Origin: Alphaproteobacteria bacterium
GTDB lineage: Bacteria; Pseudomonadota; Alphaproteobacteria; Micavibrionales; Micavibrionaceae
Direction of reading: 5' to 3'
Assembly (NCBI GenBank): GCA_030427385.1
Contig: JAUHWR010000001.1
Coordinates: forward strand, 682,001 to 746,000
DNA length: 64,000 bases
The notes beneath the pieces were generated by a model, which was not told the DNA's origin, made no database searches, and saw only the letters and a list, made by a program, of their open reading frames with translations. A program made the position numbers and the translations under genes. Positions 1 through 64,000 of the stretch are shown in pieces. Every line of letters begins with the position of its first letter. Position 1 is the first letter of the stretch.

Positions 1-1021
1 ATGTTTTTACGTTGCCGTCACTGTCGCTTTGTCCTTCTTGGGCGGATGACGTATCGCCATCATCTTGCTGTGTTTCATTTACTTGAACGTCTTCGTTTGA
101 TTTAGGCTCGCTTGATCTATTATCTGATATGGTGTCGTTAATGGCACTAAATAGAGAGCCTGACACACCACTGACGGAGCCAAATTTCTGGTTCATTTGG
201 ACGGCGTCTAATGTGCCTACGTTAACCATCTCTGTATTTAAGCTGCTTAGTTTTACGGTTTCAAATTGTGTTGATAAAATGGATTCGCCCACCGAATTTC
301 TAACGACAATTGCGCCTTCAATTACGGTAATTTCACTATCGCTGCCGTCTGATGTAATTTTACCGGCGATAATGGTGCCGCGGATACCAATGGATCCAAC
401 CGGTGTTTCAATTTCGACATCGTCCGGATCATCACGACCGATCACGCCACTGGTAAAGACAAAAACACCACGTAGTAGAGAGAAGTTTGTTGTGCCTTCG
501 GATGTCGCCGGGTCAAATACATATTCATCTATCGCAAGACGTGCATCTTCAGATACGGCAAACTCTGTTTCATCAATAAATATGATATTGACGGCGCCAT
601 CAGCGCTGGTTTCAATAATATCACCTTCATAAATTGGTGTGCCAAGAGTTACCGTTTCCACGCTGCCATCCGTGCGGGTAACAGTTGCTTCACCGCTTAC
701 TTCTTTGGCCGCGCCGACGGGACTGACATCATTCATGCTGCCTGATTGGGCAAATTGTGGATTATGAGCAAAAGAATTAACCAATTGAGGGGTGAGGGCA
801 TTACCGGACTCAGACATAATCGTTGGCGGCGTATCAAGGGCAAAGTAGTTTTCCACAATAATGCTGTCGCCGTTATCTAATGTAAGAACTAAATCTGCTC
901 CATCACGTGTGATGTCAGAATTGGATATAAACGCATTATCCGCCAGCGTGATATCACCATTGTCAGCTTGATATAGCTGAGTGTTTCCTGCCTCGTTATT
1001 TGTAAATTCTGTCTGAACCAT
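1..1021 (-). CDS. FecR-domain large surface/secreted protein, N-terminal part (C-terminus beyond window)
   Basis: The frame stays open from an ATG at 1021 to the window edge, giving 340 residues without a stop, so the gene is partial. It has no signal peptide. Residues 14-60 are acidic and repeat-like, ending in an N-G-D-x-I-x-V-E-N-Y-F motif of the kind found at the start of giant type I-secreted adhesins. Residues about 110-245 form a FecR domain: G-x-x-I-Y-E-G-D-x-I-E-T at 127-138, then a conserved E-T-P-V-G-S-I-G-I-R-G-T at 205-216. After residue 300 the chain becomes a Ser/Asp/Glu/Gln-rich linker, as in multidomain repeat proteins. The likely role is a cell-surface or biofilm matrix protein; this is inferred from FecR-fused adhesins. 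The gene just upstream is a c-di-GMP phosphodiesterase candidate on the same strand. Confidence 0.75.
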   Translation of the reverse strand, partial: MVQTEFTNNEAGNTQLYQADNGDITLADNAFISNSDITRDGADLVLTLDNGDSIIVENYFALDTPPTIMSESGNALTPQLVNSFAHNPQFAQSGSMNDVSPVGAAKEVSGEATVTRTDGSVETVTLGTPIYEGDIIETSADGAVNIIFIDETEFAVSEDARLAIDEYVFDPATSEGTTNFSLLRGVFVFTSGVIGRDDPDDVEIETPVGSIGIRGTIIAGKITSDGSDSEITVIEGAIVVRNSVGESILSTQFETVKLSSLNTEMVNVGTLDAVQMNQKFGSVSGVSGSLFSAINDTISDNRSSEPKSNEDVQVNETQQDDGDTSSAQEGQSDSDGNVKT

Positions 1022-1109
1022 TTTAAATCCCCTGTAACCCTGTAAAAATCCCAATAGCTACAATTTTATGGTAAATTTAGTTAATATGTCGTAAGCAAAA
1101 TATAAAATT

Positions 1110-2339
1110 TTATGCAGTTTTTAGATTGTCCCATGATTTCAATAGCTTAATGACTTCATCTTCTGCCATCGGTTTTGCGAAATAATACCCTTGGGCGCGA
1201 TCACAGCCAAGGAATTTTAATGTATCAACTTCTTCTTTATTTTCTACGCCTTCAGCAACAATGTTCATTTTAAGGTTTTTACCCAGACCGATAATTGAGC
1301 GGATAAGTTCTATATTTTTTTCATTTTTAAACATATCGACAACAAAGCTACGATCAATTTTTAGGATGTCTATCGGAAAGGAGTGCAGGTAACTAAGCGA
1401 GGAGTAACCAGTACCAAAATCATCTATGGCAATATGCATCCCGGCTTTTTGGCACATTTCGAGCGTTTCACGCGCTGTTTCCGGTTGTTGCATCAATATG
1501 CGTTCTGTAATTTCAAGAATAAGTTGATTGGCCGCGACATCAGTTTTGCTGAGTGTGTTATAGACGTTTTCAACAAAGTCCTCGGTAGCAAAGTCGGTGC
1601 TGGAGAAGTTAACGCTCATCGTGAGGCAATCTTTCCAGCCTGTCTTATGCTCAATACGTTTCAAGCCCTTGCAGGCTTCATTTAGCGCCCATAAACTAGC
1701 CTTGACGATTAGTCCGGTTTCTTCTGCGATGGGAATAAACACATCCGGTGGTATAAAACCTCGTTCAGGATGATTCCAGCGCATTAAGGCTTCGAAGCCG
1801 GTTATGTCATTGGACTTCATATCAATTATTGGTTGATAAAATAGCGCGAGTTCACCATGATCTAATGCTTCCTTGAATTCATTCGCAATTTTCAAGCTTT
1901 CTACGGCATCTTGTTCCAAGGCAAATTCACGTTCAACTTCTTCAGGTGAGGGAAAGCCTTTCTTGTCACTAATCTCATCAATGCGGGCAAGTGTGTCGCG
2001 GTAGCGCGTTAAAATAACCTGCATGATAGTTTGTAAAATGGGGTCAGCATTATCAAGACGCCTGTGAAAATCCTGTCTGGAAATTTCCAAAACATTGCAA
2101 TTTTCCATTGCGCGGATGCTGGCAGTGCGCGGCTCATTGTCAATAATCGCCATTTCGCCGATGATGCTACCGGGGCCACGTGTGCCAATTGATTTGGTTT
2201 TGCCGTCTTCTTTTTTTATTAAGATTTCAACTTGGCCTTTTTCGAGAATATATGCCGTATCGCCGCTATCACCTTGGCGGATAATATATTCGCCTTCATT
2301 GTAAGTTCTAGGTTTCTTTAATAAAACGTCAGGGAGCAT
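1110..2339 (-). CDS. Cyclic nucleotide-binding domain fused to EAL c-di-GMP phosphodiesterase
   Basis: The 409-residue protein has two domains. Residues 8-115 are a CRP-like cyclic nucleotide-binding domain. Its phosphate-binding cassette is intact, with G-E at 61-62 and P-R-T-A at 70-73. Residues 155-400 are an EAL domain with the catalytic set present: E-A-L at 183-185, N244, E276, D-D at 306-307, K327 and E363, and a C-terminal Q-G-Y-Y-F-A-K-P. It should therefore hydrolyse c-di-GMP and be gated by cAMP or cGMP. No membrane segment is visible, so it should be cytoplasmic. It starts at an ATG preceded by an AT-rich stretch and lies 88 bases upstream of the FecR adhesin-like gene on the same strand, which suggests joint control of surface attachment (inference). 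Confidence 0.9.
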   Translation of the reverse strand: MLPDVLLKKPRTYNEGEYIIRQGDSGDTAYILEKGQVEILIKKEDGKTKSIGTRGPGSIIGEMAIIDNEPRTASIRAMENCNVLEISRQDFHRRLDNADPILQTIMQVILTRYRDTLARIDEISDKKGFPSPEEVEREFALEQDAVESLKIANEFKEALDHGELALFYQPIIDMKSNDITGFEALMRWNHPERGFIPPDVFIPIAEETGLIVKASLWALNEACKGLKRIEHKTGWKDCLTMSVNFSSTDFATEDFVENVYNTLSKTDVAANQLILEITERILMQQPETARETLEMCQKAGMHIAIDDFGTGYSSLSYLHSFPIDILKIDRSFVVDMFKNEKNIELIRSIIGLGKNLKMNIVAEGVENKEEVDTLKFLGCDRAQGYYFAKPMAEDEVIKLLKSWDNLKTA

Positions 2340-2467
2340 GAATAAATTATGATTAGATGTTTATTTTTTGAGTAATCCACTATACCCTTGAATAAGATAT
2401 AGAAAAGTTCTTACCTTTATCTTAACTGAAATCAATTTTTTGCCAAGTTTTATTCGCACAGGAAATT

Positions 2468-2902
2468 ATGGGTTTATTCGATATTTTATTTTTGTATATT
2501 GCCTTTCGCATTAAGCATTTCATATGTGATTTTCTTTTACAAAACCTTGATTTTGATGTGACGCTTTTTTCAAAGACCATCCATTTTAGAACGAACTGGC
2601 TGTTATTGAAGGAATGTCCTGATCGCGTAGGCGTTAAGGCGTTAATAGTTCATAGCTTAATACACGGCCTTGGCACATTTTTGATTATGTTACTTATGGC
2701 GCCATCGTTTTGGTGGCTTTCATTGGTAGATTTTTTAATACACATGACGATCGATAAAATTAAAGGTGCTTTGAAATATAAAAATGACTGGGGTTTTACC
2801 GATAAGGCCTTTTGGATATCCTTAGGGTTGGATCAGGAAGCACATAATTTTACACATTTGGCATTTATTGTAATAATTGTGAGCGGATATAGCTTGACAT
2901 AG
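2468..2902 (+). CDS. DUF3307 family membrane protein
   Basis: This is a 144-residue hydrophobic protein. It shows the spaced polar motifs typical of DUF3307: H-S-L-I-H near residue 65, D[11 protein letters not shown] near residue 92, and D-Q-E-A-H-N-F-T-H at about 125. These His/Asp residues sit at the ends of predicted membrane helices (about residues 68-85 and 128-142). No biochemical role is established for the family. The ATG follows an AGGA ribosome site at 2459-2462. The promoter of rpmJ overlaps its last codons, so the two genes are likely transcribed separately. Confidence 0.7.
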
Positions 2903-2923
2903 CTTTGCCTCTTCCTTTATAAA
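2894..2923 (+). promoter_or_regulatory. Sigma-70 promoter of rpmJ
   Basis: A consensus -35 hexamer TTGACA (2894-2899) and a near-consensus -10 TATAAA (2918-2923) are separated by 18 bases, 37 bases ahead of the rpmJ ATG. The -35 box overlaps the end of the DUF3307 reading frame. Confidence 0.7.
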
Positions 2924-2960
2924 CGCATTTCAAGTTAAGGATTGCCAAGGAAAATATGCT

Positions 2961-3086
2961 ATGAAAGTTGCAAACTCATTAAAAACATTAAAACTACGTG
3001 ACCGTAATTGCCGTGTTGTACGTCGCAAAGGCCGTGTATATGTGATTAACAAAATCAATAAGCGTTTCAAAGCGCGTCAGGGTTAA
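2961..3086 (+). CDS. rpmJ: Ribosomal protein bL36
   Basis: This 41-residue basic protein of the large ribosomal subunit is easily missed because of its size. It begins M-K-V-A-N-S-L-K-x-L-K and contains [17 protein letters not shown] and ends F-K-A-R-Q-G. This is the long proteobacterial form that keeps only one of the four zinc-binding cysteines, so it is a C-minus bL36. An AAGGAAAA ribosome site lies 5-12 bases upstream. It has its own strong promoter and is followed directly by a rho-independent terminator, so it forms a single-gene transcription unit between the DUF3307 gene and mreB. Confidence 0.95.
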
Positions 3087-3113
3087 TCGTCCTTATCAAA
3101 CAATCAATAAAAC

Positions 3114-3136
3114 AGCCCGTTTTTACGGGCTTTTTT
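3114..3136 (+). terminator. Rho-independent terminator after rpmJ
   Basis: A perfect 7-bp stem AGCCCGT/ACGGGCT (3114-3120 with 3125-3131) encloses a TTTT loop and runs into a T tract. It lies 27 bases after the rpmJ stop. Confidence 0.9.
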
Positions 3137-3265
3137 GTGTTTGCCCTTAAAATCTAACATTTTATACTAAATATAAAATATATGAACTGAGCATGATTTT
3201 TTAACGCCATTTTAAATTTGGCAGGTGCATGATAGGGTGGAATCTGTTATCTAGAATTAACCTAA

Positions 3266-4327
<1,062 letters not shown>

Positions 4328-4421
4328 GAAAAAAACGAATCGCTTCTTGCGTGAAATTTTCAAATAATTAATAGTGTTATAGTATTATGATCCTAAATGT
4401 TTCCTATTTATTGAGGTAGAT

Positions 4422-5276
4422 TTGGCAAAACGCACACAGATAAAAACAACTGCTCAGACGGCTTTCTTCAATGAAATGCCGATTATTCCTGGTGCGGTTT
4501 TCTTTTTATGTGTCTCAAGTATTCTGATTATTCTCTCTGTGGTAAAGCCTGATCTGTTATCTGGTGCGCGTATGGCGGCTAATGATGCTCTATCTCCTGT
4601 TTTAATGATGGTGCGGAGCCCGTTTGATACGGCTACGGATGTGATCGGGGATGCTACTGGATTTGCGGCATTGAAAGCAGAAAATGGCAGATTGGCGGAT
4701 GAAAATGTTCGGCTGCGTGAATGGTATCAGCGTGCCTTAGCATTGCAGGTGGAAAATCAAGCTCTGGAATCGTTATTGAATGTAAGATTAGAGCCGGAAT
4801 TAAAATTCATTACGGCGCGTATTTTATCTGATACGTCTAGTGCTTATGCCAAAAGCATGATTATTGCGGCCGGATCTGATCAGGGTTTGGCAAAAGGGCA
4901 ACCTGTTTTAAGTGGGGATGGCGTTTTGGGGCGCATAGTAGAGTTAGGCGAAAATAGTGCTCGCGTTTTACTACTAACAGATTTAAATGCGCGGATTCCT
5001 GTTGTAGTAGAAAATAGCAATGTGCATGCCATCGTTGCCGGAAAAAATGAAGCCGAGGCGGTGCTAACTCATTTGCCAGAGGATACGCAATTTAACAATG
5101 GTGATCGATTAATTACATCAGGCTTGGGTGGAATCTATCCCGCCGGACTTCCCGTTGGTGTTGTTTCTAAAGCAGGCGGCGGGATCAATTACGTTCGCCC
5201 ATATGCAGATACCAGCCGCATTCATTTTGTCCGTGTCATTACCAATGCGGATAATCCTTATTTACAAATCAATTAG
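4422..5276 (+). CDS. mreC: Rod shape-determining protein MreC (TTG start)
   Basis: This is the bitopic inner-membrane partner of MreB, which links the cytoskeleton to the periplasmic wall synthases. The 284-residue protein has a single membrane helix at about residues 22-42, a coiled-coil stretch at about 80-115, and the family's two beta domains, including the G-S-D-Q-G-L-A-K-G-Q-P-V and G-G-I-Y-P-A-G-L-P-V-G-V-V signatures. The start is a TTG at 4422, supported by a GAGGT ribosome site 5-9 bases upstream and by alignment of the cytoplasmic tail. The stop codon overlaps the convergent transglycosylase gene by 4 bases. Confidence 0.95.
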   Translation: MAKRTQIKTTAQTAFFNEMPIIPGAVFFLCVSSILIILSVVKPDLLSGARMAANDALSPVLMMVRSPFDTATDVIGDATGFAALKAENGRLADENVRLREWYQRALALQVENQALESLLNVRLEPELKFITARILSDTSSAYAKSMIIAAGSDQGLAKGQPVLSGDGVLGRIVELGENSARVLLLTDLNARIPVVVENSNVHAIVAGKNEAEAVLTHLPEDTQFNNGDRLITSGLGGIYPAGLPVGVVSKAGGGINYVRPYADTSRIHFVRVITNADNPYLQIN

Positions 5277-6094
5277 ATATTTTTAAGTAAATTGACAAAA
5301 TCAATGCTGCTTACTCTCAGCCAATTATTATTCGATGGCAAATTGGCAAATAGTGATGGCGTATCTTTAAGGGGAACGGCGCGATCAGCAAAGGCGGCAA
5401 CTTTTTCACTGAAGCTGTAAAGGGGTATAAGGGAATCGCGATCCGGTTTTGTGGTTTCGGCAATTTGTGTTGTGGCTTGTGACGATTTTTGAACGTCCTG
5501 AAACTTTTGATCGAAATGTAGATAGACTTCTTCTAAGGTTTTTGCGCGTTTTGTCTCTTTGTCAAAGAAGATGGATTTATTGGCATTAGCGGCACGCTCA
5601 AACAATTCGGCGGCGGGTTGTAATGGGTTGGCATCCATAGCTTTTAAGAAGGATGCCGCGCCGCCTGCGCCCATGAAATGCGCTAAATATTGCTCTGTTG
5701 CGCCAACATCGCCGCCCCATGTTTTTTCCAAATATGTCTTGTTTTGCCCTGCAAATTCGGCAGCCATATTGGCGGCAATTGCGGGATCATCGCGAAGTTT
5801 TAAAAGGGCTTGCTTTGATTGGTTGGTATCGATTCCATATTTATCACCATATTTCTGGATCATTTCCATCCATGTACCATTCAGGAATTGGTACAGACCC
5901 CGTGCGCTACTGGTTTTTGCCTGTGCATCTACATCGAATGAGCTTTCGACTTTTGCTTGCTTCATTAAGTATCCGAAATCAACTCCACTTTTCTCGCTGG
6001 CGGTATAGATGGCTTTTGTGACCCTAGATCCTGCCTGTTGAGACATATCGGCAAGGGCATTATTTTCTTTTAAAAGTGTGGCAGATAAATTCAT
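5273..6094 (-). CDS. SLT-family lytic transglycosylase-like protein
   Basis: This is a predicted peptidoglycan-cleaving enzyme of 273 residues. A soluble-lytic-transglycosylase fold begins near residue 25. The catalytic glutamate is E50 in K-V-E-S-S-F, followed by S-A-R-G-L-Y-Q-F at 63-70, the typical G-L-x-Q-F element. No signal peptide or lipobox is visible at the N-terminus, so export is either non-classical or by a partner, as seen with flagellum- or secretion-associated transglycosylases. The second half (after residue 175) is not recognisable. It is transcribed toward mreC and the two stop codons overlap. A link to cell-wall remodelling is plausible from this context only. Confidence 0.82.
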   Translation of the reverse strand: MNLSATLLKENNALADMSQQAGSRVTKAIYTASEKSGVDFGYLMKQAKVESSFDVDAQAKTSSARGLYQFLNGTWMEMIQKYGDKYGIDTNQSKQALLKLRDDPAIAANMAAEFAGQNKTYLEKTWGGDVGATEQYLAHFMGAGGAASFLKAMDANPLQPAAELFERAANANKSIFFDKETKRAKTLEEVYLHFDQKFQDVQKSSQATTQIAETTKPDRDSLIPLYSFSEKVAAFADRAVPLKDTPSLFANLPSNNNWLRVSSIDFVNLLKNI

Positions 6095-6185
6095 AACCGG
6101 ATATTTGCAAAGGGCGTGCCAGATAGATTTAATGGAACTTTATCGTTTTATTTTGTCTTTAAACTTTTCCGTGTAAACTATATGG

Positions 6186-7823
6186 ATGACTTACAATCCT
6201 CCCATTTCCGATATGAGTTTTCTACTTGAGCATGTGACAGGTTTTCGAAATTTGCCACATGCCGAGGAGCTTGATCCCGAAACCGTAGATGCCATTTTGG
6301 CAGAGGCGGCAAAGTTAGCGTCTGATGTACTCGCGCCGTTAAATAAGACGGGGGATGAACACGGAAATATTTTAAAAAATGGCGCCGTTACAACCACGCC
6401 GGGTTTCAAAGAAGCCTACCGGCAATATTGTGCGGGTGGATGGAATGCCGTTCCATTTCCAAATGAATTTGACGGGCAGGGTTTGCCGTGGTCACTGGCG
6501 TTTCCGATTCAGGAAATGTGGCAGGGGGCAAATTTATCCTTTGGACTGTGCCCATTATTAAATCAAGGCGCTGTCGATGCGATATTGGAGCATGGCTCAG
6601 AGGAGCAGAAAGCTTATTATTTGCCAAAGCTGATATCCGGTGAATGGACAGGAACAATGAATTTAACCGAGCCACAAGCCGGCTCGGATTTGGCCGCTGT
6701 AAAAACAAAGGCAGAGCCCGCCAAGGACGGCACATATAAGGTTTTTGGACAAAAAATTTATATCACGTATGGTGAGCATGATATGTCGGAAAATATCATT
6801 CACCTGGTGCTCGCACGCTTGCCAAACGCGCCGGAAGGGGTGAAGGGAATATCTTTGTTTATTGTGCCAAAATTTTTAGAAGATGGAACGCGTAATGATG
6901 TGATCTGCACGGGGCTTGAACATAAGTTGGGTATTCATGCTTCCCCAACGTGTACTATGCAATTTGGAGATCAAGGCGGCGCAACAGGGTTTTTGGTCGG
7001 TGAGGCGCATCAGGGGCTGAAATATATGTTCACAATGATGAATAATGCCAGATTATCGGTTGGCTTACAGGGCGTTGCGATAGCAGAGCGCGCGTTACAA
7101 CATGCGGAGCATTATGCGCGTGAGCGCGTGCAAGGAAAGGGGCTGTCTAGCGGCGAATCTGTAACCATTGATCATCACCCTGATGTGCAACGCATGCTGT
7201 TAACAATGAAGGCATTGACGATGGCGGGGCGTGCCATGGCATATGATGCCTCGGTTTATCTGGATCAGGCGCGGGCAGGTGATGAAGCCGCGCAAATTCA
7301 AGTTGATTTATTGACTCCTATTATTAAATCATGGTGCACGGACATGGCATGTGAAGTTGCCTCTATAGGTGTACAAATTCATGGTGGCATGGGGTTTGTG
7401 GAAGAAACAGGTGCGGCGCAATATTATCGCGATGCTCGAATTTTGCCTATTTATGAAGGTACAAACGGTATTCAAGCCAATGATTTGTTATTCCGAAAAA
7501 TTCTACGTGATCAAGGTGCGGCTTTAACTTCATTTTATACGGATATAAAAAAGACATTAGCTGATAATGTGCAGGCGGCGGAAATATTTGCACATTTAGA
7601 TGATGTGCTTTCAATGATTAAATTAAACAAAGACCTAGAAAATCTTGCATTTATAGCAGTGCCATTATTGAACGGGCTCGGGGTCTTAAAAGGCGCGGAG
7701 ATGATGACAAAGATGGCAAGTGCGAATGATAAGTATAATGATTTGAGCGATTTTTATATGCGTAATATCCTTCCTAGAGCAAGGATGTCATTTGATGTGG
7801 TTTATCTTAATTTAAAAACTTAA
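6186..7823 (+). CDS. Acyl-CoA dehydrogenase, long form (DmdC-like)
   Basis: This FAD-dependent enzyme oxidises acyl-CoA thioesters to enoyl-CoAs. At 545 residues it belongs to the enlarged acyl-CoA dehydrogenases that include 3-methylmercaptopropionyl-CoA dehydrogenase. The FAD-contacting M-N-L-T-E-P-Q-A-G-S-D-L is near residue 160. The catalytic base is Glu424 in Y-E-G-T-N-G-I-Q. A roughly 100-residue C-terminal extension follows the core, as in this subgroup. The true substrate cannot be read from sequence. It stands alone on the plus strand, with no electron-transfer flavoprotein or thiolase gene beside it. Confidence 0.9.
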   Translation: MTYNPPISDMSFLLEHVTGFRNLPHAEELDPETVDAILAEAAKLASDVLAPLNKTGDEHGNILKNGAVTTTPGFKEAYRQYCAGGWNAVPFPNEFDGQGLPWSLAFPIQEMWQGANLSFGLCPLLNQGAVDAILEHGSEEQKAYYLPKLISGEWTGTMNLTEPQAGSDLAAVKTKAEPAKDGTYKVFGQKIYITYGEHDMSENIIHLVLARLPNAPEGVKGISLFIVPKFLEDGTRNDVICTGLEHKLGIHASPTCTMQFGDQGGATGFLVGEAHQGLKYMFTMMNNARLSVGLQGVAIAERALQHAEHYARERVQGKGLSSGESVTIDHHPDVQRMLLTMKALTMAGRAMAYDASVYLDQARAGDEAAQIQVDLLTPIIKSWCTDMACEVASIGVQIHGGMGFVEETGAAQYYRDARILPIYEGTNGIQANDLLFRKILRDQGAALTSFYTDIKKTLADNVQAAEIFAHLDDVLSMIKLNKDLENLAFIAVPLLNGLGVLKGAEMMTKMASANDKYNDLSDFYMRNILPRARMSFDVVYLNLKT

Positions 7824-8359
7824 AGCCCGCATCCGACATAGGCGTCTTTTTCGACCCAATTTAGCGTTTTATAATTAACTCGACTGTGGCGTGATATCTT
7901 ATCAGCAACAGACTTTGCATAGCAATCACAGACCTCAATCGGATCTTTTTTCTTTTTAATCATCTTTTCGACTTTGATTTTTGCAGTGCATTGGCCAAAA
8001 TAAAAGGCTTCCATTTTACCCTTATCAAAACAAGTATTATAAATAGCTGATTCAATAATATCTTTGGAGACGTTAGGCAATTTCACCCGTTGTTCGAGAA
8101 ATGACATGGCATAACATTTACAATCACGATGACCGTTCTCAAATATATCTATTTTACATTCATTATGAACGGAATCCATTTCAACCAAAAAAGCGCGTTT
8201 AATCTCATTGGGGGGCGGTAAGTCAAAAACTTTATCCTTACTATAGATAACTTTTTGACTGTCACTTCGGTTTCTATCCTGAGTTTGTGCATTTGACAAA
8301 GAAGGCAGACACAAAGCAATTACAAGCAAGAAATAGCTAAATATTCTAATTAATCCCAT
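7820..8359 (-). CDS. Exported cysteine-rich hypothetical protein with duplicated CxCYAxS motif
   Basis: I do not recognise a named family. The chosen ATG at 8359 gives 179 residues and puts a clean signal peptide at the N-terminus (M-G-L-I-R-I-F then a hydrophobic core, cleavage near S-N-A-Q). A longer frame back to 8461 would bury the signal and overlap the deaminase gene. The mature part carries two similar units, C-K-C-Y-A-M-S-F and C-D-C-Y-A-K-S-V. Each is preceded by a Cys and followed by a lone Cys about 25-35 residues later, suggesting two disulphide- or metal-bonded helical repeats. It is the last gene of a three-gene minus-strand group, 37 bases after the deaminase stop, and overlaps the 3' end of the acyl-CoA dehydrogenase gene by 4 bases. 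Confidence 0.7.
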   Translation of the reverse strand: MGLIRIFSYFLLVIALCLPSLSNAQTQDRNRSDSQKVIYSKDKVFDLPPPNEIKRAFLVEMDSVHNECKIDIFENGHRDCKCYAMSFLEQRVKLPNVSKDIIESAIYNTCFDKGKMEAFYFGQCTAKIKVEKMIKKKKDPIEVCDCYAKSVADKISRHSRVNYKTLNWVEKDAYVGCGL

Positions 8360-8396
8360 GCTTTCAATATAACGCATTTTCAAAGTAAAAAACATT

Positions 8397-9332
8397 TTAT
8401 TCCATAATTTGAATGATTTTATGTTGTAGTATCTGTTGTTTTGCATGGAGAGAATGCTCATCTCTTGCTTTTACGGCATTTAGTATTTTTATTTTTTTTA
8501 TACCTGCGCCGATGATGTTGATAAATTCACGACTGGTAGGGAGTTCGTTAACGCAGAATGTATTTTCATCAATCGACATCCCCAGTCGTGCGGCGTTCAT
8601 AAGCAACCTGTTACATGATTCTTGAATATAAGAGTATTTGGTCTCTGGGTGGGTGATTTCATGTTCATCATGATCATGTTTAAAACCAAGTGCAGGGTGG
8701 GATTTGCATATAAGTTGTTTTAAATTTTCACCACTTCCTATGCAAGCAAGAGCGGTTTTGGGTTGGTTCTTAAAATCAGAGATAGATTTAAAATGGGCGG
8801 GATCTGTAATTAAAACAATGGGGAAATCTTGTTTTGGAATATAATCTTCATTGGCGATTGTAATAGGTTTTATCGATTGTTCTTTACGATTGACTTCATA
8901 CATGCTTATACCAGCTTTTTCCGCGAGGCGAATTGACATTGAATTAAAGTGATCAATTCGGCGCGCGGCGAAATCTTTGTGAAACCCTTTATGATCAATG
9001 TAAATATTATCAATGCCTGCTTCTGCCATATTTTTAACGCAGTTCGGGCAGGGCGGATCTGTGATGGCTATATGCGCCCCCTGACATGATTTTCCTTGCT
9101 CGAAAGCCGCATGAAACAGACAGGCAGTCTCAGCGTGAATCGTTCCGGAGGCATTGCCGATTTTGGTTTCAACCCCAAAATTATCTTCAATGACTGGAGG
9201 GTAAAAATTGACATTAGAAAATGACCAATTCTGTTCCAAATGAAAAATAGTTGCTGCGATCCGATTGGTCACATGAGAGGAAGTATGTACAATATCAACG
9301 GCGGATTGTAGTGCCTTGAAGGGTGAGGTCAT
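8397..9332 (-). CDS. Cytidine/deoxycytidylate deaminase-family protein with second, degenerate deaminase domain
   Basis: The 311-residue protein contains a zinc deaminase domain in its first half. H66-A-E68 supplies one ligand and the catalytic glutamate, and P-C95-P-N-C98 supplies the other two ligands. Residues 237-283 align without gaps to residues 66-112, with 11 of 47 positions identical, including the L-P/P-P turn and A-G-I-x-x-I-x-I. In this copy the ligands and the catalytic residue are replaced (Q237, S239, T266, E269). The gene is thus an internal duplication with one active-looking and one dead unit. The substrate (free nucleotide, base or nucleic acid) cannot be told from the sequence. 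It lies between a CYTH-domain gene and a Cys-rich exported protein, all on the minus strand. Confidence 0.85.
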   Translation of the reverse strand: MTSPFKALQSAVDIVHTSSHVTNRIAATIFHLEQNWSFSNVNFYPPVIEDNFGVETKIGNASGTIHAETACLFHAAFEQGKSCQGAHIAITDPPCPNCVKNMAEAGIDNIYIDHKGFHKDFAARRIDHFNSMSIRLAEKAGISMYEVNRKEQSIKPITIANEDYIPKQDFPIVLITDPAHFKSISDFKNQPKTALACIGSGENLKQLICKSHPALGFKHDHDEHEITHPETKYSYIQESCNRLLMNAARLGMSIDENTFCVNELPTSREFINIIGAGIKKIKILNAVKARDEHSLHAKQQILQHKIIQIME

Positions 9333-9392
9333 TATCCGAGATTAGCCCATGCTTTCAAGTGTGTATAGCAAAGATTGAAACTTTAAAATAGG

Positions 9393-10343
9393 CTAAGCCC
9401 TGCAGTTATTTGGGCCCAATAAATATAATAATCTCTCTATTGATGGTGGTTGTCTTGTAAAGGATGCATAATGTTCTTCCATTGCAGATAAAAAGTCTTC
9501 TTTATACTGAAATCCGCGTTCAGCTTTGCTGAGTGTATTTGTTTTTACCGTTCCTGGAAGCGCGCCTGTTAAAATTTGTTGATTAACAAAGTCGAAAAGT
9601 TGCAATTTTTCTTCTTTACTCATTATATCTGATACAAACCCAAAACGTCTGGAGTCTGTATCATATTCACATGGTTTGGTCAGAAGTTCAAACTCCAATT
9701 CACGGTCTTCATCCATCAAAATATATTGCCTCTCTTTTTCGCAATCTAATTTATATGGGACGCGATCGTCATTCAGCTCTATGACACCTTTAAAGTCAGG
9801 TTGGCCATTTTTATATATGCCAAAACAACTGCCGGGAATTTTAAGAACATGTCTATTTCGCTCAACAGGCATCACGAATTGTTTTTTTGGTGCACATTCT
9901 TTTATAAAATCTATAATTGCGGGAAGTTCAGGGTTTTCTTTAGCTGAATATTTATAGAATAGTGTATCCAGTTCTAATTCGTTAATATTACCATTTGTTG
10001 GACATTCATATTCTGCGCGATCCAAAAAATGGCTTGAGCTTTGTGGTGGTTTAACCTTAACGCAAATGTCAGTGGCTATGGGTCTCCCGCGTTTATCTAG
10101 TGTTGCACGATTGCGTACGCTTATACCATTATTTTCTAATACTCTATCATCATTATCATATTGATGGGTTAGAATTAGGCGCGTAGGGTTGGTATATCCT
10201 TCACAGCCAAAATAGAATAAATGATGAAGAACGCTTGTACCAAGATCTTGTGAGGGATGAAGCAGGCTTAGGAACTTGCTCTCAGGTTCTCTTGCATTGC
10301 TTGCAATTCTAAACGCATTCAGATTAAAATTAAATTCCCCCAT
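9393..10343 (-). CDS. CYTH-domain (triphosphate tunnel metalloenzyme-like) protein
   Basis: The protein (316 residues from the ATG at 10343) shows the CYTH pattern. E-P-E-S-K at residues 19-23 fits the ExExK signature. It is followed by Y-D-N-D-D-R-V-L and G-I-S-V-R-N-R, then C-V-K-V-K, R-A-E-Y-E, and in the second half G-V-I-E-L-N-D-D-R and E-L-E-F-E-L. These alternating Arg/Lys/Glu strands line a tunnel that binds triphosphate-containing substrates in known members (thiamine triphosphatase, inorganic triphosphatase, class IV adenylyl cyclase). The ATG at 10343 is preferred over an in-frame TTG at 10361 because a G-rich ribosome site falls between them. It heads the group with the deaminase, 60 bases apart. 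Confidence 0.65.
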   Translation of the reverse strand: MGEFNFNLNAFRIASNAREPESKFLSLLHPSQDLGTSVLHHLFYFGCEGYTNPTRLILTHQYDNDDRVLENNGISVRNRATLDKRGRPIATDICVKVKPPQSSSHFLDRAEYECPTNGNINELELDTLFYKYSAKENPELPAIIDFIKECAPKKQFVMPVERNRHVLKIPGSCFGIYKNGQPDFKGVIELNDDRVPYKLDCEKERQYILMDEDRELEFELLTKPCEYDTDSRRFGFVSDIMSKEEKLQLFDFVNQQILTGALPGTVKTNTLSKAERGFQYKEDFLSAMEEHYASFTRQPPSIERLLYLLGPNNCRA

Positions 10344-10524
10344 CTTAATAACACCCCCCAATATTTTTTTAATATATAAGCTCCTGCTAATCTAAATGTC
10401 AACTTACTATTATGAATAATAATGCAGCATTGTCGCGGAGAGGTAAATCACGTAGTCTTTAGACCTAATTTTAAAATTGATTTTTCTTAAATGAACCTGT
10501 GGATAAAATAAAAAAGGCAAGATA

Positions 10525-11919
10525 ATGAGTAAGACAGATTACGATGTAATTATAATTGGTTCCGGTCCGGGCGGCTATGTTTGTGCGATTCGCTGCGCAC
10601 AGTTGGGGATGAAAGTGGCATGTGTAGAAAAGCGTGATGCGTTGGGCGGGACTTGTTTAAATATTGGTTGTATCCCATCAAAGGCGTTGTTGCATGCGTC
10701 TGAGCGATATGAGGAAACCAATTATAAATTAAAAGATTTTGGCATCGATATTAAGGGCGTGTCTCTTAATCTAAAAAATATGATGAAACATAAAAACGAC
10801 GTTGTTGCCGCCAATACGCAAGGCATTGAATTTCTGTTCAAGAAAAATAAAATCGACTGGCTAAAGGGAGAGGGAAAAATCACCGCGGAGAATGAGGTCA
10901 CCGTCGGGAAAAATAAATATTCCGCTGAAAATATTGTTATTGCAACCGGATCGGACGTTGTGTCCCTCCCTGGTATTGAGATTGATGAGAAAAAAATTGT
11001 GTCATCAACGGGCGCTTTGGTTCTGGATTCTGTGCCTAAGAAAATGGTTGTGATCGGCGGTGGTGTTATTGGGCTTGAGCTTGGTTGCGTTTGGAGCCGT
11101 TTGGGAGCAGAGGTGACAATTATTGAATTTATGGATGAAATCCTGCCGGGTATGGATGGTGAAATCCGCAAGGAATCCCGCAAAATATTTGAAAAACAAG
11201 GGCTTACATTTAAGCTTTCAACTAAAGTCACAAGTGCAAAAGCGGGTAAATCCGGGGTGGATTTGGAATTGGAACCGGCTGCGGGCGGCAAATCTGAGAA
11301 AATGAAAGCAGATATTGTTTTGGTAGCTGTTGGGCGCAAAGCTTATACGGATAATGTAGGTTTGGACAAAGTAGGTGTAGATGTCGATGAGCGTGGGCGC
11401 ATTCAAACAGGTGAATTTTTTGATACGAATATCGATGGAATTTATGCCATTGGCGATGTCATTGCGGGCCCTATGTTGGCACATAAAGCTGAGGAGGAGG
11501 GCGTTGTTCTGGCTGAGATGCTGGCGGGGCAATCCGGGCATATTGATTACAACTTGGTCCCCGGCGTAGTTTATACCTTCCCCGAAGTTGCCAATATCGG
11601 CAAAACCGAAGAGCAGTTAAAAGAAGCGGGTATCAAATATAAGAAAGGTAAATTCCCTTTCTCCGCCAATGGACGTGCACGTGCAATGTCTGCAACCGAC
11701 GGGTTTGTTAAAATTCTAGCCGATGAAAAAACGGACCGCGTGCTTGGGGCGCATATCCTTGGCCCAGAGGCCGGAACATTAATTGCAGAAATCGCGGCAG
11801 TAATGGAATTTGGCGGCTCTTCCGAAGATATCGCCAGAACATGCCACGCTCACCCGACTTTAGAGGAAGTCGTAAAGGAAGCCGCCCTCGCGGTTGATGG
11901 ACGACAACTTCATATGTAA
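10525..11919 (+). CDS. lpdA: Dihydrolipoyl dehydrogenase (E3)
   Basis: This FAD enzyme reoxidises dihydrolipoamide in the 2-oxoacid dehydrogenase complexes or the glycine cleavage system, passing electrons to NAD. It is 464 residues long, normal for the family. The FAD fingerprint G-S-G-P-G-G is at 12-17, the redox-active pair C44/C49 is in G-G-T-C-L-N-I-G-C, the NAD fingerprint is G-G-G-V-I-G near residue 178, and the interface base is H443-P-T-L-E-E448. No E1 or E2 genes lie beside it, so it may serve several complexes. The ATG follows an AAAGGCAAG ribosome site. Confidence 0.97.
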   Translation: MSKTDYDVIIIGSGPGGYVCAIRCAQLGMKVACVEKRDALGGTCLNIGCIPSKALLHASERYEETNYKLKDFGIDIKGVSLNLKNMMKHKNDVVAANTQGIEFLFKKNKIDWLKGEGKITAENEVTVGKNKYSAENIVIATGSDVVSLPGIEIDEKKIVSSTGALVLDSVPKKMVVIGGGVIGLELGCVWSRLGAEVTIIEFMDEILPGMDGEIRKESRKIFEKQGLTFKLSTKVTSAKAGKSGVDLELEPAAGGKSEKMKADIVLVAVGRKAYTDNVGLDKVGVDVDERGRIQTGEFFDTNIDGIYAIGDVIAGPMLAHKAEEEGVVLAEMLAGQSGHIDYNLVPGVVYTFPEVANIGKTEEQLKEAGIKYKKGKFPFSANGRARAMSATDGFVKILADEKTDRVLGAHILGPEAGTLIAEIAAVMEFGGSSEDIARTCHAHPTLEEVVKEAALAVDGRQLHM

Positions 11920-12027
11920 TTTTTTAAATTTGCCCTGTTTTATTTAAAGATATTTACTTAGCTCTGCATAAATTACGGATTGAGCTAAATTATTTTTGCA
12001 TATTTTGGTATATATATCATGTAGATA

Positions 12028-12061
12028 GCATAAGGATTGCATGCTGCGCATAACCTTATGC
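12028..12061. repeat. 8-bp inverted repeat upstream of the HEXXH gene
   Basis: GCATAAGG (12028-12035) and CCTTATGC (12054-12061) are perfect inverted copies 18 bases apart, 83 bases before the start codon of the next gene. There is no T tract, so it does not look like a terminator for lpdA. An operator or RNA hairpin in the leader is possible. The remainder of the 224-base intergenic stretch shows nothing else recognisable. Confidence 0.5.
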
Positions 12062-12143
12062 AAAAAATTTGACGTGGTTTTTGGACTCATATATCTTTCT
12101 AGTTAGGGAGTTAATCAATGAGTCTAATTAGGGTGGTTGATAT

Positions 12144-12968
12144 ATGAATGTGCTAGAGGTAAATTTATCAAATTATTTTGACATGATTAAAAGTGTTGGT
12201 GATAGTATCGGTGCAAATAATCCAGACGCCGATCCTAAGAAACTCGCCTCATTTGCTGAAATTCTTGCTAATATTGAACCGTCTGAAGCTTACCTTGAAT
12301 TTTCTGACCGCATTTCTGCCGCAATGGAAGAATATTTTGATACGATTGACTGGTATCAATCTCAAGCAGATTATGCGGCGGCATCGTTATCAGAAAAACT
12401 TAAGTTTCCTCAGGAGATTGTTAATCATCAAGCCGAGATCGCAAGAGGTGAGTTTAAAAAATTTGGTGATTGTAAGTTAAATTTGCCGAATATTCCCGTT
12501 AAATGGGTTGATAATATTGAGGGTCAAGATGGAGGGACACTTTTTTCTATTAATAAATTAGACCCTAGAATAGATCATATTTCTTTAAATTCAGAATGTT
12601 TTTATATGTCTGAATATATTGGACAATCTGTAAGAACGGCAACACATGAAGGACGGCATCTAATTAATGTCGCTTTGGGGCAGGGTGTTGCCTCAGGTGC
12701 AATTAAGGAGGATCATCCGCTTTACCATGACGGTCTTTATTTTATGAATAGAATAGAGAGAGAGGCTTATTACACGATTGCGCCGGCATATAACAGTGAA
12801 ATGGATGAGAGAGTTACCGATATACATAGCAACAGATTGACTTGGTGGCTTGAGCAGAACGCACCTCAAACCCTTAAGTTTATACATAGAAAAAATGGCC
12901 AAATTGTTGGTGTTAGAAATACTGATCCATCCAGTTCAGCCTTAAATAGAGAAATGGTCGCAGCTTGA
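12144..12968 (+). CDS. Predicted HEXXH zinc metallopeptidase-like protein, unknown family
   Basis: I do not recognise the family of this 274-residue protein. H168-E-G-R-H172 matches the zinc-peptidase HEXXH motif and lies in a hydrophobic-flanked helix context (A-T-H-E-G-R-H-L-I-N). An acidic helix R203-I-E-R-E207-A-Y-Y follows about 35 residues later and could give the third ligand, as in ImmA/IrrE-type and other gluzincins. A D-x-H-S-N-R helix ends the core near residue 230. There is no signal peptide or membrane segment, so it would be cytoplasmic unless secreted by a non-Sec route. It has an AGGGTGG ribosome site, sits alone between lpdA and typA, and looks AT-rich. Confidence 0.6.
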   Translation: MNVLEVNLSNYFDMIKSVGDSIGANNPDADPKKLASFAEILANIEPSEAYLEFSDRISAAMEEYFDTIDWYQSQADYAAASLSEKLKFPQEIVNHQAEIARGEFKKFGDCKLNLPNIPVKWVDNIEGQDGGTLFSINKLDPRIDHISLNSECFYMSEYIGQSVRTATHEGRHLINVALGQGVASGAIKEDHPLYHDGLYFMNRIEREAYYTIAPAYNSEMDERVTDIHSNRLTWWLEQNAPQTLKFIHRKNGQIVGVRNTDPSSSALNREMVAA

Positions 12969-13112
12969 ATTTATAGAGATTGGTTTGTGTTAAGCGACTT
13001 ATAATAAAAACTTTCCTTCCCTTTCGCTCACTTTCCCTGTATACCCCTTTCGTGAATAATGATTTTTTGTCTTTATGCTCCGCTAAGGACAAAAAAATAA
13101 CGAAAGAATAGC

Positions 13113-14957
13113 ATGACTAAAAAGAACATTCGTAATATCGCGATTATCGCGCACGTTGACCATGGTAAAACCACATTGATCGATTCGATCCTGCAACAAT
13201 CCGGATCTTTCCGTGAAAACCAACAGGTGGATGAGCGCGTGATGGATTCTAATGACTTAGAAAAAGAGCGCGGCATTACTATTTTGGCTAAATGTACGGC
13301 GATTGATTGGGATGGCGCGCGAATGAATATTATTGATACGCCCGGACACGCCGATTTCGGCGGCGAAGTTGAGCGTGTTTTAAGCATGGCAGATGGCGTG
13401 ATCCTGCTGACCGATGCGGCGGAAGGGCCATTGCCACAAACTAAGTTTGTTTTAGGTAAAGCGTTGAAGCGCGGCATGCGTCCGATTGTAATGATTAATA
13501 AGGTCGACCGCGGCGATGCCCGCCCGGATGCGGTTTTGGATGAAGTCTTTGATTTGTTTGCCTCATTGGATGCCACTGATGAGCAGCTTGATTTTCCTGT
13601 TTTATATGCATCTGGTCGTGATGGTTGGTGTGCGGAAAGCTTAGAAGCGCCACGTGAAAATCTGCACCCTTTGCTTGATTTGGTAATGCGACATGTACCC
13701 GCGCCGGATGTTGATCATGATGCGCCGTTCACAATGCTTTCAACATTGCTTCAATCAGATCCATATCTAGGTCGTATTTTGACCGGAAAAATTTACAGCG
13801 GAACTGCCAAGGTTAATATGCCTGTTAAGGCTATGGATTTGGAAGGTAATTTGGTGGAAAATTTCCGCCTAACGAAATTGCTGTCATTCCACGGCGTTGA
13901 TCGCGTCCCGACAGAAAGCGCGCAAGCAGGGGATATCGTATGTATTGCGGGGATGAAAGAAGCGTCTGTGTCCGATACAATTTGCGATGTTGCGGTGAAA
14001 GCGCCTTTGCCGGCACAGCCAATTGATCCGCCGACGATTGCCATTACTATCAGCGTGAATGATAGCCCGCTGGCTGGGACAGAAGGTAAAAAACTAACCT
14101 CCACCATGATTCGCGAGCGTTTGATGGCAGAGGCAGAAACCAATGTTGCCATTAAGGTCTCGGATACGGAAGGCAAGGAAGCATTGGAACTTGCGGGCCG
14201 CGGCGAACTTCAACTAGGTGTTTTGATTGAAACAATGCGCCGCGAAGGATTTGAGATGTCTGTGTCACGTCCGAGGGTTGTTTTCCAGCGCGCCGAAGAT
14301 GGAACCTTGGAAGAGCCATATGAAGAAATTATCATTGATGTAGATGATGAATATTCAGGTGCGGTTGTTGAGAAAATGCAGCGCCGTAAGGCCGATATGA
14401 CGGATATGCGTCCATCTGGTCATGGAAAAACACGCATTACCTTCATCGCGCCTTCACGTGGCTTGATTGGGTATCAAGGGCAGTTTATGACTGATACACG
14501 CGGGACAGGTTTAATGAACCGCTTATTTAGCCATTATGGCCCTTATAAGGGTGATATCGGCTCACGTCAAAAAGGTGCGCTAATTTCAACAGATAAAGGC
14601 GATGCCGTTGGCTTTGCGATCTTTAATCTACAGGATCGCGGCGTAATGTTCATCGGGCACGGCGATAAAGTTTATGGCGGTATGATTGTGGGTGAACACA
14701 GCCGTGATAATGATTTGGATATTAATGTTCTAAAGGGCAAGAAATTGACGAATATGCGTGCCTCCGGAACCGATGAGGCCGTTATTTTAGTTCCGCCGCG
14801 TAAGATGAGTTTGGAAGATATGATTGCTTATATTAATGATGATGAATTGGTGGAAGTTACGCCAAAATCATTACGTCTTCGTAAGGTGCATTTAAATGCA
14901 ACCGAGCGTGAGATTGCAAAGAAAAAAGCGAAGAAGGCTTCCAACGAAGCGGCTTGA
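13113..14957 (+). CDS. typA: Ribosome-associated translational GTPase TypA/BipA
   Basis: This is an EF-G-like GTPase that binds the 70S ribosome and helps 50S assembly and stress adaptation. The 614-residue length fits. The G1 loop A-H-V-D-H-G-K-T-T is at residues 13-21, G3 is D-T-P-G-H-A-D-F near residue 74, and G4 is N-K-V-D near residue 128. The family-specific C-terminal domain contains G-L-I-G-Y-Q-G-Q-F and R-G-T-G-L-M-N-R-L-F. It ends with a lysine/alanine-rich tail. It is a single-gene unit facing the two small exported genes that follow on the minus strand. Confidence 0.97.
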   Translation: MTKKNIRNIAIIAHVDHGKTTLIDSILQQSGSFRENQQVDERVMDSNDLEKERGITILAKCTAIDWDGARMNIIDTPGHADFGGEVERVLSMADGVILLTDAAEGPLPQTKFVLGKALKRGMRPIVMINKVDRGDARPDAVLDEVFDLFASLDATDEQLDFPVLYASGRDGWCAESLEAPRENLHPLLDLVMRHVPAPDVDHDAPFTMLSTLLQSDPYLGRILTGKIYSGTAKVNMPVKAMDLEGNLVENFRLTKLLSFHGVDRVPTESAQAGDIVCIAGMKEASVSDTICDVAVKAPLPAQPIDPPTIAITISVNDSPLAGTEGKKLTSTMIRERLMAEAETNVAIKVSDTEGKEALELAGRGELQLGVLIETMRREGFEMSVSRPRVVFQRAEDGTLEEPYEEIIIDVDDEYSGAVVEKMQRRKADMTDMRPSGHGKTRITFIAPSRGLIGYQGQFMTDTRGTGLMNRLFSHYGPYKGDIGSRQKGALISTDKGDAVGFAIFNLQDRGVMFIGHGDKVYGGMIVGEHSRDNDLDINVLKGKKLTNMRASGTDEAVILVPPRKMSLEDMIAYINDDELVEVTPKSLRLRKVHLNATEREIAKKKAKKASNEAA

Positions 14958-14968
14958 TTTTTTTTAAA

Positions 14969-15364
14969 TTATTCTTGTGTGGGTGCGATGTTGGAAACAA
15001 TTACGCATCTCTCATTGTTAAGTGCTTCTAACATACCCGGATACGGTTTTGTCTCAACAGAAAAGATATTTTCCTCGTCTTGGGAAGCGTTGATTTCGAG
15101 TGTGGCATCTGTAAAATCTCCGCATTTTTTTGCTACGGATTCTCCAAAATGGAAAGCATAAACGGGACGCGTTCTGTCGGTTCCTGCATTTTGGATAAAT
15201 CCAACATTTAAAGTAATTTCAGTTCCATTCTGCCTTTCAAGGCCAATTCGTACAGGTGTTATCCCTTCAGAAGGTGTGGTCTTGTAAGTTTCTGCATCCA
15301 CACTTTGAGGTGATAATGCTGTGGCGAATGCCATACCGAGTAAAGAAGTTTTTGTGTGTGACAT
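14969..15364 (-). CDS. Small exported hypothetical protein, paralogue A
   Basis: This is a 131-residue protein with a short N-terminal signal (hydrophobic L-L-G-M-A-F-A-T-A-L, cleavage near V-D-A-E). The mature part resembles its immediate upstream neighbour across its whole length. Both have G-(I/F)-x-P-(V/I)-R, an (L/I)-N-V-(G/K)-F stretch, (C)-(G/A)-D-F and a terminal C-V-I-(V/I)-(S/P)-N-I. Two conserved cysteines probably form a disulphide. The pair arose by tandem duplication, and the gene starts 2 bases from its paralogue's stop. Function is unknown; periplasmic location is inferred. Confidence 0.75.
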   Translation of the reverse strand: MSHTKTSLLGMAFATALSPQSVDAETYKTTPSEGITPVRIGLERQNGTEITLNVGFIQNAGTDRTRPVYAFHFGESVAKKCGDFTDATLEINASQDEENIFSVETKPYPGMLEALNNERCVIVSNIAPTQE

Positions 15365-15366
15365 GA

Positions 15367-15780
15367 TTATTTATCCGATGGAATGTTTGGAATAATTACG
15401 CAGTTATATTTTTTAACCGCGTCAATCACAGCAACATTTTCAGACAGATCAAATTGGCGCTCATACTTAGATGGTTTGTTGTAAGAAAGGCCTAAATTAC
15501 GGAAATCGGCACATTGATCCGGCTTTGTGCTGGATGTGTAAACGGCAAAGATCGGTGCTTCTGTATCTGCGAATGTGTTCGTCATAAATTTTACGTTGAT
15601 AGTAAAATTGGCGGGGGTTTCATTAATGACTTTGGCACGGATTGGCTCAAAACCTTTTGGGGAAATGGTTGATGTGTCTTCTGCCTTTACCATGCGTGCG
15701 GATAATCCGAGCATCATCATCAAAAGCATAAACATCATGATGTGTAAATATTGTGTCATTTCCGTATGTGTATTTTTCAT
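15367..15780 (-). CDS. Small exported hypothetical protein, paralogue B
   Basis: This 137-residue protein starts from the ATG at 15780; an in-frame TTG 21 bases earlier and an ATG at 15759 are alternatives. It has a long methionine-rich hydrophobic signal segment ending near V-K-A-E. The mature domain, about 95 residues, matches paralogue A downstream (G-F-x-P-I-R, I-N-V-K-F, C-A-D-F, C-V-I-I-P-N-I), with the same two cysteines. I cannot name the family. The two are almost certainly one transcription unit, and convergent typA lies beyond. A divergent surface-antigen-like gene starts 130 bases upstream. Confidence 0.72.
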   Translation of the reverse strand: MKNTHTEMTQYLHIMMFMLLMMMLGLSARMVKAEDTSTISPKGFEPIRAKVINETPANFTINVKFMTNTFADTEAPIFAVYTSSTKPDQCADFRNLGLSYNKPSKYERQFDLSENVAVIDAVKKYNCVIIPNIPSDK

Positions 15781-15909
15781 TCCTAACTTATACCAAATCA
15801 AACGTTTAAAGTCGATTTTAGTTTCATTACGGGAATTAATATTTTTGCGAAGGGTTTTTGATCAACATCCGTATCATTTATAACAGCACAATTAATCAAG
15901 GATAATTTA

Positions 15910-16380
15910 ATGACATATAATGTAAAATATTTAATGATGATAAGCGCTGGCGCTTTGGTGCTAATGACCGGTGCCGCGCAAGCGCATGATAATGATCGTA
16001 ATGATAATGCGATCCGCAATGGCGATTGCCGTGAATATTCCCAAGATGTCTGGATCAACGGACGTCAAACAACCGCATACGGCACGGCATGCCTACAGAG
16101 GGGCGATTGGATTATTAAAACTAGCTCGATTGGAAAGTCCAGATATCATCATGCTGGTCCCATTGTTATTTTACCACAACATAATAGTCATGCCCATTAT
16201 CATGAGCCGCAAGTCATTTATCGCACCGCGCCAACCGTAATTTACAAATCGAATAAGCCCACGGGATATAACTGGGGCTACCAAGAACCGGTAAAGAAAA
16301 AAGTAAAACAAAAAAAGTATTACAACCAAGGTAATAAACGTAACAATAACAACGATGTGCAAGTGATTTTAAACTGGTAA
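15910..16380 (+). CDS. Exported protein with surface-antigen-type C-R-E-Y motif
   Basis: The 156-residue protein has a signal peptide (cleavage near A-Q-A-H at residue 26). Residues 37-58 carry C-R-E-Y-S-Q-x-V-x-I-N-G-R, then A-Y-G-T-A-C, the motif that ends alphaproteobacterial 17-kDa surface antigen proteins. Here the motif is near the N-terminus and is followed by a His-rich stretch and a Lys/Asn/Tyr-rich basic tail, so only the motif is shared. It is probably an envelope protein. The start is supported by an AAGGAT ribosome site. It ends just before a strong terminator. Confidence 0.7.
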   Translation: MTYNVKYLMMISAGALVLMTGAAQAHDNDRNDNAIRNGDCREYSQDVWINGRQTTAYGTACLQRGDWIIKTSSIGKSRYHHAGPIVILPQHNSHAHYHEPQVIYRTAPTVIYKSNKPTGYNWGYQEPVKKKVKQKKYYNQGNKRNNNNDVQVILNW

Positions 16381-16418
16381 CCGCCCTAAAGTTTCCCCAA
16401 AGGTGAGGGATGCCCAGA

Positions 16419-16455
16419 CCGCTCGTCATTCTTTCCCCCGTGACGAGCGGTTTTT
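16419..16455 (+). terminator. Rho-independent terminator
   Basis: A 10-bp perfect stem CCGCTCGTCA/TGACGAGCGG (16419-16428 with 16441-16450) encloses a 12-base loop and is followed by TTTTT. It ends the transcript of the surface-antigen-like gene, 38 bases after its stop. Confidence 0.9.
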
Positions 16456-16481
16456 ATGCGCTTGATCTTTTTAAGCAAAGG

Positions 16482-17066
16482 TTATGATGATGAAGCTGAC
16501 ATAGAATTAGTATCTAGTAGTGAGCTGATGTACATGTCGCAATTTTCAAAAAAATTATAAATTACTTCCATACCTTGTTTTAAAATTTCAACATTAATAA
16601 TTGACCATTCCTGTAATGTTCTATTCCCTTTTATATCAGTAGGGTATCTAAAGCTCTGACCTGTTTTATCAATTTCTAAAAATTCGATTAATATGTCTTT
16701 CACTATTGAAATTTCTAAATGTTCAGAAAAATCTAAAATTTGTTCTAAGTTGAGAGACAGGTGCTCCCAATTGTCTAGTATTTTGTGACTTCTAATAATT
16801 GGAACGTCATTTTGAAGTAATTTATTTGTCAAAATATTTAAGTGTTTAATAAAAAGCTCTATTCCGTGTCTAAAATTAAAAAAGATGGGATAAATTAAAA
16901 TGTCAATTTTACGATTGAATCCTTCTAAATTTTCACAGAGTAAAAATCCAGATGAGAAAAATCCTTCTGCGTAAGTTCCGAAATCATAAGGGCCACCGTT
17001 ATTGCCAATACAAGCATTGAGATTATAATTGGGACCATTTCTCAGCAGAAAATTCATTTTTTTCAT
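16482..17066 (-). CDS. Hypothetical protein, mostly helical, AT-rich
   Basis: I do not recognise this protein (194 residues from the ATG at 17066; a TTG at 17084 would add six residues). It has no signal peptide. Predicted helices dominate, including F-R-H-G-I-E-L-F-I-K-H-L near residue 70 and a second block after F-R-Y-P-T-D-I-K-G near residue 140. This layout resembles HEPN-like helical proteins, but a clear R-x4-6-H nuclease motif is not visible, so the assignment is only a lead. Base composition is clearly more AT-rich than lepA next door, with many AAA/AAT/TTA codons, which hints at acquisition by transfer. Confidence 0.55.
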   Translation of the reverse strand: MKKMNFLLRNGPNYNLNACIGNNGGPYDFGTYAEGFFSSGFLLCENLEGFNRKIDILIYPIFFNFRHGIELFIKHLNILTNKLLQNDVPIIRSHKILDNWEHLSLNLEQILDFSEHLEISIVKDILIEFLEIDKTGQSFRYPTDIKGNRTLQEWSIINVEILKQGMEVIYNFFENCDMYISSLLDTNSMSASSS

Positions 17067-17140
17067 CTTCGCGCTTTCGTTCAACAGATCCCCCGCCTGC
17101 GTTCGGAATTATAGGTTGTTTTTGCCGATTACTGTTGATC

Positions 17141-17440
17141 TTATTTTTGTTCTCTATTTTTTTTATAGGTTTCTATACCTTTTTTGACGATTTCGTCGTC
17201 TTTTTCTTTATTGTAATCAAAGATTTTCCAAGCATAAAAACCAAGAGAATGACAAAAAATAAGTAAAAAAATTGTTGTCAGAGATGCTTGCAAGATACTA
17301 AATGTTTCGTCAAATAGATACATCAAAACAACCCATAAAAAAGCAAGAAATGACCACCATCTAACTTTTGCGAGAGGGAACCTTACTTTTGAATCTCTAC
17401 CAAAAAGCACACATTTAATATAATTAAAAATTAATTTCAC
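17141..17440 (-). CDS. Small two-helix membrane protein, GTG start
   Basis: This 99-residue hypothetical protein has two predicted membrane helices (about residues 27-45 and 50-72) and a charged, lysine-rich C-terminal tail. Its GTG start overlaps the lepA stop codon (GTGA, 4 bases), so it is probably translated by coupling to lepA. It has no recognisable motif. It resembles the AT-rich gene downstream in base composition rather than lepA. Confidence 0.5.
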
Positions 17441-19260
17441 CGATCATCACCCATCTTCAATGCATTGATAAACGCGCTTTGAGGAATATCCACATTCCCA
17501 TACTGACGCATCTTCGCTTTCCCTTTTTTCTGTTTTTCTAGCAGTTTGCGTTTGCGGGAGATGTCGCCGCCGTAGCATTTGGCGGTGACGTCTTTGCGTA
17601 AAGCTGAGACGTGTTCGGCGGCGATGATTTTTCCGCCGATGCAGGCCTGAATGGCGATTTTGAACATCTGGCGGGGGATGAGTTCCTTTAGGCGCTCACA
17701 TAACTGGCGGCCACGGCTTTCGGCGTTTTGCCGCCAGACAATCATGGATAGGGCATCAACGGCCTCGGCATTGACCTTAATTTCCAGTTTTACCAGATCG
17801 GATTTGCGGTAGCCGTAAACTTCGTAATCAAAGGAAGCATAGCCTTTGGAGATGGATTTTAGGCGGTCGTAAAAATCAAATACGATTTCGTTCAGCGGCA
17901 GATAATATTCGACCATGGCGCGGTTGCCGGCATAAGTCAGGTTAATTTGCTCGCCGCGTCTCTCCTGACACAGGGTGATAATGCCGCCGAGATACTCATC
18001 GGGCACCATGATCGTGGATTTAATCCATGGCTCTTCGATGCTTTCAATACTGGTGACTTCGGGCATATCGGCGGGATTGTATAGCTCAATTGTCTCACCT
18101 TTGGTTTTGTTGATTTTATAAACTACGGACGGCGCAGTTGGGATGAGGTCAAGGTCATGCTCCCGATCAAGGCGTTCTTGGATGATCTCCATGTGAAGCA
18201 GCCCCAAAAAGCCGCAGCGGAAACCAAGGCCGAGCGCTTGCGATTGTTCAGGTTCAAAATGCAAAGAGGCATCGTTAAGTTTTAAACGCCCCAATGCTTC
18301 GCGTAAATCTTCGAATTGACCAGCATCGGCGGGGAAGAGGGAGCAAAACACCATCGGCACGGAGGGTTTAAAGCCCGGTAATTTACCTTCGCACTGGCGT
18401 TTTTCCTCAGTGATTGTATCGCCAACTTGGGTTTCGGAGATATCTTTGATAGAGGCGGTAATAAAGCCCATCTCCCCAGGGCCAAGTGCATCGAGTAAGA
18501 CAGGTTTAGGCGCAAACATCCCAACGCGATCAATATCCCGCACGGCGCGCGTGTTCAGAAATTGGATACGTTGTCCTTTTTTCAGATAACCATCCATCAC
18601 ACGGACAAGGATCACCACACCAAGATAGGAATCATACCATGAATCAACCAATAGAGCCTTAAGCGGCTTTTCGATATTACCTTCTGTTGGCGCGGGCAGT
18701 TTTTGAACGATAACCTCCAAAAGATCATCAATACCGATTCCGCTTTTTCCTGACACCATAACGGCATCTTTGGAATCAAGCCCTATAATGTCTTCAACCT
18801 CAAGTGCGATCTTTTCAGGCTCAGCGGCGGGGAGGTCGACTTTATTAATCACGGGAATGATTTCGTGATTATTCTCAATCGCCTGATAAACGTTGGCAAG
18901 GGTTTGTGCCTCCACGCCTTGGGTTGAATCCACGACCAATAATGAGCCTTCACAAGATGCAAGCGAGCGCGAGACTTCATAGGAAAAATCCACATGCCCC
19001 GGCGTGTCCATAATATTTAGTTGATATTCAATGCCATCCTTGGCTGTATAAGCAAGTCGCACGGTTTGCGCTTTAATGGTAATGCCGCGTTCCCGTTCAA
19101 TGTCCATGGAATCAAGCACTTGCTGTTTCATCTCCCGCTCTTCCAATCCGCCGCAGGTCTGGATCAGACGATCGGCGAGCGTGGATTTACCGTGGTCAAT
19201 ATGGGCGATAATAGCAAAGTTGCGAATATGGGCGAGGGGCTTCGTATCAGGTGTTTTCAT
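17437..19260 (-). CDS. lepA: Elongation factor 4 (back-translocating GTPase LepA)
   Basis: This is a ribosome-binding translational GTPase of 607 residues. G1 is [10 protein letters not shown] at about residues 19-28, G3 is D-T-P-G-H-V-D-F, and G4 is N-K-V-D. The LepA-specific C-terminal domain contains [17 protein letters not shown]. It acts on stalled or mispositioned ribosomes and in initiation and assembly; the exact role is debated. The ATG at 19260 gives the standard N-terminus. No signal peptidase gene (lepB) is adjacent; a small membrane protein is coupled to its stop instead. Confidence 0.97.
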
Positions 19261-19415
19261 GCTGTTGAGTTATATAGAAAAACTTGAGGAGAATGAACTT
19301 AAAATTTATATTTACAGGTATTCGGCAACGATTTTTTAAAAACAAAAGCAAAAATATGTTTTTTTTAAAAAATTCAATTAAACGCGATGTAAGAATATAA
19401 GGGGTCTTAAAAGTT

Positions 19416-19444
19416 TTTACATTTCAAAAAATCCTCTCTATAAT
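19416..19444 (+). promoter_or_regulatory. Sigma-70 promoter of pcs
   Basis: TTTACA (19416-19421) and a perfect TATAAT (19439-19444) are separated by 17 bases and lie 27 bases ahead of the pcs start codon. This implies a very short leader. Confidence 0.7.
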
Positions 19445-19471
19445 ACCGGATTAACAATAGATAAAAAATAA

Positions 19472-20215
19472 ATGTTCGAAAAAATTCTTGATGATGAGTC
19501 TGAGCGTAAAGTGCTCTTAAGTAAGCTACGCGCTTTCTCCATACATGTATTTACAGCCTCCGGTGCGTTTTTTGCGTTAATGTCCATCATTGCCGTTGCG
19601 GAGGGGAACTTTGTCGCGGCGTTTTGGTGGTTGGGTGTGACGCTGTTTATTGACGGCATTGACGGGCCGATTGCCCGCAAATTTAAGGTAACAGAAGTCT
19701 TACCGAATTGGTCGGGGGCAATGATTGATAATGTAATTGATTATGCAACCTATGCGCTAATTCCTGCATTTGCTTTATTCATGAGCGGGATGATTTTGGG
19801 GCCGATGCTATATGTTGCGGTTGCGGCGATTGTGATTTCCAGCGCGGTTTACTACGCCGATACAGGCATGAAGACAGAAGAGAATTTCTTTAAGGGATTT
19901 CCGGTTACATGGAACATGTTAATTTTTGCTCTATTTGCCATCGGCGCAAGCCCGCAAATGGCGCTTAGTATGATTGCGATTGCAACTGTTTTGACCTTTG
20001 CGCCCATATACTTTTTACATCCTGTCCGTGTAAAACGATTGCGCCCCGTTAACTTGGCTATTTTTGGCATTTGGTCAGGATTTAGCATTTTTGCTTTATT
20101 AAAAGGGTTCGAACAAAAAGATTGGATTACCGCAGTAATTGTGGCTAGTTCACTTTATTTATTCTTTATTGGCATGGTTTTACAGGTTCTTCCCAAGCTA
20201 GGGCAGAAAGATTAA
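19472..20215 (+). CDS. pcs: Phosphatidylcholine synthase
   Basis: This integral membrane enzyme condenses CDP-diacylglycerol with choline to give phosphatidylcholine and CMP. It has 247 residues and about seven hydrophobic helices. The CDP-alcohol phosphotransferase motif is present in the wider-spaced form typical of bacterial Pcs: D61-G-I-D64-G-P-I-A68-R69, then L-P-N-W-S-G82, D86 and D90. The enzyme depends on choline supply from outside, so it suggests contact with eukaryotic cells or choline-rich material (inference). No ribosome site is obvious ahead of the ATG. It is followed by hemB after 79 bases. Confidence 0.93.
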   Translation: MFEKILDDESERKVLLSKLRAFSIHVFTASGAFFALMSIIAVAEGNFVAAFWWLGVTLFIDGIDGPIARKFKVTEVLPNWSGAMIDNVIDYATYALIPAFALFMSGMILGPMLYVAVAAIVISSAVYYADTGMKTEENFFKGFPVTWNMLIFALFAIGASPQMALSMIAIATVLTFAPIYFLHPVRVKRLRPVNLAIFGIWSGFSIFALLKGFEQKDWITAVIVASSLYLFFIGMVLQVLPKLGQKD

Positions 20216-20294
20216 AAAAGCGAAGAATAAACAGATAATGCTTTCGTAAATCTCTGGACTGCGTTAAAACAGTGTCAAAATTGAGTAAGATATT

Positions 20295-21353
20295 ATGACG
20301 CAAACACAGATAAAAAAGCTTGGTTCTCCTTCTTCTTCCTTTCAACATAACATGGATGCCCCTCTACCGATTATTCGTAAAAGACGCTTACGGCAGAATG
20401 CGGGATTTCGCTCTATGGTGCGTGAAAATACTTTAAGTGCGAGTGATTTTATCTTGCCTATGTTTGTCGAAGAAAACGTCAGTGAGCGCGCAGCAATTTC
20501 ATCTTTACCCGGTGTTTATAGAGAGTCTGAGCAATCCTTAGGGAATATTGTGAAGGACGCTGCGGCGACAGGTTTGAAATCCATTATGTTATTTGGTGTC
20601 TCGCATAATAAAGACGAGAGCGGAGCGGATAGCCTGCATTCTAAAGGATTATTTGCACGTATGATTGACCGTGCAAAGCAAGCCTCGCCGGAAACTTTGG
20701 TGGTGGCGGATTTATGTTTTTGTGAATATACCGACCATGGGCATTGTGGGCCATTAACAAAACATGGTGATGTGGATAATGATGCCACATTGGAAAATTT
20801 GATGAGGCAGGCCGTTGTGGCGGCGGAAGCCGGCGCGGACATGGTTGCGCCATCTGGCATGATGGACGGTATGGTTGCCGCGATACGTGAGGGACTTGAT
20901 CAAAGCGGGTTTGAACATGTACCGATAATGTCTTATGCAACGAAATTTGCATCTTGTTTCTATGGGCCGTTCCGCGACGCTGCGGGATGTGGGCTTGGCA
21001 AAGGTAATCGCAAAACATATCAGATGGATCCCGCCAATGCGCGTGAAGCAATCGAAGAAGCCATGCAGGATGAGATGGAGGGCGCAGATATCTTAATGGT
21101 TAAGCCGGGCATGCCGTATCTGGATATTCTTGCAAATATACGTCAGGAAACGAACTTGCCGCTTGCGATTTATCAGGTCAGCGGGGAATATGCGATGATT
21201 AAATCCGCCGCAGAAAAAGGATTATTAGACGAGACAGATGCTATGATGGAATCTCTTCTTGCCTTTAAACGTGCAGGAGCAGACATTATTTTGAGTTATT
21301 TTTCGCTGGATGCAATCAAACAAATTAAAGACGGATATCTGGAGAATGTATAA
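20295..21353 (+). CDS. hemB: Delta-aminolevulinic acid dehydratase (porphobilinogen synthase)
   Basis: This enzyme condenses two 5-aminolevulinate molecules to porphobilinogen in haem synthesis. The 352-residue protein is a little longer than usual, owing to about 20 extra N-terminal residues; ATG 20352 is a possible alternative start. The two Schiff-base lysines are K217 (Y-A-T-K-F-A-S) and K270 (M-V-K-P-G). The metal loop carries C141-F-C143-E-Y-T-D-H-G-H-C151, the three-cysteine zinc site of the zinc-dependent class rather than the aspartate-rich site common in rhizobia. It overlaps hemC, so the two are co-translated. Confidence 0.97.
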   Translation: MTQTQIKKLGSPSSSFQHNMDAPLPIIRKRRLRQNAGFRSMVRENTLSASDFILPMFVEENVSERAAISSLPGVYRESEQSLGNIVKDAAATGLKSIMLFGVSHNKDESGADSLHSKGLFARMIDRAKQASPETLVVADLCFCEYTDHGHCGPLTKHGDVDNDATLENLMRQAVVAAEAGADMVAPSGMMDGMVAAIREGLDQSGFEHVPIMSYATKFASCFYGPFRDAAGCGLGKGNRKTYQMDPANAREAIEEAMQDEMEGADILMVKPGMPYLDILANIRQETNLPLAIYQVSGEYAMIKSAAEKGLLDETDAMMESLLAFKRAGADIILSYFSLDAIKQIKDGYLENV

Positions 21354-22296
21354 TTTTGATCATAAACCAATCATTATAGGTACCCGCGACAGTAATATGG
21401 CGATGCAAATGGCTAATAATGTTGCCAGCCAATTAAAACATGCCTATCCGCAGATTAGTATTGAAGTAAAAGGATTTAAGTCCGATGGCGATTTATTCAT
21501 GGGTAATTTGGCAACTATTGGTGGTAAGGGCGCTTTTGTTCGTAACTTAGATGATAAATTAATACGCGGCACGATTGATTGCGCGGTGCATTCCTTAAAG
21601 GATATCCCCGGTGATGTGGAATGTCATAAAGATTTAAAGCATCTGGCAATGTTAGAGCGTGAGGATCCACGCGATTGTATGGTGATGAATGAGGGGGTTA
21701 CAAATGTTGAACCTCATCATATTTTGGCAACGTCTTCACCGCGTCGCAGGGCATTTTTAAAAAAGTTATATCCCGGAAACAAGGTTATTCCCCTTCGTGG
21801 GAATGTTAATACGCGTCTTCGTAAGCTACAGGACGGCGAGTTTGACGGTATGGTGCTATCTTATGCTGGTTTAAAACGGTTGGCATTGGAGCATCATGCG
21901 ACAAAAATTTATGATCCTTGTGAATTTTTACCTGCTATCGGGCAAGGGGTTGTATGTTTAAAGGTTCGCCGTGCAGATATTAAGGTTTGTGAGTATCTTC
22001 GTACGTTAAATAATACTCAAACCGAAATGACAGTTACTGCGGAGCGTGAAATGCTCTATGTGCTAAAGGGGGACTGCCATAGTGCAATTGCAGGATATTG
22101 CACATTTGAAAATGAGCGTTTATCTATGACCGGAATGGTTGCCGCGCCTGATGGGTCGGAATTTGTAACAGCATCAGCCTCACAATCCATCCATGAGGCG
22201 CCGGAAAATCTGGGGCGCCTGATTGCTGAGGATTTAATTGCGCAGGGCGCAAAGAAATATCTGGGTGCCTGTGCCAGATTGCCATTATATAGTTAA
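21346..22296 (+). CDS. hemC: Hydroxymethylbilane synthase (porphobilinogen deaminase)
   Basis: This enzyme joins four porphobilinogens into hydroxymethylbilane, the step after HemB. The ATG at 21346 overlaps the hemB 3' end by 8 bases and has a GGAG ribosome site just before it, giving 316 residues; a longer frame from 21310 would run through hemB. The cofactor-attaching cysteine is C244 in K-G-D-C-H-S. The substrate-binding D-C-A-V-H-S-L-K-D-I-P and S-S-P-R-R motifs are present. hemB-hemC adjacency puts consecutive steps in one transcript. Confidence 0.96.
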   Translation: MYNFDHKPIIIGTRDSNMAMQMANNVASQLKHAYPQISIEVKGFKSDGDLFMGNLATIGGKGAFVRNLDDKLIRGTIDCAVHSLKDIPGDVECHKDLKHLAMLEREDPRDCMVMNEGVTNVEPHHILATSSPRRRAFLKKLYPGNKVIPLRGNVNTRLRKLQDGEFDGMVLSYAGLKRLALEHHATKIYDPCEFLPAIGQGVVCLKVRRADIKVCEYLRTLNNTQTEMTVTAEREMLYVLKGDCHSAIAGYCTFENERLSMTGMVAAPDGSEFVTASASQSIHEAPENLGRLIAEDLIAQGAKKYLGACARLPLYS

Positions 22297-22297
22297 C

Positions 22298-22777
22298 TTA
22301 GCCGATATCTTTACTCATGACAGCATGGGGTATATGGTCAATCATTAATAAATAGCCTCTTTGGGAAAATCCAAGATCCGTGTAAAATTCGCTTACGTCG
22401 AGTTCAGCATAAAGAGATAATCTTTTATAACCAACGGCAGCGCCAAAATCTTCGCCTAACTGAATTAATCTTCTCCCAAAACCCTCTCCACGATAACATG
22501 GTCGGATGCATACATTAAATATTTCTGCGCAGTGTTGATCTGTCTCAGATTCCTGAAGTGACATAACGCCAATTCCCGTTGAGTTTTGATCTGTTAAAAG
22601 AAGGGTATGCGTATTGGGGGCATTACAAATATCTCTGCGAAGTTCTAAAATTGGCTCATCTTCAAGTTCCGGGAAGGATGACGTTAAAACAGATATTAGA
22701 ATATCTAGTATTTTAGTATCTGTATAAGTATCTACTTTTAATGCAAGTAAGCTTTCCAGATGAATATCAGGATTCAT
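22298..22777 (-). CDS. GNAT-family N-acetyltransferase
   Basis: This 159-residue protein has the GNAT fold. Motif A is visible as I-R-P-C-Y-R-G-E-G-F-G-R-R-L near residue 104, where the R-x-x-G-x-G loop binds the acetyl-CoA pyrophosphate. The C-terminal S-L-Y-A-E-L-D-V-S-E-F-Y-T-D-L-G-F strand-helix is typical. The acceptor is unknown. It is convergent with hemC, with a single base between their stops. Confidence 0.8.
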   Translation of the reverse strand: MNPDIHLESLLALKVDTYTDTKILDILISVLTSSFPELEDEPILELRRDICNAPNTHTLLLTDQNSTGIGVMSLQESETDQHCAEIFNVCIRPCYRGEGFGRRLIQLGEDFGAAVGYKRLSLYAELDVSEFYTDLGFSQRGYLLMIDHIPHAVMSKDIG

Positions 22778-22850
22778 AATTAAGGCACTCTCTATTATTT
22801 TTTTTAATTATAGTAAAAAGAGGTGCTAACTATGTCAATAAAAAAACTGG

Positions 22851-23513
22851 CTAAGCTGCGCTAATCCCTGCTTTTTTAGCCTGTTCTTCTAAGCTGGTGG
22901 GGCCGCCTTTTGCCATAGCATTTAGGCGGCCATTTTGAGGGCCTTTTTCCGGAATTTCATCATTTTGCAGGGATTTTAATATCTCTACCATACGGTCATA
23001 GGTCAGGTCTTCGTAAAAATCATCATTGATCTGAACCATTGGAGCATTCGTACATGCTCCCAAACACTCAACTTCGATCAAAGTAAAATAGCCATCTTTA
23101 GTAGTCTCGTAGTTGTGAGAGAGGCCTGTTGTGTCTTTAACTGCCTTCATAATATCATCTGATCGGCATAGCCAGCATGGTGTGGTTGTACATACTTGTA
23201 ATAAATATTTTCCAACGGGCTCCATATTATACATAGAATAAAAGCTTGCGACCTCATAAACGCGCATGGCGGGCATATCCAGGACTTCGGCAATATGATC
23301 CATGGCGGCGCGTGGAATCCACCCACCAACTGGCGGGTTTAGTTTTAAGCCATCCGCACCAACTTCACGCTGCGCCAAATCGAGTAAAGGCATAACCGCG
23401 GATTGCTGACGTCCTTTTGGGTAACGCGCGATAATTTCTTCTACTTTTTTCTTGCCCTTAAATTTAAAATCTTTGGGTTGGTAGGGGGCATTTAAATCAA
23501 ATTTTTTCTTCAT
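22851..23513 (-). CDS. nuoE: NADH-quinone oxidoreductase subunit E
   Basis: This is the 24-kDa peripheral-arm subunit of complex I, which carries the N1a [2Fe-2S] cluster. It is 220 residues from the ATG at 23513; a TTG further up is unlikely. The four ligands are visible as V-C-T-T-T-P-C (C-x4-C) and E-C-L-G-A-C (C-x3-C) in a thioredoxin-like fold. A C-terminal extension of about 50 residues (G-P-Q-N-G-R, then G-G-P-T-S-L) matches alphaproteobacterial NuoE. It stands alone: nuoF is more than 20 kb away on the other strand. Confidence 0.95.
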   Translation of the reverse strand: MKKKFDLNAPYQPKDFKFKGKKKVEEIIARYPKGRQQSAVMPLLDLAQREVGADGLKLNPPVGGWIPRAAMDHIAEVLDMPAMRVYEVASFYSMYNMEPVGKYLLQVCTTTPCWLCRSDDIMKAVKDTTGLSHNYETTKDGYFTLIEVECLGACTNAPMVQINDDFYEDLTYDRMVEILKSLQNDEIPEKGPQNGRLNAMAKGGPTSLEEQAKKAGISAA

Positions 23514-23737
23514 GGATTTTTCTATGGTTTTTACAGAGATCAATTTAGTATAAACCGTTATCGGGATAAAGGTTTTTAGTTTTAATTTCGTAAGAATTTA
23601 TTTTTCTTAAATTTAAAATGTACTTTTTATAAAACTAAAATCAGATCCCCATTAAGAATTTTGGCGTTTTGTTTTTATAATTACTGATTAGGAACTTTAT
23701 CAACTGTAGTTTGTTATGTTTTCACATGGGAGGATCA

Positions 23738-24775
23738 ATGAAGGAAAGATATAGATTTATAATAATCTTTATAATTACATTTTTGGCGGGATCAAGTTTT
23801 GCAGAAGATAGTAAGACATATAAGGATCGTTTTTCAAATGGGTTAGCAGAAGACAAATATCAATTTCTAACATTTACGATAGAAAATGATTTTTTCGGCG
23901 GGGGTACTGATCAGCAATATACTAATGGATTCCGTTTTACCTATTTTGACATGGGCGGCGAACCGTCTTTTATTGGTAAAATTATGGATGAAGCCGTTCC
24001 GCATTTCGAAATCGATGAGACGACGGCTGCTTATTATTCTTTTGGGCAAAATTTATATACGCCGGATGTTATTACTACGCGAATTCCTGATCCAAATGAT
24101 CGTCCCTATGCGTCATTTTTATATGGGTCGGCAGGATTATCCAATGTATCAGGTAATCATATTGACGATTTGGAATTAACATTGGGTATCGTTGGGCCTC
24201 TGGCACTGGGAGAAGAAGTTCAAGAATCAGTACATCACTTATTTGACTTGGATGATCCGGCAGGTTGGGACTATCAACTTGAAAATGAGCCGGCAGTTAT
24301 CTTATCATGGCAAAGAAAGTGGCCTGAAGTTGTATTTAGTGATCTTGATATTCTTCATTTTCGCGCATCGCCGCATGTTGGTGTTTCACTTGGTAATGTT
24401 TACACCTATGCCGCCACTGGTCTGACTATTCAATTAACGCCAAAACAATATAAATGGCAATCACAGCCGTTACGTGTGCGCCCTGCATTACCGGGCAGCG
24501 GCTTTTTTGCAGTTCCGGAAAGTAAGTTTGCATGGTCTTTATTTGCAGGTGTGGAGGGGCGAGCCATAGGGCGTAATATTTTTCTTGATGGTAATACTTT
24601 TAGAGATAGCCCTTCGGTTGACAAGAATTACTTTGTAGCAGATGCCAATACAGGAATTTCCATGACATACGGCAAAACGCAAATTTCTTATACTCTTAAT
24701 TGGCGTTCAAAAGAATTCCATGATCAGAATGAGGCATCTGTTTTTGGTGTGGTTTCAATTGGAAGAAGGTTTTAA
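23738..24775 (+). CDS. lpxR: LpxR-family lipid A 3'-O-deacylase, outer membrane
   Basis: This is a predicted outer-membrane beta-barrel hydrolase that removes the 3'-acyloxyacyl chain of lipid A. The ATG at 23738 follows a strong GGGAGG ribosome site and gives 345 residues with a signal peptide cleaved near residue 22. The family signature I-E-N50-D51-F-F-G-G-G-T-D-x-x-Y-T62-N-G is at 48-64. Q-E-S-V-H-H and P-A-G-W-D-Y-Q provide the conserved His and the G-W-D-x-Q element. It ends in phenylalanine (G-R-R-F), as expected for barrel insertion by BamA. Remodelled lipid A would alter host or prey recognition (inference). Confidence 0.88.
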   Translation: MKERYRFIIIFIITFLAGSSFAEDSKTYKDRFSNGLAEDKYQFLTFTIENDFFGGGTDQQYTNGFRFTYFDMGGEPSFIGKIMDEAVPHFEIDETTAAYYSFGQNLYTPDVITTRIPDPNDRPYASFLYGSAGLSNVSGNHIDDLELTLGIVGPLALGEEVQESVHHLFDLDDPAGWDYQLENEPAVILSWQRKWPEVVFSDLDILHFRASPHVGVSLGNVYTYAATGLTIQLTPKQYKWQSQPLRVRPALPGSGFFAVPESKFAWSLFAGVEGRAIGRNIFLDGNTFRDSPSVDKNYFVADANTGISMTYGKTQISYTLNWRSKEFHDQNEASVFGVVSIGRRF

Positions 24776-24784
24776 TAAGTAGGA

Positions 24785-24813
24785 ATTATCAAAAATTTTA
24801 AATTTTTGATAAT
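24785..24813. repeat. Perfect 13-bp AT-rich palindrome between lpxR and tRNA-Asp
   Basis: ATTATCAAAAATT and AATTTTTGATAAT are perfect inverted copies around a TTA loop. The hairpin lies between two convergent genes, and its last base is the first base of the tRNA CCA complement. It probably ends transcription from one or both sides, although a long T run after the stem is missing. Confidence 0.6.
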
Positions 24814-24889
24814 GGCGCGAGCGACGGGACTTGAACCCGCGACCTCCGCCGTGACAGGGCGGCGCTCTAACCAACTGAGCTACGCCCGC
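24813..24889 (-). tRNA. tRNA-Asp (anticodon GUC)
   Basis: The minus strand folds into a 77-base cloverleaf. The acceptor GCGGGCG pairs with CGCUCGC (one G-U), the anticodon loop reads CUGUCAC with GUC centred, and the T loop is GGUUCAAGU. The discriminator base is G, as in Asp tRNAs, and the 3' CCA is encoded. Confidence 0.97.
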
Positions 24890-24909
24890 GCATTGGATAG
24901 GAAGCAATA

Positions 24910-24938
24910 TTCATAGTAACTTGAGAGATAAAATGCAA
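24910..24938 (-). promoter_or_regulatory. Promoter of tRNA-Asp
   Basis: Read on the minus strand, TTGCAT (24938-24933) and TATGAA (24915-24910) are 17 bases apart, about 20 bases before the mature 5' end of the tRNA. Confidence 0.5.
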
Positions 24939-24956
24939 GCCCTGAAATCAAAAAAA

Positions 24957-26069
24957 TTAGAAAAAACTTTCTGGCGGCACAAAATTTAGACCCAGACTGT
25001 CCGCAACACCTTTATATGTAACGTTTCCATGACATACATTTAATCCTTCTTTTAAATGCGGATTCTCTTGTAGTGCATTTTTCCACCCTTTATTTGCAAT
25101 TTGTAGAATGTAGGGCAGGGTGGCATTATTGAGTGCAAGGGTTGAAGTTAATGGAACGGCGCCGGGCATATTGGCAACGCAATAATGAATTACATCGTCA
25201 ACAATATAGATGGGATCTTTATGTGTTGTGGCATGGCTGGTTTCAAAGCAGCCACCTTGGTCAATTGCGATATCAACTAATACAGATCCCGGTTGCATTT
25301 CTTTTAGCCATTCTTTTTTAACTAGTTTGGGTGCTGATGCACCAGGAATCAAGACTGCGCCGATAACGAGATCAGATTGTTTCACACAGCGTTCCAATGT
25401 TTCAAGATTAGAATATTCAATTGTCGCTGAAGATCCAAAATGCTTATCTAACTCTCTTAGTTTATCTGGAGATCGCTCTAAAATAGTAACGTTTGCGCCT
25501 AGTCCTACGGCCATTTGAGCCGCATTGAATCCGGATACACCGCCGCCTATAATGGTAACGTTAGCTGGCGATACACCGGGAACTCCGCTAATCAGCCTGC
25601 CATTTCCCCCCATATGTTTTTGTAAATAGATAGCGCCGACCTGAGTTGCTAAGCGTCCTGCTACTTCACTCATTGGCGTTAGTAAGGGGAGGCCGCCCTG
25701 TTTATCAATAACAGTTTCATAGGCAATGGCGACGGATTTTGATTTGATTAGGCCGTTTGTTTGATCTCGGTCAGCAGCTAAATGCAGATAAGTAAATAAG
25801 ATCTGACCATCTTTTAGTTGTTCATATTCACTTTTTTGAGGCTCTTTTACTTTAACGATCATTTCGCAGCTATTAAAGATTTCTGCTGTATCACTTACTA
25901 TCTTGGCGCCTGCCGCGATGTAGGTACCATCATCAAAATTTATTCCGGCGCCGGAATTTTTTTCTACTAAAACATTATGTCCGGCATTCGTAAGCTCTCT
26001 AACAGAGGCGGGTGTTAAGCCAACTCGATGTTCTTGGGATTTTATTTCTTTTAAACAACCAATTTTCAT
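24957..26069 (-). CDS. ald: Alanine dehydrogenase
   Basis: This enzyme reversibly converts L-alanine and NAD to pyruvate, ammonium and NADH, linking amino acid use to central carbon flow. It has 370 residues, normal for the family. The N-terminal M-K-I-G-C-L-K-E-I-K-x-x-E-x-R-V-G-L-T-P signature is present. The NAD fold contains I-G-G-G-V-S-G-F-N-A-A near residue 175. H-x-x-A at about residue 96 and the D-x-A-x-D-Q-G-G motif near 267 match substrate and cofactor contacts. A GGGAGTTCC ribosome site precedes the ATG. Confidence 0.96.
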   Translation of the reverse strand: MKIGCLKEIKSQEHRVGLTPASVRELTNAGHNVLVEKNSGAGINFDDGTYIAAGAKIVSDTAEIFNSCEMIVKVKEPQKSEYEQLKDGQILFTYLHLAADRDQTNGLIKSKSVAIAYETVIDKQGGLPLLTPMSEVAGRLATQVGAIYLQKHMGGNGRLISGVPGVSPANVTIIGGGVSGFNAAQMAVGLGANVTILERSPDKLRELDKHFGSSATIEYSNLETLERCVKQSDLVIGAVLIPGASAPKLVKKEWLKEMQPGSVLVDIAIDQGGCFETSHATTHKDPIYIVDDVIHYCVANMPGAVPLTSTLALNNATLPYILQIANKGWKNALQENPHLKEGLNVCHGNVTYKGVADSLGLNFVPPESFF

Positions 26070-26190
26070 GTGGAACTCCCTATTTTATTTATTAAATCAT
26101 AATATTTTCTTAATTTTTAAAAAAGAAAAATATGTTTTTTCTAAATTTTTCAATCTATTAGTGCGAATTAAGGCAGAATGTGACAAAAGT

Positions 26191-26220
26191 TTGGCAAAAG
26201 CGTTTTTTTTATGATAGTAT
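26191..26220 (+). promoter_or_regulatory. Candidate promoter of the IcmD-like gene
   Basis: TTGGCA (26191-26196) and TAGTAT (26215-26220) are 18 bases apart, 38 bases before the start codon at 26259. A T tract sits in the spacer. The match is moderate. Confidence 0.45.
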
Positions 26221-26258
26221 GAGTTTATTAACTAAATAAGCTTATGAGGAGAAAATAT

Positions 26259-26678
26259 ATGCTTACTACACTTAAAACAACTGGCTTGAAATTTACAGCC
26301 GTTCTTACAACAGGAATGCTACTGTCAACTTCTGCAATGGCAACTACAACTATTGGTAAATCTACAAAAGGTTTAGAAGAGTTAACTGAAAACTTTATTG
26401 ATAACACATTGAACCTACCTGGTTTGATTTCAATTGTTGCTTACATGGCTGGTCTTGCTCTTGGTGTTCTTGGTGTTCTTAAATTGAAAGATCACGTTGA
26501 AAACCCATCACAGACACCTTTGAAAGATGGTGCTGTTCGTTTAGGCGCCGGCGGTGCTTTACTTGCCCTTCCATTCCTATACGAAGTTATTATCGATTCA
26601 CAAACTGGTGGTGAAGATGGTATGGCATCACAAGTTGTTCAGCTACAAGGCTTGAGCAAAGACCGTACAGTTGGTTAA
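26259..26678 (+). CDS. IcmD/DotP/TraQ-like small inner-membrane protein
   Basis: The protein is 139 residues long with a signal or anchor helix (residues 8-27, A-M-A cleavage-like), a second helix at 54-75 and a third at 93-112. Between them lies K-x-K-D-H-V-E-N-P-S-Q-T-P-L, which closely resembles the K-x-H-x-D-N-P-T-Q-x-P loop of IcmD/IcmC-type proteins from Dot/Icm (type IVB) secretion and IncI conjugation. The A-V-R-L-G-A-G-G-A-L-L-A-L-P-F-L helix also fits. The ATG at 26259 is chosen because AGGAGAAA sits ideally upstream; an ATG at 26244 would overlap it. Codons are strongly biased (ACT, GGT, CTT), suggesting high expression. No other secretion gene is nearby. Confidence 0.65.
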   Translation: MLTTLKTTGLKFTAVLTTGMLLSTSAMATTTIGKSTKGLEELTENFIDNTLNLPGLISIVAYMAGLALGVLGVLKLKDHVENPSQTPLKDGAVRLGAGGALLALPFLYEVIIDSQTGGEDGMASQVVQLQGLSKDRTVG

Positions 26679-26704
26679 TTTCGCTTAATTATATTATTTC
26701 AAAA

Positions 26705-26732
26705 GGCCCGGATACATACCGGGTCTTTTTTT
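26705..26732 (+). terminator. Rho-independent terminator after the IcmD-like gene
   Basis: GGCCCGG (26705-26711) pairs with CCGGGTC (26719-26725), with one G-T pair and a 7-base loop, followed by seven T. This makes the gene a monocistronic unit. Confidence 0.9.
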
Positions 26733-26785
26733 ATTCTTTGGAATATGCTTTAAGTACGAGACAAATCACTTTATAGTTAGAATAT

Positions 26786-28105
26786 ATGAATAAATTTGAT
26801 GCACTTGGATTATCTGAAAAAACTGTGAAGGCGGTTACGGAATGTGGTTACACGGATCCGACTCCTATTCAAGCTAAGACCATTCCTTCTATATTAATGA
26901 TGCGTGATGTCATTGGCTTAGCGCAGACGGGCACAGGTAAGACGGCTTCTTTTACATTGCCGATGATTGATATTTTATCAGATGGTCGTGCGCGTGCAAA
27001 AATGCCGCGCTCACTTATATTATCTCCCACACGTGAACTTGCGGCGCAGATTGCGGATAACTTTACCAAATATGGCAAGTATCATAATTTGAATATGGCT
27101 CTACTCGTCGGAGGTGTATCCATGGGGGACCAGCTTAAAAAGTTGGATTCCGGTGTAGATGTTTTGATTGCAACGCCGGGCAGATTGCTGGATTTATTTG
27201 ACCGCGGCGCCATTTTATTAACTGATATCAAGATTTTTGTGATTGATGAAGCAGACCGAATGTTGGATATGGGATTTATTCCCGATATTGAAAAGATTGC
27301 ATCTTTTTTACCGGTTTCACGCCAGACATTATTATTTTCCGCAACCATGGCTAAAGAAATCAAGAAGCTTAGTGAAAAATTTCTAAGCAATCCAAAGGAA
27401 ATTAGTGTGTCTCCGCCGGCATCGCCCGCCACAACAGTTGAGCAAAGCTTAACATTCACAACGCCGCGTTTGAAAAAAGAAATGTTGTTGCGTTTAATTA
27501 AATCCGAAGAAATTAAAAATGCATTTGTATTTTGTAACCGTAAAAAAGACATTGGCGCTTTAAAGCAGTGGTTAGCGAAAAAGGGGCTCAATGTGGGTGA
27601 AATTCACGGGGATATGGCGCAAGACGTGCGTACAAAAACCTTAGAGTCATTTAAAAAAGAAGAAATTACATTTCTGATTTGTAGTGATGTCGTTGCCAGA
27701 GGTATTGATATCAAGGGCGTTAGTCATGTTTTCAATTATGATGTTCCTATGAACGCAGATGATTACGTGCACCGTATTGGTCGGACGGGGCGCGCTGGGC
27801 AAGCTGGACGCACGATGATGTTGGCAACAGAAAGCGACCAGAAATTTTTAGATGCAATTGAAAAAAATATTTCGAAAAAAATTCCGATTTTAGATCTTGA
27901 TAAAGATGTATACGGAACCAAAGGTGAAAAGAAATCGTCATCACAGAGCATAGAACGACCGCCGACGAAATCAAAAAATAAAAATGACAAGGACGTGCAA
28001 ACCGCCTCTAAAAATCGCAATTCGCATGTGAGCGCGTTAAAATCAGACGCGTCAACCGGATTTGGCGATGACGTTCCTGATTTCTTTAAAATAAAATCCA
28101 TTTGA
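26786..28105 (+). CDS. rhlE: DEAD-box ATP-dependent RNA helicase, RhlE type
   Basis: This helicase unwinds RNA in ribosome assembly or mRNA decay. The 439-residue protein has all core motifs: the Q motif with P-T-P-I-Q near residue 29, motif I Q-T-G-T-G-K-T, motif II D-E-A-D, motif III S-A-T and motif VI H-R-I-G-R-T-G-R. The last 80 residues form a basic, Ser/Lys-rich tail that ends with an acidic-aromatic D-D-V-P-D-F-F-K. The tail is probably disordered and RNA-binding. Members of this subgroup are often cold-induced. Confidence 0.93.
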   Translation: MNKFDALGLSEKTVKAVTECGYTDPTPIQAKTIPSILMMRDVIGLAQTGTGKTASFTLPMIDILSDGRARAKMPRSLILSPTRELAAQIADNFTKYGKYHNLNMALLVGGVSMGDQLKKLDSGVDVLIATPGRLLDLFDRGAILLTDIKIFVIDEADRMLDMGFIPDIEKIASFLPVSRQTLLFSATMAKEIKKLSEKFLSNPKEISVSPPASPATTVEQSLTFTTPRLKKEMLLRLIKSEEIKNAFVFCNRKKDIGALKQWLAKKGLNVGEIHGDMAQDVRTKTLESFKKEEITFLICSDVVARGIDIKGVSHVFNYDVPMNADDYVHRIGRTGRAGQAGRTMMLATESDQKFLDAIEKNISKKIPILDLDKDVYGTKGEKKSSSQSIERPPTKSKNKNDKDVQTASKNRNSHVSALKSDASTGFGDDVPDFFKIKSI

Positions 28106-28176
28106 TTCTTGTGGATAGAATTTTTCTTTTTGCCTGTATTTAAGACGCACATATTTTTATTTTTTATACTTGGCAA

Positions 28177-28371
28177 ATGAAGAATATTTTTCAGCTAAAA
28201 CTAATCTGCCTTGGATTTTATATTATTTTTTCGGTTAGCTTCGGTTTTGTCTTACTTGCGAGTGAGTTACAGGAAGATAATAAATCTGCTCATTATAATA
28301 AGGGGCATGACATACCTCTTAAATCATTTAAATCGGCAAATATAATTACTTTGGCGGAGAGTCGGGGATAA
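28177..28371 (+). CDS. Short hypothetical protein with N-terminal signal anchor
   Basis: This 64-residue protein has one hydrophobic segment (residues 8-28) followed by a polar tail. It has no recognisable motif and no strong ribosome site. Its stop lies one base before the next start, and the small spacing suggests a two-gene transcript with the membrane protein that follows. Coding status is moderately supported by this arrangement. Confidence 0.45.
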   Translation: MKNIFQLKLICLGFYIIFSVSFGFVLLASELQEDNKSAHYNKGHDIPLKSFKSANIITLAESRG

Positions 28372-28372
28372 T

Positions 28373-29152
28373 ATGGGGTATTCAGGAAGTAAGGCTATAT
28401 TTATTATATGTTTTCTTGCCTTATTAACCGCGTGCATATTGAGCATAACGATTAAATTTCTTGGCGCGTTGATTATTTTTTGGGCATCCGTCTCACTTTT
28501 TTCTTTTTTTAGAATTGTAAATTCATACCATGATACAGGTGAGGTATGTAGTAGGGATAAGTCGGTAGGTCTAATCTTAAAAGGGCTTCAGAGACAAGGC
28601 AGAGAAAAGCAAAAGGCTATATTGAGGTCAAATTTAAATTCATCATTATTTATTCTAATTTCGATGAGCGCTTTTTCTTCTCTCTTAATATTTCTAGATG
28701 GTGCGCCAAATGCATTAAATTATATTGGGATTGTTACACTTAGCGTTTTGATCTTTTGGAATATTCATAACCATGCTTTAAACCCGTATAAAGCCAGTCT
28801 CGTTGGCACTCTTTTGTCGGCTATTTTGTGTATACAAATTTTATTTTTTCATGATTTGTATATTGATTTGAACCGCTTTACGCACTTGTCTTTTGTTAAT
28901 TTAGCTTTGATGGGGCCTGCTTTGTTTTTGGGGGGCGTATATTTAAACGGGATGATAACCAGACATAAATATCGCTTATTTCCAATAACCGGATTATTTT
29001 TGCTAGGCTTTGCAATGATAATGGGCGCGCAGTTAGCTTTAATGACCATTCCTGTTTTATCAGCATTATTGGGGATTTGTTTTTCACAATCATTTTCTAC
29101 ATGGCGTCAAAGAGATTACAAAGATTCTTGTTATAGTGAATTCCTTGCTTGA
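28373..29152 (+). CDS. Polytopic membrane protein of unknown function
   Basis: I do not recognise this 259-residue protein. About seven or eight predicted membrane helices are visible (8-27, 29-47, 90-108, 116-132, 142-160, 172-192, and two between 202 and 238). A basic loop at about 60-85 contains G-L-Q-R-Q-G-R-E-K-Q-K and is likely cytoplasmic. The C-terminal tail is charged. It begins one base after the preceding short gene with a CGGGGAT ribosome site, and a terminator follows 55 bases downstream. Confidence 0.65.
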   Translation: MGYSGSKAIFIICFLALLTACILSITIKFLGALIIFWASVSLFSFFRIVNSYHDTGEVCSRDKSVGLILKGLQRQGREKQKAILRSNLNSSLFILISMSAFSSLLIFLDGAPNALNYIGIVTLSVLIFWNIHNHALNPYKASLVGTLLSAILCIQILFFHDLYIDLNRFTHLSFVNLALMGPALFLGGVYLNGMITRHKYRLFPITGLFLLGFAMIMGAQLALMTIPVLSALLGICFSQSFSTWRQRDYKDSCYSEFLA

Positions 29153-29207
29153 TTTTTTACGCATTTAGGATTATAATCCTTACTTGGCTATGCCCAAAAA
29201 CCGTTCA

Positions 29208-29233
29208 AAGCTCGCATTCTGCGGGCTTTTTTT
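29208..29233 (+). terminator. Rho-independent terminator
   Basis: AAGCTCGC (29208-29215) pairs with GCGGGCTT (29221-29228) around a 5-base loop and runs into seven T. It ends the two-gene membrane protein unit. A 14-bp perfect palindrome (AGGATTATAATCCT, 29167-29180) precedes it. Confidence 0.85.
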
Positions 29234-29253
29234 ATGTTTAGAAAGGATAAAAC

Positions 29254-29589
29254 ATGACAACATATCTTCCCACAGATTCTGATAATAATCCGATTCCCGC
29301 ATTGCGGCTGAAGGATAATAAAGCGCATAAGATTACAAGCAGTACGTCTTCCGCGCGTAATAGTGTCGCCTTTGAAGGGGATACGAAAGTGGTGAGTATA
29401 TACGCAACTCAAGATGTTTTCTTACGATTTGGCAATAATAGCGTAACAGCGACAACGAGCGACCATTTCTTTCCCGCGGGTGTTTATTATGACGTGTCCA
29501 TAGGCGGGGATAAGACGGGACATAGCGATTATCTTGCGGTTATTCAATCCAGCGCAAGCGGAATTGTCTATATTTCAGAGAAATCTTAA
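29254..29589 (+). CDS. Phage-like small beta-rich protein
   Basis: This 111-residue protein has no signal peptide and is beta-strand-rich. A pattern S-V-T-A-T-T-S-D-H-F-F-P-A-G-V-Y-Y-D-V near residue 70 and S-x-S-G-I-V-Y-I-S at the end resemble small structural proteins encoded beside phage capsid genes (A-T-x-S-D-x-x-x-P-A-G signature). No other phage gene is nearby, so it is either a relic or a domesticated gene. An AAAGGA ribosome site precedes the ATG. Its 3' end overlaps recR by 4 bases, tail to tail. Confidence 0.6.
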   Translation: MTTYLPTDSDNNPIPALRLKDNKAHKITSSTSSARNSVAFEGDTKVVSIYATQDVFLRFGNNSVTATTSDHFFPAGVYYDVSIGGDKTGHSDYLAVIQSSASGIVYISEKS

Positions 29590-30185
29590 ATTGCGCGACG
29601 TGATTTGAAGGCGGTCATAATAGTGCCATCATCAAGATAATCTAACTCACCTCCAACGGGCATACCATGGGCCAATCTGGAAATGTTAATTTGATTATGG
29701 CGGCGATGAATTAAATCTGTGACGTAATGAGCCGTTGTTTGCCCATCGACAGTTGCACTAAGCGCCAGAATAATTTCTTCAATCTCTTCGTCCTCTAATC
29801 GCATTTCAAGGTCGGAGAGATTAAGGTTATCAGGTGTTACACCATCAATAACGGATAGCACACCGCCCAAAACATGATAGACACCTTGATAGGAATGCGT
29901 GCGCTCAATAGCCCATAGATCGCCAATATTGGCAATAATGCATAGTGTTTTCGTATCTCGTTTAGGGCTGGCACAAATTGCACAGACATCAATCATGTCA
30001 AGATTGCCGCATTTGGAGCAAATTTTCATTTGATCCGCGGTGTTTCTCAAAGTTTGTGCCAAATCAATCATTGATCCGCGTCCCTTTGTTAACATGTGAA
30101 GCGCAATACGCTTTGCAGAGCGCGGCCCTAATCCCGGAAGTAGAGAAAATTGCTTCACCAGATGATCAAATGGCGTTTTGGACAT
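29586..30185 (-). CDS. recR: Recombination protein RecR
   Basis: RecR acts with RecO, and RecF in some bacteria, to load RecA at gaps and breaks. The 199-residue protein has the N-terminal helix-hairpin-helix (L-P-G-L-G-P-R-S-A), a zinc finger C-S-K-C then C-A-I-C near residues 57-72, a Toprim domain, and the C-terminal Walker-like stretch. The usual upstream partners dnaX and ybaB are absent. Instead its ATG overlaps the lolA stop by one base (TAATG), so it is translationally coupled to lolA. Confidence 0.96.
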   Translation of the reverse strand: MSKTPFDHLVKQFSLLPGLGPRSAKRIALHMLTKGRGSMIDLAQTLRNTADQMKICSKCGNLDMIDVCAICASPKRDTKTLCIIANIGDLWAIERTHSYQGVYHVLGGVLSVIDGVTPDNLNLSDLEMRLEDEEIEEIILALSATVDGQTTAHYVTDLIHRRHNQINISRLAHGMPVGGELDYLDDGTIMTAFKSRRAI

Positions 30186-30850
30186 TACTGGTTATAGCGC
30201 TGAACTTTGCGAGATGGGTTGTGATAAAAGAATAAGCTATCTTTTAAATCTATACCTGTCTCCATTTCAGAAAGAGATATTTCAGTAATAGCGCCCTGAG
30301 GATCAACCACGCGCCATTTTTGAAGTAAAAGAGGATCTTCAGTAAAACCGAGGCTTAACTCACCCGCATCAGGATCTGCCGACTGAACTAAGGTTATTTG
30401 TAAAAGGCCAGCGGCGCGTTTAATGTCTGTGACAATAATGTCTTTGCTCAAATTTAAATTAGGACGCAAAATAAAATCGGCGAGTGTCTGGCCAATCGGC
30501 GCGTTTGACTGTTCTTGAACGGCAGCATCATAGAAATAAATAAATGACCCATCCGCCACAACAAAATCATTCACCGGCGCATCATATTCAAAGCGTAATT
30601 TTCCGGGGCGATTCAAATAAAAGGTGCCTGTAGTACGAATACCATCAGGATCAATTTGCACAAACTTTGAACGAGCCGTAGTTAAGCCGTTTAAATAAGA
30701 TTCAATGTTTTTAATATCTTGCTCCGGCGCCGCATTTGCGCTGCCTGAAAAAGAAAATAAGGCAAAAATAACGGCATATTTAATCACTTTAGTGACCAAA
30801 ATTAGTTTCCAGTATTTCATCATGTTTTTCATTATTTGAATATCTTTCAT
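30185..30850 (-). CDS. lolA: Outer-membrane lipoprotein carrier protein LolA
   Basis: LolA is the periplasmic chaperone that carries lipoproteins from LolCDE to the outer membrane. The 221-residue precursor has a signal peptide ending near A-N-A-A-P. The mature part shows the half-barrel pattern: the Y-L-N-G-L-T-T-A-R-S-K-F-V-Q start, then G-T-F-Y-L-N-R-P-G-K-L-R-F-E-Y and V-V-A-D-G-S. The start ATG overlaps the TerC-family gene's stop (ATGA). Several in-frame ATGs at residues 1-11 make the exact start uncertain. Confidence 0.92.
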   Translation of the reverse strand: MKDIQIMKNMMKYWKLILVTKVIKYAVIFALFSFSGSANAAPEQDIKNIESYLNGLTTARSKFVQIDPDGIRTTGTFYLNRPGKLRFEYDAPVNDFVVADGSFIYFYDAAVQEQSNAPIGQTLADFILRPNLNLSKDIIVTDIKRAAGLLQITLVQSADPDAGELSLGFTEDPLLLQKWRVVDPQGAITEISLSEMETGIDLKDSLFFYHNPSRKVQRYNQ

Positions 30851-31593
30851 GAATGGTTATTTTTTAAAGATCTTTTGGCGCGACGTACCAGTATATTTAA
30901 CACTTCTACCATAAAGCTGAAGCCCATTGCAAAATACAAATAGCCCTTAGGAACATGAACGTGGAAGCCTTCAGCAATCAGCATTAATCCGATTAATAAC
31001 ATATAGCTTAGCGCTAAGATTTTGACAGTGGGGTGACGATTAATAAAATCGCTTACTAGATCGACGGCCAAGATCATAACCACAAGAGAAATCAAAATGG
31101 CGGCAACCATAACCACCAGGTCATCTGCGATGCCAATAGCCGTCATAACGCTGTCGAATGAAAATACAATATCCATAAAGGCTATCTGTAAAATCACGAA
31201 TAACAACATGTTAGAGCGGGTTTTCTTTGCGGTTTCCTTATGTCCCGGACCTTCCAGATTTTCATGAATTTCATGTGTCCCTTTAGCTAACAAAAATAGA
31301 CCGCCGAATATCAGAAGAATATCCCGCCATGAAACATCCTGTTCGTATATGGTAAAGAGCGGTGCTTCAAGTTGTGCCAAAAAGAAGGCTATTGAAAGTA
31401 ATATTAGGCGAGAAGCAACCGCAACTAATAACCCTAATTTTCGTGCAATCGGCTGTTGTTTAGCTGGAAGCTTATCCGATAAAATGGAAATCAGAATTAA
31501 ATTATCTATTCCTAAAATAATCTCAAGAGCCAGTAATGTTGCGAATGCAGCCCAAACGCTGGGGTCACTTAATAGTGATAAAATATATTCCAT
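30847..31593 (-). CDS. TerC-family integral membrane protein
   Basis: The 248-residue protein has about seven membrane helices and the TerC family landmarks: E-I-I-L-G-I-D-N-L-I near residue 25 and F-M-D-I-V-F-S-F-D-S-V near residue 140, whose acidic and asparagine residues lie inside helices and probably bind metal. Relatives export manganese or accompany metalation of exported proteins. The tellurite name is historical, and no other ter gene is present. It sits in a tight group with recR, lolA and the phosphatase. Confidence 0.88.
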   Translation of the reverse strand: MEYILSLLSDPSVWAAFATLLALEIILGIDNLILISILSDKLPAKQQPIARKLGLLVAVASRLILLSIAFFLAQLEAPLFTIYEQDVSWRDILLIFGGLFLLAKGTHEIHENLEGPGHKETAKKTRSNMLLFVILQIAFMDIVFSFDSVMTAIGIADDLVVMVAAILISLVVMILAVDLVSDFINRHPTVKILALSYMLLIGLMLIAEGFHVHVPKGYLYFAMGFSFMVEVLNILVRRAKRSLKNNHS

Positions 31594-31596
31594 AGG

Positions 31597-32061
31597 TTAA
31601 GCCTGTAATTCCTTCATTATTCCTTTAACTCCGTTTTCTATCAGATCGAACGCCTTTGTAAAATGTTCGGTTCCGCCATAATACGGATCCGGTACATCTG
31701 TCCACTCCGAATCTGTGGCAAAGGCAGAATGCATCTTAATATCTGCCTTTGAATCTTTGGGTTTATTTAAATTTAAATAGTCAAAATGTCCTTTATCCAT
31801 AGCAATGATTAAATCAAAATCGTAATAATCTTCGTTTTTAAGGGGGCGGGATCGTATATTTTCAATGCAATATCCTCTATTTACGGCTTCTTCAACGGCG
31901 CGCGGGTCGGGTGGGCTGCCTTCATGCCATCCATGTGTGCCGCATGAATCGACATTAATTTTATCGTTGCCGTTTTCTGCTAATAATTGCCGCAACATCC
32001 CGTCTGCCGTGGGGGAGCGGCATATATTTCCTGTGCAGACAAATAGAACGGACGTGTACAT
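31597..32061 (-). CDS. Low-molecular-weight protein tyrosine phosphatase
   Basis: This is a cysteine-dependent phosphatase. The ATG at 32061 gives 154 residues with the active-site loop V-C9-T-G-N-I-C-R15-S-P near the N-terminus, as the family requires; a longer frame to 32124 would add an unrelated extension. The general acid lies in V-P-D-P-Y-Y-G-G near residue 118. Substrates are usually tyrosine kinases of polysaccharide export or unknown. It precedes the TerC gene by 3 bases on the same strand and diverges from the olsB-like gene. Confidence 0.92.
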   Translation of the reverse strand: MYTSVLFVCTGNICRSPTADGMLRQLLAENGNDKINVDSCGTHGWHEGSPPDPRAVEEAVNRGYCIENIRSRPLKNEDYYDFDLIIAMDKGHFDYLNLNKPKDSKADIKMHSAFATDSEWTDVPDPYYGGTEHFTKAFDLIENGVKGIMKELQA

Positions 32062-32101
32062 ATTACTTGACCCTATAATGCTTATCTTTATTCTGCAAGA
32101 T

Positions 32102-32905
32102 ATGTCAGATGAAACGGAAGGCAAGCAGCAAGAAATAATTGTGCGTTTAGCGCAAAATGATGCTGAGCGTGAAGCCGCGCAAATACTGCGTTATAAAGTC
32201 TTTTACGAAGAGTTTGGGGCCATCCCTTCGCCGCGTGTCAAAGAAAGTAAAAAAGATTGGGATCAGTTTGATGAAGTGGCTGAACACATGGTTGTGTTGG
32301 ACGAATCACTTGGCACGGGCCCGGATTCCATAATTGGAACTTATCGGCTTTGCGATCAAAAAGCGGCAAATAGCGTAGGTCAGTTTTATACTCAGGAAGA
32401 ATACGATATCTCTCCTTTAATTGATTGCGGCGCAAATTTACTGGAGCTTGGACGTTCTTGTGTGGAGGTAGAATATCGGACGCGCCCTGTCTTGCAAAAG
32501 CTATGGCAAGGCATTGCTGATTATGTTTTGGAGCATGAAATTGAAATTCTGTTCGGATGCGGCAGTTTTCATGGTACAGACCCGCAGGAGCATGCCGAGG
32601 CGCTATCATATTTGCATCATTACCATCTCGCTGCGCCGGGCATCCGTCCGCGCTCACTTGATAAGCATTATGTCGAAATGAATTTGATGGCAAAATCGCG
32701 TATCAATCAAAAACAAATCTTAACCAGTCTGCCTCCTTTAATTAAAGGATATTTACGCATCGGCGCAATGATTGGTGATGGTGCCTATGTGGATAAAGAT
32801 TTTAATACAACGGATGTTTGCGTTGTCTTACAAACTCAATTAATTGCCAATCGTTATCGCCGCCACTATGAAAAGGATGGGCGGACATTTAAAGAGTCGG
32901 AATGA
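32102..32905 (+). CDS. olsB: OlsB-like ornithine N-acyltransferase (GNAT/hemolysin fold)
   Basis: This protein is predicted to transfer a 3-hydroxyacyl chain from acyl-ACP to ornithine, the first step of ornithine-lipid synthesis. The ATG at 32102 gives 268 residues; the open frame extends upstream only through the antisense of the phosphatase gene. The family core is visible: L-R-Y-K-V-F-Y-E-E-F near residue 30, G-T-Y-R-L, L-E-L-G-R-S-C-V near residue 117, and F-G-C-G-S-F-H-G-T-D near residue 157. A PlsC-type acyltransferase follows, as in olsBA pairs. Confidence 0.82.
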   Translation: MSDETEGKQQEIIVRLAQNDAEREAAQILRYKVFYEEFGAIPSPRVKESKKDWDQFDEVAEHMVVLDESLGTGPDSIIGTYRLCDQKAANSVGQFYTQEEYDISPLIDCGANLLELGRSCVEVEYRTRPVLQKLWQGIADYVLEHEIEILFGCGSFHGTDPQEHAEALSYLHHYHLAAPGIRPRSLDKHYVEMNLMAKSRINQKQILTSLPPLIKGYLRIGAMIGDGAYVDKDFNTTDVCVVLQTQLIANRYRRHYEKDGRTFKESE

Positions 32906-32961
32906 CTCTGAATATTCAAATTTATAACTAATCTTAAATCCTTATTCGGTATATTTATTGT

Positions 32962-33699
32962 ATGAGCCTTATATTTGCAGTTTTTAAAGTTTTCTTGTTC
33001 CTGATCTGGTGCGTAATCATGGTACCCATACAGGCGGTTGTTTTGGTATTCACCAAAGGGCAGGGGGCATACATTATCCCTAAATTTTGGCATAAGGGCG
33101 TATGCTTAATTTTTGGAATTAATGTTAAAATTGTCGGTAAGCCAGTGCATGACCGGCAGATTATGTATGTCTCCAACCATTTATCTTATCTTGATATTCC
33201 GGCGATTGGCTCTTATTTGAAGGCATCATTCATAGCAAAACAAGAGGTCGCGGGATGGCCGGTTTTTGGTTTTTTGTCCAAAATGCAACAAACCGCTTTT
33301 GTGGATAGAACCGGCGCACGGATTAAAGAAGATCATTATTCCCTAGGCAGCATGCTAGATGCTGGAAAAAGTCTGATTTTATTTCCGGAAGGCACGTCAT
33401 CAGATGCGACAGAATTGCTACCATTTAAATCACGCTTATTTACGTTGGTCATTGAGCGCGTGGGTAATGTAGCGGTGCAGCCCTTTACCATTCGCTTGCC
33501 CCATGCCAAAAACCAGAAAGATCGCGATCAATATGCTTGGTATGGAGACATGGATTTGGCGCCGCATTTATGGGCTCTTGCTAAAACAAACGGGGTGACT
33601 GTCGAGCTAGTGTTTCATGATTTAATTGAGCTTGATGAAAATGTAGAGCGTAAAAATTTAACGGATCAATGCTTTGATATGATAAAAAGTGGATTATAA
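32962..33699 (+). CDS. olsA: 1-acyl-glycerol-3-phosphate / lyso-ornithine-lipid acyltransferase (PlsC/OlsA family)
   Basis: This 245-residue membrane acyltransferase has an N-terminal hydrophobic helix (residues 5-30), the catalytic N-H-L-S-Y-L-D box (H-x4-D form) near residue 72 and F-P-E-G-T-S-S near residue 142. Position right after the OlsB-like gene (56 bases) argues for the second step of ornithine-lipid synthesis. A role in phosphatidic acid synthesis is equally possible from sequence alone; some OlsA proteins do both. Confidence 0.82.
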   Translation: MSLIFAVFKVFLFLIWCVIMVPIQAVVLVFTKGQGAYIIPKFWHKGVCLIFGINVKIVGKPVHDRQIMYVSNHLSYLDIPAIGSYLKASFIAKQEVAGWPVFGFLSKMQQTAFVDRTGARIKEDHYSLGSMLDAGKSLILFPEGTSSDATELLPFKSRLFTLVIERVGNVAVQPFTIRLPHAKNQKDRDQYAWYGDMDLAPHLWALAKTNGVTVELVFHDLIELDENVERKNLTDQCFDMIKSGL

Positions 33700-33775
33700 G
33701 ATTATTCTGACATAGACAAATCTGTTTCAATCCCCTACATTCCAGCTTTAGATAATAATAAAAATAGAGCTAAAA

Positions 33776-34528
33776 ATGTCATCTGTCATGCCCATTCCTA
33801 TGTCTTCTGCAAATCTTCCATTTAAGCGCGTTCTTCTGAAAATGTCAGGGGAAGTCTTAATGGGAAAGAATGAATTCGGACTTGATCCCGAAACTGTGGA
33901 TCGCGTTGCCAGAGATATAAAAGAAGTCAAAGATATGGGCGTCGAAGTTTGCGTAACGGTCGGGGCAGGGAATATTTTTCGTGGCGTATCGGGTGCATCA
34001 CAGGGGATGGATCGAACAACCGCAGATTACATGGGAATGCTTGGCATTGTTATTAATGCGCTGGCGCTTCAAAATTCTTTAGAGAGATTGGGAGTACAAA
34101 CACGAGTACAGTCGGCTATTCGTATGGATACGATTTGTGAGCCTTATATTCGTCGCCGTGCGGTACGTCATATGCAAAAAGGGCGTGTTGTTATATTCGC
34201 CGCCGGGACGGGTAATCCTTATTTTACGTCGGATACGGCGGCAACGCTGCGCGCATCCGAAATGGATTGTGATGCCATTTTTAAAGGTACAAAGGTCGAT
34301 GGTGTTTATACGGCTGATCCAATGAAAGATCCCGATGCTAAGCATTATGAGAAGATTGATTACATGGAAGTATTAACAAAGAATTTGCGCGTAATGGATA
34401 CAACGGCAATTTCCCTGGCTAAAGAAAATAATATTCCGATTGTTATCTTTTCTATTCGTGAAGAAGGTAATATCGCTAAGGTTCTTAAAGGTGAGGGAAA
34501 ATACACAATTGTGAAGAGTGAAAATTAG
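33776..34528 (+). CDS. pyrH: UMP kinase
   Basis: This enzyme phosphorylates UMP to UDP with ATP in pyrimidine synthesis and is normally hexameric and regulated by GTP and UTP. The 250-residue protein has [10 protein letters not shown] near residue 18, the G-A-G-N-I-F-R-G loop and the D-x-x-A-A-T-L-R-A motif. Additional ATG codons lie at residues 6 and 9. The usual rpsB-tsf genes are not upstream; this gene opens the long envelope and housekeeping run, with frr 20 bases behind. Confidence 0.97.
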
Positions 34529-34548
34529 GAAAAAAAAGAGGAAATAAG

Positions 34549-35106
34549 ATGGCTGAATTTAATCTAAAAGATCTCCGTATGCGGATGGATAAATCAATTG
34601 AAAGTTTGACAAATGATTTTAACGGACTTCGTACAGGGCGCGCTTCGGTGAATATGCTCGATCCTGTTGTGGTGGATGTTTATGGCTCTCGTATGCCATT
34701 AAATCAGGTGGCAAGTGTTTCGACGCCTGAATCCCGCTTGATATCTGTATCTGTATGGGATGCAAATAATGTAAAGGCAGTTGAAAAAGCCATTGCAAAT
34801 GCAGGGCTAGGTTTAAACCCACAACCAGAGGGAAATATTATTCGCGTTCCTGTGCCGGAATTGAATGAAGAGCGCCGTAAGGAATTGACTAAAGTTGCCG
34901 GGCAATATGCAGAAAGCGGTAAAGTTGCCGTGCGGAATATTCGCCGTGACGGGATGGATGCCTTAAAGCTTAAAGAAAAAGCGAAGGAAATTTCTGAAGA
35001 TGATTTAAAGCGTTTATCTGATGATGTGCAAAAGCTAACAGATGAGAAAATCAAAGAAATAGATGACATGCTATCTTCCAAAGAAAAAGATATTATGACC
35101 GTATAA
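34549..35106 (+). CDS. frr: Ribosome recycling factor
   Basis: RRF splits post-termination ribosomes together with EF-G. The 185-residue length is standard. The L-R-T-G-R-A-S motif near residue 28 and the V-P[10 protein letters not shown] motif near residue 105 are typical, and the two-domain, tRNA-like layout is implied. A strong AAGAGGAAAT ribosome site precedes the ATG. The order pyrH-frr-uppS-cdsA is conserved across proteobacteria. Confidence 0.97.
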
Positions 35107-35156
35107 GGCAATTTATTTATTTAGTTATCGAGCCGTTTGTGTTAATCGAATACATA

Positions 35157-35888
35157 ATGGCCGAAAATAAAGATAAATTATCACCGGAACATCCCAACCA
35201 TATTGCCATCATAATGGATGGAAACGGACGCTGGGCACAGGCGCGCGGACTCCCCAGATTGGAGGGGCATCGCCGCGGCGTTGAGGCCGTGAAAAAAACA
35301 GTTAAAACAACGATGGAATTACATATTCCATATTTGACTCTTTTTGGATTTTCATCAGAAAACTGGAAGCGCCCGCAAGAAGAAATTAAAGAGCTGATGA
35401 AGCTTTTAAGATATTATTTGCGTTCTGAAACGGCAGAACTTCATAAGAACGATATTCGCATACGTGTAATTGGTGATCGGACAGCATTTAGCCAAGATAT
35501 TATCGAACTTATTGATAATGCGGAAAAATTGACCAAAGACAATTCATCTTTAACTTTAACAATTGCCCTTAACTATGGCGGACGAAACGATATTCTGCGC
35601 GCGGCAAAAAAAGTTGCTGATAGTGGGCTTGACCTAAATGATGAGGGTTTTGAAGTTGCTTTTCAGCAATCACTCATGACAAAAGGGCTTCCGGATCCTG
35701 ATTTGTTAATTCGCACAAGCGGAGAGCAACGCATTAGTAATTTTCTTCTTTGGCAATGCGCCTATAGTGAATTGTATTTTACAGATATAAACTGGCCAGA
35801 CTTTAATAGAGAAAGCTTGATAGAGGCGATTGAATCCTATACCAAGAGAGAGCGTCGTTATGGCGACGTTAAAATTATTAAGTCATAA
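35157..35888 (+). CDS. uppS: Undecaprenyl diphosphate synthase
   Basis: This cis-prenyltransferase makes the C55 carrier lipid for peptidoglycan and O-antigen. The protein is 243 residues from the ATG at 35157; a GTG at 35139 is an alternative. The signature I-I-M-D-G-N-G-R-W-A and G-H-R-R-G-V-E-A-V lies near residues 22-45, with the catalytic Asp in M-D-G-N. The substrate-binding R-T-S-G-E-Q-R-I-S-N-F-L-L-W-Q is near residue 192. Position before cdsA and dxr is conserved. Confidence 0.96.
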   Translation: MAENKDKLSPEHPNHIAIIMDGNGRWAQARGLPRLEGHRRGVEAVKKTVKTTMELHIPYLTLFGFSSENWKRPQEEIKELMKLLRYYLRSETAELHKNDIRIRVIGDRTAFSQDIIELIDNAEKLTKDNSSLTLTIALNYGGRNDILRAAKKVADSGLDLNDEGFEVAFQQSLMTKGLPDPDLLIRTSGEQRISNFLLWQCAYSELYFTDINWPDFNRESLIEAIESYTKRERRYGDVKIIKS

Positions 35889-35891
35889 AAC

Positions 35892-36566
35892 ATGAATTTA
35901 TCATCATTTCACACTAGGCTGATTTCTGCTCTAATCATGTTTCCGCCTGTTGTGCTCATCGTTTATCTGGGGGGCGTATATTTTGCCTCCCTAATGGTAT
36001 TGACGCTATTCATCTCAATGTATGAATGGATACGCTTATCGAAAAAAACGCATTATTATCTTTTGTTTTCGCTCATAGGCATCATTTATTTAGGCGGCGC
36101 GCATTATTTGTTTTATCAATTACGTGAAATTCCTGAAATTGGATGGATTTTTTCGATTTTGGCTTATTTTTGCGTATGGTCATCAGATAGCTTCGCCTAT
36201 ATTTTCGGAAAAAAAATTGGCGGTGCCAAGCTTGCTCCAAAAATCAGCCCTAATAAAACCAGAGCGGGTTTGCTGGGAGCGGTATTTGGGGCTGTTATCG
36301 TTCTTGTTATCGGCGATATTGTTATGACTCTATTGGGAATTGATCAGCCAAATATGGGCGTGGTATTTATCGTCATCTTTGGAGCATTGATCGGGTTATT
36401 TGCCCAGATTGGTGATCTATTGGTATCTGCTTTGAAGCGCAAAGCTAACCAAAAAGACTCTGGGCATATTATTCCGGGACATGGTGGTTTATTGGATCGT
36501 ATTGATGCCTTATTATTGGCGGCGCCTATATTTTATGTGGGCGTAGAATTGTTTTTAATTGGGTAG
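35892..36566 (+). CDS. cdsA: Phosphatidate cytidylyltransferase (CDP-diglyceride synthase)
   Basis: This integral membrane enzyme makes CDP-diacylglycerol, the precursor of all phospholipids here, including the phosphatidylcholine made by Pcs. At 224 residues it is shorter than many homologues. The C-terminal family signature is intact: S-A-L-K-R, then K-D-S-G-H-I-I-P-G-H-G-G-L-L-D-R-I-D, ending in L-L-A-A-P. It starts 3 bases after uppS and its stop precedes the dxr ATG by one base. Confidence 0.95.
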   Translation: MNLSSFHTRLISALIMFPPVVLIVYLGGVYFASLMVLTLFISMYEWIRLSKKTHYYLLFSLIGIIYLGGAHYLFYQLREIPEIGWIFSILAYFCVWSSDSFAYIFGKKIGGAKLAPKISPNKTRAGLLGAVFGAVIVLVIGDIVMTLLGIDQPNMGVVFIVIFGALIGLFAQIGDLLVSALKRKANQKDSGHIIPGHGGLLDRIDALLLAAPIFYVGVELFLIG

Positions 36567-36567
36567 A

Positions 36568-37668
36568 ATGCAAAAGAAAAAAATCAATATTCTGGGGGTG
36601 ACCGGATCGGTTGGACGTAGCGCTGTGGATGTAATTTTGGCGCATGCGGAAAAATTTGAAGTCAATCTTATCTCCGCGCACCAAAAAGCAGATGAGTTAA
36701 CAGAAATTGCCTCAAAATTAGGAGCAAAGCATGCGGTTTTAACCAGCAAAAAAGATCATCAATTACACGATTACTTGCAAGTACCCGTAGACATTACGTT
36801 GGCGGCGATAGTGGGGATGGCGGGGTTGGAATCATTAATGGCGGCCATTCCCCATTCCAAAGCAATTGCGATTGCCAACAAAGAGCCTTTAGTTGCGGCA
36901 GGTGATTTAGTTTTGGCGGCCTGTGAAAAGTACGGTACAAAAATTTTGCCGGTCGATAGTGAGCATAACGCCATATTTCAAGTGTTTGATCAGACGCAAA
37001 AAGATCAAATTGAGCGTATAATTCTAACAGCCTCAGGCGGCCCATTTCGAGAGGCATCTCGGGAAAATATGAGGAATATCACACCGGAGCAAGCAGTTAA
37101 ACATCCTAATTGGTCAATGGGCGCTAAAATTTCAATTGATAGCGCGACCATGATGAATAAGGCTCTGGAGGTAATTGAAGCGCATTATTTGTTTGGAATG
37201 CCCGCGGATAAAATTGATGTGCTGGTTCATCCACAATCCATTATTCATTCCATGGTCGAATATAGTGATGGCTCTGTTTTGGCACAGCTGGGGGCAGCCG
37301 ATATGAAAACACCAATTACATACGCTTTGGGTTGGCCAAATAGAATGTCATCACCAGGGCAAAAGCTGGATTTTAAAGCGATATCCAGATTAGATTTTAC
37401 AGCGCCGGATTTGGAACGCTTTCCGTCCATAAGGCTAGGTTATGAGTGTTTAAAGGCGGGGCAGGCGGCGTGTTTGGTGTTTAATACCGCCAACGAGATA
37501 GCTGTTCAGGCTTTTTTAAATCATAAAATAGGATTTTTGGACATTGTTGATAATGTTGAGAAAGCATTAAATGAGATTAATCCGATTGAGCTTTCGGACT
37601 TGGAGAGTATTCTGGAGTATGATAAAAACGTGCGGGATTTTACAAATCACACTATATTAAACAATTAA
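36568..37668 (+). CDS. dxr: 1-deoxy-D-xylulose 5-phosphate reductoisomerase
   Basis: This is the second enzyme of the non-mevalonate isoprenoid pathway, reducing and rearranging DXP to MEP with NADPH. The ATG at 36568 gives 366 residues; a TTG three codons earlier overlaps cdsA. The NADPH fold has G-V-T-G-S-V-G-R-S-A near residue 8. The metal and substrate region shows P-V-D-S-E-H-N-A-I-F, S-A-T-M-M-N-K and V-H-P-Q-S-I-I-H-S-M. Its product feeds UppS upstream and quinone synthesis. Confidence 0.97.
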   Translation: MQKKKINILGVTGSVGRSAVDVILAHAEKFEVNLISAHQKADELTEIASKLGAKHAVLTSKKDHQLHDYLQVPVDITLAAIVGMAGLESLMAAIPHSKAIAIANKEPLVAAGDLVLAACEKYGTKILPVDSEHNAIFQVFDQTQKDQIERIILTASGGPFREASRENMRNITPEQAVKHPNWSMGAKISIDSATMMNKALEVIEAHYLFGMPADKIDVLVHPQSIIHSMVEYSDGSVLAQLGAADMKTPITYALGWPNRMSSPGQKLDFKAISRLDFTAPDLERFPSIRLGYECLKAGQAACLVFNTANEIAVQAFLNHKIGFLDIVDNVEKALNEINPIELSDLESILEYDKNVRDFTNHTILNN

Positions 37669-37691
37669 TGAAAATGAATTAAAGGACATTT

Positions 37692-39092
37692 ATGGCGACA
37701 GTTTCGGATTTTATGCAGTTAATGGCGCAAAACGTTTGGTTATATGGCGGCGCCTTTCTTGTGGTTCTTTCCATATTGGTATTTGTCCATGAATGGGGGC
37801 ACTATATTGTTGCGAAGAAGTGCGGCGTAAAAGTTGATTCATTCTCAATTGGCTTTGGTCCTGAATTATTTGGCTATACAGATAAAGCCGGAACGCGCTG
37901 GAAATTTTCACTCATTCCGCTCGGCGGTTATGTGAAGATGTTTGGGGATCAGGATCCCTCAAGCGCGGGTTTTTCAGATGAGGTCATGATAGGCGAGGCT
38001 GATGATGAGACATCACGCCCTATGACAGAGGCGGAACGTAAGCAAGCATTTTTTGCAAAATCAGTTGCACAGCGCGCTGCAGTTGTATTTGCAGGGCCTG
38101 CGATAAATTTTATTTTTGCAATTATATTGCTGGCGGGACTTTATACATTCTATGGTAAACCAGTAACACCGCCAATTGCCGGCGCAGTCGTTGAGGGCTC
38201 GGCGGCTGATAAAGCCGGTTTTGAACCACATGATCTCGTATTATCAATTGATAATAATAAAATTAATTCATTCGAGCAAATCAGACGCGCGGTGATGATT
38301 GGTCTTGATACTCCCTTAAACTTTGTGGTGGAACGTGATGGTCAGGAAGTTTCCTTTACGGCAACACCTGAAAAATTTCAAGAAAGAGACCATTTCGGTT
38401 TTTCTCAATCGCGCGGAATGCTTGGGATATTAGGGCCGGCTGAAGGATTACATTTATCAGCTATCATCAGTGTCAATGGGCGCGATGTTGGGGATGTTGA
38501 TGCCGCCCGCGAGGAGATTTTAAAGCATCTAGATGGTGAGGTGACATTAGGTTTACGCCGTAGTGAGGATGAAACTGCATCTTATGTAACGCGCCCTTTG
38601 AAGGATTTGAACAGCGGGTTATTTGACGAAGCATCAGATGATTATAATCATCTGATCATTATGAATGAGATGAAGGAAACTACGTTATTAACCTATGGGC
38701 CTTTAACCAGCTTAAAGGAGGCAGTTGTTGAAACTGCGGATATTACTGTCAGTACATTATATGCATTGGGTCAGATGGTAACAGGAACAAGAAGCGCAAA
38801 GGAGCTTGGCGGTATTATCCGTATAGGGGCGATTGCGGGGGATATGGCAACAAGTGGGATAATTGCTCTGATTACATTTACTGCATTATTGTCAATCAAT
38901 CTTGGATTGATTAATTTATTCCCAATTCCTTTATTGGACGGCGGGCATTTATTATTCTATGGCATTGAAGCAATTAAAGGCTCTCCTGTTTCTGAGAAAG
39001 TGCAAGAGTATGCATTCCGTTTTGGAGTCGTGGTGTTAGTCGGATTGATGCTGTTTGCCAATCTAAATGATATCTTTCATCTTCTTCTCTAG
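37692..39092 (+). CDS. rseP: RIP intramembrane zinc metalloprotease RseP
   Basis: This site-2 protease homologue cleaves anti-sigma factors and signal peptides within the membrane. The 466-residue protein is slightly long. H-E-W-G-H is at about residues 33-37 in the first helix. One PDZ domain with G-S-A-A-D-K-A-G-F is clear near residue 180 and a second, weaker one follows. N-L-F-P-I-P-L-L-D-G-G-H in the third helix gives the last zinc ligand. A proteobacterial conserved neighbourhood (dxr-rseP-bamA) supports the call. AAAGGACA is its ribosome site. Confidence 0.95.
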   Translation: MATVSDFMQLMAQNVWLYGGAFLVVLSILVFVHEWGHYIVAKKCGVKVDSFSIGFGPELFGYTDKAGTRWKFSLIPLGGYVKMFGDQDPSSAGFSDEVMIGEADDETSRPMTEAERKQAFFAKSVAQRAAVVFAGPAINFIFAIILLAGLYTFYGKPVTPPIAGAVVEGSAADKAGFEPHDLVLSIDNNKINSFEQIRRAVMIGLDTPLNFVVERDGQEVSFTATPEKFQERDHFGFSQSRGMLGILGPAEGLHLSAIISVNGRDVGDVDAAREEILKHLDGEVTLGLRRSEDETASYVTRPLKDLNSGLFDEASDDYNHLIIMNEMKETTLLTYGPLTSLKEAVVETADITVSTLYALGQMVTGTRSAKELGGIIRIGAIAGDMATSGIIALITFTALLSINLGLINLFPIPLLDGGHLLFYGIEAIKGSPVSEKVQEYAFRFGVVVLVGLMLFANLNDIFHLLL

Positions 39093-39185
39093 GCTATTGT
39101 AAAAACAACACAAATTTTTGTGCATATTTATTAAAAAATTAGAAAGCGAATTGACCGATTCTGTGAAATCTCCTATACAAGTGGG

Positions 39186-41459
39186 ATGAAAAAATTCTGC
39201 TTTAGATTCTCTTTGTTTTCCCTTTTTATGATTTTTGCGACACTTGCTCACGCGCAGCAAACACTTCGTGAGATTAAGGTCAGTGGTTTGGAACGATTAG
39301 AGCCCGCGACGGTGTCTTCCTACATGAATCTAGAGCCCGGGCAGCCGCTCACTCAAGAAGCAATTGATGGCGCTTTACGTGATTTGTTTCAGACCGGCTT
39401 ATTTGCGGATGTGAAAGTCCGCGCCGAAAGCGGTGTTATGACTGTCTTCGTGAAGGAGAACCCAATCATTAATCAAATTGCATTCGAGGGAAATCGACGT
39501 ATTGATGATGATGAATTGCTCTCTGAAATTGCAATCCGTCCCCGTCAGGTATTCTCACGAACAAAGGTTCAGGCCGCGGTAACACGACTTTCTCAACTAT
39601 ATAACCGTCAAGGGCGCTTTTCAGTTGATATTGAACCAAAAATTATCAAGTTAGATCAAAATCGCATTAATTTAGTCTTTGAAGTGTCCGAAGGTGAAAT
39701 TACCAAGGTGCGTTCGATTAAATTTATAGGGAATGAGCGTTTTTCAGATGCGGCCTTGCGCGAAGAATTATCCACGAAGGAAACAAGATGGTATCGTTTT
39801 ATTACAGCAGATGACCGCTATGATCCGGACCGTTTGGCATTCGACCAAGAATTAATTCGCCGCTTTTATTTGCGTGAAGGTTACGCCGATTTTAATATTA
39901 TTTCTGTGAATTCAGAGCTTTCCAGAAATAATAAGGATTTCTTTATTACGATTACCTTAGATGAAGGTGAGCGATATAAATTCGGTAATATAAATATAGA
40001 TTCAAAAATCTCCAATTTTGATTCTTCTGTATTGCAGCCGGAAATTACTTTTGAGACAGGCGCTTGGTATAACGCTGAAAATGTCCAAGAAACAACAACC
40101 AAAATGACGAATAAACTGGGCGATTTGCAATATGCTTTTGTTAATGTACGTCCTGTTCCATATAAAAATGAAGCGAATAAAACCATTGATATCGCGCTGG
40201 AAATTAATGAATCTCCGCGTGTATTCGTTGAACGCATTAATATTAATGGGAACGTACGTACGCTTGATAAAGTTGTGCGCCGCGAAATTGAACTGATCGA
40301 AGGCGACCCATTCAATAGAAGTAAAGTTGCCGAGTCAGAGCAAAACATAAAAGATTTAGGGTATTTTGAAACTGTTAAAGTTGAAGCCACGCAAGGTAGT
40401 GCGCCGGATAAATCTGTGATTGATATCGATGTTGAAGAAAAATCAACTGGTGAGTTGTCTGTTGGGGCTGGTTTTTCAACTAATGATGGACCTTTGGCTG
40501 ACTTCCGCATTCGTGAACGTAACTTCCTTGGACGTGGGCAAGACGTTCTTTTGGGCGCAACCGTTGCAGGGGAAAGAACAGAATTCGATTTCTCATTTAC
40601 AGAGCCATATTTCTTAAATCGCGATTTATCTGCCGGCTTTGATTTGTTCCATATCACGCGTGATTTGCAGGATGAGAGCTCTTACGACCAAAAACGTACA
40701 GGCGGCGCCTTACGTATGGGGTATCCTCTATCTGAAAGATGGCGTCAAACTTTACGTTACCGATATGAATATAATGAGATTGAGAACGTTAATCCTGCCG
40801 CATCACTATATATTCGTGCACAGCAGGGCAAACGTACAACATCAGCCGTATCACAACGCCTAAGCTATGAGAATGTTGACTCAACATTGTTCCCAACTGA
40901 TGGATGGTTAGGATGGCTTGATACTGAATATGCTGGAGTGGGCGGGGATGCAAATTATGTATCTGCCAAAATCGGTACATCTTATTTTGTACCTGTATAT
41001 GATGACATCGTGTTCAATCTTCTTGGGGAAACTGGTGCCATTACAGGTGTTGGTGGTGAAAATGTTCAAATTAATGAGCGCTTCTTCCTTGGCGGGGCAA
41101 CGTTACGCGGCTTTGAACAGGCCGGGATTGGTCCACGTGATATTACGACCACTGACGCGCTTGGTGGTAATTACTTCTATCGCGGCGCGGCTGAACTAAG
41201 TTTCCCGGTCTTCTTACCTAAGGAATTGGGTGTGAAAGGACATGCTTTCAGTGATATGGGCGCATTATGGGATATTGATGAAACATCTACATTGGCAAAT
41301 CCATTTGATGATAATCAGGCGATCCGTGTATCTGCAGGGGTCGGCGTGTCATGGAGATCACCTTTTGGGCCAATTCGTGTTGATTTCGGCTTCCCGATCG
41401 TGAGTGAAGAATATGACGAAGAGGAAAACTTCCGCTTTAATTTCGGAACAAGATTTTAA
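39186..41459 (+). CDS. bamA: Outer-membrane assembly factor BamA
   Basis: This is the central component of the machine that inserts beta-barrel proteins. The 757-residue precursor has a signal peptide ending A-H-A-Q near residue 24, five POTRA domains (about 25-420) and a C-terminal 16-strand barrel. The L6 loop has L-R-G-F-E near residue 640, the family's conserved V/L-R-G-F motif. It ends with phenylalanine (F-G-T-R-F). Downstream skp and lpxD keep the standard order. It would fold barrels such as the LpxR homologue in this window. Confidence 0.97.
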   Translation: MKKFCFRFSLFSLFMIFATLAHAQQTLREIKVSGLERLEPATVSSYMNLEPGQPLTQEAIDGALRDLFQTGLFADVKVRAESGVMTVFVKENPIINQIAFEGNRRIDDDELLSEIAIRPRQVFSRTKVQAAVTRLSQLYNRQGRFSVDIEPKIIKLDQNRINLVFEVSEGEITKVRSIKFIGNERFSDAALREELSTKETRWYRFITADDRYDPDRLAFDQELIRRFYLREGYADFNIISVNSELSRNNKDFFITITLDEGERYKFGNINIDSKISNFDSSVLQPEITFETGAWYNAENVQETTTKMTNKLGDLQYAFVNVRPVPYKNEANKTIDIALEINESPRVFVERININGNVRTLDKVVRREIELIEGDPFNRSKVAESEQNIKDLGYFETVKVEATQGSAPDKSVIDIDVEEKSTGELSVGAGFSTNDGPLADFRIRERNFLGRGQDVLLGATVAGERTEFDFSFTEPYFLNRDLSAGFDLFHITRDLQDESSYDQKRTGGALRMGYPLSERWRQTLRYRYEYNEIENVNPAASLYIRAQQGKRTTSAVSQRLSYENVDSTLFPTDGWLGWLDTEYAGVGGDANYVSAKIGTSYFVPVYDDIVFNLLGETGAITGVGGENVQINERFFLGGATLRGFEQAGIGPRDITTTDALGGNYFYRGAAELSFPVFLPKELGVKGHAFSDMGALWDIDETSTLANPFDDNQAIRVSAGVGVSWRSPFGPIRVDFGFPIVSEEYDEEENFRFNFGTRF

Positions 41460-41486
41460 TTAAAAAAATAATGGGGATTCTATAAA

Positions 41487-42017
41487 ATGAAACATATCGC
41501 ACTCGCGCTTTCTGTTATAACGCTTTTAATGGCGACGCCCGTACAGGCGCAAAATATTGCCTTGGCTGATGCGGATTATTTAATGAATGTATCGGAAGCT
41601 GCCAAAAGTATAAAAGGCCAGCTTAAATCTCAACGTGAAAAATTTCAAAGTGACTTTAAATCTACACAAGCTTCGCTTCAAAAAGATGAGAAAGCTTTAT
41701 TAGAAAAAAGAAAAAATCTTACTGATGAAGAGTTCAAAAAGCAAATATCTACGTTTCAATCAAAAATGAAAAGTGAGGAAAGCAAATTTCAAAAAAAGAA
41801 AGAGGGGCTTGATGAAGGGTTTTCAAATGCTTTAAAAGACCTTCAAAAAGAAATCGGACTTGTTATTCAGCAAGTTGCAAAAGAAAAATCGTTAGATTTG
41901 GTGATTTCAAAACAAAGTATTTTATTCGCAGCCGCGGGACAAAAGGATATTACAGAGGATGTGCTAACCGCATTGAATGCAAAGATCAAAACAATTCAGG
42001 TTAAAACTTCGCAATAA
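41487..42017 (+). CDS. skp: Periplasmic chaperone Skp/OmpH
   Basis: This 176-residue precursor has a signal peptide cleaved near V-Q-A-Q at residue 22. The middle part (about 45-115) is a lysine/glutamate-rich coiled coil forming one tentacle, and the ends form the trimerisation body, including V-D...A-D-x-L-M-N-V-S and the C-terminal D-V-x-x-A-L-N-A. Skp holds unfolded outer-membrane proteins in the periplasm for BamA, encoded directly upstream. Confidence 0.9.
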   Translation: MKHIALALSVITLLMATPVQAQNIALADADYLMNVSEAAKSIKGQLKSQREKFQSDFKSTQASLQKDEKALLEKRKNLTDEEFKKQISTFQSKMKSEESKFQKKKEGLDEGFSNALKDLQKEIGLVIQQVAKEKSLDLVISKQSILFAAAGQKDITEDVLTALNAKIKTIQVKTSQ

Positions 42018-42035
42018 TCTGTGATATAAGGGGCT

Positions 42036-42995
42036 ATGGCGGATCAAGATTTTTTTACTAATAAAGGGCCTTTCGGGCTCTTGGAAATTATTGATAAGAC
42101 AGGTGCAACAGCTCTTGTCGATACAAAAATATCAAAAATAATTTCAGACGTTGCGCCATTAGATAAAGCTGATGCGGACCATATTTCATTCTTAGATAAT
42201 GTTAAATATAAAGAACAATTTAGTGCTACTAAGGCGGGTGCGGTCTTTTGTCACGAGGATGTTGCGCATTTAGCACCGAAAAATACGGTATGTTTAATAT
42301 CTAAATCGCCATATAAAGCATATGCATTGGCGGCGCAGATGTTTTACCCAATTTATCAAAATGAAGGCTCTATATCCCCGAATGCTATCATCGGAGAGGG
42401 GGCGGTGATTGGTAGGAATACTATCATTGAAGCAGGCGCCGTAATTGGAAAAAACGTTAAAATTGGAGAGGGTTGCTTTATTGGTGCTAACGCCTCTATT
42501 ACACATACTATCATGGGCGATTATTGCCGAATTTATCCTGGTGTCAGAATAGGGCAGGATGGCTTTGGTTTTGCAATGGATCCAGCCGGACATGTTAAAG
42601 TACCTCAATTGGGACGCGTTGTTATCAAAGACCATGTCGAGGTTGGCGCTAATAGCTGCATTGATCGGGGATCGGGTCCTGATACTGTGATTGGTGAAGG
42701 GACATGGATCGATAATCTGGTTCAAATTGGTCATAACGTAAAAATTGGGCGCGGATGTATTTTAATCGCGCAAAGCGGTATCGCCGGAAGTTCAGTAGTG
42801 GAAGATTATGCCGTAATTGCGGCCCAAGCTGGGGTTGCGGGTCATCTTACGATAGGAATGGGAGCGCAAATCGCAGCGCAGTCAGGTATCATGCGCGATG
42901 TGCCATCCGGAGAAAAATTTATGGGTAGCCCCGGAGCGCCCATAAAGGAATATTTGCGACAGGTTGCGTTTTTAAAAAAAGCGATTAAAAGATAA
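42036..42995 (+). CDS. lpxD: UDP-3-O-acylglucosamine N-acyltransferase
   Basis: This enzyme adds the N-linked 3-hydroxyacyl chain in lipid A synthesis. The 319-residue protein has an N-terminal uridine-binding domain and a left-handed beta helix of hexapeptide repeats (for example I-G-E-G-A-V-I-G-R-N-T-I from residue 120). The catalytic histidine is in Q-I-G-H-N-V-K-I-G near residue 233. A C-terminal helical tail follows. The location between skp and fabZ is conserved. Confidence 0.97.
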   Translation: MADQDFFTNKGPFGLLEIIDKTGATALVDTKISKIISDVAPLDKADADHISFLDNVKYKEQFSATKAGAVFCHEDVAHLAPKNTVCLISKSPYKAYALAAQMFYPIYQNEGSISPNAIIGEGAVIGRNTIIEAGAVIGKNVKIGEGCFIGANASITHTIMGDYCRIYPGVRIGQDGFGFAMDPAGHVKVPQLGRVVIKDHVEVGANSCIDRGSGPDTVIGEGTWIDNLVQIGHNVKIGRGCILIAQSGIAGSSVVEDYAVIAAQAGVAGHLTIGMGAQIAAQSGIMRDVPSGEKFMGSPGAPIKEYLRQVAFLKKAIKR

Positions 42996-43015
42996 AGATA
43001 TAGCGTTTGAGTAAA

Positions 43016-43480
43016 ATGGATGAAATTATGAACGAAAAAGCAGAAACGATAGATATTATAAGAATTATGGAGATGATACCGCATCGTTATCCATTTTTGT
43101 TAGTCGATCGTATTTTGGAAACGCGCGGGGATGAATATGCCGTCGGGTTAAAAAACGTGACCATGAATGAGCCATTCTTTCAGGGGCATTTTCCCTCAAA
43201 GCCAGTTATGCCCGGCGTATTAATCATTGAAGCAATGGCGCAGGTTTCCGGTTTAACGGTCATCAATGCGCTGGGAAAAGAGGCTGAAGGCAAATTAGTT
43301 TATTTTCTGAGTATTGATGATGCAAAATTTCGTAAGCCAGTTGGTCCGGGTGATACGTTGCATATTCATGTCACGAAAATGCAAAATCGCCGCAATGTCT
43401 GGAAATTTAAATGTCAGGCAAAAGTTGGTGATGTGGTCTGCGCCGAGGCGGTCGTCGCCGCGATGTTGGCGGATGAGTAG
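43016..43480 (+). CDS. fabZ: 3-hydroxyacyl-ACP dehydratase FabZ
   Basis: This enzyme dehydrates 3-hydroxyacyl-ACP in fatty acid elongation and competes with lipid A enzymes for 3-hydroxyacyl-ACP. It has 154 residues from the ATG at 43016; a TTG at 43007 and an ATG at 43028 are alternatives. The hot-dog fold carries H-R-Y-P-F-L-L-V-D-R near residue 21 and the catalytic pair in G-H-F-P-S-K-P-V-M-P-G-V and E-A-M-A-Q. The usual followers lpxA and lpxB are missing; bioY is next. Confidence 0.96.
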   Translation: MDEIMNEKAETIDIIRIMEMIPHRYPFLLVDRILETRGDEYAVGLKNVTMNEPFFQGHFPSKPVMPGVLIIEAMAQVSGLTVINALGKEAEGKLVYFLSIDDAKFRKPVGPGDTLHIHVTKMQNRRNVWKFKCQAKVGDVVCAEAVVAAMLADE

Positions 43481-43557
43481 TTTTTTTAAGCTAACTATCA
43501 TTTAAAAATAATAAAAAAACAGTTTTCTAAATATCGTGCTTCGCAGTAAATTAAAAC

Positions 43558-44139
43558 ATGACTTATTTTACTGAAGGTCTTTTATTTAAAGACAAGCTCT
43601 TATCTATTTCCCGTAAAACATTCGCGTGTATTTTGGCATTGGCATTGCTGATTATCTCATCAAAGATTCAGATGCCCATGATTCCAGTTCCCATCACATT
43701 TCAAACAGCGGTCGTTCTATTATTGCCAATTTTGCTTGGTAGTATGAACGGAATGGGTGTTTTACTAAGTTATTTTCTATTGGGAGCAATTGGTATGCCT
43801 GTATTTGCAATGACTGCAGGCAGTCTTGCGGGGCCTGCTTATTTTCTCGGATCAACGGGTGGGTACTTATTAGGGTTCTTTTTGGCGGCAATGGCGGTTG
43901 GCATGTTGTATGACGCCGTTAAAAATAATTCATTTTTGTTCCTGATGGCGCTGATGTTGGCGGGGCATGCGATTATATTTACATTCGGCGTGATGTGGCT
44001 GGCATATGGCTTGCCGCAATTAGGGTTAGAGGCGGCAATTATTGGCGGTTTTGTACCATTCATCGCAGGAACGGTTTTGAAGTCATTTATTTCTGCCTGT
44101 ATAATAAAATCATTACAAAAGGACGCTTCTTCTGCGTGA
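43558..44139 (+). CDS. bioY: Biotin transporter BioY (S component)
   Basis: BioY is the membrane substrate-binding part of an energy-coupling-factor transporter for biotin. The 193-residue protein has about six helices. The family pattern P-M-I-P-V-P-I-T-F-Q-T and G-x-P-V-F-A near residue 80, then G-P-x-Y-F-L-G-S-T-G-G-Y-L-L-G-F, is clear. No BioM or BioN genes are nearby; alphaproteobacterial BioY can work without them. No BirA-type box was seen upstream. Confidence 0.92.
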   Translation: MTYFTEGLLFKDKLLSISRKTFACILALALLIISSKIQMPMIPVPITFQTAVVLLLPILLGSMNGMGVLLSYFLLGAIGMPVFAMTAGSLAGPAYFLGSTGGYLLGFFLAAMAVGMLYDAVKNNSFLFLMALMLAGHAIIFTFGVMWLAYGLPQLGLEAAIIGGFVPFIAGTVLKSFISACIIKSLQKDASSA

Positions 44140-44171
44140 CTTCCTAAATAAAAACATCTAAATTAAAAGTC

Positions 44172-45455
44172 ATGTTACAAGATAAAGACCGCATATTTAC
44201 CAACCTTTACGGATTTGAGTCCTTTTCTCTGGATGCTGCAAAAAAGCGCGGGGATTGGGATAAAACAAAAGATCTTATTTTTAAAGGTAAGGAATGGATC
44301 ATTGAGGAAATGAAGGCATCCGGCTTGCGTGGTCGCGGCGGGGCAGGTTTCCCAACGGGGATGAAGTGGTCGTTTATGCCTAAAGAAAATACCGGAAAGC
44401 CGCATTATCTCGTAATTAACGCCGATGAGTCGGAGCCAGGAACATGCAAAGACCGTGAAATCATGCGTCATGACCCACATAAATTGATTGAAGGGGCGTT
44501 GATTGCGTCTTTTGCGATGGGGGCACATCATGCATATATTTATATTCGAGGCGAATTTTACGATGAGGCTTCGAATTTATATAAAGCAATTTTAGAGGCG
44601 CGAGAAGCGGGATTACTTGGCAAGAATGCGGCTGGCTCGGGATGGGATTTTGATATTACTCTTCATCGCGGCGGCGGGGCATATATTTGCGGTGAGGAAA
44701 CGGCGCTGCTCGAATCTTTAGAAGGTAAAAAAGGACAGCCACGAAATAAACCGCCATTTCCGGCTATGGCGGGGCTTTATTCTTGCCCCACTACAATTAA
44801 TAATGTTGAAACCATCGCGGTTGTACCAACTATTTTACGCCGCGGCGGATCTTGGTTTGCGGGCTTTGGCGGAGATGAGAAGAATACAGGTACAAAGCTA
44901 TTTTGTATTTCAGGGCATGTCGAGCAACCTTGCGTTGTTGAAGAGGAAATGGGCATTACCCTGAAAGAGCTTTTGGAAAAACATGCCGGCGGTGTGCGCG
45001 GCGGCTGGGATAATTTGAAGGCTGTAATTCCGGGAGGATCCTCTACGCCGATGCTGCCGAAAGCTATTTGTGACACACAGATTATGGATTTTGATAATTT
45101 GCGTAGCGCGGGCAGTGGTTTAGGAACGGCAGGCGTTATCGTGATGGATAAATCAACTGATGTTATTTATGCCATCGCCAGATTATCACATTTTTATATG
45201 CACGAAAGTTGTGGTCAATGCACCCCATGCCGCGAGGGGACAGGATGGTTATGGCGCGTAATGACCCGCATGGTCAAGGGCGATGCCACCATTGAAGAAA
45301 TTGACATGTTGTGGGATGTCTCAAAAGAAATCGAAGGCCACACCATTTGCGCGCACGGTGATGCATCGGCTTGGCCCATCCAAGGGTTAATCCGCCATTT
45401 CAGACCGGAAATGGAAGCGCGGATTATTGAGTATCGTAAGCAAGCTGCGGCTTAA
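44172..45455 (+). CDS. nuoF: NADH-quinone oxidoreductase subunit F
   Basis: NuoF is the 51-kDa subunit that binds NADH and FMN and carries the N3 [4Fe-4S] cluster. It is 427 residues long. [13 protein letters not shown] near residue 57 and the glycine-rich [14 protein letters not shown] near residue 170 bind the cofactors. The cluster ligands are [12 protein letters not shown] near residue 347 plus the Cys of H-T-I-C-A-H-G near 394. nuoE is elsewhere in the window; nuoG follows after two unrelated genes. Confidence 0.97.
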
Positions 45456-45479
45456 TTATAAAATTTTTAAAGGGTGATC

Positions 45480-45803
45480 ATGCCAATTATTAAGATAGAA
45501 TTTGATGACAAAATGATTTCTACTTCTGAAATCACGCCGTTATGCCGCGCGATTAGAGATATTGTTTCAGATGAAACTGAAATTAAAGAAGTTATGGTCT
45601 ATGCGAATACCGCCCTTATCAAGGTGCAGGTCGATCCCATTGAAATTTTTATTGAAATGTCGGCAAGCATCATGGAAAAGCATCCGAACTTAACTGACGC
45701 TGTAAAAAGTAAGATCATAACGTGGAAAAACGAAAACAATTTTAAATTACCAATTAACCTCACGCTGATCCCAATGAAGTGGGAAATGGCAATTGGACTT
45801 TAA
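45480..45803 (+). CDS. Tautomerase/MIF-superfamily-like small protein
   Basis: The ATG at 45480 has an AAAGGGTG ribosome site upstream and gives a 107-residue protein whose second residue is proline (M-P-I-I-K-I-E-F). After Met removal that proline would be N-terminal, as in 4-oxalocrotonate tautomerases and CHMI. A beta-alpha-beta-beta-alpha-beta order is plausible. Family assignment rests on this pattern alone, so it is tentative. It lies between nuoF (24 bases) and the YpfJ-type gene. Confidence 0.45.
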   Translation: MPIIKIEFDDKMISTSEITPLCRAIRDIVSDETEIKEVMVYANTALIKVQVDPIEIFIEMSASIMEKHPNLTDAVKSKIITWKNENNFKLPINLTLIPMKWEMAIGL

Positions 45804-45851
45804 AGTGTTCATGGCGTAAATAAGCCGTATCATAAAAAGATAGATCTTAGT

Positions 45852-46685
45852 ATGCGTTGGAAAAATAGTCGTCGCAGTCAAAATATCGAAAACCGCCGCG
45901 GCGTTGGTGGCAAGACGATCATTGGCGGCGGGGGAACTATGTTTGCTATTGCGGCGATTGTGTTTTTCCTCGGCGGAGATCCGACCCCTTATTTAGTTGA
46001 GGGTGTTCAGCAGACAATATCTTACAACCAAGCGGCACCGCTTTCTGAAGAAAAAGAACGCGAATATACGGAATTTACATCACGTGTTCTGGCGGGGACG
46101 GAGGATGTATGGAGACAAAAGTTTTCTAAATTTGGGCACGCATATGTTGATCCAAAATTAGTTATGTTTTCAGGAAATGTGCAATCTGCCTGCGGCGGCG
46201 CCAATGCCGCAATGGGACCGTTTTACTGTCCGATAGATCAAAAGGTTTATCTTGATTTAGGTTTCTTTGAGGAATTACAAACACGCCATAATGCACCGGG
46301 TGATTTCGCACAGGCTTATGTGATTGCACATGAAGTTGGACATCATGTGCAAACAATTCTTGGGATATCGGCAGAAAATATGAAGCAACGACAAGTAAGT
46401 TCACAGACGGAGGCAAATCGTCTTTCCGTTGAATTTGAATTGCAGGCAGATTGTTTGTCGGGAATTTGGGCGCGTCATTTGAATCAAACCGGATTGCAAT
46501 TGGAAGATGGTGATATAAATGAGGCGATGAATGCCGCTAGCCAGATTGGGGATGATACATTGCAAAAGAAAACCCGAGGGATGGTTGTGCCAGATTCTTT
46601 TACACACGGCTCTGCGTCACAACGTCAAAACGCCTTTATGCGCGGATATCAGGACGGGACATTGAAGGCTTGCGGAATTCAGTAA
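45852..46685 (+). CDS. YpfJ-family neutral zinc metallopeptidase-like membrane protein
   Basis: The 277-residue protein begins with a short basic region (M-R-W-K-N-S-R-R-S-Q-N-I-E), a G-G-G-G-T-M linker and a membrane helix at about 32-48. The peptidase-like part has H-E-V-G-H-H-V-Q near residue 160 and E-L-Q-A-D-C-L-S-G-I-W near residue 199 (third ligand), then G-S-A-S-Q-R. This is the YpfJ family; substrates are unknown. It is the second gene between nuoF and nuoG. Confidence 0.9.
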   Translation: MRWKNSRRSQNIENRRGVGGKTIIGGGGTMFAIAAIVFFLGGDPTPYLVEGVQQTISYNQAAPLSEEKEREYTEFTSRVLAGTEDVWRQKFSKFGHAYVDPKLVMFSGNVQSACGGANAAMGPFYCPIDQKVYLDLGFFEELQTRHNAPGDFAQAYVIAHEVGHHVQTILGISAENMKQRQVSSQTEANRLSVEFELQADCLSGIWARHLNQTGLQLEDGDINEAMNAASQIGDDTLQKKTRGMVVPDSFTHGSASQRQNAFMRGYQDGTLKACGIQ

Positions 46686-46809
46686 AAATCTTGAGCGATG
46701 TTATAATCAAATGCGTATATTTTTTTATGAAAGACTAAAAGCCCTTCGCATGTTTTGATCTTCGTGTTAAAAAAATACAGTAATAACTCTATGAAGATGA
46801 CGATTAGCT

Positions 46810-48906
46810 ATGCCCACATTAAAAATTAACGGAACAGATATTGAAGTAGAAAAAGGCACCAGCATTTTGCAAGCGGCGGAGCTACTTGGTGTTGAGATTC
46901 CGCATTTTTGCTACCATGGGCGCCTATCGGTTCCGGCAAATTGCCGGATGTGTCTGGTTGAAGTAAAGGGCGGGCCGCCTAAGCCTGCCGCGTCATGTGC
47001 GATGGCATGCGCCGATGGCATGGAAGTCGAGACCGAGTCCGATATGGTACATAAGGCACGCAAGGGCGTCATGGAAATGTTATTGATAAACCATCCGCTG
47101 GATTGTCCGATTTGTGATCAGGGCGGGGAATGTGATTTGCAGGATCAAGCCGTTGCCTATGGCTATGACCGTAGCCGTTATGCCGAAAATAAGCGTGCCG
47201 TTCCCAATAAGGAACTAGGGCCGTTAATTAAAACGGTTATGACGCGCTGTATTAATTGTACGCGCTGTGTACGTTTTGGCGAAGAAGTTGCGGGCGTGAC
47301 CACATTGGGTCAGTTACATCGCGGCGAAGATGCCGAGATCGGCACATTTATTGAACAAGCCGTCGATACGGAATTATCAGGGAATATGGTTGATATTTGC
47401 CCGGTTGGCGCATTAACTAATAAGCCCTATGCATTTAAAGCCCGCCCTTGGGAGCTTGTTAAAACACAAAGTATTGATGTTATGGATGCTGTCGGATCAA
47501 ACATTCGCGTTGATAGCCGAAGCGGAGAAGTCTTACGTATTTTGCCACGTTTACATGAGGATGTGAATGAGGAATGGATTTCCGATAAAACACGACACGC
47601 TTATGATGGTTTGACTAAACGTCGTTTGGATCGCCCTTGGATTCGTAACGCCAAAACCAATAAGTTGGAAGAGGCAACCTGGAGTGAAGCTTTTTCTTAC
47701 ATTGCTGAGAATCTGCAAAATATAAATGGTAATGAGATTGCGGCTTTGGTCGGCGATTTATGTGATCTTGAATCAGTGGTTGCCTTAAAAGATATGATGG
47801 AAAAATTGGGCGCGCCTCATTTGGATTGTCGTACAGATGGAACAACGTATGATCCCGCTAACCGTAGTGGGTATTTATTTAATACAGGAATTACAGGCAT
47901 TGAGGATGCTGATACGATTTTGATTGTGGGGGCAAACCCACGTCATGAAGCAACTATGATTAATGCAAGAATTCGTAAAAATTGGTTGGATAAGCGTACG
48001 AAGATCGGCGTGATAGGTACAAATCTGGATTTGACATACCCATATGAACATTTGGGTGAAACATTAGGTGATTTTGAAACTCTCTCAAAAGCGCGTAGCG
48101 GCTTTGCCAAAACATTTAAGGATGCGGAGCGTCCGATGATTATTTTCGGCAATAATCTATTTGTAGGTAAAGATGGCGCGGCTATACAGGCATTTACCTA
48201 TGGGCTTGCCGAGAAAATGGGCGTGATAAAAGAGGGATGGAATGGATTAAATATTCTTCATAATGCGGCATCGCGTGTGGGGGCATTGGACGTTGGGTTT
48301 ATTCCTCAAAATGGTGGTAAAAACTTTGCGGATATTATCGCCGGAACTAAGGATGGCTCCGTTAAAGCGCTATATTTAATGGGCGTGGATGAATTTGAGG
48401 CACGATCCGATATCGGCTGGAATACGTTTGTAATATATCAAGGTCATCACGGTGACAAAGGTGTGGAAGTCGCAGATGTGGTGTTACCTGGTGCGGCCTA
48501 TACTGAAAAAGATGGAATGTATGTCAATCTTGAGGGACGGGTTCAACATGGCTGGAAAGCGGTTTTTCCACCAGGTGACGCAAAGGAAGACTGGAAGATT
48601 TTACGTGCTTTATCCGAATATATTTTAACAGAGCCATTGTCATATGATACGGCGTCGCAGTTACATAAACGCATGTTTGAACAATGGCCACATTTGGCAA
48701 AAGAAGATGAAATAACCCCAAGTGCTTTTGAGAATATTGGGAGTAAGGCAGACTTAACTAAAAAACGCATGTCTGAAAAATTAGGCATTCAAATTTCAAA
48801 GGCTACATATTATAAAACCAATGCTATTGCGCGCGCCTCGCATATTATGAGCGCCTGTGAGCAGGCCTTTGTTGCTGATCACAAATTTAAAGAAGCAGCA
48901 GAATAA
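46810..48906 (+). CDS. nuoG: NADH-quinone oxidoreductase subunit G
   Basis: NuoG is the 75-kDa peripheral-arm subunit that passes electrons through several iron-sulphur clusters. It is 698 residues long. The N-terminal [2Fe-2S] domain has C-Y-H-G-R-L, then C-R-M-C near residues 34-49. The His-Cys cluster region has D-C-P-I-C-D-Q-G-G-E-C-D-L-Q, and M-T-R-C-I-N-C-T-R-C-V-R-F lies near residue 145. The C-terminal part is the inactive molybdopterin-oxidoreductase fold, as in other alphaproteobacteria. Confidence 0.97.
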   Translation: MPTLKINGTDIEVEKGTSILQAAELLGVEIPHFCYHGRLSVPANCRMCLVEVKGGPPKPAASCAMACADGMEVETESDMVHKARKGVMEMLLINHPLDCPICDQGGECDLQDQAVAYGYDRSRYAENKRAVPNKELGPLIKTVMTRCINCTRCVRFGEEVAGVTTLGQLHRGEDAEIGTFIEQAVDTELSGNMVDICPVGALTNKPYAFKARPWELVKTQSIDVMDAVGSNIRVDSRSGEVLRILPRLHEDVNEEWISDKTRHAYDGLTKRRLDRPWIRNAKTNKLEEATWSEAFSYIAENLQNINGNEIAALVGDLCDLESVVALKDMMEKLGAPHLDCRTDGTTYDPANRSGYLFNTGITGIEDADTILIVGANPRHEATMINARIRKNWLDKRTKIGVIGTNLDLTYPYEHLGETLGDFETLSKARSGFAKTFKDAERPMIIFGNNLFVGKDGAAIQAFTYGLAEKMGVIKEGWNGLNILHNAASRVGALDVGFIPQNGGKNFADIIAGTKDGSVKALYLMGVDEFEARSDIGWNTFVIYQGHHGDKGVEVADVVLPGAAYTEKDGMYVNLEGRVQHGWKAVFPPGDAKEDWKILRALSEYILTEPLSYDTASQLHKRMFEQWPHLAKEDEITPSAFENIGSKADLTKKRMSEKLGIQISKATYYKTNAIARASHIMSACEQAFVADHKFKEAAE

Positions 48907-48958
48907 CCATCGCTCATAATTTGCTTGCTTTGATTTAAGACATCTAAAGGATAAAAAA

Positions 48959-49342
48959 ATGTTCGCGCACGTTTCAATCGGAGTGTCTGATTTTCAAAAA
49001 TCATTAGAGCTATATGATGCGGTAATGATTGCATTGGGCTATGAGCGTTTATTTGGCGATGAAGAAGATAACTTTATGGCTTATGGCCCCGAGGAAAGCT
49101 TTTTTATTATTAATACACCAATGGCACCGGAACGGGGCGATGTTACATTCAACAATGGCGGGCATATATGTTTGAATGCATCTACTAGGGAAAAAGTGGA
49201 TGCTTTTTACAAGGCGGCTATCAAGATTGGCGCAAAAGACGGCGGCGCGCCGGGCATCCGCCCGCATTATTCCAAAGATTACTATGCGGCGTTTATTTTC
49301 GACTTTGATGGAAATAAAATCGAAGTTATGGCGCGCGCATAG
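48959..49342 (+). CDS. VOC-family (glyoxalase-like) protein
   Basis: The 127-residue protein has the paired beta-alpha-beta-beta-beta units of the vicinal oxygen chelate fold: M-F-A-H-V-S-I-G-V-S-D-F with His4 at the metal position, H-I-C-L-N-A near residue 63, and Y-A-A-F-I-F-D-F-D-G-N-K-I-E-V at the C-terminus with the ligand Glu. Substrate is unknown; many relatives act on small thiols or aromatics. TAAAGGAT is the ribosome site. Confidence 0.85.
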   Translation: MFAHVSIGVSDFQKSLELYDAVMIALGYERLFGDEEDNFMAYGPEESFFIINTPMAPERGDVTFNNGGHICLNASTREKVDAFYKAAIKIGAKDGGAPGIRPHYSKDYYAAFIFDFDGNKIEVMARA

Positions 49343-49357
49343 ATAAAAATCGTTGGT

Positions 49358-50368
49358 CTAGGTTCCAGTATTGACGTTTTGCTTTACCGCCTCATTTAAA
49401 AATTCAGAATAATTGATCAAAGGACGTGGCCCCATGTGGGATATTACTTCGGCCGCAGCCAAAGCGCCCAGTTTTCCACATTCATCTAACGGCATACCTT
49501 GGGTGTATCCATAAAGGAATCCAGCCGCATATTGATCACCCGCACCGGTCGTATCGACCAATTTTGTCGGGGCGGCTTCGATGATATATTGTTGATCTTT
49601 TGAAACAATGACGGATCCTTTTTCGCTACGCGTCAGGCAGGCGATCTCACATTTTCCGGCAACGATTTGCGCGGCATCTTCGAATGAATTGACCTGATAG
49701 AGTGATTTAATCTCATCCTCATTGGCGAATAGAATATCAACATGATTTTGAACTAAATCTTTAAAATCCTCACGGTGACGTTCAACACAAAATGGGTCGG
49801 ACAAGGTAAGTGATACTTTGTGACCTGCGGCATGTGCGATTTCGCCCGCTTTAATAAAGGCATTCTTTGCATGGGGCGGATCGAATAAATATCCTTCCAA
49901 ATAAGTGACCGCCGAAGAAGAAATGATATCAATATCAATATCATTTGGGCAAAGCTCTACGCCTGCGCCCAAATATGTATTCATAGTACGCTGTGCATCC
50001 GGTGTTATAAGTACCATGCAACGCCCGGTTGCCGGGCCAATTGCCAAAGGTTGTGTTTCATAATCCAAGCCAAGATCACGCAAATCTTTTGCGAATGTTT
50101 TGCCCACGGCATCATCGGCGACTTTACCGATAAAAGCACCTTTTCCCCCGAAAGATGCAAATCCCGCCATCGTATTTGCTGCAGAGCCGCCACCTGTCTC
50201 GGCCTCTGGTTTCATGGCGGCATAAATTTCAACAGCGCGTGTTTCCTCAATTAATTGCATAATGCCTTTTTCCATGCCCATCTGGCTTATAAAGGAATCA
50301 TCAACTTTAGATAGGGCATCAACCATGGCGTTACCAATTCCGGTAAGGGCGTATTTAGGTTCGGACAT
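49358..50368 (-). CDS. PfkB-family sugar/nucleoside kinase, adenosine kinase-like
   Basis: This 336-residue ribokinase-fold enzyme phosphorylates a sugar or nucleoside with ATP. The N-terminal G-G-G-S-A-A-N-T near residue 58 binds the substrate. D-T-T-G-A-G-D-Q-Y-A-A-G-F near residue 272 contains the anion hole and the catalytic Asp. The chain resembles adenosine kinases of alphaproteobacteria (G-I-G-N-A-M-V-D near residue 10). Exact substrate is inferred. It diverges from the TetR gene, 81 bases apart. Confidence 0.88.
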   Translation of the reverse strand: MSEPKYALTGIGNAMVDALSKVDDSFISQMGMEKGIMQLIEETRAVEIYAAMKPEAETGGGSAANTMAGFASFGGKGAFIGKVADDAVGKTFAKDLRDLGLDYETQPLAIGPATGRCMVLITPDAQRTMNTYLGAGVELCPNDIDIDIISSSAVTYLEGYLFDPPHAKNAFIKAGEIAHAAGHKVSLTLSDPFCVERHREDFKDLVQNHVDILFANEDEIKSLYQVNSFEDAAQIVAGKCEIACLTRSEKGSVIVSKDQQYIIEAAPTKLVDTTGAGDQYAAGFLYGYTQGMPLDECGKLGALAAAEVISHMGPRPLINYSEFLNEAVKQNVNTGT

Positions 50369-50449
50369 TAATTATTCTTTCATTGGTTTTATTTGAAACT
50401 TCATCTATGTGTATAAAAGTAGAACGTTATAAAGGCAACGGAGTTTATC

Positions 50450-51028
50450 ATGCCAAAGGTAAAAAAAGACATTTCCAAGCAAGAACTTGCCATTATTGCA
50501 ATTAATCTGGCGGGTGATATCGGATGGGGTAATATAAGGTTTCAAGATATCGCCGATGAAGCGGATATTTCGCTTGCAGATGTATCACGTCATTTTGATG
50601 ATAAGATCTGTATTTTATGTGCCTTTGGCAAATACATAGATCAGCGTACATTGGACGAAGTGGGCATCATTACCAAAGACGTGCCGGCACGGGAGCGTTT
50701 ATTTGATATTTTAATGACTCGTTTTGATGTTCTGAATGAACATAAAGATGGCGTGGTCTCGGTTCTACACTCCTTTAAATCCGACCCAAAACAGGCACTT
50801 ATCAGCTTACCGTATTTAGGGCGTTCCATGACATGGATGTTAGAGGCAGCAGGGCTTGATACAAATGGTATGCGCGGCGCTCTTCGGGTAATAGGACTAA
50901 AAGTTATTTATCTGAAAGCGTTAAGAGATTGGATGAATGATGAAACCGATGACATGCCCAAAACTATGGCATCATTGGATAAATCACTCGGTAAAGCAGA
51001 GGGCTTAGTAGAAAAATTTGGCCTCTAA
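50450..51028 (+). CDS. TetR-family transcriptional regulator
   Basis: The 192-residue protein has an N-terminal helix-turn-helix at about residues 10-55 (I-A-I-N-L-A, F-Q-D-I-A-D-E-A-D-I-S, V-S-R-H-F-D-D-K). A helical ligand domain follows, with W-M-N-D-E-T-D-D-M-P-K-T-M near residue 165. That stretch also resembles COQ9-like TetR relatives. Its target is unknown. The divergent PfkB-type kinase gene and its own promoter region are candidates. An ACGGAG ribosome site precedes the ATG. Confidence 0.85.
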   Translation: MPKVKKDISKQELAIIAINLAGDIGWGNIRFQDIADEADISLADVSRHFDDKICILCAFGKYIDQRTLDEVGIITKDVPARERLFDILMTRFDVLNEHKDGVVSVLHSFKSDPKQALISLPYLGRSMTWMLEAAGLDTNGMRGALRVIGLKVIYLKALRDWMNDETDDMPKTMASLDKSLGKAEGLVEKFGL

Positions 51029-51071
51029 AATTTAAACGTGCAAGTTGCTTCATCCGTGTTAAAACTAATTT

Positions 51072-51680
51072 ATGAAACTCATTCTTGCCTCTGAATTTGA
51101 CATTAGTTTTCACAAAACAAAAGAAATCATTAAACGAGAAGTTCAAGGAAAAGCAGCTTTATTTATTCCTACGGCGGCATATGGCGAAGGGGATGTGCCT
51201 GATCCTAAAACTTATAAAAAGCCATTTGAAGACATGGGGATGAGTGTTAATGAGTTTGATCTGAAAGATAAAAGCAATAAAGAGGTTGAGCTTGCCTTAA
51301 CGGACGTGTCTTTAATTTGCGTTTGTGGTGGCAATACATTTTATTTATTGGAACAAATGAATAAATGCGGTTTTAAAAATGTTCTTATAGACAAATTAGC
51401 AGCAGGCACAGTTTATGTAGGTTCAAGTGCTGGTTCAATTGTTATGTCGCCGGATATAGGTTTTATAAGTGAAATGGATTCTGCTGAAAAAGCAGATTTA
51501 CCAAATTATAAAGCTTTAAACTTAGTAGATTTTCTTTTTTTACCTCATTGTGATCATCCAGAAATGGGCAATGATGCTAACAAAATTATTCAAAATCATA
51601 ATATTGATAGCTATCCGCTCTATGCGATGAATGATGATCAAGCTATGTATGTTGAAAATAATATAATAAGGATTTTATAA
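51072..51680 (+). CDS. Peptidase E (S51 family, alpha-aspartyl dipeptidase-like)
   Basis: This 202-residue protein of the Ser51 clan has a class I glutamine amidotransferase-like fold. The nucleophile is the serine of Y-V-G-S-S-A-G-S-I-V near residue 118; the catalytic His is in F-L-P-H-C-D-H near residue 157. It probably cleaves Asp-X dipeptides, or acts as a cyanophycinase-like hydrolase. The HAD gene follows after 3 bases. Confidence 0.88.
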   Translation: MKLILASEFDISFHKTKEIIKREVQGKAALFIPTAAYGEGDVPDPKTYKKPFEDMGMSVNEFDLKDKSNKEVELALTDVSLICVCGGNTFYLLEQMNKCGFKNVLIDKLAAGTVYVGSSAGSIVMSPDIGFISEMDSAEKADLPNYKALNLVDFLFLPHCDHPEMGNDANKIIQNHNIDSYPLYAMNDDQAMYVENNIIRIL

Positions 51681-51683
51681 CTT

Positions 51684-52340
51684 ATGAAATACAACACCTT
51701 TCTATTTGATTTTGATGGCACTGTCGTCAATTCTATTGAGGCCATTGTTTTATCAATGTCAGAGAGCTTTCGTCATTTTGGCCATGAGCCACCATCGGAA
51801 ACCATTATCAAAAGCTATATAGGAATTCCATTGCATAAAATTCCCTATATTGATGTTTTGGCGAAGGATGGTATCAGCCCAGATCAATTGGTTACACAAT
51901 ATCGTAAAATATATGAAAGTAGCTATGGGCAAACGCATGTTTATGTATATGAAGGTATGAAAGATGCTCTGCTAGAATTGAAAAATAGAGGGGCCAAATT
52001 GGGCGTTGTTTCTAGTAAAATAACCGCGCCAATTTTGATGAATTTAAAAGGGACAGATATGGAAGGGATCTTTGATGTGATTATCGGCAGCGACCAAGTC
52101 ACGCAGTATAAGCCTTTCCCGGAAACAGTATTTTTATGTGCCCAAAAAATTGGATTGGAAGATGCGCGAAGAGCGCTGGTGATTGGGGATGCCATTCATG
52201 ATATCGAAATGGGGCAAAATGCTGCAATGGATACCTGCGCTGTTCCATGGGGTGCCGGCACAGAAGCCGATCTAAGGGCTTGTAAGCCAACATATTATGT
52301 TGAAGACGTTGAGGCGTTTAAAGCACTGGTTTTAAATTAA
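51684..52340 (+). CDS. HAD-family phosphatase (phosphoglycolate phosphatase-like)
   Basis: The 218-residue protein has the HAD motifs: I, F-D-F-D-G-T with the nucleophile Asp near residue 9; II, V-V-S-S-K near residue 110; III, the lysine in Y-K-P-F-P-E; and IV, G-D-A-I-H-D near residue 172. A helical cap lies between motifs I and II. The most similar characterised members hydrolyse phosphoglycolate or pyrophosphate; its own substrate is not known. It starts 3 bases after the peptidase gene. Confidence 0.9.
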   Translation: MKYNTFLFDFDGTVVNSIEAIVLSMSESFRHFGHEPPSETIIKSYIGIPLHKIPYIDVLAKDGISPDQLVTQYRKIYESSYGQTHVYVYEGMKDALLELKNRGAKLGVVSSKITAPILMNLKGTDMEGIFDVIIGSDQVTQYKPFPETVFLCAQKIGLEDARRALVIGDAIHDIEMGQNAAMDTCAVPWGAGTEADLRACKPTYYVEDVEAFKALVLN

Positions 52341-52345
52341 TGTTT

Positions 52346-53527
52346 TTAATCACGTAATCCCATTGCCTGTTTCATAAAAAACTTCTTGGCTATGGGCAGT
52401 TTAGATACAGTTTTTAGCCCAAAACGGCGAGCCATGCGGATGGGCGTGATGTTATTTGAAAACAATCTGTTCAATGTATCTGTGGCAAAAATCATGGCTG
52501 TATTATCGATTTTACGGGCACGTTCATATTCTTTTAATAACGCTTCGTTACCGGCATCGTCCGAATGGGAAATTAACTCAACAAGTTTTTTTACATCACG
52601 CAGACCAATGTTTAATCCTTGCCCCGCAATCGGATGAATGGCATGCGCGGCATCCGATATCAACGCCAATCTTTGCCCCGTATACTTTTCTGCATGGATC
52701 AGACCAAGCGGGTAAGATTGAAGAGGTCCGGCTCGTTTTACTTTGCCATAGAAATCAGGGAATAAATTCTGCAATGTTTTTTGAAATTCATCATCTGAGA
52801 GGTTCTTAGCTGACTTACGTTTTACTCCATGTTCTGTCCATACAATTGATGATCGGTGATTATTTTTGTCATCATCAATCATCGGTAAAATAGCAAAGGG
52901 GCCAGCACTGCGGAAATCTTCAATTGCAATATTATTATGGGGGTGCTCATGAGCAACAATACAAATGAGTGCTCGCTGATTATATTCCCAACCACGCGTG
53001 CGAATTTCTGCTTGATCCCGCACCCATGAGAAACGGCCATCCGCGCCAACAAGGAGATTGGCGGTTAAAATGTCTCCATTTGACAGGGAAACCTCCACTT
53101 GATCGGAGGATGTTTCAAATTTTTCTACAGATTGAGGCGCAAGGTGCGTTAGGTTTTCTTGATTTTTTGCCGCTTCAAACAAAGCGCGACGCACTAATCT
53201 GTTTTCAATGATATGTCCGAAATGATCTCCATTAACTTCATCTGATAAGAAATTAAGCAGGCTATCCGAACCATTATCGCTGATTTTAATTTCTTTGATC
53301 GGACATGCATCTTTAAGAATATCTTCCCATACACCAGCCATCGTCATGATTTCTGAGCCGCCCGCAGAGATTGCCACGGTACGTCCATCGAACTTTTCCG
53401 TTGCTTGTTTATGGGGATCATCACGGTCAATGCAGACGACTTTTTTACCTGTTTTCGCCAAACAAAGCGCCAGTGGAAGTCCGGCCATACCGCCGCCTAT
53501 GATTATGACGTCAAAATGATTACTCAT
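52346..53527 (-). CDS. ubiH: UbiH/UbiF/Coq6-family FAD monooxygenase
   Basis: This flavoprotein hydroxylates the ubiquinone ring. The 393-residue protein shows the N-terminal G-G-G-M-A-G-L-P-L dinucleotide motif, a V-G-A-D-G-R-F-S motif near residue 160, and R-L-A-L-I-S-D-A-A-H-A-I-H-P-I-A-G-Q-G-L-N near residue 290. The ring position is not determined by sequence alone, so the UbiH symbol marks the family. Its start overlaps the PhzF gene's stop by 4 bases. Confidence 0.9.
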   Translation of the reverse strand: MSNHFDVIIIGGGMAGLPLALCLAKTGKKVVCIDRDDPHKQATEKFDGRTVAISAGGSEIMTMAGVWEDILKDACPIKEIKISDNGSDSLLNFLSDEVNGDHFGHIIENRLVRRALFEAAKNQENLTHLAPQSVEKFETSSDQVEVSLSNGDILTANLLVGADGRFSWVRDQAEIRTRGWEYNQRALICIVAHEHPHNNIAIEDFRSAGPFAILPMIDDDKNNHRSSIVWTEHGVKRKSAKNLSDDEFQKTLQNLFPDFYGKVKRAGPLQSYPLGLIHAEKYTGQRLALISDAAHAIHPIAGQGLNIGLRDVKKLVELISHSDDAGNEALLKEYERARKIDNTAMIFATDTLNRLFSNNITPIRMARRFGLKTVSKLPIAKKFFMKQAMGLRD

Positions 53528-54318
53528 AATAAGGTTTCTCCTTTTATAACAGTAACGGCATCACCCGTTATCATCAACCTGCCATTTTTGATCTCTAGCT
53601 TTAGGCTACCTCCACGCGGAGAAGCTTGCCATGCTAGCATTTTCTTTTTACCAAGCCTTTTAGCCCAATAGGGGGCGAGCATGCAATGCGCTGATCCTGT
53701 TACCGGATCCTCCTGAGGAATATTATCCGCCCAGAATGATCTGGAAATGAAGTCGTATTCTTCCATTTTTGTTTGCGACGTTACAATTATTCCCGTTTTA
53801 TAATCCAGCAGAGCGCTCATATTAGGCTGCATTTCACGAATGATTTTTTCATCTTCATAGATGAGCATCAGGTCGCGTGCCTGAAAGGCTTGAATTGGCT
53901 TAGCATCAGATAATGCGGTAAGTGTTTCTTTTGGAATACCTTTTAAGTCTTTTTCCTCACCGTCCCATAGTGGGAAATCCATTATATAGGCGTTATTATT
54001 TCTTTGAATTGTTAAATCGCCCACCCATTTAGTTTCAAATGTTACCGTATGTAATTTCGGAAAGAATTCTGTGAAATATATATGTGAGGAAGCCAGAGTA
54101 GCATGACCGCACAGATCAATCTCCGCGCTTGTCGTAAACCATCTTATCAAAGGATTTTTACCCTCTCTCAATAGAACATATGCCGTTTCGGCTAAATTCA
54201 TTTCAATAGCAATTTTTTGCATTAGCTCATCGCTAATATTTTGTTCTAAAACAAAAACAGCGGCAGGGTTGCCTCTGAAGGGTTCTTTAGTAAACGCATC
54301 AACTTGCCAGAATTTCAT
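53524..54318 (-). CDS. PhzF-family isomerase/epimerase-like protein
   Basis: The 264-residue protein has two diaminopimelate-epimerase-like halves. N-L-A-E-T-A-Y contains the conserved acidic residue near residue 45, D-L-C-G-H-A-T-L-A-S-S-H is the first-half turn near residue 70, and D-P-V-T-G-S-A-H-C near residue 205 is the second. PhzF proper isomerises a dihydroanthranilate; most relatives have unknown substrates. It is translationally coupled to the following UbiH-type gene (ATGA). Confidence 0.9.
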   Translation of the reverse strand: MKFWQVDAFTKEPFRGNPAAVFVLEQNISDELMQKIAIEMNLAETAYVLLREGKNPLIRWFTTSAEIDLCGHATLASSHIYFTEFFPKLHTVTFETKWVGDLTIQRNNNAYIMDFPLWDGEEKDLKGIPKETLTALSDAKPIQAFQARDLMLIYEDEKIIREMQPNMSALLDYKTGIIVTSQTKMEEYDFISRSFWADNIPQEDPVTGSAHCMLAPYWAKRLGKKKMLAWQASPRGGSLKLEIKNGRLMITGDAVTVIKGETLL

Positions 54319-54330
54319 ATTTACCCGTTT

Positions 54331-55344
54331 CTAATTTATTATATATGTTCTAATCGTCATAATGGCGATCAAAGTTAACAGTAAAACGCCCCATATAATC
54401 AGATTTATCTTTACGGATTGTTCTGATTTTTTACGCATATACCACGTTCGAGGTTTAATGCCTTTTAGAAGAAAAATTAATTGTGCTGACAAGCCAACGC
54501 AGACAATATTTGTAATTAATAAAAGCGTCGCCCCCAATGCAGCGCTGAATAAACCAGTCCCTATCATTAGTCCGGCTGTTGCCGCGGGCGGTAGTAGGGC
54601 AACCGCAACCATAACACCGACTAATGCTGAGGATAAGCCGGAGGATAGCGATAACACTGCCGCCGCACCTGAGGCAAGAGCGAGTATTACGGAATCGTAG
54701 CCCGCCAGAGTGCGGCTTGTAATCTCTGCGCTTGCGAGACTGTCCGATGAAACGAATAGTCCTATAAAGACAGTAATAGCCAGCGTTATGACGACGCCTG
54801 TTATGTTTGTCAGGATCGATTTTTTAATCAAGTCACGATCACCAAGAGCCGCGCCGAATGAAAGCGCTAAATTCGGACCAAGAAAGGGAGCGATAACCAT
54901 TGCGCCAATCACGACAGCGACATTATTCTGAATTAAGCCAATCGTTGCAACAATAGTGGATAAGATGGCCAATAGGATAAAATTCATATCCAGTTCGGCG
55001 CCTTTGGAAATTTTTGAAAATAATTCTTCACGGGTAATACTGCCGGTTTGAAAGGCGTTTTTCTTTTTGTCTTTTTTATCCTCTTCCTCATCCTCAATTT
55101 TTGGTAGTGTGACTTCAACCGGCAATATGACTAAACGCCAGTTATCAATATTATGTAAGCGTTTTTGCAGCGCATCCATTAATTCTTGTTGATGCTCAAT
55201 TTTCATTAAAATTGTAGTTGTGCGGCGATCATCTTTATTTTTTGCGCTATACCACCAATCAATGGCTTTATGCTCTTCAGCAAGCTGATTGATATCTTTT
55301 TGACTAGTATGAGGGGCGGATATTTCGAGGATGCGCAAAGCCAT
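54331..55344 (-). CDS. DUF389 membrane protein (TIGR00341 type)
   Basis: The 337-residue protein has an N-terminal cytoplasmic beta-alpha domain of about 100 residues that ends in a strongly charged lysine/aspartate/glutamate stretch. A DUF389 membrane domain with about six helices follows (from residue 125), rich in Gly and Ala, with G-A-M-V-I-A-P-F-L-G-P near residue 146. Function is unknown; the family is often annotated as a hydrophobic-domain protein. It is 12 bases upstream of the PhzF gene on the same strand. Confidence 0.85.
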   Translation of the reverse strand: MALRILEISAPHTSQKDINQLAEEHKAIDWWYSAKNKDDRRTTTILMKIEHQQELMDALQKRLHNIDNWRLVILPVEVTLPKIEDEEEDKKDKKKNAFQTGSITREELFSKISKGAELDMNFILLAILSTIVATIGLIQNNVAVVIGAMVIAPFLGPNLALSFGAALGDRDLIKKSILTNITGVVITLAITVFIGLFVSSDSLASAEITSRTLAGYDSVILALASGAAAVLSLSSGLSSALVGVMVAVALLPPAATAGLMIGTGLFSAALGATLLLITNIVCVGLSAQLIFLLKGIKPRTWYMRKKSEQSVKINLIIWGVLLLTLIAIMTIRTYIIN

Positions 55345-55395
55345 TATATCTTTTTATACAAAAGGCCATGAAAATCAAGGAATTGAATTTCGGAC

Positions 55396-55425
55396 TTGCA
55401 GTTTAAAAAAAACTCATGCTATGGT
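55396..55425 (+). promoter_or_regulatory. Candidate promoter of the bactofilin gene
   Basis: TTGCAG (55396-55401) and TATGGT (55420-55425) are 18 bases apart, 46 bases before the start codon at 55472. The -35 is close to consensus. Confidence 0.45.
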
Positions 55426-55471
55426 CGGGTAATCTTAAACCAAATGTGACGTGCTAAAGGAAAATATACCT

Positions 55472-56197
55472 ATGTTCCACAGACCCAAAAGCGAAGAACA
55501 GAGCGAAAATAAAGAACAAACTCAAAATCCACAAGAAGGAAACACAATGTCAGAAAACAAAGATGAAGCAAAAACAGAAGCAAATGAACGCTCTATTGGT
55601 ATTCCAGGTTCAGGACTTTCACGTCTAGGCGCAAATGCAGGACGTCCGGGTATTCCAGGGAATTACCAAGGTTATGTAGGAACACCTTCCTATAACCCAT
55701 CTTCTGCGATGTCTTCTTCATCATCACAATTTGATAACGGACGCAAGTTAATTGTTGGTCAAGGTATCAGCATGTCCGGTGAGATTGACTCATGTGATCA
55801 CTTAATCGTAGAAGGTAAAGTTGAAGCCGCACTTCGTGGAGCAAAATTACTTGATATTACTGAAAATGGTACGTTCTTTGGAACGGTTGAAATTGAAGAA
55901 GCTAATATTTCTGGAACATTTGAAGGTGATCTAACTGTAAAAGGTCGTTTGACAGTTAAGTCTGGTGGATCAATTACCGGAGAGATTTCATATGGCGAAT
56001 TGGCTATTGAAGCAGGGGCAAACATTGATGGTACACTTCGTCCATTGAATGCGATTAATAAAGATAGCAAGGCTCCTTCCAAAAACTTTGCTGGATCAAA
56101 AAGCCATCAACAGCAAACTCAAAAAGTAGCTCAAGACCAAAATAAAGGTGGAGAACTTCCTTTTTCTGAAGACAAGAAAGTTGCTGCAGCAGAGTAG
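55472..56197 (+). CDS. Bactofilin (polymer-forming cytoskeletal protein)
   Basis: Bactofilins self-assemble without nucleotide into filaments that organise cell-wall and stalk or curvature machinery. The ATG at 55472 (ribosome site AAAGGAAA) gives 241 residues; a GTG at 55451 is an alternative. The N-terminal 90 residues are a charged, disordered tail with a Ser-rich stretch. Residues about 95-200 form the beta-helical DUF583 core (G-E-I-D-S-C-D-H-L-I-V-E-G-K-V-E then F-E-G-D-L-T-V). A Lys/Gln-rich tail follows. Codon choice resembles highly expressed genes. Confidence 0.92.
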   Translation: MFHRPKSEEQSENKEQTQNPQEGNTMSENKDEAKTEANERSIGIPGSGLSRLGANAGRPGIPGNYQGYVGTPSYNPSSAMSSSSSQFDNGRKLIVGQGISMSGEIDSCDHLIVEGKVEAALRGAKLLDITENGTFFGTVEIEEANISGTFEGDLTVKGRLTVKSGGSITGEISYGELAIEAGANIDGTLRPLNAINKDSKAPSKNFAGSKSHQQQTQKVAQDQNKGGELPFSEDKKVAAAE

Positions 56198-56217
56198 AAT
56201 CTGATAAAATCGACATT

Positions 56218-56688
56218 ATGTTTATGAAAAACAAATCTTTTGGCAAGATGACCATGGTTCACATGGTCATTTTTGCATTAATAATCGCTTTTATGAAGTT
56301 TGGGCCGGCAACGCCGTCCTTCATGGAAAATACGGCGCAGGCTTCTATGGCTGGCACCATGAATCTTAACGACAGTGGCAACAAATCGCCTCATATTTTC
56401 TCTGCTATTCAAAATTGGAGACAATCTAAGATTATAAGAACAAGTCTTGGATATAATCCTGATTTATTTTACGATTTATCTGATAACGAAATACGCAATT
56501 TATTTGGTGAGCCTACTTTAGTACGGCAGGATGGACATGCTCGTATGATACAATATACGCATCAGGGATGCGCGGCTGATTTTTATTACATGTTAGGGAA
56601 GAATACTAAAATTTCCCATTATGAGATTAGACAATTGGGTGATAACACAGCGGCGGATTGTTTGAGTGAGTTATTGCTAAATTTATAA
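56218..56688 (+). CDS. Conserved exported hypothetical protein
   Basis: The 156-residue protein has an N-terminal signal or anchor (residues 13-28, with A-Q-A-S near residue 42) and a C-terminal domain containing F-G-E-P-T-L-V-R-Q-D-G, then Q-Y-T-H-Q-G-C-A-A-D-F-Y-Y near residues 96-125. The same L-x-G-x-P-x-x-x-R-x-D-G ... W/Q-Y ... C pattern occurs in conserved exported proteins of Rhodospirillales, without known function. It starts 20 bases after the bactofilin gene and may be co-transcribed. ATG at 56224 is a possible start. Confidence 0.65.
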   Translation: MFMKNKSFGKMTMVHMVIFALIIAFMKFGPATPSFMENTAQASMAGTMNLNDSGNKSPHIFSAIQNWRQSKIIRTSLGYNPDLFYDLSDNEIRNLFGEPTLVRQDGHARMIQYTHQGCAADFYYMLGKNTKISHYEIRQLGDNTAADCLSELLLNL

Positions 56689-56692
56689 AAAC

Positions 56693-57325
56693 TTATGCTG
56701 TTTTATCCTGAAACGCGCACAAATCATACACATTACAGTTAGCACAGTCTGGTTTGCGGGCTTTACATATATATCGCCCATGTAAAATTAACCAGTGATG
56801 GGCATGTAGTTTATATTCATTCGGAACGACATTATTTAATTTTCCTTCCACCAAGTCGGGTGTTTTTGCTGGCGCCAGTCCCGTTCTATTTGAAACACGA
56901 AAGATATGTGTATCAACGGCGATCGTCGGCTGTCCAAAGGCAACATTCAGGACGACATTTGCTGTCTTACGACCAACCCCAGGAAGCGCCATCAGTTCCT
57001 CCAAAGTTTCTGGCACTTGCCCATTATGTTGATTTTGTAAGATGCAAGACAGAGCAAACACATTTTTTGCTTTTGCGTTATATAATCCGATTGTTTTAAT
57101 GGCATCTCTTATTTTTTCTTCGCCAAGAGCCACCATTTTTTTTGGAGTATCAGCCAGTGCAAATAAGGTGGGAGTTGCTTTGTTGACGCCTTTATCTGTT
57201 GCTTGTGCAGATAACACCACAGCAACTAATAATGTAAAATTATTAGTCCATTCCAAATCGCTTTTAGGCTCAGGGTTTTGAGCAGATAAACGTCTAAAAA
57301 ATTCTATGCGATTTTCTTTTTTCAT
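56693..57325 (-). CDS. nth: Endonuclease III
   Basis: This DNA glycosylase/AP lyase removes oxidised pyrimidines. It has 210 residues, the normal length. The helix-hairpin-helix L-P-G-V-G-R-K-T-A-N near residue 115 contains the catalytic Lys, and V-D-T-H-I-F-R contains the catalytic Asp near residue 139. The C-terminal [4Fe-4S] cluster ligands appear as C-x6-C-x2-C-x5-C (C-K-A-R-K-P-D-C-A-N-C then C). Confidence 0.96.
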   Translation of the reverse strand: MKKENRIEFFRRLSAQNPEPKSDLEWTNNFTLLVAVVLSAQATDKGVNKATPTLFALADTPKKMVALGEEKIRDAIKTIGLYNAKAKNVFALSCILQNQHNGQVPETLEELMALPGVGRKTANVVLNVAFGQPTIAVDTHIFRVSNRTGLAPAKTPDLVEGKLNNVVPNEYKLHAHHWLILHGRYICKARKPDCANCNVYDLCAFQDKTA

Positions 57326-57335
57326 TAAAACAAAA

Positions 57336-59141
57336 CTATGGCTGGCTCCACCACGTGCTAGTTATGGCAAGATCAAGGTCAGGCAAAGTTTGTGGATGTT
57401 TTATATGATTCCAATAAGCAACACGCCAAGCCGGTAAATGCCAATTCGGTATTAAATAATATCCATGTTGAAGAACACGATCCAATGCCTTGGATGTGGT
57501 GACCAAATCTTCGCGTGTCTGCGCCATAATAATTTTTTCAATAAGCTCGTCAATTACAGGGTCTTGAATGCCGATATAATTGCGGGATCCAGGAATATTT
57601 GCTTTTTCTGATGCCCAAAATTCACGCTGTTCATTACCAGGGGAACTTGATTGAGGAATGCTGACAATTGTCATATCGAAATCAAAATCGGTCATACGTT
57701 TTTGATATTGTGCGGGATCCACTACACGTAAAGTCGCCACAACGCCTATTTTTTTCAAATTTTGAATAAAAGGTAGAACCCAACGTTCAAAAGCCGGATT
57801 ATTATCTATAAATTCAAATTCTAATTTTACACCTTCTGCATTTTGACGAATGCCGTCATCACCTAATTTGTAACCGGCTTCGTCCAGAATTTTTTGTGCT
57901 TTGGCTAAATTTGCACGATTGCTACCCGACCCATCCGAGGTAGGGGGATTATAAACGTCTGTAAAAACGGCATCGGGAATACGTCCGCGATATGATTCCA
58001 ATATCTCAAGTTCATCATCATTTGGTAATCCATTCGCTTCCATGTCAGAATTGGAGAAAAAGCTGCGGCTTCGTTTATAGCTATCATAGGCGAATTTTTT
58101 ATTTGACCATTCAAAATCAAATGCGTAGGAGAGAGCTTGCCTAACTCTCACATCTTGGAAAACAGGGCGGCGAATATTATAAATAAACCCTTGCATGCCT
58201 TGAGGCAGTTCATTTTCAATTGTCTCTTTTACAATACGCCCATCTTCTATGGCATCACCTTTATAGGCGGTTGCCCATAATTTTGCAGTATTCTCTACGC
58301 GTATGTCATAATCATCGGCAAAAAAGGCTTCTAGAGCTATATTTTGGTCGCGATAATACTGATAGGTTATTTGATCAAAATTATAACGCCCCTTATTAAT
58401 GGGGAGGTCTTTTCCCCACCATTTTTCATTGCGTTGATATGTGATCGAGCTACCAGCCTTAATATTGCTAATTTCATACGGACCGGATCCAAGCGGCGGC
58501 GTTAATGTTGTTGCGCTGAAATCTCGCCCTTCTTGTGTCCAATAATGTTTGGGAAAGATAGGCATTTGCCCAATAATCAGGGGTAGCTCTCTGTTATTTG
58601 CAATATCAAATATAAATTTTACTTGATTGGGGGCGGGTATTTCCACGTGCTTTACATTACCGTAGTAAGCTTTAAAGAAGGGTTTTCCCTTCTCGATAAG
58701 AGTTTCAAAGGTCCATTTGACATCTTCCGGCGTGATCGGCACGCCATCATGCCATTTAGCTTCAGAACGCAAGGTAAAAAGCGCCCAACTGCGATCTTCG
58801 GGGATTGTCATGCTTTCGGCAATCAAACCATACATACTAAATGGCTCATCATACGATTGTTCCATGAGGCTTTCATTCATAAGCGGCAAGCCTTCTGCCG
58901 GGACGCCTTTTACTATATAGCGATTTAAGCTATCAAATGTGCCAACGGAATGTAGTTTTAAATTCCCGCCTTTGGGAGCATCGGGATTAACGTAATCTAG
59001 GTGGGCAAAATCTGCGCTGTATTTAGGTTCACCATGAATAGCAAAGCCGGATGCGGTAATATCGGTAGCGTTCGTGGCTTCAGTTGCCAAAGCAGGGAAA
59101 GAAAAGGTAAGTATTAACAAAAGGTTAATGAAAAGTTGCAT
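57336..59141 (-). CDS. Periplasmic oligopeptide-binding protein (SBP family 5, YejA-like)
   Basis: This 601-residue protein has a signal peptide (cleavage near A-L-A-T at residue 20). The family-5 solute-binding fold is supported by K-G-G-N-L-K-L near residue 60, W-H-D-G-V-P-I-T-P-E-D-V-K-W near residue 130, and the long second lobe with V-R-Q-A-L-S-Y-A-F-D-F near residue 340. It resembles YejA-type carriers for peptides (including microcin-type) in its long length. The permease and ATPase genes are not beside it. A second protein subunit could come from elsewhere in the genome. Confidence 0.88.
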   Translation of the reverse strand: MQLFINLLLILTFSFPALATEATNATDITASGFAIHGEPKYSADFAHLDYVNPDAPKGGNLKLHSVGTFDSLNRYIVKGVPAEGLPLMNESLMEQSYDEPFSMYGLIAESMTIPEDRSWALFTLRSEAKWHDGVPITPEDVKWTFETLIEKGKPFFKAYYGNVKHVEIPAPNQVKFIFDIANNRELPLIIGQMPIFPKHYWTQEGRDFSATTLTPPLGSGPYEISNIKAGSSITYQRNEKWWGKDLPINKGRYNFDQITYQYYRDQNIALEAFFADDYDIRVENTAKLWATAYKGDAIEDGRIVKETIENELPQGMQGFIYNIRRPVFQDVRVRQALSYAFDFEWSNKKFAYDSYKRSRSFFSNSDMEANGLPNDDELEILESYRGRIPDAVFTDVYNPPTSDGSGSNRANLAKAQKILDEAGYKLGDDGIRQNAEGVKLEFEFIDNNPAFERWVLPFIQNLKKIGVVATLRVVDPAQYQKRMTDFDFDMTIVSIPQSSSPGNEQREFWASEKANIPGSRNYIGIQDPVIDELIEKIIMAQTREDLVTTSKALDRVLQHGYYLIPNWHLPAWRVAYWNHIKHPQTLPDLDLAITSTWWSQP

Positions 59142-59239
59142 TAAAGTTATCCACAGGTTTATAATTTTGGTATAATATTTGTATAGCAGGAAGCTGGAAC
59201 TCCCGCAAACAGCTTTGCGGAGAAAAAGAAGGAAATAGA

Positions 59240-59803
59240 ATGTTTTCCGATATGGATAAAGTTACACAGAAAATTCCGTCACCGGCAACCCCTCGTGCAG
59301 GTAAAATTGATACGCGTGAGGAAATACGCCGTCATGACCCCGACCAAGAGCGAAAAAAGGGCGCACATAAAGGCTTCGCAAAAGAACAGGGGCTATTCGG
59401 GGATGACCAGACAGAGGTTTCGGTTGCCTCTCTGGATGCTTTTTTACCGATGCTTTTAAAAAATTATTCTGCACAAGATATAGAAGAGAGGGAGGTCGCG
59501 TTTGAAAAAGAACCCGTTGACCCCACATCACCCAATGCAGTAGCAGCCGGGGCTTATGCTCGTATGTCAAAATATAGCCCAATGAAGAATTTAAAGGAAA
59601 AAGCGCAAAAAGCCAAAGAAGAACATCAAAAATCCGAAAACCCGACGCTTTCAAAAGAAGAAGTACAAACAATTTATCGTCTTCAGGCGGATGTTGTTAA
59701 ATTACGACAAAAAGGGGTTGAGACAATTTATATTAATAAGGCTGGTACGTTTTTAAAAAGCTTACAAAATGCCATCGAAGACGCTTTACAAATAAAACCC
59801 TAA
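59240..59803 (+). CDS. Charged, largely disordered hypothetical protein
   Basis: I do not recognise this 187-residue protein. It is rich in Lys, Glu and Asp; N-terminal D-T-R-E-E-I-R-R-H-D-P-D-Q-E-R resembles motifs of alphaproteobacterial flagellar-hook-type or regulatory proteins only loosely. The region 120-160 is predicted coiled or helical, and the end has a compact A-D-V-V-K-L-R-Q-K-G-V-E-T segment. It has no signal peptide. A perfect TATAAT (59171-59176) lies 63 bases upstream and a GAAGGAAAT ribosome site precedes the ATG. Confidence 0.6.
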   Translation: MFSDMDKVTQKIPSPATPRAGKIDTREEIRRHDPDQERKKGAHKGFAKEQGLFGDDQTEVSVASLDAFLPMLLKNYSAQDIEEREVAFEKEPVDPTSPNAVAAGAYARMSKYSPMKNLKEKAQKAKEEHQKSENPTLSKEEVQTIYRLQADVVKLRQKGVETIYINKAGTFLKSLQNAIEDALQIKP

Positions 59804-59817
59804 TTCAGAATTTAATA

Positions 59818-61776
59818 TTATTCAGGGTCTTTTTTGGGCTTTGAGGCTTCGCTTACAGCATCAACTTTATCCTTTATTTCATCCATTATACCACCTCGCG
59901 CACTAGGAACTGAGCTTCTGGATGGAGAATTACCTTGATCTAAGTCATCCTCACGAATAATAGGCTTACCGGCGAGAAGTGTTTTTATTTCTTCCCCTGA
60001 CAATGTTTCATATTCTAATAGAGCCTTGGCGAGCGTATGCAGGTCTTTTTCTTTTTCTTTAAGAATTTTCTCTCCAATTTTGTAAGCATTTTCGATGATA
60101 CGATGTACTTCTTGGTCTATAATGGCTGCTGTTTCATCAGATAAATTCTTTGATTGTGACATACTTTGTCCCAAATAAGATTCTTCTTGATTGCTTACGT
60201 ATCTCTGAAAACCGAGTTTCTCGCTCATACCCCATTCAGTAACCATTTTACGCGCGACATTAGTCGCCATCGAAATATCACTGGAAGCCCCCGTTGTGAC
60301 ATGCTCTGCGCCAAAAATCATTTCTTCGGCGATACGTCCGCCAACAGCAACAGCCATATCAGCCTCTAACTTTGCCTTAGACATTGAAATACGGTCATTT
60401 TCAGGAAGGCGCATAACCATTCCGAGCGCTCTACCACGTGGGATAATAGTGGCTTTATGAATGGGGTCTGATTCCTTGCAATTCAGGCCAATAATCGCAT
60501 GTCCGGCTTCATGATAAGCTGTCAGCTTCTTCTCGTTATCACTCATCGCCATGGAACGTCGCTCCGTTCCCATCATGACCTTATCTTTGGCATCTTCGAA
60601 TTCATTCATTGTTACAACGCGATTTCCGCGCCGCGCCGCAAGTAAGGCGGCTTCATTAACCAAATTGGCAAGGTCAGCACCGGAAAAGCCGGGTGTGCCA
60701 CGTGCGATGACTTTTGGGTCAACATTTTGTGAAAGCGGTACTTTTTTCATATGTACGTTCAGGATTTTTTCACGGCCGCCCACATCGGGTAATGGAACCA
60801 CAATTTGGCGATCAAAACGACCTGGACGGAGTAGGGCGGGATCGAGTACATCAGGGCGGTTCGTTGCCGCAATCAGGATAATTCCTTCATTGTCGCTAAA
60901 GCCGTCCATTTCCACCAATAATTGGTTTAGCGTCTGCTCGCGCTCGTCATTGCCGCCGCCATGACCTGCACCGCGGTGACGTCCAACGGCGTCTATTTCA
61001 TCAATGAAAATAATACAGGGCGAATTTTTCTTGGCTTGCTCAAACATGTCACGAACACGGCTGGCACCAACGCCAACGAACATCTCTACAAAGTCAGAGC
61101 CTGAAATCGTAAAAAATGGGACATTGGCTTCACCGGCAACGGCTCGTGCGGTCAGGGTTTTACCTGTACCCGGAGATCCGACTAGAAGGGCACCCTTAGG
61201 GATTTTACCACCTAGGCGTTGAAATTTGCCGGGGTCTTTTAAAAACTCAACAATTTCTTGCAATTCTTGCTTTGCTTCTTCAATGCCCGCGACATCGTCA
61301 AATGTAACGCGCCCATTTTGTTCGGTAAGCATTTTTGCGCGTGATCTGCCAAATCCCATGGCGCCGCCGCCTTTGCCGCCCTGCATTTGACGCATGAAAA
61401 ATATCCATACACCAATCAAAAGCAACATAGGGAACCATGAGAGTAGAATGCTAAACAAACTGATTTGATCCGGGTCGGGCTGTTCCGCATTTATGCGTAC
61501 GCCGACATCAACCAGACGATCAACAACATTCTCATTATCAGGAATGATCGTGCCAAAGGATTCTCTATTATCGGTATAATTGCCGCGGATTTCATTACCT
61601 TTAATGGTGACATCTGAAATCTTTCCAGACTTAGCTTCTGCTAAAAAGTCGCTATATGCCAATTTTTGGTAGGAGCCCGCCTGATTACGATTGGCGCTAT
61701 CAAAAGCATTAAAGAGAAAGGCGAGCGTCAAACCAATCGCCAACCAGAGAAGTAAATTACGTCCTTGAGAATTCAT
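59818..61776 (-). CDS. ftsH: ATP-dependent zinc metalloprotease FtsH
   Basis: This membrane-anchored AAA protease degrades misfolded membrane proteins and regulators such as LpxC. It has 652 residues with two membrane helices (about 7-25 and 110-130). Walker A G-S-P-G-T-G-K-T is near residue 200, Walker B I-I-F-I-D-E-I-D near residue 255, the second region of homology R-P-G-R-F-D-R near 315, and the zinc site H-E-A-G-H near residue 420. A charged C-terminal tail follows. tilS lies upstream, a conserved arrangement. Confidence 0.97.
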
Positions 61777-61840
61777 GATTTTAAAATAGCCTAAGTAGTA
61801 TAAAAAAACAGCTTTAAAATATAAAAAAGCTAAAAATCCT

Positions 61841-62830
61841 TTAGCTATTTGATGCTTCCTTAGTCAGCAACAGTTTTTTGCCGTCATTGAGGATTTTTTT
61901 TTCAAAAATTATTTGGGCAAAAGTACGTTTGCGGAAGGGACTATCTGTATGTAGCTCCTCTGCCAAAAGCTCTATTTTTTCTAATCGAGGCGCGTAATCA
62001 GTTATAGGGGTTAATGAGGTAATGGCACGCTGTAACACGCGCACGGCAATTTCAAGTGGATAATCAGGCAACTTATCTAAATTTATCGTAAGTGATTTAT
62101 TATTTGTATATTCAACACAATCTTTAACTGCTCTATCGGTAAGCCATTCCAATGCGTCTTTTGCGCGGGTGAGGCGCTTTGCTGTGCTATATAATCTTTT
62201 TGCGCTTAATCCTTCGGCTTCCAGAATCTGGTAGCTCTTGCGAAGGCGGGGACGGGCATACTCTGTTTTATGATTAGTTGGATCATTAATGTAGGGCAGG
62301 CTTTGCTCCTCACAATATTCAACCAAATCTTTCTTTGTATAATTTAATAATGGACGAATAAGCGATAGATTATAATTTAACTTCACGCATGGTTGCATGC
62401 CGCCAAGCCCATCTAGTCCGCTCCCTTTCGCCAGACGAAATAAAAACGTTTCTGCTTGATCATCCATGTGGTGGGCGATGTATAAATAAGAAATGTTATG
62501 TTCGTTGCAATAATTTTTCATTAGCCCATAACGAGCTTCTCGTGCGGCTTCAAGAATGCGAGCGTCTTTTTTTGGCTTATCCCACTCCAAAACCTTATGC
62601 ATAACATTTGTGTATTTTTTTAGCGAGGAGCCGAGATCTTTGGCTTCTTTGGCGGCCTCATCACGGAGATTATGATTAATAGTTAGTGCATGTATACGAC
62701 ATGACGGGTGATGTTCCACGCATAATGAATGGAGCATATGCATTAAGGCAAAGCTATCGGGGCCTCCCGAAAGGCCAATGGCAATATCCGACTGAGATTT
62801 TAAAAATGCGGGAGATAGGAAAGCTGACAT
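61841..62830 (-). CDS. tilS: tRNA(Ile)-lysidine synthase
   Basis: TilS modifies the CAU anticodon of a minor isoleucine tRNA so that it reads AUA. The 329-residue protein carries the N-type ATP-pyrophosphatase P-loop S21-G-G-P-D-S26. H-H-M-D-D-Q-A-E-T near residue 134 and the C-terminal region with [10 protein letters not shown] complete the fold. The C-terminal TilS domain is shorter than in Escherichia coli. The gene lies between ftsH and cpoB. Confidence 0.94.
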
Positions 62831-62857
62831 TTTATGTTTTCGCTTTCCATGGATTAA

Positions 62858-63652
62858 TTAAGAGCATCCCAAGCGTGTGGTTTCACGCTCTGCACGACCA
62901 ATAATAGATCTTGGGCCTGATTTAAAGTCATTAAGCAATTGTGCCAATGCAACACAAGCATCCTCATTTTTGCCTAGGCCTGCAAGGGAAAGGCCAAGCT
63001 TTAAGAGATTATCAGGTGCTTTTGATCCATTTGGATCCCCCTGATATGCTGTGGCAAACCCCTTCGCGGCTTTATCATATTGATTACGAACGTAGTATGT
63101 TTCGGCTAACCAATATTGTGCATTAATTTTTAAAGTATGATTTGGATTTTGATCCAAAAATTCTTGAAATTGAACTTCGGCTAAATCGTAATTTCCATTA
63201 CGTAAGGTCGCAAATGCAGTTTCATATTTGGATGTGGCATTATCTGAATTGTTGCCCACTTGACCCAAGCTTCCCGATGTTTTTGGTGTTTGCCAAGGCG
63301 AAATATCGGCCTGATCAACCATAGGTTTTTCATCAATTGGGTTGTTATTATATGAATTATACGATGAGGACGTTGACCCGTTTGAGCTATTTCCGCTCAT
63401 GCCGCTCATCGAAGGATTTTTTTCTAAATCACCAAGGCGAATTTCCGCATCTGAGACACGTCGTTCAAGCTCGGTTTCTAATTGTTTGATTTGAAAAGAT
63501 TGCTCTTCGATTTTGCCTGTAAGGCGGCGAATTTCGTCTTCTAATTGAGATATACGCCCATCAATAACAGAAAGATTTGTCTGCGCAGAAGCTGCTCCTG
63601 TTCCCAGAAGCAGCATCATGCATATAAATGATAATCTAATATGATTTCTCAT
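62858..63652 (-). CDS. cpoB: Tol-Pal system coordinator CpoB (YbgF)
   Basis: CpoB is a periplasmic protein that couples outer-membrane constriction to septal peptidoglycan synthesis. The 264-residue precursor has a signal peptide cleaved near A-S-A-Q (residue 24), an N-terminal coiled coil (residues 30-75, L-E-D-E-I-R-R-L), a Ser/Asn/Gly-rich linker and three TPR repeats (about 140-255, A-L-x-x-G-x-Y-x-x-A, A-x-Y-W-L-A-E-x-Y-Y). It lies downstream of pal, as in many Gram-negatives. Confidence 0.95.
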   Translation of the reverse strand: MRNHIRLSFICMMLLLGTGAASAQTNLSVIDGRISQLEDEIRRLTGKIEEQSFQIKQLETELERRVSDAEIRLGDLEKNPSMSGMSGNSSNGSTSSSYNSYNNNPIDEKPMVDQADISPWQTPKTSGSLGQVGNNSDNATSKYETAFATLRNGNYDLAEVQFQEFLDQNPNHTLKINAQYWLAETYYVRNQYDKAAKGFATAYQGDPNGSKAPDNLLKLGLSLAGLGKNEDACVALAQLLNDFKSGPRSIIGRAERETTRLGCS

Positions 63653-63660
63653 TTTTGTTT

Positions 63661-64000
63661 TTATTCAACTGTTGTTACGGAACGACGGTTTTGTGCCCAT
63701 GAGCTTGGTGATGAACCATCAACGGCCGGACGCTCTTTACCATAGCTGATGATGCGAACACGCATAGGATCAACTCCGGAAGCAATCAAGTAGTTTTTAA
63801 CTGAGTTTGCACGACGCTCACCTAATGCCAAGTTATATTCTCTGGTTCCGCGTTCATCAGCGTGACCTTCAATAACAACCTGTACATTCGAATATTGCTT
63901 TAGCCATTCGGATTGTAAAGTTAGAGTGTTACGGGCTTCTTCAGTCAGGTTGTATTCATCATAGCCGAAGAATACGCGGTCACCTGCGCTTACATTAAGA
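63661..64000 (-). CDS. pal: Peptidoglycan-associated lipoprotein Pal, C-terminal part
   Basis: The frame runs from the window edge to a TAA at 63661-63663, giving about 113 residues, so the N-terminal part with the lipobox is outside. The visible part is the OmpA-like peptidoglycan-binding domain: V-F-F-G-Y-D-E-Y, E-G-H-A-D-E-R-G-T-R-E-Y-N, L-G-E-R-R-A and Y-G-K-E-R-P, followed by W-A-Q-N-R-R. These include the D and R that bind the diaminopimelate residue. Eight bases separate its stop from the cpoB start. tolB and the rest of the tol genes should lie beyond the edge. Confidence 0.95.
   Translation of the reverse strand, partial: LNVSAGDRVFFGYDEYNLTEEARNTLTLQSEWLKQYSNVQVVIEGHADERGTREYNLALGERRANSVKNYLIASGVDPMRVRIISYGKERPAVDGSSPSSWAQNRRSVTTVE

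Follow-up and report, generated by a model that had tools for sequence, protein, structure and literature searches.

The cytidine deaminase (Cdd) of E. coli is composed of an active N-terminal and a dead C-terminal deaminase domain. The pairing of one active with one inactive domain in a single chain is also found in the double-domain APOBEC3 proteins (PMC7354603) and in human CDADC1, which deaminates (d)CTP as a free nucleotide (PMC12088426; PDB 9HFQ-9HFT). The CDADC1 trimer rebuilds the hexameric ring of the single-domain dCMP deaminases with dead and live domains alternating; the site of the dead domain is blocked and its role is architectural only, while K392 of CDADC1 contacts the alpha-phosphate of dCTP (PMC12088426).

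The gene described here was found in a 64,000-nucleotide stretch of DNA (the window) from the 2.19 Mb genome of a Micavibrio-like bacterium. It occupies positions 8397..9332 on the minus strand and encodes a protein of 311 aa. The open frame, proposed in a preliminary description of the window, is real; a family profile (A1, 39 sequences) detected the tandem protein in 102 of 142 genomes of the order, representing three of its families, with homologues of similar length. As judged from sequence, the product would be a dCMP-deaminase-like enzyme joined to a degenerate, zinc-less second half of the same domain kind, hereafter the N-half and C-half. The only PF00383 deaminases detected in the host genome were this protein and one recognized by sequence that we take to be TadA, so that the substrate of the tandem protein bears on pyrimidine handling in Micavibrio-like bacteria.

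The N-terminal catalytic domain, of the dCMP-deaminase type, spans residues 4-155 (8868..9323, minus strand). Residues 53-112 matched PF00383 with 34.2 bits against a cut-off of 25, and the N-half profile matched single-domain dCMP deaminases over 137 columns with an E-value of 6.8e-22. The top PDB matches were the dCMP deaminases of phage T4, Streptococcus mutans and cyanophage S-TIM5. The HAE motif containing the zinc His and catalytic Glu (residues 66-68; 9129..9137, minus strand) and the PCPNC motif containing the zinc Cys pair (residues 94-98; 9039..9053, minus strand) are present in the first half as the preliminary description claimed. Residues H66, A67, E68, C95, P96, N97, C98 and K100 are kept by the N-halves of all 39 homologues, and the HxE and PCxxC pattern of the PF00383 superfamily lies inside the domain in every one of them (39/39). 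The N-half would bind zinc via H66, C95 and C98, and E68 would act as the proton shuttle in the general mechanism of the superfamily. The N-half also bears a signature, TNxWP plus DHKGF, that is absent from the dCMP deaminases compared, and the basic segment DHKGFxKDFxxRR is conserved; the KY motif of dCMP deaminases is missing from this half.

The C-terminal domain extends over about residues 176-311 (8400..8807, minus strand), with the profile match covering about residues 202-305. An internal duplication had been proposed on the basis of 11 identities between residues 66-112 and 237-283 (47 positions). The count was exactly reproduced, but at least 11 identities were also found in some 47-residue segment in 32 of 300 shuffles of the C-half, so the identity is by itself no proof of duplication. 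The best ungapped BLOSUM62 segment between the halves likewise scored below the shuffle mean. Comparison of the two profiles with hhalign paired positions 78-142 of the N-half with 249-306 of the C-half at an offset of 171, the same as that of the preliminary description; the score of 26.7 was reached by none of 300 column shuffles (maximum 22.3), and the reversed profile scored 10.0. A second C-half profile of greater diversity (A4, 26 sequences) matched single-domain dCMP deaminases of other Pseudomonadota over 99 columns with an E-value of 3.3e-6, the N-halves over 113 columns with an E-value of 6.3e-5, and those dCMP deaminases together with the N-halves with an E-value of 2.4e-7, the score being reached in each case by none of 200 shuffles. 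Eleven neighbouring gene families that served as negative controls in the C-half profile test gave E-values of 0.18 or worse. When A4 was searched against the PDB (177,635 sequences), the sole match with E ≤ 10 was the PBCV-1 dCMP/dCTP deaminase 7fh4 (E 0.24), and the match lies in the expected register. The Pfam scan returned no match for the window C-half alone and no consistent family for 26 homologous C-halves. A profile search of each half had been suggested as a check, and both halves match dCMP deaminases (E 6.8e-22 and 3.3e-6). By sequence profile, then, the C-half is a degenerate dCMP-deaminase domain.

Structure prediction with AlphaFold was run on an alignment of four sequences, and the two models obtained were of low confidence with mean pLDDT values of 50.6 and 65.6, too low to settle the fold unaided. 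The model of the C-half from one homologue (L041, pLDDT 65.6) shows the elements E-H-E-E-H-E-H-E-H-E, which after an extra first strand follow the deaminase order alpha1-beta1-beta2-alpha2-beta3-alpha3-beta4-alpha4-beta5. Foldseek searches with these weak models placed dCMP deaminases first or near first, below significance, and the first matches for the L041 model (pLDDT 65.6) were to human dCMP deaminase with an E-value of 0.13. VIA-align of a low-confidence model placed human dCMP deaminase at Z 4.7, below cytokinin oxidases, YnaI and PII-like proteins.

In the window N-half the zinc His and the first Cys are 29 residues apart, compared with 24-25 in most relatives, with an insertion of 4-5 residues in this stretch that is peculiar to the window protein; consequently, the gapless register between the halves is shifted at the HAE end. 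The register was instead anchored on the Lys-Tyr pair common to dCMP deaminases ('KYSYIQESCNRLLMNAARLGM' versus 'KYDWTEHAERNAIYNAARIGM'). Lys232-Tyr233 of the C-half (8634..8639, minus strand; K in 35 of 39 homologues and otherwise R, Y in all 39) align with the KY of dCMP deaminases such as that of L052, gap-free to the Pro of PCxxC. In this register His66 corresponds to Glu238, Glu68 to Cys240, Cys95 to Thr266 and Cys98 to Glu269. The former HAE position is occupied by QESCNR (residues 237-242; 8607..8624, minus strand) and the former PCxxC position by PTSRE (residues 265-269; 8526..8540, minus strand). Of the replacements originally listed, Gln, Thr, Glu and Ser, those by Thr266 and Glu269 hold, while Gln237 and Ser239 give way to Glu238 and Cys240; in either register neither the His, nor the catalytic Glu, nor the Cys pair is present at the second site.

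The loss extends to all members examined. His at 237/238 and Glu at 240 occur in none of the 39 homologues, and no homologue carries the zinc and catalytic set in its second half. The place of the former His is taken by E, Q, D or another residue, that of the former catalytic Glu by L, V, M, I, C or A, and that of the first Cys (266) by T, S or G (T or S in 38/39), while the second Cys place (269) is E in 33 of 39 and Cys in only two. Y233, P265, R268 and A297 are invariant in the C-half (39/39), and R242 (36/39), N272 and G275 are nearly so. Read from this conservation, catalysis by the C-half was lost before the families of the order diverged, and something else was kept. The proposal that an active and a catalytically dead deaminase domain share one chain is supported by the profiles and by conservation over 39 homologues.

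Among described systems, CDADC1 is the nearest functional parallel and the nearest that has been studied experimentally. As in CDADC1, each chain would pair an active with an inactive domain of the dCMP-deaminase-like kind, and the family profile matched CDADC1 with an E-value of 5.3e-7. Unlike the tandem protein, CDADC1 has the inactive domain first and a 126-residue helical linker, and its dead domain keeps the zinc ligands without the Glu, whereas the dead half described here has lost the zinc ligands too. The origin of the tandem protein is probably independent of that of CDADC1. The N-half is homologous over its whole length to the single-domain dCMP deaminases (T4, S. mutans, S-TIM5, human DCTD and PBCV-1 bi-DCD) and the C-half is homologous with the KY motif kept, but the tandem protein differs from these enzymes in having two domains, one of them dead. 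The NCBIfam model for ComEB scored 46.5 bits, below the cut-off of 219.45, and the G(Y/W)N(A/G) allosteric motif is intact in neither half: the N-half keeps N42 (38/39) without the flanks and the C-half lacks the motif. The E. coli-type dimeric Cdd has the same order of active and then dead domain; unlike Cdd, both halves of the tandem protein resemble dCMP deaminases, and the Cdd model TIGR01355 scored 17.1 bits, below the cut-off of 275. The statement that such an arrangement is uncommon among small bacterial deaminases needs to be qualified accordingly, as Cdd likewise has a dead second domain. The anti-phage dCTP deaminase model NF041025 scored 26.1 bits (cut-off 400) with 49 residues matched, and the PADLOC dCTPase model matched only 50 residues. 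The protein therefore falls outside ComEB/DCTD by both the model cut-off and the allosteric motif, and by model scores it belongs neither to the TIGR01355 Cdd family nor to the anti-phage dCTP deaminases or APOBEC.

A homologue was present in 40 of 58 relatives, most of them nearly full length with 34-48% identity. In a scan of the class (385 genomes) tandem matches were confined to members of the order, and in a scan of the phylum (398 genomes) the window's genome gave the only one; no tandem form was detected in several hundred other Pseudomonadota genomes searched. The remaining matches in the class and phylum scans covered the N-half alone; their frames measured about 150-180 aa, apart from one of 252 aa, and the ones whose sequences were inspected are single-domain dCMP deaminases. 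Outside the Pseudomonadota one pattern-based scan was run, which detects close relatives only. Relatives of the tandem protein were found neither in the viral contigs nor in the plasmids searched, and the phages searched gave ordinary dCMP deaminases only, at about E 1e-3. A literature search on the Bd3614/Bd3615 deaminases and on Micavibrio deaminases returned nothing relevant. A few genomes (G490, G506 and G463) carry a second copy close to the first. Divergent tandem deaminases in which HGE replaces HAE occur at the same lpd-linked locus in L039, L040 and L074 (L074:6263-7393), in the last case near a second copy of the HAE type. The C-half, which has the KY motif that the N-half lacks, scored 41.0 to independent dCMP deaminases versus 33.6 to its own N-half; from the sequences compared, the protein may have arisen either by internal duplication or by the fusion of two related deaminases. 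Retention of the two-part design throughout an order of Micavibrio-like bacteria implies that the dead half still has some function.

The explanation that we favor, with a probability of roughly 0.6, is a cytidine-nucleotide deaminase in which the N-half holds the sole working site and the C-half is a dead ring partner that supports or tunes it. Catalysis itself, the substrate, the oligomeric state and regulation are inferred as follows. The protein would be a zinc-dependent enzyme of the dCMP-deaminase lineage with its only working active site in the N-half, and the substrate would most likely be dCMP, dCTP or CMP/CTP. By analogy with CDADC1, the C-half probably replaces every second subunit of the dCMP-deaminase ring, and a trimer of tandems would stand in for the hexamer with the order of live and dead domains reversed; standing in place of alternate subunits, the C-half would therefore support or tune the N-half site. 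The dead half is best read as an architectural, perhaps ligand-sensing, partner. A role as the missing source of dUMP was considered and rejected as a necessity: the dCTP deaminase model TIGR02274 matched in 57 of 58 genomes, and with that enzyme in nearly all of them the tandem enzyme is dispensable as the sole route to dUMP. The protein has the appearance of a bacterial enzyme-plus-dead-twin design within the dCMP-deaminase lineage. Its conserved dead-site signature shows which residues to mutate, and the protein would help to decide between a purely scaffolding role for dead deaminase domains, the one proposed for CDADC1, and a regulatory one.

A stronger form of this reading assigns ligand sensing to the dead half, in which the former active site would bind a nucleotide and switch the N-half on or off. 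Consistent with this proposal, the former active site has three invariant residues, Y233, P265 and R268, and three nearly invariant ones, R242, N272 and E269, and Lys232 occupies the place of K392, the CDADC1 residue touching the dCTP alpha-phosphate (PMC12088426). Given that contact, and with Arg268 positioned at the lost zinc site, nucleotide binding by the dead half may be possible. The conserved residues could equally be structural, however, and the dead site of CDADC1 is blocked and architectural only, so that a sensor is conceivable though rather unlikely. That the invariant P-[TS]-x-R replaced the zinc centre, and that the former site now takes up a (d)NTP to control the active site next to it, is a doubtful proposal; if true, Micavibrio-like bacteria would have an allosteric cytidine-nucleotide deaminase that took the CDADC1 route and was built independently.

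A different substrate on the dCMP-deaminase scaffold, such as a modified pyrimidine or purine nucleotide of salvage or catabolism, would fit the dCTP deaminase already in the genome and the TNxWP and DHKGF signature. A cytosine-deaminase-like protein is encoded near the gene in L064, and an allantoate-amidohydrolase-like protein (allantoate/carbamoylase type) in L055, L064 and L073, which also points in this direction. These neighbours are found in few genomes, however, and we consider a different substrate unlikely.

The preliminary description had linked the protein to nucleic-acid editors of the APOBEC3 type. As an editor of tRNA, mRNA or ssDNA it would bind the polynucleotide through its dead half in the manner of APOBEC3 tandems or ADAT2/ADAT3; such editors do combine active with inactive domains (APOBEC3: PMC7354603), and the basic DHKGFxKDFxxRR segment of the N-half could be cited in support. 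The N-half is nevertheless of the dCMP-deaminase lineage, with tRNA deaminases matched far more weakly (E 0.004 or worse), and the genome carries its own TadA. The Pfam scan gave no match to RNA-binding domains and, to an E-value of 1, none to APOBEC-family models; the APOBEC-like SNAD4 model matched the N-half alone with an E-value of 0.18 and 12.3 bits (cut-off 27). APOBEC3 proteins moreover differ from the tandem protein in having the inactive domain first with its zinc motif still there. With CDADC1 as the nearest parallel, the editor link is not supported and is improbable; the most likely task of the dead half is holding or regulating the enzyme, not the editing of DNA or RNA. That the second half is no deaminase domain at all is very improbable. 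In favor of that reading, the 11/47 identity is insignificant, no Pfam family recognizes the C-half, and its fold matches from low-confidence models fall below significance (Foldseek E 0.13; VIA-align Z 4.7). Against a chance resemblance stand the profile matches, tested by shuffling and with control families, and the sole PDB sequence match, the dCMP/dCTP deaminase 7fh4.

The deaminase gene usually adjoins lpd on the opposite strand, near genes that from their sequences are presumably sucB and sucA, and the most divergent homologues (L038-L040) likewise adjoin lpd. In the window this conserved neighbour is the frame at 10525..11919 (plus strand), which from sequence and context we take to be lpd, encoding dihydrolipoamide dehydrogenase. 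Upstream of the deaminase lies a gene for a divergent CYTH-like protein, possibly a triphosphatase (9393..10361, minus strand), that is without a Pfam match and clusters with CYTH proteins; the two CYTH proteins that it matched, with E-values of 5.6e-9 and 4.6e-11, are encoded close to the deaminase gene in L062 and L070. The downstream ORF 7820-8461 (minus strand) encodes a probable secreted protein with a signal-like start at about residue 36 and a pair of similar repeats that contain Cys (CKCYAMSFLEQRV / CDCYAKSVADKI). As listed, this ORF begins 65 bp inside the deaminase gene, and its true start probably lies further downstream. Both the CYTH-like (P0002) and the secreted protein (P0003) were considered as operon partners and rejected, neither being conserved beside the gene in most relatives.

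Neighbours elsewhere are variable, and the occasional ones appear to lean to nucleotide metabolism. A gene for an AMP nucleosidase is inserted in L060, and the insert in L064 and L067 encodes a large protein carrying a TIGR00730 domain of the LOG type, with a relative in L041. These proteins of 739-958 aa (L064:7926-10799, L067:8185-11055 and L041:2638-4854) are encoded between the deaminase and lpd and have a long uncharacterized N-terminal part ahead of the C-terminal LOG/TIGR00730-type domain. A second large family beside the deaminase (L066:7237-9570 and L074:7413-9932; 778-840 aa) gave no Pfam or NCBIfam matches. Two frames of about 550 aa (G047:C6:110144 and G006:C38:3373) showed a short catalytic-motif match and are possibly dCTP deaminases of the anti-phage type.
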